A stretch of DNA of 56,961 nucleotides from contig JAPSLU010000009.1 in assembly GCA_031180405.1 (NCBI GenBank), positions 1-56,961 of the forward strand, read 5' to 3'. The stretch's first letter is position 1. Every line of letters starts with the position of its first letter. Of the stretch, positions 1 to 56,961 are shown in pieces. This stretch comes from Bacillus sp. (in: firmicutes) (GTDB lineage: Bacteria > Bacillota > Bacilli > Bacillales > Bacillaceae). The notes beneath the pieces are model-generated. The model was given only the letters and a program-made list of their open reading frames with translations. It was not told the DNA's origin and searched no databases. Position numbers and translations under genes: made by a program.

Positions 1-394
1 TGGGATGTATTTTTGCATTGATCAAATCAATTAATCTTTCAATAATGACAGGTCGAACTCCAGAAAATCCCTTAAGTAAAGCATTGGCTCTGAGTACAAT
101 CATTGCTCTTGATACCTCTTCTGGAAAGGGGTCACCAACTCCACAAGCATGTGAGCGAATTAAGTGAAGTTGAAGGTCCTCAACATCACTTTTTTTAATA
201 AAAACATCGCTGAATTTGCCGAACCCAGTCGTGATCCCATAAACAATTCTCCCGTCTTTTACGATTTTTTCAACCGCCTTCCTACTTTCCATTACTTTTT
301 TCATGCTTTTTTCGGTATAGCCTACCCTCACTTGATCGAAAATGATTTTTCGTAAGGTTGAAAAGGTTAGGTTTTGGCCATTTAAATTAATCAA
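1..394 (-). CDS. hutH: Histidine ammonia-lyase HutH, N-terminal part (runs off the left edge)
   Basis: Catalyses deamination of histidine to urocanate, the first step of histidine degradation in the cytoplasm. About 131 N-terminal residues are visible, and they include family signatures: ITTGFGKFSDV near residue 52, then SHACGVGDPFPEEVSRAM and LRANALLKGFSGVRP. The MIO-forming Ala-Ser-Gly lies beyond the edge. The start is a TTG at 394 preceded by GGAGGGAG, giving MINLNGQNLTF, which aligns with the usual HutH start. It lies downstream of hutP on the same strand, as in the Bacillus hut operon, with an attenuator hairpin between them. Confidence 0.93.
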   Translation of the reverse strand, partial: MINLNGQNLTFSTLRKIIFDQVRVGYTEKSMKKVMESRKAVEKIVKDGRIVYGITTGFGKFSDVFIKKSDVEDLQLHLIRSHACGVGDPFPEEVSRAMIVLRANALLKGFSGVRPVIIERLIDLINAKIHP

Positions 395-557
395 TTGTCT
401 CCCTCCAATCAGGACATAACAAAAGCGCCAGGCTGATCTCCTAGGGTAAATAAGACGATTTGAAATAGAAGGCGTTCTTTGCCTACAATTCCAACTCAAG
501 GGATTAGGCATCTTACTTTTTTGCAAAAGATAAGACTGCTAAAGCTGGATGTCGCGC

Positions 558-579
558 GCTTATTCATAGTTCAAGAATT
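558..579. repeat. Copy A of a short dispersed repeat
   Basis: The 22-base core gcttattca(t)agttcaagaatt matches 31293-31314 at 21 of 22 positions. Looser similarity (an atgt-g-g block) extends upstream in both copies. It sits in the hutP-hutH intergenic stretch. No ORF overlaps either copy. The family is unknown to me; it may be the relic of a small interspersed element. Confidence 0.4.
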
Positions 580-599
580 TTATTTCCCCAATTAATACC

Positions 600-660
600 A
601 AAAGGGGCTATATCTATAAAATCAAATAATGATTTCAAGATATAGCCCCCTACTCACTAA
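600..660 (-). promoter_or_regulatory. HutP-responsive attenuator between hutP and hutH
   Basis: A perfect 11-bp stem (604-614 with 639-649, GGGGCTATATC/GATATAGCCCC) contains a second inner stem (619-624/630-635) and is followed on the minus strand by TTTT. Just 5' of the stem the transcript reads UAG-UGAG-UAG (659-650): two UAG triplets exactly 4 nt apart. HutP is known to bind NAG triplets spaced by 4 nt in hut mRNA with histidine and Mg2+, preventing terminator formation. The arrangement fits that mechanism; the full set of triplets was not resolved by eye. Confidence 0.75.
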
Positions 661-677
661 GTGTTCACTATGGGCAA

Positions 678-1121
678 TTATATATGGTTAATACCTAGAC
701 CAATTGTTTCATGTTCAGAACCTTTCACAGGTGCACCAATTGTTCCATAAAGCGATACTGCAATCCAGTCACCTTCCTGCACATGATCATATGGATTTCC
801 TCGCAAAATTGCAAAAGATAATCCAACTGTTCTAAGCACAGAGCCTAATTGTACTTGACCTCTTGTCACACCGTGTAATGCTTCCATAATGGCATGATAT
901 AAGGCATGTGATTCACGATAAATATCGGATTCAATAATACCATTCTTTTTAGCAGCTGTTTCAATAGCAGCAACCACTTTATGTGCCTCCATTGAACCAA
1001 CTCTACCGGTACAGCCTCTCCAATGATTATTAACGAGTTGTTTCAATTGTTCATCGCTATCTTCCGCAAGTAAGAGAAGAATGGCTTTCCTCCCGATCAA
1101 ACGATCCTTACTTAATGCCAT
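678..1121 (-). CDS. hutP: Hut operon positive regulatory protein HutP
   Basis: RNA-binding antiterminator that, with L-histidine and Mg2+, lets RNA polymerase read through the hut leader terminator. The family core is plain: [56 protein letters not shown] and C-terminal [12 protein letters not shown] chose ATG at 1121 ([14 protein letters not shown]), which matches the family start and has GAAAGAG 9 nt upstream; an in-frame ATG at 1139 has no ribosome-binding site. Length is 147 aa, normal for HutP. First gene of the operon, followed by its attenuator and hutH. Confidence 0.95.
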
Positions 1122-1169
1122 ACTAAACAACTCTTTCATCTATTTTTTACTATTCACTACTAACTATTG

Positions 1170-1198
1170 TCTATAACCATTCTATGTGATGAAAACAA
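1170..1198 (-). promoter_or_regulatory. Candidate sigma-A promoter of the hut operon
   Basis: On the minus strand, TTGTTT (1198-1193) and TATAGA (1175-1170) are 17 bp apart, about 50 bp upstream of hutP. The hexamers match consensus only moderately, so this is a by-eye suggestion. Confidence 0.35.
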
Positions 1199-1299
1199 GG
1201 TTGATTACAATAATTTCCCCAAATTGTTTAAGAAAACAAAAAAGTTGTCATACTGTTTAGTAGGTTTTTAAATGAATACAATTAAAAGAGGTGTGAAAG

Positions 1300-1755
1300 A
1301 TGACCATACAACGGACTTTTATTATGGTGAAGCCTGATGGTGTTAAGCGAGGTTTAATAGGAGAAATTGTTAAGCGTTTTGAACAGAAAGGATTTATTTT
1401 GCTAAATGCCGAGCTCATGACAATCGAACGATCAAAGGCAGAATATCATTACGAAGAGCACAAGGATAAGCCATTTTTTGGAGAATTAGTTGATTTTATC
1501 ACATCTGCTCCTGTTTTTGCGATGGTATGGGAAGGTGAAAATATTATTGAAGTCTCCCGTACGATGATTGGCAAAACAAGTCCAGTCGAAGCTCAACCTG
1601 GAACAATCCGTGGTGACTTTGCTTTTAGGAAAGAGGAAAATGTGATTCATGGGTCTGATTCTATGGAAAGTGCTGAAAGAGAAATTGCGAATTTCTTTGA
1701 TCCTTTACAACTTCGTTCTAATGAGAATAACTACAAAAACCGAAAATCAAGCTAA
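1300..1755 (+). CDS. ndk: Nucleoside diphosphate kinase
   Basis: Transfers the gamma phosphate of ATP to NDPs through a phosphohistidine and keeps NTP pools balanced in the cytoplasm. Signatures: [18 protein letters not shown] at the N-terminus, RGDFA around residue 105, and the active-site NVIHGSDS with catalytic His117. Length 151 aa is standard; the last dozen residues are a polar tail. The start has AGAGGTG upstream and a possible TTGTCA-N17-TTAAAT promoter at 1245-1273. It is followed by its own terminator. The setting between hut and glutaminase is not the usual Bacillus location near the aro/menaquinone genes, so it could be a relocated or second copy. Confidence 0.95.
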
Positions 1756-1759
1756 TGAT

Positions 1760-1808
1760 AAAATGTCTTTTATTTGTCTTGGTTACCTTACAGACTTAGA
1801 CATTTTTT
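1760..1808 (+). terminator. Intrinsic terminator after ndk
   Basis: AAAATGTCT (1760-1768) pairs with AGACATTTT (1798-1806) and runs into a T tract. It separates ndk from the glutaminase gene, whose ribosome-binding site begins only a few bases later. Confidence 0.6.
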
Positions 1809-1826
1809 AGATTAAAGGTGATATAT

Positions 1827-2756
1827 ATGTTATGTCAGTCAAGTGATGAATTACATCAATATGTGGAAAAATCTCGAGAATGGACTGTTCAAGGTAAGGT
1901 TGCAGATTATATACCAGCCCTTGGACGGGCTAATCCTCATGACCTCTGTATTGCCATTCATTATCCTAATGGTAAATGCGTTTCAGCGGGAGATATAAAA
2001 AATAAATTTACATTGCAAAGTATATCAAAAGTGATTAGCTTGGCGTACGTCTTAATGGATAAGGGTAAAGACTTTGTGTTTGAACGTGTTGGTATGGAGC
2101 CTACAGGTGATCCATTTAATTCGATTGCAAAATTAGAAACAATGGCACCAGCAAAACCTCTGAACCCAATGATAAATGCTGGAGCTCTTGTTGTAACACA
2201 CATGATTGCTGGAGAAACAATTGAAAAAAGGCTTGAGCGTTTATTATTCTTTGTGCGAGATTTAACTAATAACACAAATGTTACCTACAATAAAGAAGTC
2301 GCCCAATCAGAATATAAAACAGCTGATTTAAATCGTTCCTTAATCTATTTCTTAAAACAACATGGATTAATTAATGAAGATGCTGAAAGTTTACTTGATT
2401 TATATTCAAAACAATGCGCGATTGAAATGAATTGTTTAGATTTAGCTAGAATCGGTGCAGTTTTTGCAATGGATGGAGCAGACCCGCAGTCTGGAAAACA
2501 AATCATTCCTTCTGATATTGCACGCATATGCAAAACCTTTATGGTCACTTGCGGAATGTACAATGCATCTGGAGAATTTGCCATAAAAATTGGGATTCCT
2601 GGAAAAAGTGGTGTCTCTGGTGGTATCATGGGGGCGGTTCCCGGAAAATTCGGGATTGGAATATTTGGTCCCTCTTTAGATGAAAAAGGAAACAGCATTG
2701 CAGGAATTAAATTACTTGAATTGTTATCTAAAGATTACGAACTAAGTATGTTTTAA
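1827..2756 (+). CDS. glsA: Glutaminase (beta-lactamase-like serine fold)
   Basis: Hydrolyses L-glutamine to glutamate and ammonia in the cytoplasm. Family motifs: [22 protein letters not shown] (catalytic Ser and Lys of the S-x-x-K motif), [12 protein letters not shown], and the C-terminal [25 protein letters not shown] 1827 is chosen because AAAGGTG lies 6-7 nt upstream; the upstream in-frame GTG at 1818 sits inside that site. The product is 309 aa, as for bacterial GlsA (YlaM/YbgJ type). Together with hut it suggests amino acids serve as carbon and nitrogen sources here. A terminator follows at 2773. Confidence 0.94.
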
Positions 2757-2772
2757 TTCAAGGGAAAATTAG

Positions 2773-2800
2773 AGCCCACCAATTGGCTGGGCTTTTATTT
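2773..2800. terminator. Terminator between glsA and the convergent YitT gene
   Basis: AGCCCA (2773-2778) and TGGGCT (2788-2793) enclose CCAATTGG and are followed by TTTTATTTT on the plus strand. It lies between two convergent genes. Confidence 0.7.
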
Positions 2801-2808
2801 TAAATGCA

Positions 2809-3390
2809 TTAAATGGTCCTAGCTGACTTTGATGAAATAATCGATGTCGTCAATCCAACAAAGAGGATCGTAACACATGATAATAGGAACGTATCTCCTG
2901 ATATTAAAAGCCCACCAAGCATAATCACGACAGTATCGATGAGAAAGATAAGGATTCCTACGTTAATACCAGTTTTCTCATATAAAAACTGAGCTAATAG
3001 ATCGGTTCCTCCAGTACTTGTACCTATTCGAAGCATTAAGCCAATGCCTAGTCCAACAAAAATCCCACCAAAAATAGAACTTATCATTGGTGATAGGTGT
3101 ATAAAACCTTCCATAGGCTTTAATAAGTCAATAAAAAAGCATGAAACAAACATACCATGTAAGCTATTATAGAAATATTTTCGGTAATAAATCCAAGCAA
3201 GTAAAAAGATCGGAATACTTAAGAAGATAATTATAAGTCCGGCTTTTACGCCTAATATATAATGCATAATTAAGCCAATTCCAATAATTCCACCATCTAA
3301 TACTTTATAAGGTGTAAGAAATACATTAATCCCTATTGAAAGAAGAATACTACCAAAAATAATCATAATACCAACTCTCACATAATTCAT
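2809..3390 (-). CDS. YitT-family membrane protein, short form
   Basis: Integral membrane protein of the YitT (DUF161) family; the transported substrate, if any, is not known. It has five to six hydrophobic segments and the family motifs GINVFLTPYKVLDGGIIG near the N-terminus and RIGTSTGGTDLLAQFL in the second half. The start at 3390 has GGGGGAG 5 nt upstream; the ATG at 3414 has no such site. At 193 aa it ends after the membrane domain and lacks the C-terminal DUF2179 domain that is present in the paralogue at 55065-55898. Confidence 0.85.
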   Translation of the reverse strand: MNYVRVGIMIIFGSILLSIGINVFLTPYKVLDGGIIGIGLIMHYILGVKAGLIIIFLSIPIFLLAWIYYRKYFYNSLHGMFVSCFFIDLLKPMEGFIHLSPMISSIFGGIFVGLGIGLMLRIGTSTGGTDLLAQFLYEKTGINVGILIFLIDTVVIMLGGLLISGDTFLLSCVTILFVGLTTSIISSKSARTI

Positions 3391-3700
3391 GCGACTCCCC
3401 CAAAAATAGGACATGTTTTACTTTATGTAGTAATCAGGAGAAATATTTGAAAATTGGATTATGTATGATAATTTTCGATTTTAAAGAAACTTGTTTCATA
3501 ATATATAAATCTTAAAAAAATCTATAAATATAATAAATACTTATTTGTCTGAGGTTTCCCCTGCTTTTGGGAGTTCAGCAATTTAAGCTTTACTGATTAA
3601 TTAAGTTTTTTAAATATATGAAATCACATATTTTGCAGATCTAACATCTGGAGTGATAATACTTAAGGTTTAGGTTAATTCTAGTTCTTTGAGTACCTCT
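3391..3700. other. AT-rich intergenic stretch, no feature seen
   Basis: Highly AT-rich, with stops in every frame. It presumably holds the promoter of the YitT gene. No hairpin or repeat stands out. Confidence 0.4.
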
Positions 3701-4480
3701 TTATAGAATCCATCCACTTAACACCATCCCTATGTTCATTAGAAAATGAAGCAAAATAGCCGGATATATGCTGTTTGTTTTTAATACAATAAGAGCATAA
3801 ACAACTCCTCCAATAGAAAACAGCAGACTGATGCTAAAAGGAATGCCTATTGATAAGTGGAGTAAACCAAAACCTAAACTTGTTAGTCCAATGGCATATC
3901 GATCTGTCGTGAGTTTACTCAGGGTTGACAATAAGATACCCCGCCAAAGCAATTCTTCACAGATGGAGTTGATAAGAGAAAACAGAATGCAAAATAATAA
4001 AATTGACTTTATATAAGAAGTACCTTGTTGGGCAATAAACGGCGTGAAGATTACGGTAGTTAAGAGTAAACCAATAATAAAAAACTTTAACAACTTTATC
4101 GTATGAAATGGAAGTTTTATTTGATTATTCCAATTGGGCTTGTTTTGAAAAAAGCTGATTTTTTTTTTATGGAAAAGATGAAGGATATATAAGCCAAAGA
4201 TAAAGATGAATAGGGATAATCTGTTGAGTAGAATCCTTACTTCTCTGGATATATCCAAATCCATTAATTTGATATTAACGATTTGAAAAAGAAACAAACA
4301 ACAGAGAAAAGTAAGAATGATAGATAGTAAAAAATGAAAATTTTGATTTTTTCTACTAAATATCAAAAAGGGAAAGAGTGTGATTAGGAGATAAGCTAGC
4401 CACCATTTATATGAGATCATAATGATTCCTAATAAAAATAAAATGGCTGATATGAATAAAAAAGGTTGGTTTAGAAGCAT
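3701..4480 (-). CDS. CPBP-family intramembrane metalloprotease (Abi/CAAX-like)
   Basis: Multi-pass membrane protein of the CPBP (Rce1-like) glutamic protease family; the target is unknown. About eight hydrophobic segments are visible. The C-terminal half carries the three family motifs: EELLWRG (the glutamate pair and Arg), FGLLHLSIG (His) and HFLMN (His). The start at 4480 (MLLNQPFLF) is supported by AGGGGGAAC; codons further upstream give a non-hydrophobic extension without a site. 259 aa. Monocistronic by appearance. In other bacteria such proteins act in bacteriocin self-immunity or surface protein processing, but nothing nearby shows which applies. Confidence 0.83.
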   Translation of the reverse strand: MLLNQPFLFISAILFLLGIIMISYKWWLAYLLITLFPFLIFSRKNQNFHFLLSIILTFLCCLFLFQIVNIKLMDLDISREVRILLNRLSLFIFIFGLYILHLFHKKKISFFQNKPNWNNQIKLPFHTIKLLKFFIIGLLLTTVIFTPFIAQQGTSYIKSILLFCILFSLINSICEELLWRGILLSTLSKLTTDRYAIGLTSLGFGLLHLSIGIPFSISLLFSIGGVVYALIVLKTNSIYPAILLHFLMNIGMVLSGWIL

Positions 4481-4727
4481 TTTGTTCCCCCTCTTAGAAT
4501 AACGAGTAATAAGATATTTATCCACTTTTGAGATCCAAATACATCTTACCATATTAACCCATATTAAAGTATTAATCATACAGGGTAAAAAGGCCTTATT
4601 AGGGCTGATTTTCTCTAGGATAAAATTAGGGATATTAATGCTTATATTCTCTTTACATATAAGATTTTTTGATCTGTATTAAGTATTATTGGCTAGTTAT
4701 TACGTACTGTTGACTTGACAAATAAAT

Positions 4728-4752
4728 AAGGATGACGTATTTAGTCATCCTT
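4728..4752 (-). terminator. Intrinsic terminator downstream of the membrane protein gene
   Basis: A perfect 9-bp stem, AAGGATGAC (4728-4736) and GTCATCCTT (4744-4752), with a 7-nt loop. The minus strand continues TTATTTATTTG, so it most likely ends the two-gene unit 6846-4841. The rest of the 4481-4840 gap shows nothing else. Confidence 0.65.
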
Positions 4753-4840
4753 AATAAATTATGGTTTTATATCAACTTCACATACTCTGATTTTAATTTC
4801 ATTTCTCCGAACCTATTAATTTTGTCGTGATCCCCATCGA

Positions 4841-5380
4841 CTAATTTGACTTACTAACGGAAAACCCGCTAATGAGTCTAAATAATCCAAAAGCTAGTAT
4901 GAAAAATCCAAAGCAAGAGAGAAATCCGATAGGTGATAGAACCTTTATTAACGATAATCCAAGCATGCTTACTCCAACAAGTAAATAATGATGAACGGCA
5001 TGCATTTTATAGGATTTTTGTTCAAGATGCCATGCACGAAAATATCCTTGTAAAAAACCTAACACCAATTGGATAAGTAACGCGATATATGGAAAAATTT
5101 CTAGTCGTTCATTTAAGAAATAAACAGAAAGGTAGACCATTCCCATTCCCGTGTAAACAAGGGAAATATAGGATCGATATTTGTTCTTTTTTGTTTGATA
5201 GACTCTATAACCCAGAGCAGCTGAAAATGAAAATCCTGCAAAAAGTAATGAGAATAATGTATAGGTTAAGGAGATTTCTTTTAGCCAAATAATATAATAA
5301 GGAAAAACAGCAACTTGTCCAACTGTAACAACAAGCGGTAAAAACCGATCCAACCTCTTTTTTATTTCCTCCCTCATCAT
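4841..5380 (-). CDS. Unrecognised five- to six-helix membrane protein, coupled to an FAD oxidoreductase
   Basis: 179 aa, mostly hydrophobic, with about six predicted transmembrane segments and short basic loops. I do not recognise the family. The ATG overlaps the stop codon of the upstream FAD oxidoreductase by four bases (ATGA), so the two are almost certainly co-transcribed and translationally coupled. A His-rich stretch (KMHAVHHYLLVG) lies in the middle and could bind a cofactor or metal, which is only a guess. Because the partner oxidase is itself membrane-anchored, this protein may form its membrane module or electron acceptor. Confidence 0.75.
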   Translation of the reverse strand: MMREEIKKRLDRFLPLVVTVGQVAVFPYYIIWLKEISLTYTLFSLLFAGFSFSAALGYRVYQTKKNKYRSYISLVYTGMGMVYLSVYFLNERLEIFPYIALLIQLVLGFLQGYFRAWHLEQKSYKMHAVHHYLLVGVSMLGLSLIKVLSPIGFLSCFGFFILAFGLFRLISGFSVSKSN

Positions 5381-6846
5381 TTCAAATAGTGCTCATAAAA
5401 AAGATTCTGGAAAACCATATTAGGGTCTCTTTCACTTTTTTCTTGTTGGAAGGTTTTCCAATTAGGGTAGGACGTTTGGAATTGTTCCTTTGTTTGATAA
5501 GGGTAATACGGAAGATAATAAGTACCATTGTGCTTGAGAGTTAGATCAGTCCACTTCTGAAGAAGTTCTTCTGCTTGTTTCATTTCTTTGTCCTTTACTC
5601 CATGTTGGATTAAAACCACAAGGCCAAGCGCATCCTCTTTTGCGTAATTTAAGCTTGTTATCTCGTCTTTAGCTGCATATCTAACTGTTATGTTATGAAT
5701 CTTGAAGTCTTTATCATGATCGTCAGGTAACAATAATTTTTGTAAATCCAAAATGTACTCTTCGTATGAATGTAGTGGAACAAAAAATTCCTGTAAAACT
5801 TCAACCTTCCCTGGTTTTGTAAACTCCATGAAAGTTGATTCTGATCGCATTGCATTATTCCGTGTAATCTTTTCATTGTCTAGAGATTGAATATATTGTT
5901 TTTGAGTGTCCCAAAATAGATCTTCTAACCAACCACCCTGACGGCCTAAATTTAAGGCTAACTTGCTAATTTTCACTCCAGATTCTTTTTTTAATGGTGT
6001 TTTGCTATCTGTTTTTCCTGTATCTTGATAATTAATAACATACATTTCATCTAAAAACGATTTTGGAGCAACACTAATTCTTGCGTAATGCATCGCAATA
6101 TGATCATTTTTAAGAAGGGAAGATAGATAGGATTCATACTCATCTGTAGCTATTTCTTCTGTTTTAATCGTATAGACATTATTGTCTGTCAATTCTAATG
6201 TAACATCAAGGATAATTCCAAATAATCCATAACCTCCAAATACATAGCGGAACCACTCTTCTTGATCATCTCGAGTAATTGTTTTGATTTCTCCCGTTGG
6301 GGTAAGGAATGTTATCTCCTTTACTGTTCCAGCCATTGAGCCGAAACGAATGTCACGTCCATGTCCATTAACAGATAAAGAGCCTCCGATTGTAAAAATA
6401 GACTGTGATTGTGTTACTTTTAATGCTAGTCCATAAGGAGAAATAGCTTCTTGTACATCTTCCCATGTTGCTCCGGCCTCTACTTTTACAGTTTTTTCAT
6501 GTTTGTTTATTTCTATAATTTTATTCATAGTTTTCATGTCAACTATAATGCCATCTTTATAGTATGTATGACCACCTTGTGAATGCTGTAAACCGGCGAT
6601 AGAAACTTTATCACCATGTTTATTTGCTTCCTGGACAATTTTTTGGATTTCATAACGATTTTTAGCTTCTTCGACACGCTTAATCTTTTCAGGTATAAGC
6701 CCTGTATAGTCTGTTGATAATAAATTTTGGTTTACCCCATATTTTCGTTTCTCAATTGGAATGTTCCACAAAGTAATACCAATAAACATACAAACTAATA
6801 TACCGAGAAACCATGGTTTTTTTGAGATAGTCTTAATCGTATGCAT
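5377..6846 (-). CDS. Membrane-anchored FAD-binding oxidoreductase (VAO/PCMH superfamily)
   Basis: 489 aa. An N-terminal hydrophobic helix (about 12-28) anchors the protein, followed by a PCMH-type FAD domain (about 60-235) and a C-terminal substrate domain. Visible FAD-domain motifs are GLQHSQGGH at 85-93 and IGGSLSVNGHGRD. The His-Ser in the first resembles the GHS motif whose His binds FAD covalently in sugar-lactone and cytokinin oxidases; covalent binding here is inference. The substrate is unknown; aldonolactone or DprE1-like sugar oxidases are the nearest type I can name. The start has GGGAGAGAAT directly upstream. It overlaps the next gene by 4 nt. Confidence 0.8.
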   Translation of the reverse strand: MHTIKTISKKPWFLGILVCMFIGITLWNIPIEKRKYGVNQNLLSTDYTGLIPEKIKRVEEAKNRYEIQKIVQEANKHGDKVSIAGLQHSQGGHTYYKDGIIVDMKTMNKIIEINKHEKTVKVEAGATWEDVQEAISPYGLALKVTQSQSIFTIGGSLSVNGHGRDIRFGSMAGTVKEITFLTPTGEIKTITRDDQEEWFRYVFGGYGLFGIILDVTLELTDNNVYTIKTEEIATDEYESYLSSLLKNDHIAMHYARISVAPKSFLDEMYVINYQDTGKTDSKTPLKKESGVKISKLALNLGRQGGWLEDLFWDTQKQYIQSLDNEKITRNNAMRSESTFMEFTKPGKVEVLQEFFVPLHSYEEYILDLQKLLLPDDHDKDFKIHNITVRYAAKDEITSLNYAKEDALGLVVLIQHGVKDKEMKQAEELLQKWTDLTLKHNGTYYLPYYPYQTKEQFQTSYPNWKTFQQEKSERDPNMVFQNLFYEHYLK

Positions 6847-7294
6847 ATTCTCTCCCTAACATAGTTAATTGAAATTTCATACTTTGCCTAATCGGATGTG
6901 TTCTATTTGTTTTCCATTCCTTTTGGATACTTTCAAATCTTCAGCAGGATAAACTAAGTGCTTAAGACATTGAAAAACGTAGTGTATTTTTATGATTTGG
7001 TAGCCGTCGATAAGATGTTAGAGCCAGTAATTGCTTCTGTTCTTGATCAGCAAGTCCAACTTTTTAAATGGATTTAAAACGGTGTGTGCTGTTAAAAACT
7101 TAGTATTGTTTGTTATTTCCCATATTTGTGAGCAGTCATTTATTATGGATCACTAAAAATTTTGTAACGTAATTGATCCCATACACTTATGGTCATTCTC
7201 CTTTGCCAAGAACAAGGCTTCGTGCTTCGTAGAACAGCGTTTCAATTCAGTCTGCAGGGCTAATAATTATACTTTGTTTTTCTTCACACTGGTA
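6847..7294. other. Intergenic stretch with a possible gene fragment
   Basis: About 450 bp without an intact gene. On the plus strand 6970-7077 can be read as a 35-codon frame starting LKNVVYFYDLVAVDKMLEP and ending in a stop. It looks protein-like but has no start signal and no family I recognise. It may be a relic or chance. Confidence 0.2.
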
Positions 7295-8893
7295 TCAATT
7301 GGGTGGTTTTTTTAAGGTTCTTAGATTTTCGTTCCAGATTGTCACTTGGTTTCTTCCCTGTGATTTTGAATGATATAATCCCATATCTGCCATATGAAAA
7401 ACTTCTTCTAGTGAATGAGAGTGAAACGGATATTCGGAAACTCCCAAAGAAACCGTAATAGGTTTTCCGGTTGGACTACTAGTATTCTCTATACTTACTC
7501 GGATTTCTTCAGCCAAATTGTATGCATCCTGAGCTGTTGTATAGGGGAGAAACAAGATAAATTCTTCACCTCCGTAACGGAAGCAAAGGTCTGCTTTTCG
7601 TATCTTAGATTGAATGCTTTTTACTAAGAATCTTAAAACATTATCACCAACTTGATGTCCAAATGTATCATTAACCGATTTAAAATGATCAATATCAATG
7701 GCAATAATTGAACAGATGTCTGAACTGTTACCCCAAAGTTCCATCACTTCATTAAGTTTCCTGCGATTAGGAATATTTGTTAGTGAATCAGTTGTTGCTT
7801 CATATGTTAATTTAGTGTTTTTTTCTTGTATACCTTCAATCGCCATCATAACACTTTTTGTTAGTAAATCTGCTTCCAGATTCCAGTGCGAACGCACTTC
7901 AGGTATTGACACTTGTTTTCCAGAACCAAGTTGATTTACAAGGTTAGCTAGAGTGAAAAAAGGCTTTGCTAATTTTCGAGCTATGATAATTGAAAATACA
8001 AGTAATACAAGTAAAGGGAATAGGATGTACAGACATAACCTTACAATCCGCTGGAATAAGGACTCATAAATAAAACTTACGGGGGTTTGCTGTATAACTC
8101 CCCAACCTATATCTGGAACAATGGAATAAGCAGCCAACATTGGTACTCCAGCTTGGTTTGTTCCTTTTCCCATCCCACTTTCACCGTTCATGACTTTTTG
8201 AATGAAGGGGTTTGATTTCTTTTCTCCTATTAGTTTTTTATCAGGGTGAAACAAAATTTTCCCATTAGGCCCAACAACATAGTAATAAGATCCATGTTCA
8301 TCAATTGAATCATTTCCTAAAATCTCATTGAGTATATTGGGCTCTTGTAAGTAAATCGTTCCGCCAATCATTCCTCGGTAATTTTTTTCATTATCATAAA
8401 TCGGCTCTGTAAGATACACAATTAGCCTTCCTGTTGGTCCTATATAGGGTTCGGAGATGGTCGGTAACCTTGAATCAACAATTTCTTTTGTTCTACCTGA
8501 AGTTAGTATTTGACCTTTTAAGCCTACGCTAATGGGGGCAATATTTTTAATCTCCCCCTTTTCATCAATCCAGGAAAGTGAATTAAAATATCTGCTGTTT
8601 CTTCTTAAAAGTTCTAGATGTTCCTGTATATGTTTATCTGAAAGCTTATCATGGTCACGGAAGAATACAGCTGTTTCCTCCAAACTCATTCTCATTGATT
8701 TGAATAAGGAATCAACCGAGCTACTCATCTTGCTAGATTTAGAGTAGTTTGTCTCAAGATAAGCATCAATTAAGGAATGTTTTTCAAAATGATATGAAAC
8801 GAATAAAAGTGTTGCGGTTGTTAAAATAACTGAACAAGCCACAAGGCTAGTTAGTAGCGTTGAAAGCTTTAACTTTCTATTTATATTAATCAT
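7295..8893 (-). CDS. Diguanylate cyclase with extracytoplasmic dCache sensor
   Basis: Predicted to make cyclic di-GMP from two GTP in response to an extracellular ligand. Order of domains in 532 aa: TM helix (about 12-33), double Cache sensor (about 40-275), second TM helix (about 285-305), HAMP-like linker, and GGDEF domain (about 365-525). The catalytic signature is GGEEF at 441-445, and the product-inhibition I-site RxxD is RKAD at 432-435, five residues before it, so the enzyme should be active and feedback-regulated. There is no EAL domain. ATG 8893 has GGAGAAC upstream. It stands alone. The chemoreceptor at 41898 also has a Cache-type sensor. Confidence 0.92.
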   Translation of the reverse strand: MININRKLKLSTLLTSLVACSVILTTATLLFVSYHFEKHSLIDAYLETNYSKSSKMSSSVDSLFKSMRMSLEETAVFFRDHDKLSDKHIQEHLELLRRNSRYFNSLSWIDEKGEIKNIAPISVGLKGQILTSGRTKEIVDSRLPTISEPYIGPTGRLIVYLTEPIYDNEKNYRGMIGGTIYLQEPNILNEILGNDSIDEHGSYYYVVGPNGKILFHPDKKLIGEKKSNPFIQKVMNGESGMGKGTNQAGVPMLAAYSIVPDIGWGVIQQTPVSFIYESLFQRIVRLCLYILFPLLVLLVFSIIIARKLAKPFFTLANLVNQLGSGKQVSIPEVRSHWNLEADLLTKSVMMAIEGIQEKNTKLTYEATTDSLTNIPNRRKLNEVMELWGNSSDICSIIAIDIDHFKSVNDTFGHQVGDNVLRFLVKSIQSKIRKADLCFRYGGEEFILFLPYTTAQDAYNLAEEIRVSIENTSSPTGKPITVSLGVSEYPFHSHSLEEVFHMADMGLYHSKSQGRNQVTIWNENLRTLKKPPN

Positions 8894-9103
8894 ATGTTCT
8901 CCATTAATAACGAATTGATTTTTTCTTCATTATAATCTTTCTTACAGAAAGAGTGTAGTTAGAAATCCTACTAGAGTTTTTAGTTGTATTTATGATTTAA
9001 TGTAATACCTATAATCTCTTCAAAAAACAAGGTTCCTTAATGAATGGATGAATTAAATTTCAGGAATATTTCATTTTTTCTATACTTCATGTAAAATAGT
9101 ATA

Positions 9104-9844
9104 TTACTTATCCTCTACCTTCGTACTATTTAACATGCTAACATAGTAATTCACTAATTCTGGATATTCCTTAAGTCCAACATTACCTCTTTCACTAATT
9201 TTATAAACGCCTCGTTTCACCCGTTCAAACCAACCATAATAATTCTTTGTTAAGATCGATGGTGTCTTATTCCCTGTCCCTAACTGTATTAGCTTTTTTG
9301 GAGACAACTCTCCAATATGATCAAGGTAGCATGCTATTTGTATGCAATTCTCCTTGTATGCTGTCATGATTTTAGCCCGATTACTGCCACCAATATTATA
9401 ATCAGCACTACGTCCTTTGATTTCATTGAGGATTGCTTCTCTTTTCCGTTTACTTTGATTCATGACCTTCTTACGCTGAAAAGCTGATGGGTGGAAAACG
9501 ACCTCTGTTCTTTTTTGATTTCCAGTAAAAGAAACCATAATTAATCCCAGTTCTAGCCTACGTACTAAATGACAAACATCTGTCCATCGTTTTGAACGTT
9601 TGCTATAACTAGGCCTAGGCACAGCGATATACACTTGATTTGTAAGGCGTTGCCGTTTTGTTGCTTGAATTAAAAGATCAATACTAAGATTTAACTTTAA
9701 CTCAATTACAATTAATTCATCGTTTTTGATTGCTACGATATCACAATCCTTCACTTCTCCATAAACTTCGTATCCTTCTTTGATGAAATATTTTTGGATA
9801 GGTTTATATAAATCTGCTTCTAGTATTTTTTTCTTATCTATCAT
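9104..9844 (-). CDS. DUF2161-family protein with PD-(D/E)XK-like nuclease core
   Basis: 246 aa soluble protein. The N-terminal third has DCDIVAIKNDELIVIELKL, in which Asp, Glu and Lys are placed as in PD-(D/E)XK phosphodiesterases. The rest is rich in Lys and Arg, with a basic region KRSKRWTDVCHLVRR. The C-terminal 90 residues (AYKENCIQIACYLDHIG to GVYKISERG) look like a winged-helix DNA-binding domain. ATG 9844 is preceded by GGTGG; an upstream ATG at 9892 has no site. Monocistronic. The role is unknown; nucleic acid cleavage or binding is inference from the fold motif. Confidence 0.75.
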   Translation of the reverse strand: MIDKKKILEADLYKPIQKYFIKEGYEVYGEVKDCDIVAIKNDELIVIELKLNLSIDLLIQATKRQRLTNQVYIAVPRPSYSKRSKRWTDVCHLVRRLELGLIMVSFTGNQKRTEVVFHPSAFQRKKVMNQSKRKREAILNEIKGRSADYNIGGSNRAKIMTAYKENCIQIACYLDHIGELSPKKLIQLGTGNKTPSILTKNYYGWFERVKRGVYKISERGNVGLKEYPELVNYYVSMLNSTKVEDK

Positions 9845-9978
9845 TGATGCCACCATCCAAGTTTTGCTAGTAATGTATTTTACCTTATACAATATTATAT
9901 AATGATCGAAAATTTAATAATATGGAAAATGAAAATGTTCTTAATACCATATAAACCATTAATGAGCCAGATAAGTAA

Positions 9979-10004
9979 AAATGACCTCAGGTTTGAGATC
10001 ATTT
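9979..10004 (-). terminator. Intrinsic terminator after the Pro/Tyr-rich gene
   Basis: AAATGACCTC (9979-9988) and GAGATCATTT (9995-10004) pair with one mismatch. The minus strand continues TTTTTAC. It ends transcription of the gene stopping at 10024. Confidence 0.65.
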
Positions 10005-10023
10005 ATTTCAATAAGTTCCCTGC

Positions 10024-10308
10024 TTAATAGTAAGGATAATATGGGTAAGGATAATATGGGTAAGGATAACCATAACCAAAAGGGTATCCATAAGGATATG
10101 CTAAAGTGCTAGCCAACAATCCACCTAATACACCACCGACAAACGGACCTCCCCAAAACGGTCGATAAAAGCCAAAGGGTCTGTAAAATCCGAATGGTCG
10201 ATAAGAGCCAACTCTCCCAAAAGGTCTCCCGAAAATTCGTGAGTCGTTAGGATCAATTACATCTTGTTGATATTGTTTTACTGCTGGTACTTTTAATTCT
10301 GATTGCAT
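10024..10308 (-). CDS. Small Pro/Gly/Tyr/Phe-rich repeat protein, possibly a spore or surface protein
   Basis: 94 aa. A polar N-terminus (MQSELKVPAVKQYQQDVIDP) is followed by RPFG repeats (RPFGRVGSY, RPFGFY, RPFGFY, RPFWGG), a short hydrophobic Gly-rich patch (VGGVLGGLLAS) and a tail of PYGYP/PYYPY repeats. ATG 10308 has GGGAGGAG at proper spacing; longer readings lack a site. Low-complexity aromatic repeats of this kind are typical of Bacillus spore coat and other cross-linked surface proteins, but no family was identified. Tandem DNA repeats (gataatatgggtaag) at about 10036-10065 encode the tail. Confidence 0.7.
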   Translation of the reverse strand: MQSELKVPAVKQYQQDVIDPNDSRIFGRPFGRVGSYRPFGFYRPFGFYRPFWGGPFVGGVLGGLLASTLAYPYGYPFGYGYPYPYYPYPYYPYY

Positions 10309-10422
10309 GTGAGCCACTCCTCCCTGTTTAACAGTATAAAGATATGCTAAATTTGGTTTAGACTCTTGGGTGTATACCCAGAAAAGGAAAATTATGCCTA
10401 AAAACATAAAACTAATCGTTAA

Positions 10423-10923
10423 TCAACTCAAAAATAATACCATCAATTCATCATCAAAATACGTTCCTTCTACTTTTAAAGCTTTCTTCTCAATTCCGTA
10501 CGTTTTAAAACCTAAAGAGTTATATAAATGTTTAGCTGAATAATTACTTGCTGTCACAGTAAGATAAATTTGTTCAATTTCAGGCAATGCTTTGGCTTGA
10601 TTTATTAGTTCGTGCATTAGCTTTTTTCCTATTCCTGTGTTCCGAGCGCTTGGATGAACGTATACCGCAACGATCGTAGCTCGATGTTTAATTTTTATTT
10701 TTGTTTCGACTATTAATGTGGCAACTCCAATCAGGTCCTTTTCAATAAAAGCACCAAAGGTAAAAGATTGTTTGCCATTCAATCTTTCTTCTGTTTTTTG
10801 TATGGGCATATCTTTTTCCTCTTCAAAGCTTGAACTAAAGGCTTCAGGGTGGTTTTGTAAAGCCTCTATTCTTAGCCGTTGATATTTTTCGGCATCTTTA
10901 CTTGCTAGAATTCGTATTTCCAC
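10423..10923 (-). CDS. GNAT-family N-acetyltransferase
   Basis: Acetyl-CoA-dependent acetyltransferase with unknown acceptor. The fold is clear: beta-alpha start MEIRILASKDAEKYQRLRIEAL, the region TIVAVYVHPSARNTGIGKKLM with the pyrophosphate-binding motif R/Q-x-x-G-x-G/A (RNTGIG), and NYSAKHLYNSLGFKTYG near the C-terminus. The GTG at 10923 is the best start because GGAGAG lies 8 nt upstream; the in-frame GTG at 10932 overlaps that site. 166 aa, normal for the family. Confidence 0.88.
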   Translation of the reverse strand: MEIRILASKDAEKYQRLRIEALQNHPEAFSSSFEEEKDMPIQKTEERLNGKQSFTFGAFIEKDLIGVATLIVETKIKIKHRATIVAVYVHPSARNTGIGKKLMHELINQAKALPEIEQIYLTVTASNYSAKHLYNSLGFKTYGIEKKALKVEGTYFDDELMVLFLS

Positions 10924-11027
10924 CTGAATCACTCTCCATTGCTTTCGACAATTTTACATTGGAAAACATGTATCTATTCACCCTGTAGCATCTTTTATTA
11001 AATTTTTTTTATTCTTTATAAAAAAAG

Positions 11028-11062
11028 CTGTTTTCGTCTAGCAACAATCTTTGCAAAAACAG
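11028..11062 (-). terminator. Intrinsic terminator after the second GNAT gene
   Basis: CTGTTTT (11028 on) and AAAACAG (ending 11062) form the stem; the minus strand then has seven T residues. It follows the gene ending at 11086. Confidence 0.55.
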
Positions 11063-11085
11063 TCAAATAACAGTTCATCCCTTTT

Positions 11086-11559
11086 CTATTTCTCGAAATT
11101 CCATCTTGATAAATCCTGGCTTAAGTGAATCATATCCTTACAAGGGATCCCATTTTCAATGATATCCTCTGGATAATGGCGAGTAAAAAAGTCTTGATTC
11201 ACTCCAATAATTCTAAATCCGCATTTTTGATAAAGCGCCAATTGTCCAATACTAGAATTACCAGTGCCTACTTCAATCGTTTTATAGCCATTGCTCTTTG
11301 CACGATTAATAGCATCTAAAACAAGTCTCTTTCCTAATCCTTTGCCATGAAATTGATCCCTAACGGAAATGTTTTTTAACTCTACTCTTTCTTTATTAAT
11401 TGGCAGGAGTACATATACCCCAATTAAATGTTTTTGAATTTCAGCAATAAAGCACTCCCCTTCCTTTAAATAGTTTTTAACTAGATCTTCCGATGGATCT
11501 GCTTGTAATAGTAATTCGAATGGGGGCTGTTCATCGACTCTTAATTTTCTAATCTCCAT
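11086..11559 (-). CDS. GNAT-family N-acetyltransferase (YvbK-like)
   Basis: 157 aa acetyltransferase. Motifs: MEIRKLRVDEQPPFELLLQADPS at the start, ISVRDQFHGKGLGKRLV (acetyl-CoA pyrophosphate loop HGKGLG), and TIEVGTGNSSIGQLALYQKCGFRIIGV. The last block is very like Bacillus YvbK as I remember it, so I suspect an orthologue; the acceptor is unknown. ATG 11559 has AAGGAG 7 nt upstream, whereas the ATG at 11595 has none. It is separated from the upstream SDR gene by a terminator. Confidence 0.88.
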   Translation of the reverse strand: MEIRKLRVDEQPPFELLLQADPSEDLVKNYLKEGECFIAEIQKHLIGVYVLLPINKERVELKNISVRDQFHGKGLGKRLVLDAINRAKSNGYKTIEVGTGNSSIGQLALYQKCGFRIIGVNQDFFTRHYPEDIIENGIPCKDMIHLSQDLSRWNFEK

Positions 11560-11598
11560 GTGAGTCTCCTTACAATCTGGTTTTGTTTTTTGCATATA

Positions 11599-11618
11599 AA
11601 AAAACGCCAGTGCTGGCG
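11599..11618 (-). terminator. Intrinsic terminator after the SDR gene
   Basis: CGCCA/TGGCG (11605-11618) form a compact GC stem, followed on the minus strand by seven T residues. It lies between the SDR and GNAT genes. Confidence 0.7.
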
Positions 11619-11649
11619 AATGTACGTTTGTCTCTCTCCTAGTTTTAAA

Positions 11650-12423
11650 CTACCTCCTAAAACCACCCTCTGAATGAATAATTTGACCTGTAATCCAATC
11701 AGCTTCTTCACTAATTAAGAACTTTATTGTTTTGGCGACATCTTTGGGAGTACCGATTCTACCGAAAGGGAACATAGGTAGCAAGTGTTTTTTTATTTCG
11801 TCTGTCATCCAACCAGTATCTGTTGGTCCAGGATTTATAGCATTCACTGTGATTCCTAATGGTGCTAATTCGGCTGCTAAAGTGACAGTTAAAGCATCAA
11901 CAGCACCTTTTGTCGTTGCATAAGCTAACTCACCAGGCATTGCCCCTTGAAACTGTCCTGAAGTCAAATTCACAATTCTTCCACCACTTTTTTTCTTGAA
12001 AACCTTTGCGAAGTGGGAGCTTAATAGAGTTGTTGCCCGTATATTAACATAGTAGTGCTGATCTAATTCCTCGTCAGTTATAGTTGAAAAACAGTTATTT
12101 GTAGAATATGCTGCATTATTAATTAATATATCTGGTGTGCCTAGTTCTTCACAAACTCGATTGATTATCTGTTCTGAGGCATTTTTTTCCCTTAAATCAA
12201 TCTCCATAGATTTGACTTTTACACCGAATTTACATAATTCATTTTTTAATAAAGTTGGCTCATTTTCTTCAACATTCCAAGGCATATCTTTGTCATAATT
12301 CATCCAATAAGTGAAAAAGATATGATAGCCTTCTTGAGCTAGTTCTTTTGAGATGGCAGCTCCAATCCCTTTTAAACGACTAACACCTGTTATGATTGCA
12401 ATTTTATCTTTTAAATGTTTCAA
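11650..12423 (-). CDS. Short-chain dehydrogenase/reductase (SDR), 3-oxoacyl-reductase-like
   Basis: 257 aa Rossmann-fold oxidoreductase using NAD(P)H; the substrate is unknown. The cofactor motif is TGVSRLKGIGAA (12-23), slightly stretched compared with TGxxxGIG. NNAA is at 102-105, and catalytic Ser155, Tyr168 and Lys172 sit in VNLTSG and YATTK. The C-terminus WITGQIIHSEGGFRR is typical of classical SDRs. The start is TTG 12423, preceded by GAGGGA 7 nt away. A second SDR-like feature is the long insertion around 40-60. Apparently monocistronic. Confidence 0.88.
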   Translation of the reverse strand: MKHLKDKIAIITGVSRLKGIGAAISKELAQEGYHIFFTYWMNYDKDMPWNVEENEPTLLKNELCKFGVKVKSMEIDLREKNASEQIINRVCEELGTPDILINNAAYSTNNCFSTITDEELDQHYYVNIRATTLLSSHFAKVFKKKSGGRIVNLTSGQFQGAMPGELAYATTKGAVDALTVTLAAELAPLGITVNAINPGPTDTGWMTDEIKKHLLPMFPFGRIGTPKDVAKTIKFLISEEADWITGQIIHSEGGFRR

Positions 12424-12693
12424 ATATTATCCCTCATTAATAAAAATATGGTATTTTGCACAATGGATTTTTTCCATTATTCATTTATGCTAGCCTCCTA
12501 GGCAACTCTCAAGCGAAAGAAGGAAAACAAAACTAAAAAAAATACTTGATATAATATTTTGATCCCATTCCATAGTGAAATAAAAGCAGGAGCCAGAAGT
12601 CCAAAAAAAATCATTTTTTTGTCATTCGTCAATGTGCATATCCCATGCTATTATCCCTTTATATTATAACAAATATTGGAAAAAAATTAATCG

Positions 12694-12728
12694 AAAAAAA
12701 GACGCTTTTCCATTTCGAAAAAGCGTCT
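12694..12728 (-). terminator. Intrinsic terminator after the small basic protein gene
   Basis: AGACGCTTTT (12700-12709) pairs with AAAAGCGTCT (12719-12728), followed on the minus strand by seven T residues. Strong terminator, and evidence that the short gene upstream is real. The rest of 12424-12693 shows no other gene. Confidence 0.8.
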
Positions 12729-12755
12729 GCACTTTAGTTAAAGTAAAAGTATGGT

Positions 12756-12950
12756 TTAAGATCCCATTTTTCTACGAGTATTACTCGTTTTTTTATGCTG
12801 CTGACTTTTCATCTTTTGATTTGTTCCAACACCACTTTGAGATTGTTTATTTGTTGAAAGTTTTTCTTTTTTCTTTGCTAGTTGTTGCTCCATTAATTCT
12901 TTTAGGCTTATTTTCTTTTTTTCATTTGAGTTCTGTTCGGTATTTGACAT
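12756..12950 (-). CDS. Small, highly charged basic protein of unknown function
   Basis: 64 aa, very rich in Lys, Gln, Ser and Asn and without hydrophobic segments. It begins MSNTEQNSNEKKKISLKELMEQQLAKKKEK, with an amphipathic helix around LKELMEQQLAKKK, and ends in a disordered-looking KTSNTRRKMGS. It is real rather than a chance frame because AAAGGAG precedes the ATG by 9 nt and a strong terminator follows the stop. No family recognised; small acidic or basic proteins like this often belong to the sporulation or RNA-associated classes, which I cannot show here. Confidence 0.65.
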   Translation of the reverse strand: MSNTEQNSNEKKKISLKELMEQQLAKKKEKLSTNKQSQSGVGTNQKMKSQQHKKTSNTRRKMGS

Positions 12951-13297
12951 ATTAATTTGCTCCTTTATTGAGGACAGAAATTTTTATTACCTATGTCCAT
13001 TATAATAAATATTTGGCAATAAGAATAGTAATTGGAAAAAGTCAAAAAATACAGGTTCTTTTTATTCTGAATACTTCATTCATTTTTTATAAAAAAATCT
13101 ATGAATTAATTCTTAAAAACGTAAGAGGAGGACAGACATATTTTAAAATGGTGCAATTTTACAGTTAGATTTTAAGATTCTTCAAGAGTAAATTTTCATT
13201 ATACAGCCGATTTAATAAAATAATTAATACGGAATCACCATGTGTTTTGCATTCTTAACACATTATAGGATGGTTCAAAGGAGATTTTGTGAATTTG
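12951..13297. other. AT-rich intergenic stretch, no supported gene
   Basis: A short plus-strand frame (12968-13168) lacks a ribosome-binding site and has no protein-like composition. No convincing hairpin apart from a weak tgtgtt/aacaca stem near 13240-13262. Confidence 0.4.
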
Positions 13298-13822
13298 CTA
13301 TTTCTTCAAAATCCCTAAAAATTCTTTCCAAGGTCCTACATCATCTCTATATCTTTCTGACATGATTCGAACAATTTGAGATAAATGGGTTAAGTCATGA
13401 ACGACCCAGGTTGAAATTAGTTCTCTTACCTTGACTTTGCCGAATGTAGGATGAAATCCTGTTTTGTCCAAGTGAGAATCTGACAGAACGAGGGACTTCA
13501 GTTCTTTTAAATTTTTTGCTCTGATGTTTATAAAAATTAGCAATTTATCTTCGATTGTATTTTTGGACTGAGTTCTCAAGTGAGAAAAACGATCAAACTC
13601 TGGAAAAGGTTGAGTATCCCCTTCTTGAAGAATAAATTCTAATCTTGGCAGCCAATTATGCTTTTCACCTTCAATAAGATGCTCAATTACTTCGGTAACA
13701 TTCCATGTCTCTTGCCCCTCATTACATTCTAACCAGTTCTTTGATAACCCAGTTAAAAAAACGGACATGGTTTGAGGTGTTCGCTCCAGAATTTCAATGG
13801 CTTCTTGTAATGTAAAGTTCAT
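13298..13822 (-). CDS. DinB/YfiT-like putative metal-dependent protein
   Basis: 174 aa, four-helix DinB-like fold. Metal-binding His candidates occur in the expected places: [14 protein letters not shown] (first helix pair) and [11 protein letters not shown] (third helix), consistent with the His triad of the family. Members include thiol transferases (bacillithiol S-transferases) and hydrolases; which activity applies is unknown. The start at 13822 has GGAGGAG upstream. The next gene upstream (HXXEE protein) ends about 80 bp away, so co-transcription is possible but not shown. Confidence 0.8.
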
Positions 13823-13905
13823 TTCAATACTCCTCCACGTTATTCAAAATCCCCTTCTTTATTTTACGAAACATTAAGAGGGTCAGGATTGTAAACTTCA
13901 AAAAA

Positions 13906-14442
13906 TTAACTTGCTATTAGTTTCTGTGCAATTTTATGACCAATATAGACAAGTGCAATTGTGATTAAACCATAAGGTATTGAAGTTAATAAGTCTATCT
14001 GTTCAATTACGCCTTCATCTAGTAACCTATAAAACAAGTAAAGAGAGTAAGGTAGTGTAACAAAAACAGCTGTTCCTACTCCTAAAGCATATACACCTAA
14101 AAGTAACGATTGACCGATATGCATGAATACATGAATGAGTAACAGTAAATTAAAGCCGGTAAACATCGGATAATAATGATGCTCAACAGCAATATATGTT
14201 GCAATACTATATGTAATAAATTGAAAAAGTACAGGTAAAGCGAATTGTACAGCAGTTATATATGACATTTTATGAAACGTTTTTTTAAATGAGTCAGGTA
14301 TTTTGTGTATAACAGTTGAATAGTTCTTTTTAAACCAAGCTTCTACAAAGAGGATTTCTTCAAAATCATGCAGTAAAAACGTAATTGGAAATAACCATAG
14401 AAGCGTAGGTAGACTAATATTATGATTTAACCATTCGAGCAT
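13906..14442 (-). CDS. HXXEE-domain membrane protein
   Basis: 178 aa membrane protein with about five hydrophobic helices. It carries the motif that names the family, LLHDFEE (His-x-x-Glu-Glu) at residues 23-29, and a later conserved His region HVFMHIGQS at about 104-112. The function of the family is unknown; the motif suggests a metal site or enzyme within the membrane. The start codon is ATG 14442, with only a distant AAGGGACG site. Confidence 0.82.
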   Translation of the reverse strand: MLEWLNHNISLPTLLWLFPITFLLHDFEEILFVEAWFKKNYSTVIHKIPDSFKKTFHKMSYITAVQFALPVLFQFITYSIATYIAVEHHYYPMFTGFNLLLLIHVFMHIGQSLLLGVYALGVGTAVFVTLPYSLYLFYRLLDEGVIEQIDLLTSIPYGLITIALVYIGHKIAQKLIAS

Positions 14443-14715
14443 GAAGTTTTTTCGTCCCTTCTCCTACTATGACATTTTGATATGCTAGTTTCCGCACAAG
14501 CAAAACAATAAATCTCAGCTTCTTTTACGACACCATCTAAAATCCGTCTATTCAATAAATGACTTTGTTACAAGATAGGCATACTCCTACTTTTTCAACC
14601 ACTGAAAGTCCCCCTATTATAATTTAATTACCTCATACTGGACCAGTTCATCTTATTTTATATATTACTTTAATGTATAAGGATATGAAAAAAATATTAA
14701 ATTTTACATTTGCTT

Positions 14716-15033
14716 CTAAAGATCTAACAATCTACCAGAATATTTATCTGATAGTTCTTTTTCACAAATAAACAAAGAGTTTGTCTTGCTATACCTCATT
14801 TTTGGCAAGCTGTTCTTGAGTAATTGAACCTTTGATTCGTATTATTTTTACAGAAACACAATAAAAGGAGTTAAAGCACTTTGGGCCATAACTCTCATCT
14901 CTAATAACGTATCTAATTTGAGGCTTTCTAAGAACCGTTTCTCACACCCCTCCAGAACAAGGAGTAAATCCACACATTTTTGATGAAAATCAAAGTGTTT
15001 TGTATCAATAGTAAGTGTTACAAATGAATCCCC
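14716..15033 (-). pseudogene. Decayed gene of unknown family with in-frame stops
   Basis: One reading frame gives a protein-like sequence: GDSFVTLTIDTKHFDFHQ, then KCVDLLLVLEGCEKRFLESL and KLDTLLEMRVMAQSALTPF, ending at TAA 14850-14848. A second TAA (14844-14842) follows, and the frame then continues for about 40 sensible codons to a final stop at 14716. AAGGGGAT remains upstream, but no start codon follows it. I read this as a gene inactivated by loss of its start and two stops. The family was not recognised. It is the only content of the 14443-15094 gap. Confidence 0.4.
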
Positions 15034-15094
15034 TTATTAAGAAGGTATATTTGCCATCGAAAAGCTAAATTTATCGACAATCTATCCTAACTTC

Positions 15095-15607
15095 TTACTT
15101 AATTTCAAAGTCTGTGATACGCAATTGGATATCCTCAATAATTTTATTCGGTTTTTTGGAGGTTGCATCATAGAGATGACGCTTATTTGCTTCATCATTT
15201 TCAAGTTGATTTAGTAAAAGTAATGAGCGTTTGATTAAATATTTATCACCTCTGTATGTTAATCTTTTAACAAGAGCTTCTTCATCAGCACGTAACACGA
15301 CATAATAAATTTTCACTTGTTCAACTAACAATTGTTCACAAAACCATTTAAGTTCATCTTCAACAACATAATCAATTACGATAGTTAACTTGTTAGCTAG
15401 AAAATTCTTTGTTAACAATAGGATGTTTTCCCAGACGATTGAAAGCTGTTCATTCCATGATGGTTGCTCTTCACCAATAAACATGGAATGAAGTTGATCC
15501 CCTTCTATTAAGACAACTCTCTCCATCCTTCGTACAAGGCCTTTCGTAACAGTTGATTTCCCTACACCACAAGGACCCGAAAAGATGTAAACTGCTTGGT
15601 TCTCCAT
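15095..15607 (-). CDS. P-loop ATPase/kinase of unknown substrate, third gene of the ArsR operon
   Basis: 170 aa. Walker A is GPCGVGKST near the N-terminus, followed by a kinase-like pattern: IEGDQLHSMF (Asp, substrate region), TIVIDYVVED (Walker B-like) and RLTYRGD/KRSLLLLNQL (lid Arg residues). This is the shikimate-kinase/gluconokinase-like nucleoside-kinase fold; the substrate is unknown. The ATG at 15607 has AAAGGGGA 7 nt upstream; the TTG at 15628 has no site. It follows the ArsR gene by 21 bp, so it should be controlled by that regulator. Confidence 0.8.
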   Translation of the reverse strand: MENQAVYIFSGPCGVGKSTVTKGLVRRMERVVLIEGDQLHSMFIGEEQPSWNEQLSIVWENILLLTKNFLANKLTIVIDYVVEDELKWFCEQLLVEQVKIYYVVLRADEEALVKRLTYRGDKYLIKRSLLLLNQLENDEANKRHLYDATSKKPNKIIEDIQLRITDFEIK

Positions 15608-15628
15608 GTAAAAATCCCCTTTTACCAA

Positions 15629-15976
15629 CTAATCAATCTTGTCCATTGTCTCTTTATTATCTTCATGATTTTCAACAAGGTGTTTAAGCATTGATAATTT
15701 GTTATTCCAAAATTGCTCATAAAAGGAGAGCCAATCTTTTAATTCAACTAAAGGTTCTGGATGTAGACGATATAGTTTTACTCTCCCAATCTTTTTTCCA
15801 CTAACCAGTTTTGCTTCTGAAAGAATATGTAAATGCTTTGCTACCGCGGTACGACTGATAGGGAAATGCGCTGTAATATCTGTTATGGCTAACTCCTTCT
15901 TAGCAAGTAACCGCAGTACCTCTCTTCTCGTTGGATCAGCTATAGCTTGAAATACATCATGCTTTGCTGCTGCCAC
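15629..15976 (-). CDS. ArsR-family transcriptional regulator
   Basis: 115 aa winged-helix repressor. The DNA-binding part runs DVFQAIADPTRREVLRLL, then ITDITAHFPISRTAVAKHLHIL (recognition helix) and SGKKIGRVKLYRLHPEPL (wing). No Cys-rich metal site is visible, which fits the SRPBCC-linked, non-metal ArsR subgroup. It starts at GTG 15976, directly after the TAA of the SRPBCC gene (GAGG five bases before the GTG), so translation is coupled. Probably binds the palindrome at 16427-16440 and represses its own operon. Confidence 0.92.
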   Translation of the reverse strand: MAAAKHDVFQAIADPTRREVLRLLAKKELAITDITAHFPISRTAVAKHLHILSEAKLVSGKKIGRVKLYRLHPEPLVELKDWLSFYEQFWNNKLSMLKHLVENHEDNKETMDKID

Positions 15977-16396
15977 TTAATCCTCAACGACCTTTCTAAG
16001 CTTTTCGTTTACAATACTTTCCCAGCCCTTGTCCATTCGTTCATGAATAACTGAGTTTTTTTCATTAGCCTTTTCTTGGATCTTGTCAGCCTCTTTCCAA
16101 CCACCATGAATTAAAGTGAATTCTGTTTGCTCACCAAAATCTTGTAACAGAAATGAGACAACCCATCCTTCGGTATCCCAAGAAAAAACAATTTTATATG
16201 GTTCTTCTACTTCTAAAACTTTACAAGGTGAAGGTCCAAACGGTGATTGCAAATGAAATTCATGACCTACATTTGCTTCAAAATCATTTGGCATAAACCA
16301 TTTTGAAATTCCCTCTGATGTTGACACAACTTCCCATACTTTATTAATTGGCGCATTAAAAATGATTGTTTTCTTAATTTCTTGAAGAATTTCCAT
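15977..16396 (-). CDS. SRPBCC/AHSA1-domain protein
   Basis: 139 aa START-like helix-grip protein, first gene of a three-gene operon. It begins [25 protein letters not shown] and has [28 protein letters not shown] and the C-terminal helix [17 protein letters not shown], all typical of the AHSA1 (activator of Hsp90 ATPase homologue 1-like) family. Such proteins bind a hydrophobic ligand, and pairing with ArsR genes is common, so ligand-linked control is plausible. AAAAGGAG precedes the ATG. Confidence 0.88.
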
Positions 16397-16426
16397 TATT
16401 TGTGCTCCTTTTAATCAATATAAACA

Positions 16427-16456
16427 AAACCAATTGGTTTCATTTTTGCAATTATA
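16427..16456 (-). promoter_or_regulatory. Promoter and palindromic operator of the SRPBCC-ArsR-kinase operon
   Basis: A perfect 14-bp palindrome AAACCAATTGGTTT (16427-16440) lies about 10 bp downstream of a consensus TATAAT (-10, 16456-16451, minus strand), so it covers the expected transcription start. The -35 is poor (GTAAAC). A half-like copy GAAACC sits upstream at about 16465-16470. Position and symmetry suit an ArsR repressor site. Confidence 0.65.
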
Positions 16457-16677
16457 ACACCTTTTGGTTTCGTGTTTACATTATTCGTAGAATTATTTCG
16501 TCTTTATTCAAAAGCTTTCCCAATTAAAATAGTTACAATTAAATAGTTTTCTTTATAATTGTATAAATATGGATTTCTACTTAACCATAATTAATATTTA
16601 TTAGACAAAACCATTGTACATAATTAATGACCGCATTTTTGGAAATAATACATAAAAAAGAAAAATGTGGTGTTTTT

Positions 16678-17268
16678 ATGATGATGTTATTAGATCATAT
16701 ACATTCTCTATTACTACAATCTATTTCGTTAGAGCGGCTATTAGAAGAGGAAAAGCTCTTTTATAAAACGCTTCAATCTTATTGGTACGAGCATAATTAC
16801 TTAACAATCAGGTGGTGGATATTAGTTTTATTAAGTGTATTGTCTCCTATCGTTTGGTTTAAAATGGTTGACAAGAAGAGAATTATAGAAATTACAACCT
16901 TTGGGATGTTCTACGGCATTATTGCGATTTTCCTAGACTCAATCGGCAGCAACGCTATGGTCTGGACATATCCTGTTCGAATTACACCATATTTATATCC
17001 GCAAATGTACCCTTATGACGTTGGGATCGTCATTATTCCTTTTATGCTTGTTTATCAAAAGGCGGGTGAACATTTCAAACGTTTTTTTATCCATACCGGG
17101 TTACTCGCAGCATCTGTTGCTTTTCTAGCAGAACCAACAATGGAATGGTTAAATATGTATAAAGAAATAACATGGAAAAACATCTATTCCTTTCCTATTT
17201 ATTGGGTAATAGGGTTAATTTGTTGGTATATAGTCAAGGTATTAAAAAAGATTGAACGAAGACATTAG
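16678..17268 (+). CDS. CBO0543-family membrane protein (first of two)
   Basis: 196 aa membrane protein with about five helices. Family-like blocks are WYEHNYLTIRWWILVLLS, LDSIGSNAMVWTYPVRITPY, YDVGIVIIPFMLVYQ and AEPTMEWLNMYKEITW. The function is unknown. Three ATGs in a row (16678, 16681, 16684) are the likely start region; an in-frame ATG at 16627 has no site, and GTGGTG is the only weak one before 16678. A second relative is encoded at 51573-52046. Divergent from the ArsR operon. Confidence 0.75.
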   Translation: MMMLLDHIHSLLLQSISLERLLEEEKLFYKTLQSYWYEHNYLTIRWWILVLLSVLSPIVWFKMVDKKRIIEITTFGMFYGIIAIFLDSIGSNAMVWTYPVRITPYLYPQMYPYDVGIVIIPFMLVYQKAGEHFKRFFIHTGLLAASVAFLAEPTMEWLNMYKEITWKNIYSFPIYWVIGLICWYIVKVLKKIERRH

Positions 17269-17287
17269 TTTAATTCACATATAAAAA

Positions 17288-17324
17288 GAAACAGCCTCGC
17301 AATTAGGAACTTGGAGACTGTTTC
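17288..17324 (-). terminator. Terminator after the K+/H+ antiporter gene
   Basis: GAAACAGCCTC (17288-17298) pairs with GAGACTGTTTC (17314-17324) with one mismatch; the minus strand continues TTTTTAT. It serves the antiporter gene and may also stop the convergent CBO0543 gene. Confidence 0.65.
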
Positions 17325-17350
17325 TATCAGAAATCATCAACGACAACGTC

Positions 17351-18814
17351 TTATTCTGTTAAAAAATGCTTTAACTCGTTTTTACTATGTTTCGATACTA
17401 GAATATAGAGTATATCACCAGATTTTATCTTTGTTTCCCCATGTGGTGTGACTAAATCCCCTTTTCGAATGATCGCATTAACGAGAACCTCTTTAGGAAA
17501 AGTTATATCTTTAAGTGGTTGGTCAATGATATGCTTTTGGTCATTAACCTCAACTTCTATGATCTCAGCATTCGCCTTTCCAATAGATACGAGTTCAAGT
17601 GAATGTGGTGCTTCGGTTTTTTTGGGACCATTTAAGCCTAATTTTTTAGCAATCCAAGTAATTGTTGAACCTTGAATAAGTGCTGATGTTAAGACAACAA
17701 AGAAAACAACATTGAAGATTAGCTGGCTATTCTCAATTCCCATTGTCATAGGAAATGTTGCAAGTACAATTGGAACTGCCCCTTTTAATCCAGCCCACGA
17801 TAAAAATACTTTTTCATTCAGACTAAATCGCATTTTTATTGTTGAGAGAAAGACAGCAACTGGGCGAGCGATGAAAATTAAGATGATAGAAAGTAGCAGC
17901 CCTTTGAAGATAAGATCAAATGAAAGGAATTGTGATGGAAAAACCAACAACCCTAGGATGATAAACATCAGTATTTGCATCATCCATGCAAAACCTTCAT
18001 TAAACCTAAAAATCGAGTGACGATAGGTTAAATCATGGTTACCAATGACAATTGCAGCTATATAGACAGCCAATAGACCACTTGCATTGATTAAATCAGT
18101 TAAACTATATGTGAGTAGAGAAAAAGCAAGTGCAAAAATAGGATAAAGTCCGCTGGAATCTAAATTTATTTTATTAATTGCATAACTTGCAAATCGACCA
18201 AATACATATCCAAGACCTAAGCCAATTCCCATTTGCCAAATAAAGGTTCCAACTAATAATATATACGAAGTTGAATCATTAGTAAGAAGCTCAATAAGTG
18301 ATAAGGTTAAGAATACCGCCATCGGATCATTTGTTCCCGACTCTGCTTCAAGTGTTGAACTAAGCCTTTCATTTATGTTCTGTCCTTTTAAAACTGCGAA
18401 AATAGCGGCAGCGTCTGTAGAACCAACAATAGCACCAAATAAAAATCCTTCTAGCCAAGACACATCAAAAATTAATTTAGCAGCTACAGCTACAACTATC
18501 GTTGTAAGTAAAACACCTAGAGTTGCAAGTGATAGAGATGGGACAGCCACAGCTTTAACAGATGACCACTTTGTTTGTAATCCGCCCTCAAATAAAATCA
18601 CAACAAGCGCAAAAATTCCAATTAATTGAGCAAGCTTAGGATTATCGAAATAAATAAGTCCTAAAACATCACTTCCCATAATTATCCCTACACCCATAAA
18701 TAATACGAGTGCCGGGACGCCAAGCCTTGAAGAAAACTTAGTTGTTAGCACACCCATAATGAGTAAAAATGCTGTAAAAAAAATAAAGTAATCTATTTCA
18801 ATATTTTCTAACAT
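17351..18814 (-). CDS. Potassium/proton antiporter, CPA1 type with C-terminal RCK_C domain
   Basis: 487 aa. About 12-13 transmembrane segments (1-395) followed by a cytoplasmic TrkA_C/RCK_C domain (about 400-485, ending GDILYILVSKHSKNELKHFL). Signature blocks: FEGGLQTKW, IVGSTDAAAIFAVL and ESGTNDPMAVFLTL, the last two with the ion-binding Asp residues of cation/proton antiporters. This matches the NhaP2/CvrA K+/H+ antiporter subfamily, which exports K+ for protons and helps pH and osmotic balance. GGAGGAGG precedes the ATG. Monocistronic. Confidence 0.9.
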   Translation of the reverse strand: MLENIEIDYFIFFTAFLLIMGVLTTKFSSRLGVPALVLFMGVGIIMGSDVLGLIYFDNPKLAQLIGIFALVVILFEGGLQTKWSSVKAVAVPSLSLATLGVLLTTIVVAVAAKLIFDVSWLEGFLFGAIVGSTDAAAIFAVLKGQNINERLSSTLEAESGTNDPMAVFLTLSLIELLTNDSTSYILLVGTFIWQMGIGLGLGYVFGRFASYAINKINLDSSGLYPIFALAFSLLTYSLTDLINASGLLAVYIAAIVIGNHDLTYRHSIFRFNEGFAWMMQILMFIILGLLVFPSQFLSFDLIFKGLLLSIILIFIARPVAVFLSTIKMRFSLNEKVFLSWAGLKGAVPIVLATFPMTMGIENSQLIFNVVFFVVLTSALIQGSTITWIAKKLGLNGPKKTEAPHSLELVSIGKANAEIIEVEVNDQKHIIDQPLKDITFPKEVLVNAIIRKGDLVTPHGETKIKSGDILYILVSKHSKNELKHFLTE

Positions 18815-18844
18815 CTCTTACCTCCTCCGCCCTTTATAGAAAAT

Positions 18845-19411
18845 CTATAGGTTAACATCAATCTTTACCTCATATTCTCCTTTTTCAATTCCTATATACC
18901 TAAGAGTTTCTGCACGTGTTGAATGATTAAAAATATCCTGCAGTAATGAAACAGCAATACCTTTCCGGTAGGCATGATATCCAAAGGTTTTCCGTAAAGT
19001 ATGTGTTCCAATCTTTTCAGACATTCCCACATCACGTGCTACATTATGGATAATACGATATGCTTGTTGTCTAGTAATGGGCTGATTATTTTTTTTTGAT
19101 TTAAAAAGATAATCTTCCTCATGTAGATTAGCTGCTTTTAAATAATCAAGTAATGCTGTTTTAACCTTATTATTTATATAAAATTTTTTATTAGATAAAG
19201 GACTTTTTGATTCAATCAATACATAGTACTCCTTGATTTGTTGGCCATCAATTACATCGCTTACTTTAATTTTTAATAAATGGCTAACAAGAAGTCCTGT
19301 ATTAATTCCAAAGACAAATAACAAGTAATCTCTATGAGATTTTGCTTTTAGGATTTTTTTTATATCTTCGATGGTTTTGATATCCTTAATCGCTTCAACA
19401 TATTCCACCAA
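18845..19411 (-). CDS. Integrase-like tyrosine recombinase catalytic domain lacking the first Arg
   Basis: 188 aa, catalytic domain only, with no N-terminal arm- or core-binding domain. The motifs THTLRKTFG (His137, Arg140), FNHSTRAETL (His163) and RYIG (Tyr172) are intact. The box that normally reads TGLR-I/V-S-x-L is TGLLVSHLL, so catalytic Arg I is Leu41 (codon CTT, one base from CGT). Cleavage activity is therefore doubtful. No att sites or element boundaries are seen nearby. It could be a solitary chromosomal family member, a DNA-binding derivative or an early pseudogene. Confidence 0.82.
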   Translation of the reverse strand: MVEYVEAIKDIKTIEDIKKILKAKSHRDYLLFVFGINTGLLVSHLLKIKVSDVIDGQQIKEYYVLIESKSPLSNKKFYINNKVKTALLDYLKAANLHEEDYLFKSKKNNQPITRQQAYRIIHNVARDVGMSEKIGTHTLRKTFGYHAYRKGIAVSLLQDIFNHSTRAETLRYIGIEKGEYEVKIDVNL

Positions 19412-19495
19412 ATCACCCTTATTAAAGTTACTTAATATTATTTTAACATATATTATGTAACATAACTTTTTATATGCTCATGATTTAATAGAAAA

Positions 19496-19526
19496 AGGAT
19501 AACCCAATTAAACGTTGAATTATCCT
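19496..19526 (-). terminator. Terminator downstream of the HPP pseudogene
   Basis: AGGATAA (19496-19502) and TTATCCT (19520-19526) form a stem, with TTTTTC following on the minus strand. Confidence 0.5.
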
Positions 19527-19539
19527 CTAGGAATGTTTT

Positions 19540-19761
19540 TCAGTTTTTGTAACCTGCATCCGTTTTAATCATAACCATTGTAATTTCCGTACTTATTTTT
19601 AAGGTAATCATGAGAAATGATACAATTGCCAAAGTAAGTCCATTTAATAAGTTAGGTTTACCAAAGGTATTCAAAAATCAATAAAGCTGTTAAGGCTGTT
19701 ATGAGATGCCCTCCAAATATTTGTCTGGGTGTGAAAAAGCTAGTAAATGGGCTGCAAAGAC
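19540..19761 (-). pseudogene. Remnant of an HPP-family membrane protein gene
   Basis: Reading the minus strand with frame changes gives VFAAHLLAFSHPD, then RQIFGGHLITALTALLIFEY, then GKPNLLNGLTLAIVSFLMIT and a short tail ending in TGA at 19540. This order resembles the HPP membrane family (Q-P-R-x-x-x-G-G-H followed by hydrophobic helices). At least two frameshifts are needed, and the 5' end is missing, so the gene is dead. Identification is by memory of the family motif. The following 19762-20160 stretch contains no supported gene. Confidence 0.45.
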
Positions 19762-20184
19762 TTATAAACAACTACTTGGATACCCTATATTACGGCTCCA
19801 AAAGTTAGAGGATAATGGTGATTAGACTCCCGCTTGCTGATATTAAGCTATCCCCGATCTTCACCTTTGTGTGTCTTTGTTTAATTCCTCTCATTTTCAT
19901 TAAATATGAATTCAAAAATATATGTATGTTTTGGTTATCCTTTTTAAATGTTTTCTCAACATTTATTTCTAAATCCCTTTACGTTGAGTTTTTCAAGAAG
20001 TATGTAAGCTATACTTCCGTAAAACTTATTGCAAAGGAAATTTTCCTATTATTTCATAGGATTTTTGATAAGTCGTTTTTAAATACTCCTACAAATGATC
20101 TTTTAATTTATGAAAATTATGACTGAAAATGTCGGATGAATAGTAGTTTAAAGTATTATGATTTGTTGTTAAAATAATAATTGT

Positions 20185-20350
20185 GTCGAGTTGAGGTGGG
20201 ATAGCGATCCTGTCTTCACCTTAAGTTGAATTCTGTTTTTTACAATAACAGTTGGTTTAATAGTAGTGATCCTGCTTAAAGCTAACCGTCATTCTACTTA
20301 AATCATGCTATTTTTTGCATGGTTAAGTTCGTATTGGCGGTTTTTTATTT
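20185..20350 (+). ncRNA. Probable structured small RNA: two motif-bearing hairpins plus terminator
   Basis: Three hairpins follow one another. Hairpin 1 has stem TTGAGGTG/CACCTTAA (20191-20224) and a loop containing ATAGCGATCCTGTCTT. Hairpin 2 has stem TTGGTTTAA/TTAAAGCTAA (about 20252-20286) and a loop containing AGTAGTGATCCTGC. Hairpin 3 is a long terminator: AACCGTCA/TGGCGGTT, CTTAA/TTAAG and CATGC/GCATG (20284-20342), ending in a T tract. The repeated loop motif TAG(C/T)GATCCTG in two separate stems argues for a functional RNA. No coding frame explains it. The 5' end and promoter are uncertain. CsfG, the conserved sporulation RNA, is one family worth testing; I could not confirm it. Confidence 0.6.
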
Positions 20351-20416
20351 TTAAGAGACAAAAGAAGGATCTTATTTGAATAGAGCTTCACGAAATTATA
20401 GGGATGAGGAGGAGAA

Positions 20417-20578
20417 ATGATGGCAATTAACCAAACAAAAACATTATGTTCAGAAACGGTGTTATATAAAGGAATAAAGTGCAAGGTCATTTATGATTAT
20501 GGGAATGGTAATTATGAAATTTTATTTGGAGAGCAGATAGTATTAGTTCATGAAGATGATATACAATTGCCTATTTGA
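20417..20578 (+). CDS. Small protein of 53 aa, unknown function
   Basis: ATG at 20417 (or the adjacent ATG at 20420) follows GAGGAGGAG by 3-6 nt. The product starts MMAINQTKTLCSETVLYKG and ends EIVL-like: YEILFGEQIVLVHEDDIQL then PI. It looks like a small all-beta fold with alternating hydrophobic residues and two Cys (about 11 and 22). Codon usage and the strong ribosome-binding site make it a credible gene. It begins about 70 bp after the terminator of the small RNA. No family recognised. Confidence 0.65.
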   Translation: MMAINQTKTLCSETVLYKGIKCKVIYDYGNGNYEILFGEQIVLVHEDDIQLPI

Positions 20579-20679
20579 GTATTAATTAAGCAAGGGTAAC
20601 TTATGAGTTAAAATATTGATAAAGCAACTACGGGTCTTTTAATAATAATTAACACGTTTTACCTAATCGGCGTATACGC

Positions 20680-21005
20680 TCAAAAATCTGTTGGCGATGG
20701 TCCATGTTTCAACCTTTCTTCAGTCCAATCTGCATACCCTTCTGGAGAAAGGTTGAGATTTAAATACCAATCATAAATACCTGGCTTAGTACATAATCGA
20801 ACGAAAGTTTTACGGTCTGTACGTTAAGTTTCTGACGCAAACCAATGCTAGGTTGATATGCATGAGGTGTCCTATCTATGAATTGTTCTACACCAAGATT
20901 AATCCACACACCTTCGAATTTGATTTGGATAACGGTGGCGATACTTGATTTTCCAGGTTCGGGGATACCATTTAGTGTGATGGCATTACCTAATTTATCT
21001 AAATA
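20680..21005 (-). pseudogene. Remnant of a P-loop phosphotransferase (chloramphenicol phosphotransferase-like)
   Basis: The frame after AGGAGG at 21015-21010 reads LGNAITLNGIPEPGKSSIA, then TVIQIKFEGVWINLGVEQF and a stop at 20760-20762. The LNGxxxxGKSSIA Walker A and the later GVEQFI resemble the CPT family start (LNGxxSxGK). No ATG, GTG or TTG follows the ribosome-binding site. A shifted frame continues RLCTKPGIYDWYLNLNLSPE then GYADWTEERLKHGPSPTDF to TGA at 20680. Missing start, frameshift and short length mark it as dead; the two pieces may come from one gene or two. Confidence 0.5.
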
Positions 21006-21068
21006 TACACCTCCTAGATATCTTTTTTTATTAAGGCTATGTTATTGAATGATATTCATTTAAAAGAA

Positions 21069-21095
21069 AGGAACTCCTAATTTACAGGAGTTCCT
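21069..21095. terminator. Hairpin, probable terminator
   Basis: AGGAACTCCT (21069-21078) pairs perfectly with AGGAGTTCCT (21086-21095). The T tract on the minus strand is imperfect (TTTCTTTTA). It may end transcription from the MFS gene about 250 bp upstream; the 21096-21348 stretch between them has no supported gene. Confidence 0.55.
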
Positions 21096-21348
21096 AAATT
21101 ACTTTCTGATGGTAGGTATACTAGAATTGTAAGTTTGTAACATTGTTTTTGTTAAATATATAAAATAATATTTTCCTGTCTTTACTAATCCTCCGAAAAC
21201 ATAATTTCATTAACACCTTGAAAAAAAGCAACCCAAAATGGCATGAACTTCCTAACTCTGGTGTATAGAACTTTGTTTGATAGTAACACAACATATTATT
21301 ATAAATGAACAATACAAGACAATAATTTTCAACATAATCCCTACATTT

Positions 21349-22614
21349 TTAAACTAACTCGTTTCTACGATTTAGAATTCTATACAAAATAAAACAGCAC
21401 AATGAGCATAAAACAGCCAATAATGCGATAAATCCATATCCGGCCTGTAAGCCAATAAGTTCATTTTCACCATTACTAAGGAATTTAGATACGAAATCAA
21501 TAATAAACCCAATCATGAGATTTCCAACCACACTTGCAATTCCCATCAAGGTCACAGTAAACGTAATAGCTGTTCCAGTGCCTTTCGGATATCGTTTTGC
21601 TAGAAGTGCCATAACAGTTGGATAAATTAACGCAATACCGATTCCAGAAATGGCAAATAAGATTGCCCCCTGTTCTCCAATTATGATAGCTGCGAAGCTG
21701 CAGATCCCTGAAAATGCTGAAAAAAACATGATTGATCGAGTAAATCCTATTTTATCCGTAATTGGTCCAAGGACTAGTCGTGAAAGCATAAAAAACAGGA
21801 AAAACATTGATAACATATTTGATGCATCTTTTAGTTCCCATTGATAAGCCTTCACTAAGTAATTGATTAACCAACCTCCAACAGCAAGCTCTGAAACAAC
21901 CCCAAAAGATAGAATGGCAACGATTATCCAAGCTATCTTGTCCTTCAGGAGAGATTTGTACGATAGCGTAGAGGATTCTTCAACATTCTCTTTTGGAAAT
22001 TTCCCTATTAATGAGGGAATAATTGGCAGTATTGAAAAACACAAAATAAACAAATACATACCACGCCAACCGAATTGTTCTCCGCCTAACCCATTCCAGC
22101 CCATAATTGAAGCTGCCATAATAGGAGCAACTGTCGAGCTTAACCCATAAAAAAAGTGAGAAAGATTCATCATTGTCCCAGTATTTTTAGTGAAAATTTG
22201 GGCTGCCATAATTCCTAATCCAATTTCAAGCATACCGTTTCCAATATATAAAAAGAAGAAGGATGCAGACAAAGAAGGAAACGTTGTGGAAAAAAAGATA
22301 AAAAATCCAGCTAAAGCCATTGATAAAAAAGCAGCAATTCCTGTCCACTTTAATCCAATTTTTTGGCAAAGTGTTGAGGTGAAAAAACAGGCTAATAAAT
22401 AACCTAGTGAATTTAAAGCCAAAAGTACACCTAGATTAGTTTGACTTAATTGGAAATCACTTTGAATTACAGGAATAGCTGGACCTCTTACGTTTTCAGA
22501 AAATCCAAAGATTAAAAAACCACCAAAGACAATCAACAGCATTATATAATAGTTATATTTAGGATTTCGTGTTGCAGCTTTAAGTGGGGGGTGCTTGTAT
22601 TCTAGATCATTCAT
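21349..22614 (-). CDS. MFS transporter
   Basis: 421 aa with 12 predicted transmembrane helices in two bundles separated by a cytoplasmic loop (about 205-230). Motifs: GFSENVRGPAIPVIQSDF in helix 1, a conserved-motif-A-like region CQKIGLKW after helix 2, and DKIGFTRS after helix 8. The overall pattern resembles the FucP/YfkF-like sugar and general transporters, but the substrate cannot be assigned. GAAAGGG precedes the ATG. Monocistronic. Confidence 0.85.
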   Translation of the reverse strand: MNDLEYKHPPLKAATRNPKYNYYIMLLIVFGGFLIFGFSENVRGPAIPVIQSDFQLSQTNLGVLLALNSLGYLLACFFTSTLCQKIGLKWTGIAAFLSMALAGFFIFFSTTFPSLSASFFFLYIGNGMLEIGLGIMAAQIFTKNTGTMMNLSHFFYGLSSTVAPIMAASIMGWNGLGGEQFGWRGMYLFILCFSILPIIPSLIGKFPKENVEESSTLSYKSLLKDKIAWIIVAILSFGVVSELAVGGWLINYLVKAYQWELKDASNMLSMFFLFFMLSRLVLGPITDKIGFTRSIMFFSAFSGICSFAAIIIGEQGAILFAISGIGIALIYPTVMALLAKRYPKGTGTAITFTVTLMGIASVVGNLMIGFIIDFVSKFLSNGENELIGLQAGYGFIALLAVLCSLCCFILYRILNRRNELV

Positions 22615-22649
22615 ATGTATTGCCCTTCTTTCTAAGATAGATAAAACCT

Positions 22650-22919
22650 TTATCTGATAGTAGAATCTATACTTATTAAATAAATCGCTCTAATTTCATC
22701 TTCAATTTTCACATAAATATCATACTGGGTATGCTTATACTGTTTTGATGGGACTTGTACTTTGTATGGAATCCCTGACAATTTTAACATAGTAATTAAA
22801 TTAGAATATTCATCCTGCTCCAAACATGAAGATATTAGTTTCCACTTTCTATTTTGATAAGAACGAATAAGTGAATATATAACAAATAGTAACGAAAGAA
22901 CGGCAATTACCTCATACAA
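22650..22919 (-). CDS. Small single-pass membrane protein, unknown
   Basis: 89 aa starting at TTG 22919 behind GAGGAGGG. It has an N-terminal membrane helix (about 4-19), then a soluble part with KLSGIPYKVQVPSKQYKHTQ and YDIYVKIEDEIRAIYLISI, an alpha-beta pattern reminiscent of small DUF2007-like domains. It lies 35 bp upstream of the MFS gene on the same strand, so the two may share a transcript. Confidence 0.65.
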   Translation of the reverse strand: MYEVIAVLSLLFVIYSLIRSYQNRKWKLISSCLEQDEYSNLITMLKLSGIPYKVQVPSKQYKHTQYDIYVKIEDEIRAIYLISIDSTIR

Positions 22920-23105
22920 AGGATTCCCTCCTCGATTGTCTTGGTTAATTCACTATATTTATCGAATGGCTCATTCATGTTTGTTACTTTAGTTCCACAA
23001 AAATAGATCCTTATCCTGCTGCCGCTCCATGTTATTTTTGACGTTGTGTTTTAACAGTTTTTAAGATTTCATATAAATGATTATTAAATCTCTACACAAT
23101 ATAAA

Positions 23106-23137
23106 TATAGAAACTACCTAAATAGGGAGTTTCTATA
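23106..23137 (-). terminator. Hairpin downstream of a gene fragment
   Basis: TATAGAAACT (23106-23115) and AGTTTCTATA (23128-23137) are perfect 10-bp arms; the minus strand continues TTTATATT. Confidence 0.5.
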
Positions 23138-23154
23138 TAAATCAATCCAAAATC

Positions 23155-23340
23155 TCATATCAAAGTTAGAATATTGCTAACATTATTTAGCCGTTTTTTC
23201 TCTTGAAGAGCTCTAATAGAAAAAAAGCTTATAAGAATGATAGGTGTAGGAAGCAATTTACGAAACAACATGATAAAACCACCTATAGCAAGGAAACTAG
23301 TCTTGTCATAGCTTTCGATAAACGATAAGTGGATTGTAAC
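23155..23340 (-). pseudogene. Fragment of a small membrane protein gene
   Basis: An open stretch without a start codon reads SFIESYDKTSFLAIGGFIML, then FRKLLPTPIILISFFSIRAL and QEKKRLNN before TGA at 23155. The hydrophobic core with the LLPTPIILISFFSIRALQ block looks like a real conserved protein end. Two stops (TGA, TAG) close the frame upstream, and no ribosome-binding site remains. The rest of the 1-kb gap 22920-23886 has no other recognisable content. Confidence 0.35.
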
Positions 23341-23886
23341 TCAGAATCGGAACTACTCATTGAAAGCTGATTTCTTGGAAATGTGTTCGCTATGGTAATT
23401 TTGATAATACCAACGTAAAATGAATAAGATGTACATATTAGTTCTTATTACAGTTGAATGAAGGAGTAAACAAAAATGTAGCATAGCTAAAAGAAAGTGA
23501 TAAGAAAAAGATTGATCTAACGTTTTAATACCTTAGGTAAAAATGAAAATTTGACTGTTAACGAAACACATCATTAGAGAAAAGAATTTCTATTCATCCA
23601 TTTGTTGCATCTATAAAATCTATATTTTTCATGTTTACTAAAAGCTGATAAAGATAGGTAAGAAGGTTAATAAAATAATGCTGGTCTTTCATCGGATAGG
23701 GTTTTTAATAATTCATTTATAGACAAGCAAAGCAGCTCCAGTTATTAATATTTAAGTAATTGTATAACTGCTTAAATTATACCCAAATGGATGAATTTGT
23801 CAATGAACTTCTTTACACTAATTAAACCCTGTATTGCTTCTAATGGCTATATTTTTTATTGTTTAATGATGTTCATGCTATAAAAA

Positions 23887-23920
23887 AAAGCAGTCCTTAT
23901 TTTGATACAAGGACTGCTTT
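23887..23920 (-). terminator. Intrinsic terminator after the penicillin-binding protein gene
   Basis: AAAGCAGTCCTT (23887-23898) pairs perfectly with AAGGACTGCTTT (23909-23920); the minus strand then has a run of T residues. Confidence 0.8.
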
Positions 23921-23952
23921 TGTATAAATTGATCTATTCACTTTAGGAAATA

Positions 23953-26061
23953 TTAATCATCACCTTTATTCTTACCGTTCCCTTTTCCTTTCTGTCCCTT
24001 TTCTCTATTTTTCTCAGCTTTTTCGCGACGCTTTTCTTCTGCTTCCTTTTCTCTTTCTTTAGCATCGTCATTGTCATCTTCTTTTCTCTCTCTCACTTTT
24101 TCAGCTTCTTTTTCCTCAGCTTCATGATGTACCTGTCCTTTTTTGATACTACTAGCTATTAGGGATAGGTCAAAGGATTTTTTGGTTAATTCTGATGTGG
24201 ATTTAGAAACAATTTCTTTAAATATAACTGTCGCGGTTTGACTGCTCGATCCTGATAAATAATGGCTTTCATCAGGTTTATCGTAGCCTAACCACACTGC
24301 ACCGACCAATTGAGGTGTAATCCCAATAAACCAGTGATCATTCGAACCACCTTCACTTGGAAAAGGAAGCTCGGTTGTACCCGTTTTTCCTGCTAGTTCT
24401 ATTCCATCCAATTGCGCTCTTTCCCCTGTTCCTTGTTCTACAACTCCATTTAGTAGATAGGTCATTTTTTGGGCAATTTCTGGTTCTGTCACTCGTTTAG
24501 CTTTATTTTGCCATTCTCCAGTTAGTTCTCCATTTGCATCTTCAATCTTTTGAATGGAATGGGCTTCAACCATTAGGCCGTTATTCGGAAAAACAGAAAA
24601 TGCTTGTGCCATTAACAATGGTGATGTCCCTTTTGACATTCCACCTAAGGCGAGTCCTAACGAATGGTCTTCCTTTTGTAATGGAATGCCAAATCGTTCG
24701 ACAGCTTGGACCCCATTTTCTAAGCCTATTTCATTTAATAACCATACGGCCGGAATATTATAGGAATGTGCTACCGCATCATACATCGTTGTTCGTCCCC
24801 GAAATTGATGATCATAATTTTCAGGCTGATATCCATCTTCAAAAGTAAGAGGTTCATCTATTAACAGATCAGATGGTTCATATCCTTGCTCTAATGCAGG
24901 AGTGTAAACGGCTAAAGGTTTCATCGTTGAACCAGGTTGTCGAACTAATTGGCTTGCATGATTAAATCCTCGAAACGTATGCTGACCTCTCCCTCCTACT
25001 AACGCCTGTATACCACCTGTTGAAGGGTTAATAAACACTCCACCACTTTGAATGATTTGATCAGGCTGACTCTTTGGAAAAAGTTCTTCTGATTTATAAA
25101 CAGCTTCAGCAGCATTTTGAATGACCGGATTTAATTCTGTATAAATATGAAGTCCACCCGACAGTACTTCGTTTTCTGTTAATCCATATTTATTAATTGC
25201 TTCTTCTATAATATAGTCCACATAATACGGGTATTTTCCTTTATATTCGTCTTCGATCTTCCTGCCTTCTAGAACAATTTGTTGAGCTTTTGCATTTTTT
25301 ACTTCTTCTTTACTAATGTATCCCTCTTTTTCCATTAGTGATAAAACGATATTTCTGCGTTGTATCGATTTATCCATATCTTTAATAGGAGATAATAATG
25401 ATGGAGCCTTAATTAACCCTGCCAGCATAGCGGATTCAGCTAATGTTAACTTTTCAACATCTTTTCCAAAATAGGTTTGTGCTGCCCTTTGTATCCCCCA
25501 AGCTCCTTCCCCAAAATAAATCTGGTTTAAATAGCGTTCCATAATCTCACCTTTTGTGTAGGTGCGTTCAATCTTTTTCGTCAGAACTAATTCTTTCATT
25601 TTACGTGTGAAGGTACGTTCATGAGAGAGGAATACATTTTTGGCAAGCTGTTGCGTTATTGTACTTCCTCCTGCAACGATCTCACCATTAATAAGGTTTT
25701 TGAAACTCGCTTTTATGATGGCAAAATAATTAATACCATTGTGTTTGTAAAAACGTTGATCCTCAGTTGCTACCACAGCTTGTATCATTACTTCAGGTAT
25801 TTGGTCTAGGGAAACCCCTTCTATACTTGAGTTTGACAGTTTACTTGCCATCTCTCCTCGTTGATCATAAATAATTGTTTGTTGTGGGGCAGGTTTTTCT
25901 AATTTACCTACGTCACTTGTCCAGATGAAAATATTTAGGATGAAAATTCCAAATAAGCACATAAGAATGAGTGCGGCTAGAATCTTGATCATTAGATTTT
26001 TTGAAAAAAACCAATTTTTAATAGATGATTTATTTTGCTTCCTTCTTTCGATTCTTCCCAA
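23953..26061 (-). CDS. Class A penicillin-binding protein (PBP1A family)
   Basis: Bifunctional peptidoglycan synthase at the outer face of the membrane. Domains in about 702 aa: basic cytoplasmic start, TM helix (about 30-48), GT51 transglycosylase (about 75-250) with VVATEDQRFYKHNG and GGSTITQQLAKN, then a penicillin-binding transpeptidase with RQPGSTMKP (Ser-x-x-Lys), SYN and KTGTT. The last 65 residues are a Lys/Glu/Arg-rich, low-complexity tail ending GKGNGKNKGDD. TTG at 26061 is chosen (AAGGTGG 8 nt upstream); the GTG at 26073 overlaps that site. It does not match pbpF or pbpG closely enough to name. Confidence 0.9.
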   Translation of the reverse strand: MGRIERRKQNKSSIKNWFFSKNLMIKILAALILMCLFGIFILNIFIWTSDVGKLEKPAPQQTIIYDQRGEMASKLSNSSIEGVSLDQIPEVMIQAVVATEDQRFYKHNGINYFAIIKASFKNLINGEIVAGGSTITQQLAKNVFLSHERTFTRKMKELVLTKKIERTYTKGEIMERYLNQIYFGEGAWGIQRAAQTYFGKDVEKLTLAESAMLAGLIKAPSLLSPIKDMDKSIQRRNIVLSLMEKEGYISKEEVKNAKAQQIVLEGRKIEDEYKGKYPYYVDYIIEEAINKYGLTENEVLSGGLHIYTELNPVIQNAAEAVYKSEELFPKSQPDQIIQSGGVFINPSTGGIQALVGGRGQHTFRGFNHASQLVRQPGSTMKPLAVYTPALEQGYEPSDLLIDEPLTFEDGYQPENYDHQFRGRTTMYDAVAHSYNIPAVWLLNEIGLENGVQAVERFGIPLQKEDHSLGLALGGMSKGTSPLLMAQAFSVFPNNGLMVEAHSIQKIEDANGELTGEWQNKAKRVTEPEIAQKMTYLLNGVVEQGTGERAQLDGIELAGKTGTTELPFPSEGGSNDHWFIGITPQLVGAVWLGYDKPDESHYLSGSSSQTATVIFKEIVSKSTSELTKKSFDLSLIASSIKKGQVHHEAEEKEAEKVRERKEDDNDDAKEREKEAEEKRREKAEKNREKGQKGKGNGKNKGDD

Positions 26062-26199
26062 ATCTTGTCCCACCTTCTAAGCTGTTAAACTCTAGTTTGT
26101 TTTATGTATTGGTTAATTGTTAATCATGTTATATTTTTCGTCAACATGTCATAAGTCTTATCATTCTCATAAGAAATTAGACTTATCTTTTAAAACAAA

Positions 26200-26231
26200 A
26201 GAGTCTAGAGTAATTTTCTTCTCTAGACTCT
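26200..26231 (-). terminator. Terminator after a 51-aa gene
   Basis: AGAGTCTAGAG (26200-26210) pairs perfectly with CTCTAGACTCT (26221-26231), and the minus strand continues TTTTGTTTT. Confidence 0.7.
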
Positions 26232-26301
26232 ATATTTCACCTTACAGTAAACGCATTCAGTTTTATCTTATTTAACACAACAGACTAAAAACATTAAGCA
26301 T

Positions 26302-26457
26302 TCATGACAGTTCAGAAAACTGTTCTTTAATGAGCTTAAGTGATTCAACTAATCCTGGTAGTTTATCGAAGTTTTCTGCTTCACTTTTTAGTAGGATTTC
26401 ATTAATCCGAGACTGTAGAAACTCCTCAACCAACTCAATCGTTTGTTGATGAATCAT
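26302..26457 (-). CDS. Small helical protein of 51 aa, unknown function
   Basis: ATG 26457 follows AGGGGTGTG. The product begins MIHQQTIELVEEFLQSRINE, continues ILLKSEAENFDKLPGLVESL and ends KLIKEQFSELS: an amphipathic, mostly acidic two- or three-helix protein without membrane segments. A strong terminator lies about 70 bp downstream. The ribosome-binding site plus terminator make it a credible gene although it is short. No family recognised. Confidence 0.6.
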   Translation of the reverse strand: MIHQQTIELVEEFLQSRINEILLKSEAENFDKLPGLVESLKLIKEQFSELS

Positions 26458-26587
26458 AGTTCACACCCCTAGATGAAGTTCCTGTATTATATTCTGAAAC
26501 ATGATACTTGTTGCCAATTATTTTATTTTTTTCAAAATAGCGTCTTTTCGATAAATATATTACTTAATATAGTGGATAATGAAAAAA

Positions 26588-26615
26588 GGAGCTATTTTTC
26601 TCTCAAAATAACTCC
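26588..26615 (-). terminator. Terminator of the copper operon
   Basis: GGAG-TATTTT and AAAATA-CTCC arms with one internal mismatch, then six T residues on the minus strand, just after the stop of the last operon gene at 26629. Confidence 0.65.
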
Positions 26616-26628
26616 TCTGCTCAAATGA

Positions 26629-27486
26629 TTACTTTACTTCAATTACAAAAGGGTAAGCTGTCACTTTACCATCCACTTGGAATTCCGCCCAAATTTTATA
26701 AGTACCTGGCTTTGAAAATTGCGTTTCAAATACAGGTTTTTCTCCTTCAAGTGGATGAACATGTAAGTATTGTTTAGCATCTTCATCCAAAATCACCACA
26801 TGTCCCATTGCACCTAAATATGGCTCTAATTTAGCACCATGAACATCAAATGTTAATGTAACTGCCTGATTAGTAACTAATGGTGTTGTTGTCATTGTTA
26901 CAGTATTTCCATCAATGGTTTGTTCAAAGTTTTCATCCACTTCTAAAGAACCGTGTACATGCTCATTAATAGTAGGGTTACCAACTGTAAAAGCTATCGG
27001 TTGTACTTCATACTCTAAGTTCGTTGGCTTTATATCAACAAATGCTTTGTAAGCTCCTTCTTCCAGCTTATTATCTACTTCGAATTGTCCAGGTCCTGTT
27101 TCTTCAGGGTGTAGGTGAAAAAATTGATCTAAATGATTATCCACGACGATTAAGTGAAGAAGCTTTTCATGATTCACTTCTAAATCCGTGACTGGATTTC
27201 CAGAAAGATCTTCAAGAGTTAAATAAATTTTATTTTTATCTTCTTTCACTGTTATTTGAACTTGATTTTCTTCTTTAACCTCATCACCATGCATATGTTC
27301 GTCTTCCGGATCTGTCTCATGTGAAGTGTGACTTTCTGTGATTTCCTCTGTTTCCTTGGCATCTGTATTATGCTCACTTCCATGTTCACTCGCTGTATGA
27401 TCTTCTAAATAAAGCGCATCAAAGGTATAGTAACCGACAATTACTATTGCTAAGTAGATTATGCTTGAAATTATCCATTTTTTCAT
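26629..27486 (-). CDS. His-rich membrane-anchored protein with two FixH/YtkA-like domains, copper-linked
   Basis: 285 aa. One TM helix (about 5-23) is followed by a His/Glu/Asp-rich linker (about 29-70, with EDHTASEHGSEH and EDEHMHGDE), then two beta-sandwich domains (about 75-170 and 188-285). Each carries a matching metal-like motif: HLIVVDNHLDQFFHLHP and MGHVVILDEDAKQYLHVHP. It is the last gene of the csoR-copZ-copA run, 18 bp after copA, with AAGGAG before the ATG. I infer an extracytoplasmic copper-binding or delivery role; the family itself has no fixed function that I know. It would act outside the membrane, where CopA releases Cu(I). Confidence 0.8.
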   Translation of the reverse strand: MKKWIISSIIYLAIVIVGYYTFDALYLEDHTASEHGSEHNTDAKETEEITESHTSHETDPEDEHMHGDEVKEENQVQITVKEDKNKIYLTLEDLSGNPVTDLEVNHEKLLHLIVVDNHLDQFFHLHPEETGPGQFEVDNKLEEGAYKAFVDIKPTNLEYEVQPIAFTVGNPTINEHVHGSLEVDENFEQTIDGNTVTMTTTPLVTNQAVTLTFDVHGAKLEPYLGAMGHVVILDEDAKQYLHVHPLEGEKPVFETQFSKPGTYKIWAEFQVDGKVTAYPFVIEVK

Positions 27487-27504
27487 GGTTTGATTCTCCT
27501 TTAT

Positions 27505-29922
27505 CTATAGTTTCACTCTTTGTAATCGAAGTGCATTTAAGACAACAGAGACTGAACTGAATGCCATTGCTGCACCAGCTAACCATGGTGCTAATAAACC
27601 GATTGCTGCAATAGGAATTCCAAGTGAGTTGTAAGCGAACGCCCAGAATAGGTTTTGTTTAATATTTCGAATGGTCTTTTTGCTTATAAAGATGGCGTCG
27701 GCAATACTGTTTAGATCTCCTCGAATGAGGGTGATATCAGCAGCTTCCATCGCAACATCTGTACCTGTTCCTATCGCCATTCCAATATCAGCAATGGCTA
27801 ATGCGGGTGCATCATTAATTCCATCACCGACCATTGCAACAATTTTGCCGTTCTGCTGCAGGTTTTTCACTTCTTCTGCTTTTCCTTCAGGGAGAACCTC
27901 TGCTACAACTTGATCTATTCCAGCTTCACTTGCAATTGCTTTTGCCGTGCGCTCATTGTCACCAGTAATCATAATGACTTCTAATCCCATATCTTTTAAA
28001 CGTTTGACAGCTTCTTTTGATGTATCTTTGATTGTATCTGCAACAGCAACCAAGCCAGCATATTGGTTGTCAATTGCAATTAACATCGCTGTTTTTCCGT
28101 TTTCCTCAAGCTTCTCCATTATGTGTAGTGCCTGTGAGACTGTAATCATATGTTTTTGCATTAATTTTCTCGTACCTGCTAAGATTAATTGACCGTTCAC
28201 TTTTGCTTTAATACCGTAGCCTGGAATAGCTTCAAATTCCTCTACGTCTGTAAGCTGAATGTTCCTCTGTAAGATTCCGGTTACAATTGCCTGTGCAAGT
28301 GGATGTTCAGATTGCTTTTCTGCTGAACCAACTACTTGTAAAAATTGGTTTTCATCGAATCCTTTTGCTACAATAACGTCTGTTAATACCGGGGCACCAT
28401 TTGTCACAGTTCCTGTTTTATCTAAAAGAATCGTTGTTAAACGATGAGTACGCTCTAAATGTTCTCCACCTTTAAATAATACACCAAATTCAGCTGCTCT
28501 TCCTGATCCAGCCATAATGGAAGTTGGTGTTGCGAGTCCTAGTGCACATGGACATGCAATAACTAGGATGGCAATCATTTTTTCCAATGCTTCTGCAAAG
28601 TTACCAGGTGCTATCCATATAAACCATACTAGAAACGTGATGAACGCTATCCCAACAACAATCGGAACAAAAATTCCCGAAATATGATCAGCTAATCGTT
28701 GGATCGGTGCCTTTGAACCTTGTGCTTCTTCAACAACTTTAATGATTTGCGCGAGTGCTGTGTCACGACCAACTTTCTTAGCTTTAACTTTTAACACACC
28801 ATTTTTATTTATAGTTGCCCCAATAACTGAGTCTCCAACAGATTTGTCAACTGGAACACTTTCTCCTGTTAGCATTGATTCATCTAGTGCTGAGCGCCCC
28901 TCGATTATTTCACCATCGACTGGGATTTTTTCACCAGGCTTTACAATGAAAATGTCCCCAACAATTACGTCTTCAAGAGGTGTCTCTTGTTCTACCCCAT
29001 TTCGTATTATAGTTGCTGTTTTGGCTTGTAATCCCATTAATTTTTTTATCGCATCAGATGAACGACCTTTAGCTCGAACTTCAAATAATTTGCCTAATAT
29101 GATTAATGTTATAAGGATAGCACTTGTTTCATAATAAAGCTCTACCATCTGCCCGTTTGAACCAATTGACGCAATAGATAAAAATAAACTGTAAAAATAT
29201 GCAGCAGAAGTACCTAATGCAACAAGAACATCCATATTGGCACTTTTATTTCGAAGTGCTTTATAAGCACCTTCATAAAACTGTTTACCTACAATAAATT
29301 GTACAGGTGTAGCTAAAGCCAACTGTACCCATGGATTCATAAACAACTCAGGAAGATAAATAAATGATGTGAAAGTAAAGTGACTCACCATTGCCCAAAG
29401 TAAAGGAAATGAAAGGATCAATGAAAATAGAAACTTACCTTGTTGCGCTTGCAACTCTTTCGCTTTTAGGTCTTCTACTTCTTCTTTTTGATCATCTTTT
29501 AAGCTAGCTTGATATCCTAGTTTCTCGACTCGTTTAATCAAGTCTGAAGGATTGACTTGTGAAGGGGTATATTCAACAGTTGCACTTTCTAAAGTCAGGT
29601 TTACAGAAGCTTTTGTTACACCTTCTAGTTTATTTAACCCTTTTTCAATTCTCGTCGCACAAGCTGCACAAGTCATGCCGATTATATTTAGTTCCGCTTT
29701 TTCACTACTTACATGGTAGCCTAAATCATTAATTTTCTTTTTGACATCATCTATATTTGTCACACTCGGGTTGTATTTAATCGAGGTTCTTTCTAAAGCA
29801 AAATTGACGTTTGCGTCTTCAACGCCTTCAACTTTTTTTAATCCTTTTTCAATTCGAACGGCACATGCTGCACAAGTCATTCCCGTAATTGGAAGTACAG
29901 CTTCTTTTGTTTGTTCTGACAT
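27505..29922 (-). CDS. copA: Copper-exporting P1B-type ATPase CopA
   Basis: 805 aa. Two N-terminal heavy-metal domains have GMTCAAC (14-20 and about 82-88). Eight membrane helices follow, with the intramembrane CPC in [13 protein letters not shown], the TGES actuator loop, the phosphorylation motif DKTGT, the SEHPLAQAI nucleotide-binding motif and [10 protein letters not shown]. All residues for Cu(I) transport are present. I chose ATG 29922 (MSEQTKEA), which has GGGAGG upstream; a longer reading from 30000 lacks a site and runs through the operator. It follows copZ and has its own promoter/operator candidate at 29937-30001. Confidence 0.96.
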
Positions 29923-29936
29923 TTCGAATGCCTCCC

Positions 29937-29955
29937 TATACCCCGTAGTGGTATA
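29937..29955 (-). promoter_or_regulatory. CsoR-like operator in the copA leader
   Basis: TATACC-CCGTAGT-GGTATA: perfect 6-bp arms around a 7-bp spacer (29937-29955), close to the copA ribosome-binding site. The shape agrees with the pseudo-palindromic TACCC/GGGTA type of CsoR operator, and csoR is two genes upstream. Confidence 0.65.
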
Positions 29956-29966
29956 TTTTTGTTCTA

Positions 29967-30001
29967 AATGAAACGTGCCAATGATTATAGCACGTTTCAT
30001 T
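29967..30001 (-). promoter_or_regulatory. Perfect hairpin with an extended -10 promoter element, copZ-copA gap
   Basis: AATGAAACGTGC (29967-29978) pairs with GCACGTTTCATT (29990-30001): 12 bp, 11-nt loop. Minus-strand TGCTATAAT (TATAAT at 29989-29984) lies in the loop and resembles an extended -10, so the same bases could serve as a copA promoter in DNA and as a processing or attenuation hairpin in copZ readthrough RNA. The T tract after the stem is weak, so simple termination is less likely. Confidence 0.5.
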
Positions 30002-30023
30002 CCTTAAACCTATTAAAGTGATT

Positions 30024-30230
30024 TTACGCTACATCGTATCCTTGTTCATCAATTGTTTCCTTTATCACATCAAGAGAAACGACATTTTCATTAAATTCAA
30101 CATCCACTTTACCTTCAGATAAATGGACCTTAACTTTTGCAACTCCATCCAGCTTTCCTACATTTCCCTCAATCGCATTAACACAGTGCCCGCAAGACAT
30201 TCCACTTACTGATAATGTTACTTTTTCCAT
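30024..30230 (-). CDS. copZ: Copper chaperone CopZ
   Basis: 68 aa single HMA domain with the Cu(I)-binding motif GMSCGHC and the typical end EQGYDVA. It carries cytoplasmic Cu(I) to CopA. The start at 30230 (MEKVTLSVSG) is preceded by AAGGAG at 8 nt; the GTG at 30236 is only 2 nt from that site. It is between csoR and copA, with 20 bp to csoR. Confidence 0.95.
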   Translation of the reverse strand: MEKVTLSVSGMSCGHCVNAIEGNVGKLDGVAKVKVHLSEGKVDVEFNENVVSLDVIKETIDEQGYDVA

Positions 30231-30249
30231 TTTCACTTCTCCTTAACGG

Positions 30250-30582
30250 TTATTTTTTCATTAATCTTTGGATGGTAACAAGAAGTTCATCGACAATTTC
30301 TAAGTCACCATCTTGAATTCTTTCCGTAACGCAACTTTTCAAATGTGCTTCAAGTAAGACCTTTGAAAAGCTATTTAAGGCTGATTGAACAGCAGAGATC
30401 TGTGTAATAACGTCGTCGCAATACGTATCCTTTTCAATTAGACCCTTGATCCCGCGAATTTGACCCTCGACTCTATTTAACCGACTAATTAAGGCTTTTT
30501 TAACCTTATCTGAATGATGACTTTGCCTTTCAGAGTGGTTGGTATTACAATGTTCAATTTCTAATTGCTGTTCTTCAAACAT
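30250..30582 (-). CDS. csoR: Copper-sensing repressor CsoR
   Basis: 110 aa all-helical DUF156 repressor. Its Cu(I) ligands are Cys55, His80 and Cys84 (in DTYCDDV and EAHLKSC); the basic DNA-binding helix is SRLNRVEGQIRGIKGLI. An extra N-terminal His-rich segment (HCNTNHSERQSHHSD) might add metal sites. ATG 30582 has AGGAGG 8 nt upstream; the ATG at 30588 is too near it. First gene of the copper operon. Its promoter carries a CsoR-like site. Confidence 0.95.
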   Translation of the reverse strand: MFEEQQLEIEHCNTNHSERQSHHSDKVKKALISRLNRVEGQIRGIKGLIEKDTYCDDVITQISAVQSALNSFSKVLLEAHLKSCVTERIQDGDLEIVDELLVTIQRLMKK

Positions 30583-30605
30583 CTTCATAACCTCCTCTTA
30601 CATAT

Positions 30606-30635
30606 AATTTACCATACCCCCCCACCCTATGTAAA
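30606..30635 (-). promoter_or_regulatory. csoR operon promoter with CsoR operator between -35 and -10
   Basis: Minus strand: TTTACA (-35, 30635-30630), an 18-bp spacer holding TAGGGTGGGGGGGTATGG, then TAAATT (-10, 30611-30606). The GGGGGTATGG run is the same as in the copZA operator of B. subtilis as I recall it. CsoR would block RNA polymerase here until Cu(I) binds. Confidence 0.65.
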
Positions 30636-30779
30636 GTTCTTTTTGGAAAATATTTGAGATTTAAAATGTAAGTAACGGTTTCACCTTTTACTTGTCAAGT
30701 AACAGATATTATAAACTGTTACAAGCACCCAAACAGATGTCACCTCATATGATGAGTAACCATATTTAGGGGTGATATC

Positions 30780-31250
30780 GTGAAAAGATGGTTAAAGACG
30801 TTAATTTTAACGTACCTTTCCCTATTGTTTTTTGGTAGCTTTTTAGCGGTCGGTGGATTGTGGACAGGTGCACTTGAAAATTCTTTTCCCGTCATTTCAG
30901 AAATTGAGATCTTTTTGTATTATTTTTTTGCTGGATCAATTGGTGGCTCCCTACGTCATCTTTACATGTTCTGCTCTCATTATATGAAGGGTGAGTTAAC
31001 AGATTATAGAGAATGGATTATGTATATTTTTTATCCAATCTTTGCCACAGGAACAGCCGTTATCGCGGTAACTTTGATACAAAGTGGCATCTTCTTAATA
31101 GAATTTATTGATTACAAAGATACTCCATTAGCTCAAATCAGTATTGCCTTTTTTGTCGGGTTTGGTTTTAACAGGTTTTTAAACAAATTAAATGCCGTCT
31201 CGAAAAACTTGTTTCAAAGTAATAAGAAAAACAATGGTAATGATGAATAA
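30780..31250 (+). CDS. Four-helix membrane protein of unknown family
   Basis: 156 aa with about four hydrophobic helices (LTYLSLLFFGSFLAVGGL, EIFLYYFFAGSIGGSL, MYIFYPIFATGTAVIAVTLI and AQISIAFFVGFGFNRF) and a charged C-terminus (NKKNNGNDE). It starts at GTG 30780 behind GGGGTGAT. It is divergent from csoR but shows no metal motif. No family recognised. Confidence 0.65.
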   Translation: MKRWLKTLILTYLSLLFFGSFLAVGGLWTGALENSFPVISEIEIFLYYFFAGSIGGSLRHLYMFCSHYMKGELTDYREWIMYIFYPIFATGTAVIAVTLIQSGIFLIEFIDYKDTPLAQISIAFFVGFGFNRFLNKLNAVSKNLFQSNKKNNGNDE

Positions 31251-31292
31251 AAACGGGAGTGCCATGTTAAGTGTCAGACCGGCATGTTGTGA

Positions 31293-31314
31293 GCTTATTC
31301 ACAGTTCAAGAATT
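31293..31314. repeat. Copy B of a short dispersed repeat
   Basis: gcttattca(c)agttcaagaatt, matching 558-579 at 21 of 22 positions, just upstream of the SRP RNA terminator. It is preceded by gtgtcagaccggcatgtt, which looks similar to short interspersed repeats common in Bacillus genomes. Confidence 0.4.
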
Positions 31315-31338
31315 ATTAAATATCCATGTAATTAAATT

Positions 31339-31386
31339 AAAAAAGGATGACTCTTAGGCTTTTGCCTACCTGAGTCATCCTTTTTA
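31339..31386 (-). terminator. Intrinsic terminator of SRP RNA
   Basis: AAAAAGGATGACTC pairs with GAGTCATCCTTTTT, with an inner TAGGC/GCCTA stem; the minus strand continues in T residues. It starts 18 bp after the 3' end of the RNA. Confidence 0.75.
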
Positions 31387-31403
31387 TATTTCTCATATGT
31401 AAA

Positions 31404-31672
31404 ACCGTGCACCTCTTATTGTTATGGTCACATAAGTGTTACTAATGTAGCCAGCTCAATCAGGGCTACCCTGCGGCACACAGACGAATCTACTTATGGC
31501 TGCTCCCTTCCAGGCCTGACCAGTTTCATAGATGTCTGTTGCGCGGACCCCAATGGTCATCACCGCTTACATAAGGCAAACCTTACATGAACCATACCGC
31601 TAAAGAGGAATTTGACCCTGCTAAGGCGGATTGCAGGTTACAGGGCACCGCCAGCTCCCCATCTAGCACGGT
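31404..31672 (-). ncRNA. scr: Signal recognition particle RNA, large Bacillus type
   Basis: The minus strand contains the universal domain IV, GGTCAGGCCTGGAAGGGAGC followed by AGCC: the TCAGG/AGCAG internal loop and the GGAA tetraloop that bind Ffh. The Alu domain is also present (GCTAGATGGGGAGCTGGCGG, CCCTGTAACC, and the GTGCCGCAGGGTAGCC loop). The ends pair: ACCGTGC (31672-31666) with GCACGGT (31410-31404), giving about 269 nt, right for Bacillus scRNA. It works with Ffh and HBsu in protein targeting. It is not next to dnaX here, which is its usual neighbour. Confidence 0.93.
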
Positions 31673-33394
<1,722 letters not shown>

Positions 33395-33409
33395 TGTATA
33401 AAAGTAAAA

Positions 33410-33451
33410 AACAGCATAGAAGCTTGGTTTTCTCAGAGCTTCTATGCTGTT
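33410..33451. terminator. Bidirectional terminator between xynA and the aldolase-like gene
   Basis: AACAGCATAGAAGCT (33410-33424) pairs perfectly with AGCTTCTATGCTGTT (33437-33451); T-rich on both sides. Confidence 0.8.
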
Positions 33452-33470
33452 TGTATTTATGGAATTACCT

Positions 33471-34430
33471 TTATTTCGACGCCGGAGCAACAGATGCTTC
33501 AGGAGATGTAACCTTGTCATAAAATTCAACAAATTTATCTCGGTCTTCACTATCACGATAAGCCATTGCAACACGTGGGTGTTCGTTTAATGTCCCAGAG
33601 ATCATGTAAGGTATAATATATCCCCACTCCCATTTCTGACGCATTTCTAGCATATGATTTTCTATTACGGCAAGAACTGGTTTTAATTCATAACTTGATT
33701 TTTGAATATGTGTCACTAAAAGCTCTGTATGACAATTTCCAGCTGCGCGGCCCATTCCATAAACAGAAGAATCGAGAAAACTTACTCCGTTTCGCATTGC
33801 TGTTAATGTATTTGCAAACGCAAGCTGCATATTATTATGAGTATGAATACCGAATTTTTTATTAGGTAACATTGATTTAAACTTTTTCACCTGATGCTCA
33901 ATATCAGACGGATCAAGGCTTCCAAAAGAATCAACAATATAAACAACATCAACCGGACTATCCTTGACCATCTCAAATGCTTCAATTATTTGGTTTTCAG
34001 GAACACTTGATAAGGCCATAATATTAAGGGCTGTTTCATATCCTAAATCATGGAACATTTTCACGAGCTCTAAGCCTTTGTCAACTTCACGGATGTAGCA
34101 AGCTACTCGAATCATATCTAAAACACTTTGCTCACGTGGTAAAATATCATCTGGGTCAACACGCCCAATATCAACTAAGGCAGATAGTTTTGTTGATTTC
34201 TTCTCAGGAATAACTTCTTTTAAAAAGTTATCATCTAAGAATCTCCAAGGGTTTGGCTCAGTTGCTTTTAAAAGCTTTGGTGAGTTTTTATAGCCTATTT
34301 CCATATATTCAACACCGGCCTCACTTAGGCCATGATATAAGTCTTGAACAAATTCTACACTAAAATCCCAGTTATTCACCAACCCGCCATCGCGAATCGT
34401 ACAATCAATTATGTTTGTGCGATTTTCCAT
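33471..34430 (-). CDS. DRE-TIM metallolyase family protein (HMGL/4-hydroxy-2-oxovalerate aldolase-like)
   Basis: 319 aa TIM-barrel enzyme. The metal and catalytic motif CTIRDGGLVNNW occurs at the N-terminus and the HxHNN metal motif (GIHTHNNMQLAF) in the barrel; SVYGMGRAAGNC matches the Gly-rich end of the family. These features place it among acyl-CoA or pyruvate aldolases that use divalent metal. It lacks a C-terminal dimerisation or partner (acylating dehydrogenase) gene nearby, so the substrate is unknown. ATG 34430 has GGAGG 8 nt upstream. Monocistronic. Confidence 0.82.
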   Translation of the reverse strand: MENRTNIIDCTIRDGGLVNNWDFSVEFVQDLYHGLSEAGVEYMEIGYKNSPKLLKATEPNPWRFLDDNFLKEVIPEKKSTKLSALVDIGRVDPDDILPREQSVLDMIRVACYIREVDKGLELVKMFHDLGYETALNIMALSSVPENQIIEAFEMVKDSPVDVVYIVDSFGSLDPSDIEHQVKKFKSMLPNKKFGIHTHNNMQLAFANTLTAMRNGVSFLDSSVYGMGRAAGNCHTELLVTHIQKSSYELKPVLAVIENHMLEMRQKWEWGYIIPYMISGTLNEHPRVAMAYRDSEDRDKFVEFYDKVTSPEASVAPASK

Positions 34431-34716
34431 TATCATTTCCTCCAATTTTATGTAAATATATCTATTAAATTTGCCACAATGGTCTGTATGTGTCAACCTA
34501 TTTTGCAAAACAATTAAGAATTATGTGAAAATATTTTGCAATAACTATTCTTCCTATACTTTTATCCTCCCAAAGATCTCATAAGTTAACACATAAAATA
34601 AATAGGGTTACTTAAATATAGAACTATTTTTAAAAAAGACATCTTTACTTTATCTCTATTTACGGAAAAATGTAGTACACAGATCAAAGCTAATGGCTAA
34701 TGTATTGGATAAAAAA

Positions 34717-34743
34717 AGTGGACCTACTTGTGTAGATCCACTT
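34717..34743 (-). terminator. Intrinsic terminator after the aldo/keto reductase gene
   Basis: AAGTGGACCTAC (34717-34728) and GTAGATCCACTT (34732-34743) pair with one mismatch; seven T residues follow on the minus strand. The rest of the 34431-34752 gap holds nothing recognisable. Confidence 0.75.
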
Positions 34744-34752
34744 AAGTTACAT

Positions 34753-35577
34753 TTATCGAACGTTCATCTCATTTGGATGTGGACCTTTACGGCGGTCGCG
34801 GTTTAGTTCGTTAATATGGCTCATTTCATCTGCTGTTAACTCAAAATCAAATACATTGAAGTTTTCTTCAATTCTTGATGGTGTAACAGATTTTGGAATA
34901 ACAATCGTATTGTTTTGTAAGTGCCAGCGTAAGACAACTTGAGCTGGAGTTTTGCTATGGGATTCGGCAATTTTTTTGATCACTTCATCCTGTAACACTT
35001 CCCCACCTTGATCAAGCGGACTCCATGCTTCTACAAAAATATTGTGTTTTGCACAGAATTCTTTTAACTCGTTTTGTGCAAGGTATGGATGGCATTCGAT
35101 TTGGTTAAGAACAGGTACAACTTCACACTCATTTAATAATCGCTCTAGGTGTTCAATTTCAAAATTACACACACCGATCGCTTTTACTTTTCCGTCGTGA
35201 TATAGCTTTTCTAATGCTTTATATGTATCAACATATTGGTCAAACTCTGGTGTTGGCCAGTGAACCAGGTATAAATCCACATAATTAAGCCCTAATCGCT
35301 CAATGCTTTCATCAAAAGCACGCAGTGTGTTTTCATAACCTTGGTCACTATTCCACACCTTTGTTGTAATAAATAGTTCTTCGCGTGGAACAGATGATTC
35401 TTTAATTGCTTTTCCAACACCTACTTCGTTTTGATAAATCATAGCAGTATCGATTGATGTATACCCTACTTCGATCGCTTTTTTAACTGCTGCAGTTGCT
35501 TGATCATCCTCAACTTGCCAAACACCAAAACCTAACTGTGGCATTTTTAGTCCATTGTTTAATGTAACAAAGTTCAT
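34753..35577 (-). CDS. Aldo/keto reductase (AKR5-like, YvgN/YtbE type)
   Basis: 274 aa NADPH-dependent reductase with the full catalytic tetrad: Asp43 and Tyr48 (SIDTAMIYQNE), Lys73 (TTKVW) and His106 (LVHWP). IPKSVTPSRIEEN near the C-terminus is the NADPH-binding signature. Relatives in B. subtilis reduce methylglyoxal and other small aldehydes; this is the probable role. AAAGGAGAG precedes the ATG. It lies 82 bp downstream of an efflux gene on the same strand and may be co-transcribed with it. Confidence 0.9.
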   Translation of the reverse strand: MNFVTLNNGLKMPQLGFGVWQVEDDQATAAVKKAIEVGYTSIDTAMIYQNEVGVGKAIKESSVPREELFITTKVWNSDQGYENTLRAFDESIERLGLNYVDLYLVHWPTPEFDQYVDTYKALEKLYHDGKVKAIGVCNFEIEHLERLLNECEVVPVLNQIECHPYLAQNELKEFCAKHNIFVEAWSPLDQGGEVLQDEVIKKIAESHSKTPAQVVLRWHLQNNTIVIPKSVTPSRIEENFNVFDFELTADEMSHINELNRDRRKGPHPNEMNVR

Positions 35578-35659
35578 ATTTTACTCTCTCCTTTAACTTT
35601 GGTATACAGGCCTCGGTTTAACTATACTAAATTTTTTGCCATCTTCAAAAGAATACGCT

Positions 35660-36871
35660 TTATTTGGCAGTTTGTACATTAGCTGATGCTTTTCGAACTA
35701 AAGCAAAATAAGATAAAAATGCCAGAAAACTTGCTGTAAAGATAACGACTCCCATTGGGATTGCACTATTCTCTCCAGCAATACCGACAAGTGGTGCAGT
35801 TAAAGAGCCTAATACAAACGGTAATAAGCCTAATAAAGCTGAGGCGCTTCCCGCAATATGACCTTGTGTTTCCATCGCTAATGAAAATGAGGTTGTTGAA
35901 ATAATACCAATAGATGCTACTAAAAAGAAGATTGGTATTGCAACTAGTATTATCGGTGCTTTAAAAATTAGAGCTACAAGTAATAGTGCACCAGCTGAAT
36001 TTGAAAGAAGGAGACCAAACTTAAGTAATGATTTTTCAGAAATAAAATCTGTTAACCGCCCTACAGATTGTGTGCCAAGTATTAATCCAATTCCATTTAC
36101 TCCAAATAATAAACTAAATACTTGTGGTGACACACCATAAATATTTTGATAAACAAATGGAATACCAGATACATAGGCAAAAATCCCAGCAATGATGAAT
36201 CCTTGTGTTAACGCATATCCAGTAAATTGTCGATCTTTTATGAGAGAACCAAAGTTACTCACCACTTGTTTAAAATTACTAGGTACACGGTTTTCCTTTG
36301 GTAACGTTTCTTCTAGTTTCCAAGTGACAATTAGAAAAAGAACCAACCCTACAACTGCTAAAACGATGAAAACACCAGACCAATTAGTAAACGCAAGAAT
36401 TCCCCCACCGACTATAGGGGCTACAATTGGTCCTAAATTTCCTACCAACATGAGCAATGCGAAAAATTTTGTTAATTCTTTTCCACTATAAACATCACGA
36501 ACGATTGCTCTGGAGATAACAAGTCCACCGGCTGCGGCAAACCCTTGAATGAAACGGGATGCGATAAAGGTATAAATATTTGGTGCAATTGAGCAAATAA
36601 GTGATGCTAATAAATATAAAACAAGAAAAATTAGCAGTGGCTTACGTCGCCCTTGCACATCACTCATTGGTCCAATGATCAATTGTCCTAAGCCAAGACC
36701 TAAAAGACAGGTTGTTAAACTAACCTGTACAAGTGAAGCATTCGTTTGATAATCTTCTACAATAGTTGGAAATGATGGCAAATACATATCAATCGTAAAA
36801 GGTCCTAAAAGCCCAAGTGATCCTAAAAGTAAAGCAAGCTGTATTCGTTTTGTTCCAGTTAATTTATTCAA
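35660..36871 (-). CDS. Bcr/CflA-family multidrug efflux MFS transporter
   Basis: 403 aa, 12 membrane helices. The TM1 motif FTIDMYLPSFPTI is typical for the Bcr/CflA family, as are GPMSDVQGRRKPLL (motif A, loop 2-3) and RFIQGFAAAGGLVISRAIVRD (motif B/C). Drug/H+ antiport is expected; the substrate is unknown. It starts at TTG 36871, with AAAGGCGAG upstream. It lies between namA and the AKR gene, all on the minus strand, in what may be a stress-response block. Confidence 0.88.
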   Translation of the reverse strand: MNKLTGTKRIQLALLLGSLGLLGPFTIDMYLPSFPTIVEDYQTNASLVQVSLTTCLLGLGLGQLIIGPMSDVQGRRKPLLIFLVLYLLASLICSIAPNIYTFIASRFIQGFAAAGGLVISRAIVRDVYSGKELTKFFALLMLVGNLGPIVAPIVGGGILAFTNWSGVFIVLAVVGLVLFLIVTWKLEETLPKENRVPSNFKQVVSNFGSLIKDRQFTGYALTQGFIIAGIFAYVSGIPFVYQNIYGVSPQVFSLLFGVNGIGLILGTQSVGRLTDFISEKSLLKFGLLLSNSAGALLLVALIFKAPIILVAIPIFFLVASIGIISTTSFSLAMETQGHIAGSASALLGLLPFVLGSLTAPLVGIAGENSAIPMGVVIFTASFLAFLSYFALVRKASANVQTAK

Positions 36872-37010
36872 GATTTTCTCGCCTTTCTATTAACAGAAGT
36901 TATAGTTGTGAAAAAAATTTATCGTCTGAAGTATTAAAAGTTGAAATTATGTAAATATCAACTTTTAATACTCCCTTTAACATATTCTTCTAACCGGTTA
37001 ACTTTTCCTT

Positions 37011-38042
37011 TTATTTTCTTGGAAAACCCGCTATATATTGTTGCGGCAATTTGATTTCTTTTTGTAAAGCAGTTGCCGCTTCTAAAGTCCAATAAGGATT
37101 CCTTAGCATTCCACGTCCAACAGCAACAAGATCAGCTTCTTCGTTTCCAATAACCGCGTTTGCAAGAGATGGTTCATCCAATCTTCCAACAGCTATAACA
37201 GGAACACTCAATGCTTCTTTTATCGTTCTAGCCATAGGTACTTGATATGCAACATGTGTACCTGGTCTTCCGGCAGCTGCAATCGGACCTTCTCCACCTG
37301 CACTGATATGGAACATATCTACTCCGGCTTTTTGATATTCACGAGAGAATTCAATACTCTCGTTTAATCCGTATCCACCATCAACATATTCTCTTGCCGA
37401 GATTCTCATGATTAGTGGCATTTCCTCTGGCATTTCACTTTTCGCTGCCTGAATAATTTCTTTACCGAACCTTGTTAATTCTTGTCCGTACTCATCTGTA
37501 CGTTTATTTGTATAAGCCGAATGGAATTGGTGGATTAAATACCCGTGAGCTCCATGTAGTTCAATCACATCAACACCAGCTTGAACAGCACGGCGTACTG
37601 CCTGACGGAATTTCTGAACCATATCTTTTACTTCTTCAGTAGATAGTTCTCTTGGTGTTTTATAATTTTCATCAAAAGCTATTGCTGACGGTGCAACAGG
37701 AACAGAAGCATCTTCAGCTTTACGACCAGCATGTGCTATTTGTATACCTACTTTTGCTCCATATTGATGGCAAGCGTCAACGATACGAGCCAATGCTGGA
37801 ATTTGCTCATCAGACCATAATCCTAAATCAAAATCTGTAATACGTCCATCTGGCTCAACATCTGTCATTTCAATAATAATTAAACCTGTTCCACCAATTG
37901 CACGACTCACATAGTGCATGTAATGCCAATCTGTCGCGATCCCATCTTTATTTGTTACCGAATATTGACACATAGGCGGCATCACAACACGATTTTTTAA
38001 AGAAAGATCTTTAATTTTGTATGGGCTGAATATATGTTTCAT
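37011..38042 (-). CDS. namA: NADPH dehydrogenase NamA (old yellow enzyme, YqjM type)
   Basis: 343 aa FMN enzyme reducing activated C=C bonds such as enones and nitro-compounds with NADPH. Motifs: PPMCQYSV with the redox-tuning Cys25, QIAHAGRKA, the substrate-binding His pair in ELHGAHGYLIHQF, and AVGRGMLRNPYW near the FMN phosphate site. ATG 38042 has AAAGGAG upstream; the ATG at 38093 does not. It follows a marR gene by 144 bp that contain an inverted repeat, so regulation by that MarR protein is likely. Confidence 0.94.
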   Translation of the reverse strand: MKHIFSPYKIKDLSLKNRVVMPPMCQYSVTNKDGIATDWHYMHYVSRAIGGTGLIIIEMTDVEPDGRITDFDLGLWSDEQIPALARIVDACHQYGAKVGIQIAHAGRKAEDASVPVAPSAIAFDENYKTPRELSTEEVKDMVQKFRQAVRRAVQAGVDVIELHGAHGYLIHQFHSAYTNKRTDEYGQELTRFGKEIIQAAKSEMPEEMPLIMRISAREYVDGGYGLNESIEFSREYQKAGVDMFHISAGGEGPIAAAGRPGTHVAYQVPMARTIKEALSVPVIAVGRLDEPSLANAVIGNEEADLVAVGRGMLRNPYWTLEAATALQKEIKLPQQYIAGFPRK

Positions 38043-38140
38043 CAAAAAACTCCTTTTTATGTAATGTAAATTTCCGGAAAAATGTATGTGCATGCATATA
38101 AAATTAGCACATACGAAAATATCACGTCAAGCGATATGAA

Positions 38141-38159
38141 CTTATCTAATCGAGATAAG
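38141..38159. promoter_or_regulatory. Inverted repeat upstream of namA, candidate MarR site
   Basis: CTTATCT-AATCG-AGATAAG: perfect 7-bp arms, 5-bp spacer, in the marR-namA gap. Symmetry and place suit a MarR operator or a promoter-proximal hairpin. Confidence 0.5.
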
Positions 38160-38186
38160 AATATGCTCTATGGTACATTCCTTCCA

Positions 38187-38621
38187 CTACATCTTAAATT
38201 GTGAGAGGAGACTATTTAATTTACCTTGTATCTCTTCATCTGAAAAGGAATTTTCTAAAACTTGATGAACTGTTTTCAAGGCTTTATCTAGTTTCTCTTC
38301 TCCAGTTTCAGTTAGCGCTGTAAAAATTGCTCGACGATCATCTATGCAAACATGTCTTCTTAGAGCTCCACAGCCTTTTGCTTCAAATCTGCTCACCAAA
38401 CGTGACATTGCACTCTGGCTTAATCCCACCATATTTTGCAGTTGTTGTAATTTTAACTTTTTGTTTGGTGTTTGAGAAAGAAATAAAAGCACATAAAATT
38501 CTTTTAATGTTAATTGATGAGTTTCTTGAAGAATCCCTTCCAGCTCATTTTCTACTCGCATTTGAATATTTGTTAGTGACAACCAGTTGGAGATCATTAG
38601 ATTTGTTTCATTAGATTTCAT
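38187..38621 (-). CDS. MarR-family transcriptional regulator
   Basis: 144 aa winged-helix dimer. Core: LTLKEFYVLLFLSQTPNKKL, then LQQLQNMVGLSQSAMSRLVS (recognition helix) and the wing RRHVCIDDRRAIFTALTETG. A Cys pair (CGALRRHVC, near 84 and 91) could allow thiol-based sensing, which is inference but would suit control of an electrophile reductase. AGGTGG precedes ATG. Probably regulates itself and namA. Confidence 0.88.
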   Translation of the reverse strand: MKSNETNLMISNWLSLTNIQMRVENELEGILQETHQLTLKEFYVLLFLSQTPNKKLKLQQLQNMVGLSQSAMSRLVSRFEAKGCGALRRHVCIDDRRAIFTALTETGEEKLDKALKTVHQVLENSFSDEEIQGKLNSLLSQFKM

Positions 38622-38670
38622 TTACAACCACCTTACCCTAGGCATGTCTATTGATAGTTTTTCTTTATTT

Positions 38671-38700
38671 ATACTAACAAGTAACTATTTTAATAGTCAA
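38671..38700 (-). promoter_or_regulatory. marR promoter with internal inverted repeat
   Basis: Minus strand TTGACT (38700-38695), 18 bp, TAGTAT (38676-38671). The inverted repeat ACTATT-TT-AATAGT (38684-38697) covers the -35 and spacer, as expected for autorepression. Confidence 0.5.
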
Positions 38701-38731
38701 ATGTTACTATGTTTTTAAAACCTAGAAATGA

Positions 38732-38760
38732 TGATAAGGATTATATAACAATCCTTATCA
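38732..38760 (-). terminator. Hairpin after tcyC
   Basis: TGATAAGGATT (38732-38742) pairs perfectly with AATCCTTATCA (38750-38760), directly after the tcyC stop codon. No T tract, so it may act as a 3' stabilising stem rather than a full terminator. Confidence 0.5.
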
Positions 38761-38764
38761 CTGC

Positions 38765-39523
38765 TCACAAACCAACGGAAGGATTTAATATTCTTTGTAA
38801 AAATCTTTTTGTACGCTCTTCTTTTGGGGACTTAAGTACATCTTCAGGGGTGCCTTGTTCTATGATGTACCCTCCATCCATAAATAACACCTTATCTGAA
38901 ACGTCACTAGCAAATTGAATCTCATGAGTGACAATAATCATCGTCCAATTTTCTTTTGCCAGGTCTTTCATGACTGTTAAAACTTCTCCAATTAATTCAG
39001 GGTCCAAGGCTGATGTAGGTTCATCAAACAACATTAATTCAGGCTTTAATGCCAAAGCCCTTGCTATCCCTACTCGTTGCTGTTGTCCACCTGATAGTTG
39101 ATGAGGATATGCATTCAATTTATCACTTAATCCTACTTTTTCTAGTAGGAGTTCAGCCTCTTGTCTAGCTTCAGATTTATTGCGTTTTTGTACGTATACA
39201 GGCCCTTCCATTACATTTTCTAACGCTGTTTTATGTGGAAAAAGGTGATAAGCTTGAAAAACCATCCCAGACCTTTTGCTAAATTGGACCATTTTTCGTT
39301 TATTGATTTTCTCTTCAAAATTCAATGTAAGCCCATCATGAAATGTAAAGACACCTCGATCAGGTTGCTCTAACCCATTAAAGCATCGGAGTAGTGTTGT
39401 TTTTCCTGATCCAGAAGGACCTATAATAGACAAGACTTCTCCTTTTTGTATCTCTACATTCACATCCTTTAGTACTTCGTTATCTCCAAACGATTTTGCC
39501 AATCCATTTATTGATAAAAACAA
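38765..39523 (-). CDS. tcyC: L-cystine ABC transporter, ATP-binding protein TcyC
   Basis: 252 aa ABC ATPase. Walker [11 protein letters not shown]-loop [10 protein letters not shown], signature LSGGQQQRV, Walker [10 protein letters not shown] and H-loop VTHE. The stretch [20 protein letters not shown] with [12 protein letters not shown] matches TcyC (YckI) of B. subtilis closely as I recall it. It starts at TTG 39523 behind GGAGGTG. Third gene of tcyABC. Confidence 0.88.
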
Positions 39524-39538
39524 AGCTCCACACCTCCT

Positions 39539-40234
39539 TTATCTTGCAACATAACGGTCTAAACGTTTTTCTATTACGATTTGTACGAGAGACAATAAAA
39601 AGCAAATGACCCAATAAATAAGGGCTGCTTCCACATATAAGAGTAAAAAATCATACGTTCTTGCTGCGATTTCTTGAGCTTTTCTAAATAGTTCGGCCAC
39701 CAACACGAGCGATGCAAGTGAGGTATCCTTTACTAAACTGATGAAGGAATTTGAAAGTGGTGGCACCGACACTCTTGCAGCTTGAGGAAGAATGATTCGA
39801 AAAAGAGCCTGCCACCTAGTCATACCGATTGTATAAGCAGCCTCCCATTGTCCTTTTGGAATAGATAATATCGAAGCTCGAATAATTTCTGAACCATATG
39901 CACCTACATTTAGAACAAATGCAATGACGGCACTTATAAACGGGTCTAGATTCACACCAAGATTAGGTAAGCCGTAAAAAATAATAAATAATTGCACAAG
40001 CAATGGTGTTCCACGAATTGCTGATACATACACAACTGCTGGAAGTTGTATCATGCGAGATTTTGAAATTCGCATCATTGATGTGATTAGCGCTAAAATT
40101 AAACCACCCGTAAAAGATATTAACGTTAGTGGGATGGTATATTGGATTGCACCTGAAATCATTGGAAGAAGAGAGTTAACAAATAACTCCCATCCTCCCA
40201 TATCTGCTGCTATGGTGTTACTTTGTAGAAACAT
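39539..40234 (-). CDS. tcyB: L-cystine ABC transporter, permease TcyB
   Basis: 231 aa permease of the polar amino acid (HisM-like) family, with about five TM helices and the EAA loop in GMTRWQALFRIILPQA. AIRGTPLLVQLFIIFYGLPN is the usual N-terminal family signature. The start (ATG 40234) lies inside the end of tcyA in another frame; TTG 40243 is an alternative. It transports cystine with TcyA and TcyC. Confidence 0.88.
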   Translation of the reverse strand: MFLQSNTIAADMGGWELFVNSLLPMISGAIQYTIPLTLISFTGGLILALITSMMRISKSRMIQLPAVVYVSAIRGTPLLVQLFIIFYGLPNLGVNLDPFISAVIAFVLNVGAYGSEIIRASILSIPKGQWEAAYTIGMTRWQALFRIILPQAARVSVPPLSNSFISLVKDTSLASLVLVAELFRKAQEIAARTYDFLLLYVEAALIYWVICFLLSLVQIVIEKRLDRYVAR

Positions 40235-41012
40235 TTTCGCCAAACCATTCTTCTGAAATTTTTGTTAACGTACCATCCTCTTTCATTGCAGCTAATTGCT
40301 CGTTAACTGCCTGCACTAGCTCTTCATTTCCTTTATTAAAAGTAAAAGCCATTTCAGAAATATCATCAGACTCTGCTACAATTTTTACACTTTCATCATT
40401 TTGAACCTTTATATAATCCAACACTGCTAATTTATCATTTACTGTTACGTCAGCGCGTCCCTGTTTGACTAATTCAATTGATTGTGCAAGTCCTTCTACA
40501 CCTACAAGCTCCGCTCCGTTCTCTTCAGCAATTGCTCCATAATTACTTGTTAAAGATTGTGCCGATTTCTTTCCCTCTAAATCTTCAAAGGATTTTATAT
40601 CTGTATTATCAGCTGGAGTGACAATAACAGAGGAAGAATATGTATAAGGCGTAGAAAAATCATAGTTCGCTAAGCGATCCTCATTGATCCCAACTTGGTT
40701 TGCAATCAAATCAAAACGCTCAGCATTTAAGCCTGCAAACATAGAATCCCATTGTGTTTCCATAAATTCCACTTCAACACCCATACGTTTAGCAACCTCT
40801 TTAATTACTTCCACATCATAGCCAGTTAATTCCCCTTCATCATTGTGGAAGGTAAATGGTGCATACGTTCCTTCAGTTCCAACTTTAAGAACCTCTTTTT
40901 CAGCTGCATTTTGTGATTCTTTTTTTTCAGACGCATTATCCTGATTTGCTCCACAAGCAACTAATAGGAAAATCATTGTAGTCGTAATCATACTTAAAAG
41001 TAATTTCTTCAT
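40218..41012 (-). CDS. tcyA: L-cystine-binding lipoprotein TcyA
   Basis: 264 aa extracytoplasmic solute-binding protein. Lipobox FLLVAC with Cys20, then a family 3 binding fold: VGTEGTYAPFTFHND, GYDVEVIKEVAKRMG, NQVGINEDRLANYDFSTPY and ISEEWFGENVS at the end. The order TcyA-TcyB-TcyC on one strand matches the cystine importer of B. subtilis. A good AGGAGG-type site precedes the ATG. Upstream DNA contains GGAAATTCC, a possible part of a CymR-type site, not confirmed. Confidence 0.88.
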   Translation of the reverse strand: MKKLLLSMITTTMIFLLVACGANQDNASEKKESQNAAEKEVLKVGTEGTYAPFTFHNDEGELTGYDVEVIKEVAKRMGVEVEFMETQWDSMFAGLNAERFDLIANQVGINEDRLANYDFSTPYTYSSSVIVTPADNTDIKSFEDLEGKKSAQSLTSNYGAIAEENGAELVGVEGLAQSIELVKQGRADVTVNDKLAVLDYIKVQNDESVKIVAESDDISEMAFTFNKGNEELVQAVNEQLAAMKEDGTLTKISEEWFGENVSTK

Positions 41013-41271
41013 TCTTTCTACCTCCTAGTATTATTCGTGTATTCTTTCCATATAAGAACAACACTTATTTATTTTGTTTTTTTAGCAGAGTGTTATCCTA
41101 CAATGCCACAGGAATTTCCACAAATCAACTAAAAACACCTGCTAGAAAATAAATTTAAATGTTTAGATTCTTCTTACTATTTATCATTGCCAATTTTTAA
41201 AATACATTACCTAATTTAGTACATTTTTTCTTAACTATTTGAACATTAACAAGGTTTAAAATCAAAATAAA

Positions 41272-41299
41272 AAGGAATTAGTGATTACACCAATTCCTT
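41272..41299 (-). terminator. Terminator overlapping the 3' end of a hypothetical gene
   Basis: AAGGAATT (41272-41279) pairs with AATTCCTT (41292-41299), then TTTTTATTTT on the minus strand. Confidence 0.6.
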
Positions 41300-41303
41300 C
41301 ATT

Positions 41304-41696
41304 TTAATCTTTTACACTTGCTACTTCTTTCTCCAGCTCTGCCTTTAATAAATCTAATTGATCATAATAAATTTTGGCGATTAAATTTCTTTCTTCTTCG
41401 CTTAAAGCTCTGTTTGAATCAGTATTTTTACTTAATTGTTCAGTAATACTCTGTTCTGCTTCTGCCAATGCAACATTCAATTCACTTTTTGTAAGATTTC
41501 CGAGCTTATAGTGCTTAACATGAATTTCTATTTTTCTTATTAGATGGCATCCTTTACTATGTAGATAATCGATCTCAATGCCTTTTAGTATTGTTAAATC
41601 AGCTCTATATTCTTGTTTATAATGATACTCTAGCTTTTCTTTTTGTTGAGGAGTAATCGTTCGCTCTTTTTTCGATAAACTGTTTAGAAAACCCAA
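41304..41696 (-). CDS. Small soluble protein, unknown function
   Basis: 130 aa, starting at TTG 41696 with GGGAGAGG. It is mostly helical and charged: MGFLNSLSKKERTITPQQKE at the start and NLIAKIYYDQLDLLKAELEK near the end; no membrane or signal segment. No family recognised. It is followed by its own terminator and lies between tcyA and a chemoreceptor gene, both on the same strand. Confidence 0.65.
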   Translation of the reverse strand: MGFLNSLSKKERTITPQQKEKLEYHYKQEYRADLTILKGIEIDYLHSKGCHLIRKIEIHVKHYKLGNLTKSELNVALAEAEQSITEQLSKNTDSNRALSEEERNLIAKIYYDQLDLLKAELEKEVASVKD

Positions 41697-41860
41697 TTAA
41701 TTCCTCTCCCTTTTATTTTCCAATAAGCCTTTTTTATCATTATATTCTATTTTCTTCTCAAATGTATAAAAAATTTTATTTTTTTAAAATATTAATTCTA
41801 ATTGCCCTATATGCTCGAATGATAGATAACGAATTCTGATTAACCCCTTGATCGTAAAAA

Positions 41861-41890
41861 AAGGACACCAACTTAAATCGTGGTGTCTTT
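41861..41890 (-). terminator. Terminator after the chemoreceptor gene
   Basis: AAGGACACCA (41861-41870) and TGGTGTCTTT (41881-41890) pair with one wobble; seven T residues follow on the minus strand. Confidence 0.7.
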
Positions 41891-41897
41891 ATTATTA

Positions 41898-43865
41898 CTA
41901 TAGTTGAAATTTTGTTAGCATATGCTGCAATTCTCCTGAAAGTTTTTCTAGCGAATCTGCATTTTTAGAAATTAAGTCAATGGAGCTACTAGTTTGTTGG
42001 ACAGTTGCGGCTGTTTCTTCTATACTAGCTGCAGATTCTTGTGAAATAGAAGCAATTTTGTCAATTGATTGATTGATTTCTTGACTATGATTCGTAATAT
42101 CGGATAGTTGACTCGTAATGTTTTCTACTTTACTAGCCATATCTAATACTGAGCCATTTATCTGATTAAATGCTTTACCTGTTTGTTGTATTTGGTTAGA
42201 GCCTATCTCTACCTGTTTATAACCGTTAGTTAATGCTTCAATAACACTATTTGATTCTGATTGAATATTCGTAACAATAGCTGTAATATCAAAAATTGAA
42301 TGTGAGACTTGATCTGCTAACTTTCTTACTTCATTTGCAACAACTGCAAATCCCTTACCTTCTTCACCAGCTCTTGCAGCTTCAATCGCAGCATTTAACG
42401 CTAATAAGTTCGTTTGCTTTGATATGCCTTGAATCACATTAACTAGTTTTGCGATCTCTATTGATTGTTGTTCTAAACGATCTACTTTTTGAACAGCTTG
42501 GTTCATAATCTCAACTAATTTATCCATTTGTTGAATGGATTCTTCCATTAAACGATCACCTTGTTTTGTGATATGTAATACATCATTTGATGAGGTATGA
42601 ACAATAGTTCCATTTTCATTCGCTTGCTTAATCCCATTTGAAAAATTGTCCATTTGTTGAGCTAATTCAAAAGAAGTACTTGCTTGTTCTTCAGCACCTA
42701 ATGCAATTTCTTGCATGTTTGTAGCAACTTGATGACTTCCTTCGTTCATTTCCAAGCAAGCTACCTTCATAGCTGTTGACTCATGTAATACTGTTGTGGA
42801 TAAATCTGAAATTTTCTTTAACATAGCTCTCATACTTGATTGTGTCTCGACAACAGAACGTGATAGCTGTCCAATTTCATCATTTCTCTCTGGATTATTT
42901 AAGTTGTTTTTTAAGTTGCCTTCTGCAAGCTCTTCCATAAACACTGTTATCCTTTTGATAGGAGTTGAAAAACTTCTACTTAAAAAAACAGCTACTATTA
43001 TCACGATAACTAATGTAGCAATAATTGTAATTATAAGGTATAGCAATACTTGATTATTTATCTGTTGAATGACGCTTGTGTCTTGAATAATTTGAATGAT
43101 TCCTATGACTTCTGTTTTCGTAGGATCAAAGAGAGGCAAATAGTATTCTGAGCTTTCTTTATTTTCACTTGAAACTTCTTTACCCTTTAAGACTTTTTTT
43201 ATGATGGAGGAATTATCTACATTTTGGCCTACAAGTTCTTCCTCAGAGGCTACTAAAATCTCACCTTCCACATTCGAAATTGTTAATTTAATGCCTTTCA
43301 TAGATTGCGTAATTGACTCAATCACTTTTCCATCTAAACCTGTTTGCAAAGTCCCAATTACTTTATTGTTTTCCACAATTGGAACAAAAGCACGTACAGC
43401 TAAACCACTATTTCCAAACTCAAATCCAGCTAATTCCTTGTTTTGTAATGCAGCTTGTACTGCTGGCTTATCACTTTTGTCATCTCCAAACTTTTGCGGA
43501 TTATGACCTCTAAAAAACACTGTTCCCTCTAGATTTCCTAATTCAAAAACATCCACCTGATGTTCTCCTTTTAGTCGATCAAATAGCGGTTTCACAATCG
43601 TTTCTACTGTTTCTCGATCACCTTGTTTAAAAGCGTCTACCATTTCAGGTCGATTCGCATAAGATTTTGTTAACTCGAGTAGTTCAATTGATTTACTGTT
43701 CAATCGTTCTGAAATCGATTCGACATTTGCGATCTGTTCATTTTTTAATACCGTATCATATCCCTGATTCGTTTTCATATAAAGAACTATACTAACAATT
43801 AATAATGGGAGAATGGATACTAATAATAGAGAAATAAATAATTTTGCCTTTAGTGTCTTGATCAT
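41898..43865 (-). CDS. Methyl-accepting chemotaxis protein
   Basis: 655 aa transmembrane chemoreceptor. TM1 about 10-30; a Cache-like periplasmic sensor about 35-275, with the motif [13 protein letters not shown] found in dCache_3-type sensors; TM2 about 280-302; HAMP about 303-355; and a signalling domain with the conserved hairpin tip [20 protein letters not shown], then [15 protein letters not shown]. It passes ligand signals to CheW/CheA. AGGGTAGGAAG precedes ATG. The ligand is unknown. Implies a flagellated, chemotactic host. Confidence 0.92.
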
Positions 43866-44300
43866 GTATGCTTCCTACCCTTCACCGTCATAGAATATTA
43901 AATTTATCCTATGAAAATATACTCAATAAGTTTATCAGCGAGCTCAAAATAAGTCTATAATAACACATAGTTATTATAGATAAGTTTTACAACATTTAGA
44001 AAATTTGCAAAGAACCATGTGGGAGTTAATCCCATTAAACCTTAATCGAAAAGCATTATCGTTCTGAAGACTTTTTGCAGAACAATATTGAGAATTTCAT
44101 TAAAAACATTCGCAAATAAACGTTCGCTCCTGTTATTTTCTAAAGTTACGAAGCGTATAAAAACACTGAGATCACACTTGTTTTCGCTCTAGACCCATTA
44201 AAAAGAAACCGCTGAATTGCTATAATCCGTATGTTTCTTCTTATTTTAATGAGTAAACCCCTTTACTGCTGACAAGATACCATTCTACTATTTATCCGCT
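43866..44300. other. Intergenic stretch, no feature seen
   Basis: 435 bp between two minus-strand genes. Stops in all frames, no strong hairpin and no start signal. Short open stretches on the plus strand are not protein-like. Confidence 0.4.
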
Positions 44301-45164
44301 TTACTTTTCAGATAGTCCGATTGTTTTATATATAAACCCTAGTTCATCCTGTACATTTACATGCAATTCTACATCACCAATCTCATTCCCTACTTCATCT
44401 TCTAAATTGAGCATGCTATTGTAATGAAGGGTTTCCATGTAATCTTCATGTTGCAAAAATTCACTATCTTCCAGCAAATTGATTTTCCTCAAAACTTGAC
44501 CGTTGTACAATAACGTAGCTTTCGCAGATTTAATCCTTAGTTGCTCTGTATTGTTTGTTAGTGGAAATTCTGTTTTTAAAATATTTTCAATATCTACATT
44601 CACATCAAACATACCATTTCCAGCTTGATAGACAAATGCATTTATATGCATGCGTTGTTTTATCTGCTCATTTAAATTTAAATTAAAAAGATCTTCCCTT
44701 CGTCTCCCTTCTTTTGAAACAGCCATTATTTGTGATTCATAATTTCTTTTTAAAGAAAAAGGATGCTCTAGATGATAATTCAATCCGGTTCCTTGTTCTA
44801 CTTCTAATTCGATCCATTCATTTTCACCATGTTCTCTATATAAAAACAAAACCTTTTCATCTTGCTTTAGTTCTTTTAAACTCCAATTCATCGCGATATT
44901 GATTGTATTTTCCTCTATATCACTGTCTTTAATTGTATATTCTTTTCCCTGAACCCATTGTTGTTTTTGAGTAGATTCACTTAATTTTTGATCAAGCTGG
45001 GACGATATATCTTGAACGGAATTTTCCACATTTTGAATTTGACTTTGCAAATGTTCATTCATTTCCAATTGGTCCTCTAAGGAATTCATTTTAGTAAGAT
45101 TAGCAATATTCACCATTAACAATATTCCGATTATTACAAATAATAATATATCTTTCTTTGACAA
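44301..45164 (-). CDS. Membrane-anchored coiled-coil protein, unknown
   Basis: 287 aa. One N-terminal membrane helix (about 5-24), then a predicted coiled coil (about 28-66, MNSLEDQLEMNEHLQSQIQN on), and a large beta-rich extracytoplasmic domain in two parts (WVQGKEYTIKDSDIEENTIN and FDVNVDIENILKTEFPL). It starts at TTG 45164 with GGGAGGAG upstream, 39 bp after the M20 peptidase gene, so it is probably in the same transcript. No family recognised. Confidence 0.65.
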   Translation of the reverse strand: MSKKDILLFVIIGILLMVNIANLTKMNSLEDQLEMNEHLQSQIQNVENSVQDISSQLDQKLSESTQKQQWVQGKEYTIKDSDIEENTINIAMNWSLKELKQDEKVLFLYREHGENEWIELEVEQGTGLNYHLEHPFSLKRNYESQIMAVSKEGRRREDLFNLNLNEQIKQRMHINAFVYQAGNGMFDVNVDIENILKTEFPLTNNTEQLRIKSAKATLLYNGQVLRKINLLEDSEFLQHEDYMETLHYNSMLNLEDEVGNEIGDVELHVNVQDELGFIYKTIGLSEK

Positions 45165-45203
45165 ACTTATCTCACTCCTCCCTTAATTCACTTCTTATGT
45201 TCC

Positions 45204-46322
45204 TTACATATCCGCAATACCAATAAAAAGTTCCACTGCTGTTTCAATGATTCCATCATGAAAATCATATTGTTCAGTATGAATATGTGGGTAATTTTCT
45301 CCGTTGCCAATATAGCAAATCGCCCCCTTCGTTTCCTTTAAATAATGACCAAAGTCTTCTGATGCACGGTATGCCTCCTTCATTTCAACCAGTTGCATAC
45401 CTTTTGTTTGGCACACTTTACGGATTTTGTTACAACTTTCTTTGTGATTTACCGTTTCGGGAAAAATATCATTATAGCTGAAGCTTGCTTTTAACCCATA
45501 TTGAGTAGCTAGAGATATTGTTAGTTCCTCTAAATTTTTTTGAAGTGTATCTAATTCTTCTTCAAATAAAGCCCGAATCGTGAGCAATAATTCGCCACTA
45601 CTTGCCGCTACACCAAATGCTTTTTCACCAATATTCACGTGAATGACAGTGCATAAGACCATTCCTCGATTATATTTGGTAGACGTAAATTCCTCAATTG
45701 AATCTATAATTTTAGCTATTGCATAAGCAGGGTTCACTCCATCTTCAGGTTGACTGGCATGGGCTGGAGTACCTTCCAATTGGATTGTCATTCCTTTTGA
45801 TGCACAGTGAGCGGTTCCATCAATAACATTTACTGATTTGAAGGCCATTCCACTCATATTATGAAAGGCATATATTTCTTCGATATCATGTTCCTTAATA
45901 ATAGAAGCACACTCAATGGCTCCATCGCCTGTTTCCTCTGCATGTTGAAATAGAAAAAAGATGTTTTTGTTTGCGCCCTTTTGATCAACCTCAAGAGCAA
46001 AGCCAGCAAGGCATGCAGAGTGACCATCATGTCCACATTTATGAGAAATTCCTGGAGTTTGCGACCCGTGTGGGATTTCAATCGTTTCGTCAATAGGAAG
46101 CGCATCAATATCAGCACGGAACGCAATGTTCTTTTTTCCTGCACCTGGAGCTCGATAAATCGCATAAAACCATTTCCCTTTATCAACAATTTCAAGCTGT
46201 GTATGAGCTTTAAGAAACTGAATCAAATGCTTCTTTGTCCAAATTTCTTGATTTGAAAGCTCTGGATGTTGATGTAATTCATGTCGTAATTTTTTTGTTA
46301 ATTCAAGATTAATAGTTTCCAT
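45204..46322 (-). CDS. M20D-family amidohydrolase
   Basis: 372 aa zinc-dependent peptidase/amidohydrolase. Signatures: FRADIDALPIDE, the metal site HKCGHDGHSACL, FQHAEETGDGA (catalytic Glu pair), GTPAHASQPEDGVNP (dimer domain) and PHIHTEQYDF near the C-terminus. The family removes acyl groups from N-acyl amino acids or hydrolyses amino-acid conjugates; the exact substrate is unknown. AAGGAAGAG precedes ATG. Followed by the coiled-coil gene. Confidence 0.9.
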   Translation of the reverse strand: METINLELTKKLRHELHQHPELSNQEIWTKKHLIQFLKAHTQLEIVDKGKWFYAIYRAPGAGKKNIAFRADIDALPIDETIEIPHGSQTPGISHKCGHDGHSACLAGFALEVDQKGANKNIFFLFQHAEETGDGAIECASIIKEHDIEEIYAFHNMSGMAFKSVNVIDGTAHCASKGMTIQLEGTPAHASQPEDGVNPAYAIAKIIDSIEEFTSTKYNRGMVLCTVIHVNIGEKAFGVAASSGELLLTIRALFEEELDTLQKNLEELTISLATQYGLKASFSYNDIFPETVNHKESCNKIRKVCQTKGMQLVEMKEAYRASEDFGHYLKETKGAICYIGNGENYPHIHTEQYDFHDGIIETAVELFIGIADM

Positions 46323-46660
46323 TAGATCTCTTCCTTTTTTAAAAAGATGGTTTTCAAATATGTAATGTGATTACGATAAATGAAAATACAGTCATGTTGT
46401 TGTATGTTTTGTATAAAAATGGAATTTTAAACAAACAGTATTTTGTCTACTTAATATATTATTCAAACATGACTTTATTTCATTGAATAGAAAAGCCTAG
46501 CTACCACTATTATAAACGACCTATTTCATCATTTATTAATAAATTTCACTCTTCTTGTAATCTCTCTGTAAACAAATTGTAACACTATTCATTTTTTTTC
46601 TCACATAGGAATGGAGGGAGACAAGAGTTCAAAAAAGATATCAACTAGGAGGACTTGATT
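46323..46660. other. Divergent promoter region
   Basis: 338 bp between the divergent M20 gene (minus) and the LysM hydrolase gene (plus). AT-rich, without a coding frame or a clear hairpin. No promoter could be fixed by eye. Confidence 0.4.
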
Positions 46661-47278
46661 TTGAAGAAACTAATTTTTTTACTAGCATTACTAATCACTC
46701 TTTTATCAGCAGAACCAATTTTTGCTTATACAGTACAAAAAGGTGATACAATGTCAAAAATTGCACGGGCAAATGGAATATCCTTATCTGAATTAGCAAC
46801 AGTAAACCCACATGTAAGAAATCTTGATCTTATATATGTTGGAGATGAAATACATATAAAGCAAAAAAAACGTCCGACCGTTGCAAGTCGAGGTGAAACA
46901 CGTTCTAGCAAAGTAGGAATCTCTGATGCAGAGATCGATTTATTGGCAAGAATTGTACGAGCTGAGGCACAAGCAGAACCTTTTGAGGGCAAAGTAGCTG
47001 TCGCGAGCGTAGTTTTAAATAGAGTCGATAGCCCGAAATTTCCAAATACTATAAAAGAAGTGATTTATCAACAAGGACAATTCCAACCTGTTTCAAATGG
47101 TGAAATCAGCAAACCAGCTGATGAGGAGTCAAGAAAAGCCGTATTTGCTGCACTCTCAGATATGAGAAAAATTGCAAAGGATTCATTATTTTTCTACAAT
47201 CCTGACATTGCTTCAAACCGCTGGCTTGATTCAAGAGAAACAACGGTCGTAATTGGACAACATGTCTTTAAAAATTAA
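46661..47278 (+). CDS. LysM plus SleB/CwlJ-type cell wall hydrolase (YkvT-like)
   Basis: 205 aa secreted enzyme. Signal peptide about 1-22 (LLALLITLLSAEPIFA), one LysM peptidoglycan-binding domain (YTVQKGDTMSKIARANGISL...NLDLIYVGDEIHI) and a C-terminal Hydrolase_2 domain with the catalytic Glu in ARIVRAEAQAEPFEGKVAVA, then VLNRVDSPKFPN. This architecture matches YkvT of B. subtilis, a spore cortex-lytic enzyme relative. TTG 46661 is preferred (AGGAGG 8 nt upstream) over TTG 46655. Monocistronic. Confidence 0.88.
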   Translation: MKKLIFLLALLITLLSAEPIFAYTVQKGDTMSKIARANGISLSELATVNPHVRNLDLIYVGDEIHIKQKKRPTVASRGETRSSKVGISDAEIDLLARIVRAEAQAEPFEGKVAVASVVLNRVDSPKFPNTIKEVIYQQGQFQPVSNGEISKPADEESRKAVFAALSDMRKIAKDSLFFYNPDIASNRWLDSRETTVVIGQHVFKN

Positions 47279-47458
47279 CCTATTTTCTTAAAATAACCTG
47301 AGTAGGTATTAGTTAAACTCTATTTTCCAGGAATATATTCCTGTTTATATAAAAGTCTAAAGAGCCTCTTGTGAATATTATAAAACTAGAGAATAAATTG
47401 TTACATTCAATAGAAATTAAATTGCACTCCATCTGTCCCTATACTTCTGCCAAACAAA

Positions 47459-47490
47459 AATGTGGAACCATTCTAGTATGGTTCCACATT
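47459..47490. terminator. Bidirectional terminator between two convergent genes
   Basis: AATGTGGAACCAT (47459-47471) and ATGGTTCCACATT (47478-47490): 13-bp perfect stem with a 6-nt loop. Confidence 0.8.
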
Positions 47491-47550
47491 AAATATTTCA
47501 TTTATATTATTCATATAAATCTACGTTTATCATCTGATAGGTAAACTAAT

Positions 47551-48519
47551 TTAAACCTCTATAACTACTTTCCCCTGTGCATGCCCTTCAGCAAAATAAC
47601 TAAGCGCTTTTGGTACTTCACTTAATTTATAGCGTTTATCTATAATAGGTTTCACGCTTTCTGCTTCAATAAGTTCTTTAATGAAATTCAGATCTGATTG
47701 GTTTGCCCTCTGTAAAAACGTTCCGATTTTTTTGCTCCCTATTAACGATACCCATGGACCTTGAAGCATTGTTTGGAAAAATTGTGCCTCTGAGCCACCG
47801 ACATGTACAAAAATACCATTAGGAGTTAATGCACGTTTATAGATTGATAGAGGCTGATGTCCATTAACTCCTAGAATTAAATCATACTGAATAGTATTTT
47901 TCTCGAATTCTCTCTTTTTATAATCCAAAACATAGTCAGCGCCTAGTGATTTTGCTATGTTTATATTCCTCGTACTACAAACTGCGGTAACTTCAGTTCC
48001 AAAGGATTTTGCAATTTGAATGGCGAACGTTCCAACACCACCCGATGCACCATAGATTAAAACCTTTTGACCATACTTTATTTTCCCCTTATCTCGTAGA
48101 CTTTGAAGGGCTGTGACTGCTGCCATTGGTACAGCTGCGGCTTCTTCAAAAGATAAATTTGCCGGTTTATGTACTAATACATTTTCAGGAACAGATACAT
48201 ATTCAGCAAAAGCACCCCAACCAGCACTTGATAAGTCTGCAAATACTTCATCACCAGGTTTAAAATCCTTAACAAGTGATCCAACCATTTCAACCTTTCC
48301 TGCAATATCTCCGCCTGGTATAGGAAATTTTGGCTTGAATGGACCATAAAATAGCCGAGCTAACCAAGGCTCTCCCTTTACTAAGACAAGATTACCGAAG
48401 TTTATAGAGGCTGCATGGACTTTAACCAAGACTTGGTGATCATCAACAGTTGGTTTTGCTACTTCCTTATACTGAAGGACATCAGGTGGACCATATTTGG
48501 TGGACACGATCGCTTTTAT
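47551..48519 (-). CDS. Zinc-independent MDR oxidoreductase (quinone reductase-like) with apparent ATA start
   Basis: 322 aa NADPH-dependent medium-chain reductase. N-terminal GroES-like part (KAIVSTKYGPPDVLQYKEVA, GGDIAGKVEMVG), then the Rossmann domain with GASGGVGTFAIQIAKSFGTE and SLGADYVLDY; no catalytic zinc ligands are seen, as in quinone oxidoreductases. AGGAGG stands 7 nt upstream of ATA (48519-48517), exactly where homologues have their Met. Upstream in-frame starts (ATG about 48567, TTG 48645) lack ribosome-binding sites and add residues foreign to the family. Initiation at ATA or a damaged start is possible. Confidence 0.82.
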   Translation of the reverse strand: MKAIVSTKYGPPDVLQYKEVAKPTVDDHQVLVKVHAASINFGNLVLVKGEPWLARLFYGPFKPKFPIPGGDIAGKVEMVGSLVKDFKPGDEVFADLSSAGWGAFAEYVSVPENVLVHKPANLSFEEAAAVPMAAVTALQSLRDKGKIKYGQKVLIYGASGGVGTFAIQIAKSFGTEVTAVCSTRNINIAKSLGADYVLDYKKREFEKNTIQYDLILGVNGHQPLSIYKRALTPNGIFVHVGGSEAQFFQTMLQGPWVSLIGSKKIGTFLQRANQSDLNFIKELIEAESVKPIIDKRYKLSEVPKALSYFAEGHAQGKVVIEV

Positions 48520-48707
48520 AAAAATTCCTCCTAAAATTTCTTTTACCTTAAATGAATAGAGTGACATAACATAATATTCTATATAATGGAAGTTCAGTCC
48601 TCCTGACCTTTTAAATACTAAAATTTTCCTTTTATATTCAACCAAGTTATATAATTTAAGTAACTTTTATACATGTCTAGCGTCTATTTTCTTAAAGGGG
48701 TGATTTC

Positions 48708-49196
48708 TTGAAACGATATATATGTTTGTTATTCTGTATGGTAATAGGTTTTACACTTTTATCAGGGTGCCAAAGTGACAATTCTAACCAATCTATTAAA
48801 ACGACAGACTGGAAGCCTACAATTTATGAAACTGTCAACAACCTCGATGGCGTAACTATGATTGCAAAGGAAGGGACGGTCTCCTCTACTGGAATGACTG
48901 TGATATTTGAGAATAACTCTGACAAACAATGTACCTATGGAGAGTATTTCTTGTTGGAAAAGAAAATTGAAGGTAAATGGTATCAAGTTCCTGTTGTCCT
49001 TGATGGTAACTACGGGTTTATTGATATTGGTTATGGCTTGGCTTCTTCAGATGTTAGTGAATGGGATGTTGATTGGAGCTGGCTCTACGGAAATTTGGAT
49101 AATGGTGAATACCGTATAGTAAAAGACATACTAGATTTTAGAAAAGCGGGGGACTTTGATACGTACCATTTAACAGTGGAGTTTACAGTTGATTAA
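48708..49196 (+). CDS. Lipoprotein with a bacterial Ig-like domain
   Basis: 162 aa. Lipobox TLLSGC with Cys21 predicts a membrane-tethered, secreted protein. The mature part (about 37-162) is beta-rich with GVTMIAKEGTVSSTGMTVIF, ENNSDKQCTYGEYFLLEKKI and WYQVPVV, the pattern of the Big_14-type bacterial Ig-like domain. It starts at TTG 48708 behind AAAGGGGTG. Function unknown. Confidence 0.78.
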   Translation: MKRYICLLFCMVIGFTLLSGCQSDNSNQSIKTTDWKPTIYETVNNLDGVTMIAKEGTVSSTGMTVIFENNSDKQCTYGEYFLLEKKIEGKWYQVPVVLDGNYGFIDIGYGLASSDVSEWDVDWSWLYGNLDNGEYRIVKDILDFRKAGDFDTYHLTVEFTVD

Positions 49197-49342
49197 TATA
49201 AGATTAGCATAGGTGAGTTTTATCCGTAAAGTCAGCATAAACATTTTCCAACATTCTAAACACCTCCCAAACCAGTATTTTAGCACCTTTTAGGAGGATG
49301 CTCAAAATAGCAACAATCTATACGAAAAAAGCCAAAGAAAAA

Positions 49343-49363
49343 AACCATCCAATTTGGATGGTT
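49343..49363 (-). terminator. Intrinsic terminator after ilvD
   Basis: AACCATCC (49343-49350) pairs with GGATGGTT (49356-49363); seven T residues follow on the minus strand. Confidence 0.75.
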
Positions 49364-49387
49364 CTTTAAGTCTAACAGTTTATATTT

Positions 49388-51064
49388 TTAGATTTTCATT
49401 ATTCCACCAGTACTTGCTGATGTAACAAGCTTAGAATAACGTGCTAAGTAACCCTTTTTCACTTTTGGTTCAAAGCCTTTCCAGTTAGCTTTACGTTTTT
49501 CCCATTCTTCCTCTTCTACTTGAACATCCATTGTACGGTTTTCTATATCGATTACAATATGGTCACCATTTTCAACAAATGCTAATGGACCACCTTCTGC
49601 AGCTTCTGGTGAAGCATGACCGATTGATAATCCACGAGAAGCACCAGAGAAACGACCATCTGTAACAAGTGCTACTTTTGGCCCTAATCCCATACCAACA
49701 ATCATTGATGTTGGTGAAAGCATTTCAGGCATACCTGGTCCACCTTTTGGTCCTTCATAACGGATGATAACGACATGGCCTTCTTTTACTTTACCATTTG
49801 CGATCCCATTGATTGCCTCTTCTTGTGATTCAAAGACAATTGCAGGTCCTTCATGGCTAGTAATTCCGTTTTGTACACCACCAGTTTTAATAATTGCGCC
49901 GTCTGGAGCAAGGTTACCAAATAAAACAGCAAGTCCGCCTTTTTCTGTATGAGGATTGTCAATTGGTCGGATGACTTCATGATCTTGTATTTCACAGCCT
50001 GCAATATTTTCACCAAGTGTTTTACCTGTAACGGTTAATGTGTCAAGGTGAAGAGCTCCCTCTTTTTTCGAAAGCTCATATAAAGCTGCTGATACCCCAC
50101 CTGCTGCATGTAAATCTTCAATATGATGATCAGATGCAGGAGCAAGCTTAGATAAATGAGGAACACGTGCTGATACCTCATTAATGCGTTGAATTGGGTA
50201 CTCGATTTCTGCTTCATGCGCTAACGCTAATGTGTGTAATACTGTATTTGTTGACCCACCTAAAGCCATGTCTAATGCAAAAGCATTATCAATCGCTTTT
50301 TCCGTTACGATATCTCTTGGTTTAATATCATCTTTGATTAGGTTCATTAATTGTTTTGCAGATCTTTTAACAAATTCTTTACGTTCTGGAGCAACAGCTA
50401 AAATGGTACCATTACCAGGTAATGCTAATCCAAGTGCTTCCGCTAAACAGTTCATTGAGTTAGCTGTGAACATACCAGAACAAGAACCACAAGTTGGGCA
50501 ACCAAATTGCTCTAACTCTGTTAATTCTTTTTCACCGATTTTTCCAGATTGGTAGGCACCTACACCTTCAAAAACAGAAGAAAGAGAGATTTTCTTACCA
50601 TCACTTGTTACTCCAGCTTTCATCGGTCCCCCACTAACGAATATAGTAGGAATATCGATACGTAAAGCCGCCATCATCATACCAGGAGTGATTTTGTCAC
50701 AGTTCGGTATACAAACCATACCATCGAACCAGTGTGCAGAGACAACAGTTTCTATAGAATCTGCGATAATTTCACGGCTCGGTAATGAATAGCGCATTCC
50801 AATGTGTCCCATCGCAATTCCATCGTCTACACCGATCGTATTAAACTCAAATGGAACTCCGCCAGCTTCACGAATTGCTTCTTTAACGATCTTTCCAAAT
50901 TCTTGTAAATGTACGTGACCAGGTACAATATCAATATATGAATTACAAACCGCAATAAACGGTTTATCAAAATCCTCTTCCTTTACCCCTGCAGCACGAA
51001 GTAAGCTTCGATGAGGTGCACGGTCAAACCCTTTTTTAATCATATTACTACGTAAATTCATCAT
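49388..51064 (-). CDS. ilvD: Dihydroxy-acid dehydratase IlvD
   Basis: Third enzyme of valine and isoleucine synthesis (also pantothenate and leucine precursors). 558 aa, standard length. Fe-S cluster cysteines are in [27 protein letters not shown] and [13 protein letters not shown]; the substrate loop [16 protein letters not shown] is intact. GAGGAG precedes ATG. It is alone here, away from the ilvBHC-leu operon that it belongs to functionally. An AT-rich AATATTC-like site near 51200-51215 might be a degenerate CodY box. Confidence 0.96.
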
Positions 51065-51511
51065 TCAAATCTCCTCTCTCTAACATAATTCAAGAATGAA
51101 TATAATAAGGGTACTTCTAATTTACTAAATAATCAATATATTTCTTCTTATTTGAATAATTATTATACTAATTTATCTTTAATACAAGTTAAATTTTAAA
51201 TTTTTAATAGAATATTCATAATTTTTTTGAAGATCGTAATTGAAAACTCACTAAAATATTATTTCTGTATTATAAAATGTGAATCGGATATATTGTTAGT
51301 TTGATAAAGAAAGTGAATAAATAGAATCTCCAATTAGAAGAAGATAGTGTGTAAATATTTAAATATAAAATAAAGCGCACTAATAAACTTACGATACGGT
51401 AAAAAAGAATCTATTTTACTTTTTGGCTAACAAAAAAATATCCCCAAAGCGTCTTCCGAATTTTCTTTGTAGATTACAAAGTGCATATAAGGAAGAGGGC
51501 TTTTAAAGGCA
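51065..51511. other. AT-rich region upstream of ilvD
   Basis: About 450 bp without a gene. A weak CodY-like AATTTTTAATAGAATATT occurs near 51200. No T-box or riboswitch structure was recognised. Confidence 0.35.
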
Positions 51512-51546
51512 AAAAGAGTAACGTCCTTTTTACCCGTTACTCTTTT
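51512..51546 (-). terminator. Terminator after the second CBO0543 gene
   Basis: AAAAGAGTAACG (51512-51523) and CGTTACTCTTTT (51535-51546) form a 12-bp stem with an 11-nt loop; TTTTT follows on the minus strand. Confidence 0.75.
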
Positions 51547-51572
51547 ACTTATAGCATCTAATTTATATATCA

Positions 51573-52046
51573 TTACTTATTATCAAAAAGTTCCTTTTCT
51601 AGGATATTGATCCACTTATAAAAAAGTAATAAAAGTAGGAAAAGTGTAGGGACAATAAATAGATCGTACCATACCTTCCACCATCCTAAATTGAAGAAGC
51701 CGAATGGTTCTGGTAGTAATGTTGTTAGTTCGTATAAGTTAATCCCAATTGTCCAATAAACCAAATAGAGAACCTGTTTTAAAAAAGGGGATTTAAAAGG
51801 GTACCAGTTTAAGAACAGTAAATTTACTGGAGGTATTAAAACTGTATGACTTAACAGTCCTAACCAGTCTACTCCTTTATCAAAATACCAGTACCCATTG
51901 AACTTAAATTCAATAATCAAATCAAAAATAACTTGAAATGAAATTGTGAAACACCAAATATGAAGTTTTTGATTTCCCGTTAGTCTTTTTACTGATTTAA
52001 TTGCGATAAAATTAAATAAAAAGATCGAAACAAAAAGTAAGATCAT
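51573..52046 (-). CDS. CBO0543-family membrane protein (second of two)
   Basis: 157 aa with four to five helices. Family-like blocks are EFKFNGYWYFDKGVDWLGL, LIPPVNLLFLNWYPF and YELTTLLPEPFGFFNLGWWK, then VWYD. AAAAGGGAAA precedes ATG. The function is unknown; the conserved Trp/Pro/Glu residues resemble the relative at 16678-17268, so the window carries two members. Confidence 0.78.
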   Translation of the reverse strand: MILLFVSIFLFNFIAIKSVKRLTGNQKLHIWCFTISFQVIFDLIIEFKFNGYWYFDKGVDWLGLLSHTVLIPPVNLLFLNWYPFKSPFLKQVLYLVYWTIGINLYELTTLLPEPFGFFNLGWWKVWYDLFIVPTLFLLLLLFYKWINILEKELFDNK

Positions 52047-52179
52047 ACAATTTCCCTTTTTATTTTTAACATATCCTGCAAAAAACTTTTCATACCCTAA
52101 TAGAACGCCTTAATTTATAAAACTTAGCTTAATGATTCATGATCATTTTTTTGTGTGTTACCAGTTCCTTTTTTAAAAA

Positions 52180-52222
52180 GAAAACCAATCTTTCTATGTA
52201 TAATGACAAGAAGATTGTTTCT
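52180..52222 (-). terminator. Terminator after the 45-aa gene
   Basis: AACCAATCTT and AAGATTGTTT arms with one bulge, followed on the minus strand by TTTTCTTTTT. Confidence 0.5.
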
Positions 52223-52233
52223 TTATATACTAT

Positions 52234-52371
52234 TTACCATTTATTAATTGGAGTTACCACTGCATATAAATTTTCTGTAGAATTTGAAATATTTACTTCT
52301 ACAACCTTATATCCATTTCCCCCGTTTTTATACGCCTCTTTAATAGGTGTTTTGAATTGATAATTATTCAT
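52234..52371 (-). CDS. Small protein of 45 aa, unknown function
   Basis: ATG 52371 with GAGAGGAAC about 9 nt upstream. The product starts MNNYQFKTPIKEAYKNGGNG and ends NISNSTENLYAVVTPINKW before TAA at 52236-52234. It is a soluble, probably beta-rich peptide without Cys. A terminator-like hairpin follows 12 bp later. No family recognised; short length keeps the confidence modest. Confidence 0.5.
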   Translation of the reverse strand: MNNYQFKTPIKEAYKNGGNGYKVVEVNISNSTENLYAVVTPINKW

Positions 52372-52486
52372 GTTTTCTGTTCCTCTCAAATAAAATTTAT
52401 CACACAGAAGTTAATATATGAAAGAGGATGTAAAATGTGCAGCGCAATTCGCAATTTACCTAGCTTAAGATTTTGTAAACTTTATA

Positions 52487-52990
52487 TTATTCCATATCTT
52501 TAGATTTCCATTTCGAATAAATATATTCTGATATCAGTTGATTCAGGTCTCTCTTTTTTTGCATTTTTAACCATTCGACCTGGTCTATAGGGAGTTTTAA
52601 TTTTAAGATAATATCTTCAATTGGCATTTCCACTTTTCTAATATCTTCTAGTGTTATCCCTTCTTCTATATTTGGTAACCACGCATCATTTTCGTTTACC
52701 AGATCAACATCCTCGTACTCATGAATGTCATCAATATCACAGAATAAATGTAGTTGTGGCAATCTGCCTTTTAATGTTTTTACATACATAATAGAATTTA
52801 CAATTCTTCCATCTTCTAATTCTATTTCAATAATTACATTTTCTACTTGTTTATATTTATTAACAACAATTTCGCTAACAATCAGGTTTAATTCTAAAGA
52901 TAACCCTGTGCTTCCTTCGAAAATGTATATGGCGCTATTAAAAACATGGATTTCCTCACCATCGATTTTAATTGATTTTACTTTAACCAT
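52487..52990 (-). CDS. Hypothetical protein, 167 aa
   Basis: Soluble, acidic. The first part is beta-rich (MVKVKSIKIDGEEIHVFNSA, IVSEIVVNKYKQVENVIIEI), and the C-terminal end is helical with DQVEWLKMQKKRDLNQLISE. ATG 52990 has GGGGGAAAGG upstream; the GTG/ATG further up is unsupported. No family recognised. Confidence 0.7.
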   Translation of the reverse strand: MVKVKSIKIDGEEIHVFNSAIYIFEGSTGLSLELNLIVSEIVVNKYKQVENVIIEIELEDGRIVNSIMYVKTLKGRLPQLHLFCDIDDIHEYEDVDLVNENDAWLPNIEEGITLEDIRKVEMPIEDIILKLKLPIDQVEWLKMQKKRDLNQLISEYIYSKWKSKDME

Positions 52991-53081
52991 AATCCTTTCC
53001 CCCATCGTGAAAACTATTACTTATAATCCTTACACCCATTTTAAATTTTAGGTGTACAAATTTAAAGGGTTTTAAAAAAAT

Positions 53082-53541
53082 ATGAAACTATTCACACTAT
53101 TGCGCGTATTATTATTTGGGTAGTATTACCAATTAGATAAAGATGACTGTTTTAGAGGTGAAGCTGACGAATTGGTGAAAGATCGAGAGGTGGATGCTGC
53201 CAGGTGCAGTACCTACATATGAATTACAACTTGAATCCATATCATCGGGCAATACTGAATTAAGCTATTCAGACTTTTTGCTCACAGGGATGATCGCCTT
53301 AACCATCGGTCAAGGTGGAATGTTTGAAATGGTTGGTTTAGTATCGAAACAATGCATGAATGGATACAACCTGTATCTACTATCCTTCCCCTCACCTATT
53401 TTGTTGAAGGCTAAAGAGAAAGTATGGTTTATGAAACGAGGTATCTTTACTTCAATCCTGTGGGCTGGAATAGGTATTGTCGGCCTTTGGGGTGTGATAA
53501 CATTTATTGTTGGTTCTCGGTTTTATAAAATCGATTGTTGA
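53082..53541 (+). pseudogene. Internally deleted ABC-2 type permease gene
   Basis: A start (MKLFTLLRVLLFG) at 53082 runs into TAG. A second frame from 53194 gives LPGAVPTYELQLE, then SYSDFLLTGMIALTIGQGGM with FEMVGLV, and ends SILWAGIGIVGLWGVITFIV then GSRFYKIDC. The DFLL-G-MIAL-IGQ-G block and the hydrophobic C-terminal helix are features of ABC-2 (DrrB/YhhJ-like) permeases, but most of the central helices are missing. No ATPase partner gene is nearby. I read it as a degraded gene; a short expressed protein cannot be excluded. Confidence 0.45.
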
Positions 53542-53562
53542 AACGGATAATATTTAGTAATA

Positions 53563-53610
53563 AAAAATGAAAGCTAAGCTGTGGTGTATTGTAGCTTGGC
53601 TTTCATTTTT
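53563..53610. terminator. Bidirectional terminator
   Basis: AAAAATGAAAGCTAAGCT (53563-53580) pairs with AGCTTGGCTTTCATTTTT (53593-53610) with one mismatch; T-rich on both strands. It separates the permease pseudogene and the aminotransferase gene. Confidence 0.75.
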
Positions 53611-53632
53611 GTTTCCTCTATAAACCCTAGTA

Positions 53633-54961
53633 CTATGTTAATCTCTTTTCAACAACCGAGATAGAATCGGATAGAATGCATAGTAATATATCAAGTTCTT
53701 GCTTGGTGATACAAAGTGGTGGAGCTAGTACAACCGTATCTTGATGATCAAAAACAACAGATCTACATATCAGTCCTCGTTTGGCCGCTTCAGATACGAT
53801 AATAGGTGCTACTGGATTCGCAAATTTTTCCTGTGTGGCTTTAGTTTTTACAATTTCGATTGCACCCATTAATCCCAATCCTCTAACTTCACCAACGATT
53901 TGGCTGTTGCAATGAATATTTTGCAGCCCTTTTAAAAATTCATTTCCTAAATGCTTGGCATTGTCTATTAAATTCTCGTCTTCAATAATTTCAATGTTCT
54001 TTAATGCAACCGCACACGCCATCGGGTGTCCACTGTATGTATACCCATGCAATAATGTACCGGTTGATTTCTCTGTAAATACTGTATGGAGTTCTTTTGA
54101 TAACATAACTCCACCTAATTGCGCATAACCACTTGTTACTCCTTTAGCAAAACACATCATATCAGGATTCACACCATAATGTTCGATCCCAAAATAGGTA
54201 CCAGTACGACCAAAGCCAGTAATTACTTCGTCCGTAATAAATAAAATATCATATTCTTCACAAATGTTTTTCACTTCTTTAAAGTAGTTTTGAGGTGCAA
54301 TATGGACACCGCCAGCACCTTGAATAGGTTCAGCAATATAGGCAGCGATAGTTTCTGGACCTTCCTGTTCAATTAGCTGACGAAGAGACTGTGAGGAGGC
54401 GTTTTCAACATGCAGGAAATCAGGTGCTAGAGAATTTGTGAAATCTCTAAAAGGCTTTAATCCTGTCGCACTAGTTGATCCAATCGCAACTCCGTGATAG
54501 GATTTCGTTCTCGAAATGATTTTATTTCGCCTTGGTTGTCCTTTCAAAATCCAGTAATGCCTTGCTAGCTTATAGGCCGTTTCATTCGCCTCAGATCCTC
54601 CAGAAGTCAAAAATGTTGCTTGGAGATTAAACGGAGAGATGTCAGCAAGCTTTTTGGCTAATTTGATTGCTGGTTCATTACTAAAGGTTGCAAAATTAGA
54701 TGTAAAGGCGAGCTTTGACATTTGTTCTTTTGCAACTTCTCCCAGTTCCTCTCTTCCATGTCCTATATTTACATTCCATAGAGAAGACATGCCATCTATT
54801 ACTTTTTTACCTGTTAAATCATAGAGGTAGATCCCTTTTCCTTCAGTAAATATAAAAGCAGGTCCATGTTCTTGCTGCTGTTGGATTGATGAAGTTGGAT
54901 GAAGGAAATGCTTTTTGTCTAAATCGGATAAGTCGTCAAAGATGTTCGTGCTTTCTCTCAT
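53633..54961 (-). CDS. Class III (omega) aminotransferase
   Basis: 442 aa PLP enzyme. Motifs: DGMSSLWNVNIGHG near the N-terminus, SGGSEANETAYKLAR (phosphate binding), SYHGVAIGS, the Walker-like FITDEVITGFGRTG, and the Schiff-base Lys in DMMCFAKGVTSGYAQLGG. Sequence features are nearest the taurine/beta-alanine/putrescine-pyruvate aminotransferases; the substrate cannot be named from sequence alone. ATG 54961 has AAAGGATG upstream; ATG 54970 overlaps that site. Monocistronic. Confidence 0.9.
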   Translation of the reverse strand: MRESTNIFDDLSDLDKKHFLHPTSSIQQQQEHGPAFIFTEGKGIYLYDLTGKKVIDGMSSLWNVNIGHGREELGEVAKEQMSKLAFTSNFATFSNEPAIKLAKKLADISPFNLQATFLTSGGSEANETAYKLARHYWILKGQPRRNKIISRTKSYHGVAIGSTSATGLKPFRDFTNSLAPDFLHVENASSQSLRQLIEQEGPETIAAYIAEPIQGAGGVHIAPQNYFKEVKNICEEYDILFITDEVITGFGRTGTYFGIEHYGVNPDMMCFAKGVTSGYAQLGGVMLSKELHTVFTEKSTGTLLHGYTYSGHPMACAVALKNIEIIEDENLIDNAKHLGNEFLKGLQNIHCNSQIVGEVRGLGLMGAIEIVKTKATQEKFANPVAPIIVSEAAKRGLICRSVVFDHQDTVVLAPPLCITKQELDILLCILSDSISVVEKRLT

Positions 54962-55064
54962 TTTAAACATCCTTTCTTACGTTAATCGTACTCTAAAGTA
55001 TTGTATTAATACGAAACGCCTTACTATACACATATTAACAGCTTGTAGAACATATTCCTTTAGT

Positions 55065-55898
55065 CTATTCAACCGTAAACCCTCCACCCGTAACGTCGCG
55101 AACTTCATGAACAACAACGAACGCGCTAGAATCAATAGATCGTACAAGTCGTTTTAATTTGGATAACTCTTGCCGATTAATAACAACATAGAGGACTTCT
55201 TTTTCTAGATCCGAATAACCACCCCTAGCGTTAAAAATCGTAACTCCTCTTTTTAGCGAATGAGTCATTTCTCGTGATATCATGGAAGCAGAATTGGAAA
55301 TGATTGTGACGGCTTTTTGTGAATCAACACCCTCAATCACAAGATCGATCACTTTTGCCCCAATAAAAACAGCAACAAGTGTATACATGGCTTTCTCTCG
55401 TCCGATCACGAACGCAGAACCAGCTATGACAATAAGATCGATGATTAAAACCGTTCTGCTAAGACTCCAACCAAAATACTTTTCCCCTAGACGAGCGAGA
55501 ATGGCTGTTCCTCCCATTGATCCACCTGATCGGAAAACGAGACCAAGTCCTCCTCCGACGGAAGCACCCGCAAATAACGCTGCTAATAACGAATCACCGC
55601 CTAATGGTTCCCCCCAGCCTTCTGTTACAAATAAAAAAAAGGATGCCAGAATTGTCGCAAGAAGAGTATAGAAAATTGTTCTTCGATCTAGTAACTTGTA
55701 GCCTATAAGAAACAAAATTCCATTTAGAGTAAAGTTGATCACTCCGGGAGACCATTCAAACAAATAATAAAACATAATGGTAATCCCGATGATTCCGCCC
55801 TCAGAAAGTTTATTAGGTATCGCAAAATAGTTAATCCCCAACGCGTAAATAAAAGAGCCAGCAAAAAGCATGGCTAATCTCCAAATCTGTGGCTTCAT
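55065..55898 (-). CDS. YitT-family membrane protein with DUF2179 domain (full length)
   Basis: 277 aa. The N-terminal membrane domain (about 1-190) has INYFAIPNKLSEGGIIGITI and FRSGGSMGGTAILAR; the cytoplasmic C-terminal DUF2179 domain (about 200-277) runs MTHSLKRGVTIFNARGGYSD, then EVLYVVINRQELSKL and HEVRDVTGGGF. Start at 55898, behind GAGAGG 7 nt away. The family's role is unknown. The shorter relative at 2809-3390 lacks the second domain. Confidence 0.88.
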   Translation of the reverse strand: MKPQIWRLAMLFAGSFIYALGINYFAIPNKLSEGGIIGITIMFYYLFEWSPGVINFTLNGILFLIGYKLLDRRTIFYTLLATILASFFLFVTEGWGEPLGGDSLLAALFAGASVGGGLGLVFRSGGSMGGTAILARLGEKYFGWSLSRTVLIIDLIVIAGSAFVIGREKAMYTLVAVFIGAKVIDLVIEGVDSQKAVTIISNSASMISREMTHSLKRGVTIFNARGGYSDLEKEVLYVVINRQELSKLKRLVRSIDSSAFVVVHEVRDVTGGGFTVE

Positions 55899-56020
55899 AT
55901 GAAAACCTCTCAACCCATAATGTAGATAGGTGAACAGGTCATAACGACCAAAGAAGAAAAGGCAGATACTAGTCGTTAACGATTATCCACCTTTATCTTA
56001 CACATAATTTAACTACCTTT

Positions 56021-56737
56021 TTATTTCAAAATAAATTTATAGCCTTCTCCAATAATATACTGTTTTCCAATATGAACAGGATGCTCTCTCTCATCATAAA
56101 TAACTGTATCCATATAGAATAGAGGTTCACCAGTTGCGACCTTCAGTAATTCTGTTTGATCCTCAGTTGCCCGTACGATTTCTAACGATAATTCCCCGGA
56201 ATGCGCCGGTTTAATATCGTGTTTTTCCTCAAGTGTTCGGTATAAGGATTCATCTAAATTTTCATTAAGTAGAAAGTGGTATTTTTTATAGGAAAAGTAG
56301 TTGTTTTCAAGCATTACAGGAGATTCTCCTCCATACCTTACTCTTTGGATATAGATCATCGCATCATCGTCATCGAGCTGTAGCTTTTCTTTATCTTTTG
56401 GAGTGGGCGGAATAATTTCTTTTTTTATCACTTTACTGCTGGCTTTTAACCCATTTGCTTTACAAGCCTCAGAGAAACTAAGAAAATGGACAATCTTCCT
56501 TTCAATCTTAGGTTTACTTACAAATGTGCCTTTCCCCTGCTTCTTAATCAGGTACCCTTCCTCAACTAATTCGAGAATGGCCTTCCTAACTGTTATACGA
56601 CTTATTTTATGGATCTCGCTTAGTTCAATCTCAGTCGGAATTTTATCTCCGTATTTTAACACTCCGTTTAAAATTGAGCTTCGGATTGATTCCTTTAATT
56701 GTACATATAATGGAACTTTATCATCTTGTCTTAACAT
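56021..56737 (-). CDS. GntR-family regulator of the HutC/UTRA subfamily
   Basis: 238 aa. N-terminal winged helix (VPLYVQLKESIRSSILNGVL, PTEIELSEIHKISRITVRKA, GKGTFVSKPK) and a C-terminal UTRA ligand domain (about 85-235) with QRVRYGGESPVMLENNYFSY, then LFYMDTVIYDEREHPVHIGK. UTRA proteins bind amino-sugar phosphates or similar metabolites; the ligand here is unknown. ATG 56737 has GGGTGAAA upstream. It may regulate the gene ending at 56872 next to it, on the same strand. Confidence 0.88.
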   Translation of the reverse strand: MLRQDDKVPLYVQLKESIRSSILNGVLKYGDKIPTEIELSEIHKISRITVRKAILELVEEGYLIKKQGKGTFVSKPKIERKIVHFLSFSEACKANGLKASSKVIKKEIIPPTPKDKEKLQLDDDDAMIYIQRVRYGGESPVMLENNYFSYKKYHFLLNENLDESLYRTLEEKHDIKPAHSGELSLEIVRATEDQTELLKVATGEPLFYMDTVIYDEREHPVHIGKQYIIGEGYKFILK

Positions 56738-56871
56738 AATTTCACCCGTCTTATTTGATTATAATGATATTATAACGTTTTCATGTAAGTTGTCTCAAGC
56801 AAAGGGGTTCAGATAAGCTCCTTAAGAAACTGTCCTAGAAGGGATAAACGTAAGACTTACTAGACAACATG

Positions 56872-56961
56872 TTAAGAAAAATAACTCGACAAGGCTTTCA
56901 TCGATCTTTCCATCGCATCTTTTGGATCCTGGACATATTGATACGATGTATATTCCAGAGA
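56872..56961 (-). CDS. C-terminal end of an unidentified gene (runs off the right edge)
   Basis: The minus strand reads SLEYTSYQYVQDPKDAMERS then MKALSSYFS and a TAA at 56874-56872. Only 29 codons are visible, but composition and frame look real. It lies upstream of the GntR regulator on the same strand and may form a transcription unit with it. No family can be named. Confidence 0.45.
   Translation of the reverse strand, partial: SLEYTSYQYVQDPKDAMERSMKALSSYFS

Follow-up and report, generated by a model that had tools for sequence, protein, structure and literature searches.

In guanidine-II riboswitches, small tandem hairpins with the loop letters ACGR lie near a terminator and bind a small molecule directly. 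CsfG, a hairpin RNA, lies between ylbG and ylbH and shows sigma-F/sigma-G expression in the forespore. CsfG is treated in PMC9147052, PMC3871023 and PMC3574147. According to excerpts of PMC3369931, leaders controlled by ANTAR proteins (EutV/NasR/AmiR) carry two small, similarly looped hairpins, the second overlapping a terminator, and act by antitermination in cis; in the eutP leader 24 nt separate the conserved loop adenines A29 and A53. Guanidine-IV and Gd4v RNAs likewise place small hairpins beside a terminator, guanidine-IV being an ON switch (excerpts of PMC7736828 and PMC9788692). The Moco RNA motif shares a gene theme with the element described below, namely molybdenum cofactor synthesis and Moco enzymes, and the opening of the abstract that describes it names no Bacilli (PMC2408646). 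In passages of PMC8632094, PMC11109978, PMC10043782 and PMC7266159, fhsA, a motif from Leptotrichia and environmental DNA, was the one formate-related motif seen.

We analysed a 56,961-nt stretch of Bacillus sp. DNA (the window), in which a predicted structured leader precedes a small open reading frame (Table 1). The original prediction had seen two stem-loops with a common core motif running into an intrinsic terminator. Folding and shuffled controls confirmed this arrangement: the fold energy of the region was -52.2 kcal/mol vs -32.2 kcal/mol for dinucleotide shuffles (z -4.9, 0/200), and a same-strand pair of TAG[CT]GATCCTG at most 120 nt apart occurred once in the window and in 0/300 dinucleotide shuffles, the motif having been picked for this test after it had been seen. 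Both hairpins carry the same 11-mer core, and the exact 11-mer occurs five times in the genome itself, twice in the window, once in a second copy of the element (C438:1774-1871, between a divergent fdhD and an OFA-type MFS gene) and twice as singles elsewhere. The core had been placed in the loop of both hairpins. It does lie at the apex of each, but if the AG/CU pairs are formed, the unpaired loop is just CGATC or TGATC and the shared 11-mer is mostly stem.

Table 1. Predicted parts of the leader and the reading frame behind it (window coordinates)
Feature	Position	Strand	Details	Basis
Putative promoter	20147..20175	+	TTTAAA, 17 nt, TAAAAT (TG before TAAAAT)	consensus scan, 9/12 letters
Hairpin P1	20186..20229	+	loop CGATC 20205-20209; core TAGCGATCCTG 20202-20212	minimum-energy fold
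Hairpin P2	20253..20284	+	loop TGATC 20267-20271; core TAGTGATCCTG 20264-20274	fold, covariation
Antiterminator (extended P2)	20248..20289	+	5' arm 20248-20258; 3' arm 20279-20289	fold, covariation
Intrinsic terminator	20284..20346	+	5' arm 20284-20291; 3' arm 20335-20342; U run 20341-20346	fold
Shine-Dalgarno-like site	20406..20414	+	GAGGAGGAG, upstream of 53-aa ORF	sequence
53-aa ORF	20417..20578	+	most likely gene under leader control	

Transcription would start at about 20182. Promoter-like sites in the region numbered nine vs 11.9 expected in shuffles, so that the listed site is weak alone. A terminator scan confined to loops of 3-8 passed over the terminator, which folding reveals. The antiterminator was seen when the leader was truncated at 20290 or 20300 before folding, and it has 5 nt in common with the terminator. 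Cutting at 20310 or 20320 produced a third pairing in place of the antiterminator, and the switching of this copy therefore looks less clean than that of the copies in fdh operons.

The window element matched no Rfam 15 family at gathering score, in keeping with the suggestion that the family may not yet be described. Matches below gathering at the site (snoR24, rliF and others) scored far below their gathering scores and were rejected. Scans of 17 related loci also gave no match on the element; nine of these loci had no match of any kind, and at E up to 1 the other eight yielded, all off the element, a c-di-GMP-I riboswitch in L082, a group II intron in L092 and a microRNA match below gathering in L091. 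The c-di-GMP-I riboswitch (L082:2413-2500, - strand, 80.1 bits) lies on the same strand as, and upstream of, a gene that adjoins the chemoreceptor copy and whose protein is EAL-like by eye. The group II intron (L092:493-563, 40.9 bits, gathering 40) was also noted with L113:5704-6993 in genome G159, where it lies at the end of a reverse-transcriptase-like ORF (by eye) beside fdhD. None of the open-licence papers listed by our literature search, which compared the 2017 study of 224 motifs via Rfam 15 only, described the element.

The possible match to CsfG (ylbH RNA, RF00516) raised in the original prediction failed. RF00516 gave no match in the window, even at E 10, and was found on another contig of the same genome (C265:1403-1529, 104.6 bits), in a sequence that by eye lacks the core motif. 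The neighbours of the window element are an integrase-family gene (PF00589), the 53-aa ORF and an MFS gene, not ylbG or ylbH. Both RNAs come from Bacillaceae and contain hairpins, but they differ in locus and sequence, and that the element is the forespore sRNA of the ylbG-ylbH region has next to no probability.

Relatives were collected in several ways. Blastn gave matches in 20/100 genomes, own genome included, some of them short and probably due to chance. A DNA pattern for hairpin 2 matched 20 stretches of named contigs, 19 of them under Bacillaceae-type genus names. One locus (L052), labelled Pseudomonas sp. ISL-84, is of Cytobacillus type, and the label is probably wrong since both sequence and context resemble Cytobacillus loci. 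A viral match (L056) had one core and no gene of the set in view, and was taken as chance. We built a covariance model, R1, on the window element together with 30 relatives (31 sequences in all); the window's score of 85.2 bits is thus high by construction. With stricter filters for searches of more than 40 genomes applied throughout, and the genome of the window counted in each sample, R1 found the element in 17/80 genomes of the family, nine of which had contributed sequences to the model, in 24/398 genomes of the class, and in 69/397 genomes and 32/136 genera of the order, where some genomes may be of the same species as named contigs in R1. In the phylum sample (n=378) the genome of the window alone matched, and the element was seen only in Bacilli.

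To follow the structure across relatives, 48 elements were aligned (alignment A3). They were fitted to the R1 structure, which favours pairing and against which a control with slid partners guards in part, and include close relatives, so that rows are not independent. Under these conditions 97.6% of cells were paired vs at most 46.9% when partners were slid by 1-3 columns. Cells changed on both sides numbered 80 vs 22.4 in shuffles (0/500), and 8/20 pairs had changes on both sides, a number reached by 14/500 shuffles. The P1 helix of eight pairs was paired in 98.2% of cells; its innermost two pairs (A-U, G-C) are invariant in A3 and hence unproven by covariation. Across families the base of P2 changes from GTTGG/CTAAC to GTTGA/TTAAC (columns 101-131: GC 32, AU 15), and the antiterminator extension covaries as well (columns 93-139: AU 27, GC 11). 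Covariation of both stems over the 48 elements and conservation of the loop motif among relatives are what would be expected if the original prediction of a structured RNA was right.

The core consensus of both hairpins is AG-CG-N(2-4)-C-CU, and in the 31-sequence alignment the AG-CG letters and the CCTG-type flanks vary little or not at all in either core. The search pattern requires G as the second loop letter and C as the last, and the invariance of these two letters rests on that alignment. In the 43/48 rows where the pattern found both cores, P1 loops were CGNNC in 42/43 and 5 nt long in 42/43, the remaining one being 7 nt; P2 loops had 5 or 6 nt, the first letter of either loop was C, T or G, and the cores lay 47-67 nt apart. 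Kissing of the two loops through GATC was set aside because the middle loop letters vary in both P1 and P2. These loops differ from those of ANTAR leaders, which are hexaloops with A1 and G4; here loops of 5-7 nt start with C, T or G, and the 47-67 nt between cores contrast with the 24 nt of eutP. The ANTAR domain PF03861 was absent from the window's own genome, with none over cut-off in 20 other genomes of the genus; among 100 relatives it was found in six at E 0.001, four of them over cut-off. ANTAR regulation was rejected for this genome, from which PF03861 is absent, and on the loop type.

We compared terminator and antiterminator by folding each separately. Overlap was at least 5 nt in 42/47 elements (median 9) and below 5 nt in 5/47; two of the four chemoreceptor elements had 0-1 nt. 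One of the 48 rows gave no terminator. The terminator alone was the more stable in 46/47, the exception being L076, for which no proper terminator was picked; single energies are rough, as in several rows the U run picked was not the one nearest the stem. The default state is therefore probably OFF.

As to gene context, in 113/113 places the nearest recognised same-strand gene downstream fell into a set of six types: OFA-type MFS transporters (96), chemoreceptors (9), DUF2294/MpsC (4), relatives of the 53-aa ORF (2), formate dehydrogenase (1) and FdhF/YdeP (1). The types were assigned with short self-made protein motifs derived from sequences already inspected, Pfam and NCBIfam backing being available for representatives, and the 113 come from 120 unique places, leaving out the window and G618, G687, G728, G767, G786 and G823. 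The distance from element to gene was at most 542 nt in 113/113, with no other + strand ORF of at least 100 aa wholly in between, shorter ORFs falling outside this criterion. The pattern found both cores in 106/113. Within the operon, extra copies, some consisting of hairpin 2 alone, precede FdhF/YdeP, fdhD or moeA-mobB; those before FdhF are often single-hairpin.

A terminator and an antiterminator that overlap ahead of a gene are the mark of an antitermination leader, and the element presents this arrangement in its overlaps and its placement alike. The competition of hairpin 2 with the terminator, together with the invariable gene placement, indicates action in cis. We conclude, from folds, covariation and gene order, that the element is probably a default-OFF, cis-acting 5' leader of transcription antitermination, which would be turned ON when a factor engages the loops of P1 and P2. 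The factor-free leader would fold into the terminator and transcription would stop. A factor on both loops would hold P2 together, so that the terminator could not form and RNA polymerase would read on into the downstream gene. In the window, the gene so controlled would be the conserved 53-aa ORF.

The same results bear on the nature of the RNA product. A regulatory or protein-sequestering RNA had been proposed, and the first half of this proposal stands: the RNA is structured and probably regulatory. A free-standing regulatory or sequestering sRNA ended by its own terminator could be imagined, as termination would leave a structured RNA of ~165 nt, yet we consider it very unlikely, given the fixed gene set downstream in all examined relatives, the overlap of terminator and antiterminator, and the several copies per operon.

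To describe the regulon, representatives of the gene types were compared with profiles. The transporter matched the SfMCT L-lactate MFS transporter profile (466.8 bits, cut-off 320) and scored below cut-off with the oxalate/formate antiporter models. The oxidoreductase belongs to the FdhF/YdeP family (TIGR01701, 910.7 bits), and MpsC (PF10057), MoeA, MobB and FdhD were identified in the same way. Chemoreceptor sensors were 4HB_MCP_1 in the genus of the window and sCache_3_3 in two other genomes. Chemoreceptors also lie beside the fdh operon at L119:3-1307 (sCache_3_3) and, by eye, at the start of L203, no element of their own being seen there. The predicted theme of the regulon is uptake of small carboxylates, a Mo-dependent formate-dehydrogenase-like enzyme with its cofactor, and chemotaxis. 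Judging from this gene set, the leader probably responds to formate, to a similar small carboxylate or to the redox state in which the enzymes are used. Among open-licence papers we found no described regulator of the Mo-dependent formate-dehydrogenase-like enzymes of Bacilli. The element seems to represent an RNA family not described before, whose switch architecture is clear and whose regulon is coherent, and it offers a handle on the control of these enzymes. Tentatively, at somewhat below even odds, we propose that it is a new class of natural sensor for formate, a like small carboxylate or the state of the formate-dehydrogenase machinery, in which the signal is recognised by the RNA or else by DUF2294/MpsC, the latter then founding a new family of RNA-binding antiterminators. 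If true, uptake, oxidation, cofactor supply and chemotaxis would be coupled in a single regulon of Bacilli under RNA control.

Were the hairpins to bind a small molecule directly (formate, another small carboxylate, molybdate or the molybdenum cofactor), the element would represent a new riboswitch class. The pair of small hairpins whose loop letters hardly vary, the ON-type terminator overlap and the association with several non-homologous gene families of one metabolic theme, sCache_3_3 chemoreceptors included, all suit such a riboswitch. Yet only 5-7 loop nucleotides are available, the middle ones variable, the distance between cores ranges over 20 nt in the 43 rows measured, and the element is confined to Bacilli as far as seen. 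Weighing these, we regard a riboswitch as quite possible but short of probable. Guanidine riboswitches, in the classes that Rfam 15 covers, gave no match in the window or the 17 loci; the gene types here include no guanidine exporter, the loop letters differ from those of guanidine-II, and guanidine-IV and Gd4v were rejected because the gene context does not fit. The Moco riboswitch likewise had no Rfam match in the window or the 17 other loci, and Moco as the ligand is hard to square with one and the same arrangement before moeA-mobB, a Moco enzyme and chemoreceptors.

If a protein reads the loops, DUF2294/MpsC is the leading candidate. Operon-type DUF2294 was present in exactly the 17/80 family genomes that have the element and in 69/69 element-bearing genomes of the order sample. 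It lay within 4 kb of the element in 66/69, and the co-occurrence is mostly linkage. In G761, DUF2294 lies behind a diverged tandem of its own. In G740, G759, L044, L046, L048 and L052 it adjoins a divergent fdhD, and no core was seen nearby; the last four have a transporter locus without DUF2294, yet DUF2294 is present. These six unlinked cases share the same neighbours and may represent one event. Ten further genomes had operon-type DUF2294 and no R1 match; by the core pattern alone, nine of them have a diverged tandem upstream of the transporter and one has a single core upstream of FdhF. Of the 63 family genomes that lack the element, 37 also have homologues of DUF2294 (23-45% identity).

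Between L042 and six distant loci, DUF2294 was 79-85% conserved vs 58-70% for OFA and 55-62% for FdhD, a comparison limited to these two partners because L042 lacks FdhF, with two OFA values from partial proteins. The predicted fold of DUF2294 (pLDDT 80) gave 259 PDB matches at E up to 10, none of them at E 0.001, and a search of open-licence literature under the name DUF2294 returned one unrelated paper only. The same facts also fit a role in enzyme assembly. Loop binding by DUF2294/MpsC is a candidate role that we rate as rather unlikely, and a direct small-molecule ligand is at least as likely. The proposal gives the DUF2294/MpsC of the fdh operon a testable role.

The window copy differs from most others in its downstream gene. 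The 53-aa ORF had no Pfam or NCBIfam match over cut-off. Four other genomes of the genus have homologues, all preceded by the element or by what is left of it, and so does one genome of another family; the homologue in G062 had no core in the 400 nt upstream. The window and L007 keep both hairpins, the P2 loop of L007 being changed. Among the five copies of the genus at the small-ORF locus, three (L008-L010) no longer have the P1 core, show a changed P2 loop and score 18-29 bits or less with R1. Such losses would suit a decaying paralogue of the fdh-operon leader without a function of its own, as would the 5-nt overlap of the window copy against the median of 9 and an ORF of no known family. 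We think this improbable for the window copy, because it retains both hairpins (the P1 base changed but paired), the antiterminator and the terminator, and because the element recurs with a homologous small ORF in the other-family genome G507 (L171). There, a tandem element scoring 63.2 bits lies upstream of a homologue with 41% identity to the window ORF over 44 aa (E 9e-14, pairwise comparison). We retain the antitermination leader as the preferred reading of the window copy too.

Other features of the window were noted in passing. The integrase-family gene adjoining the element (18845-19411, - strand) encodes a 188-aa protein and may be the remains of a mobile element. A terminator-like inverted repeat at 21069-21095, on both strands, separates the small ORF from the MFS gene (21349-22614). 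The sole gathering-level Rfam match in the window is a Bacterial large SRP RNA (RF01854, 193 bits) at 31405-31671 on the - strand.
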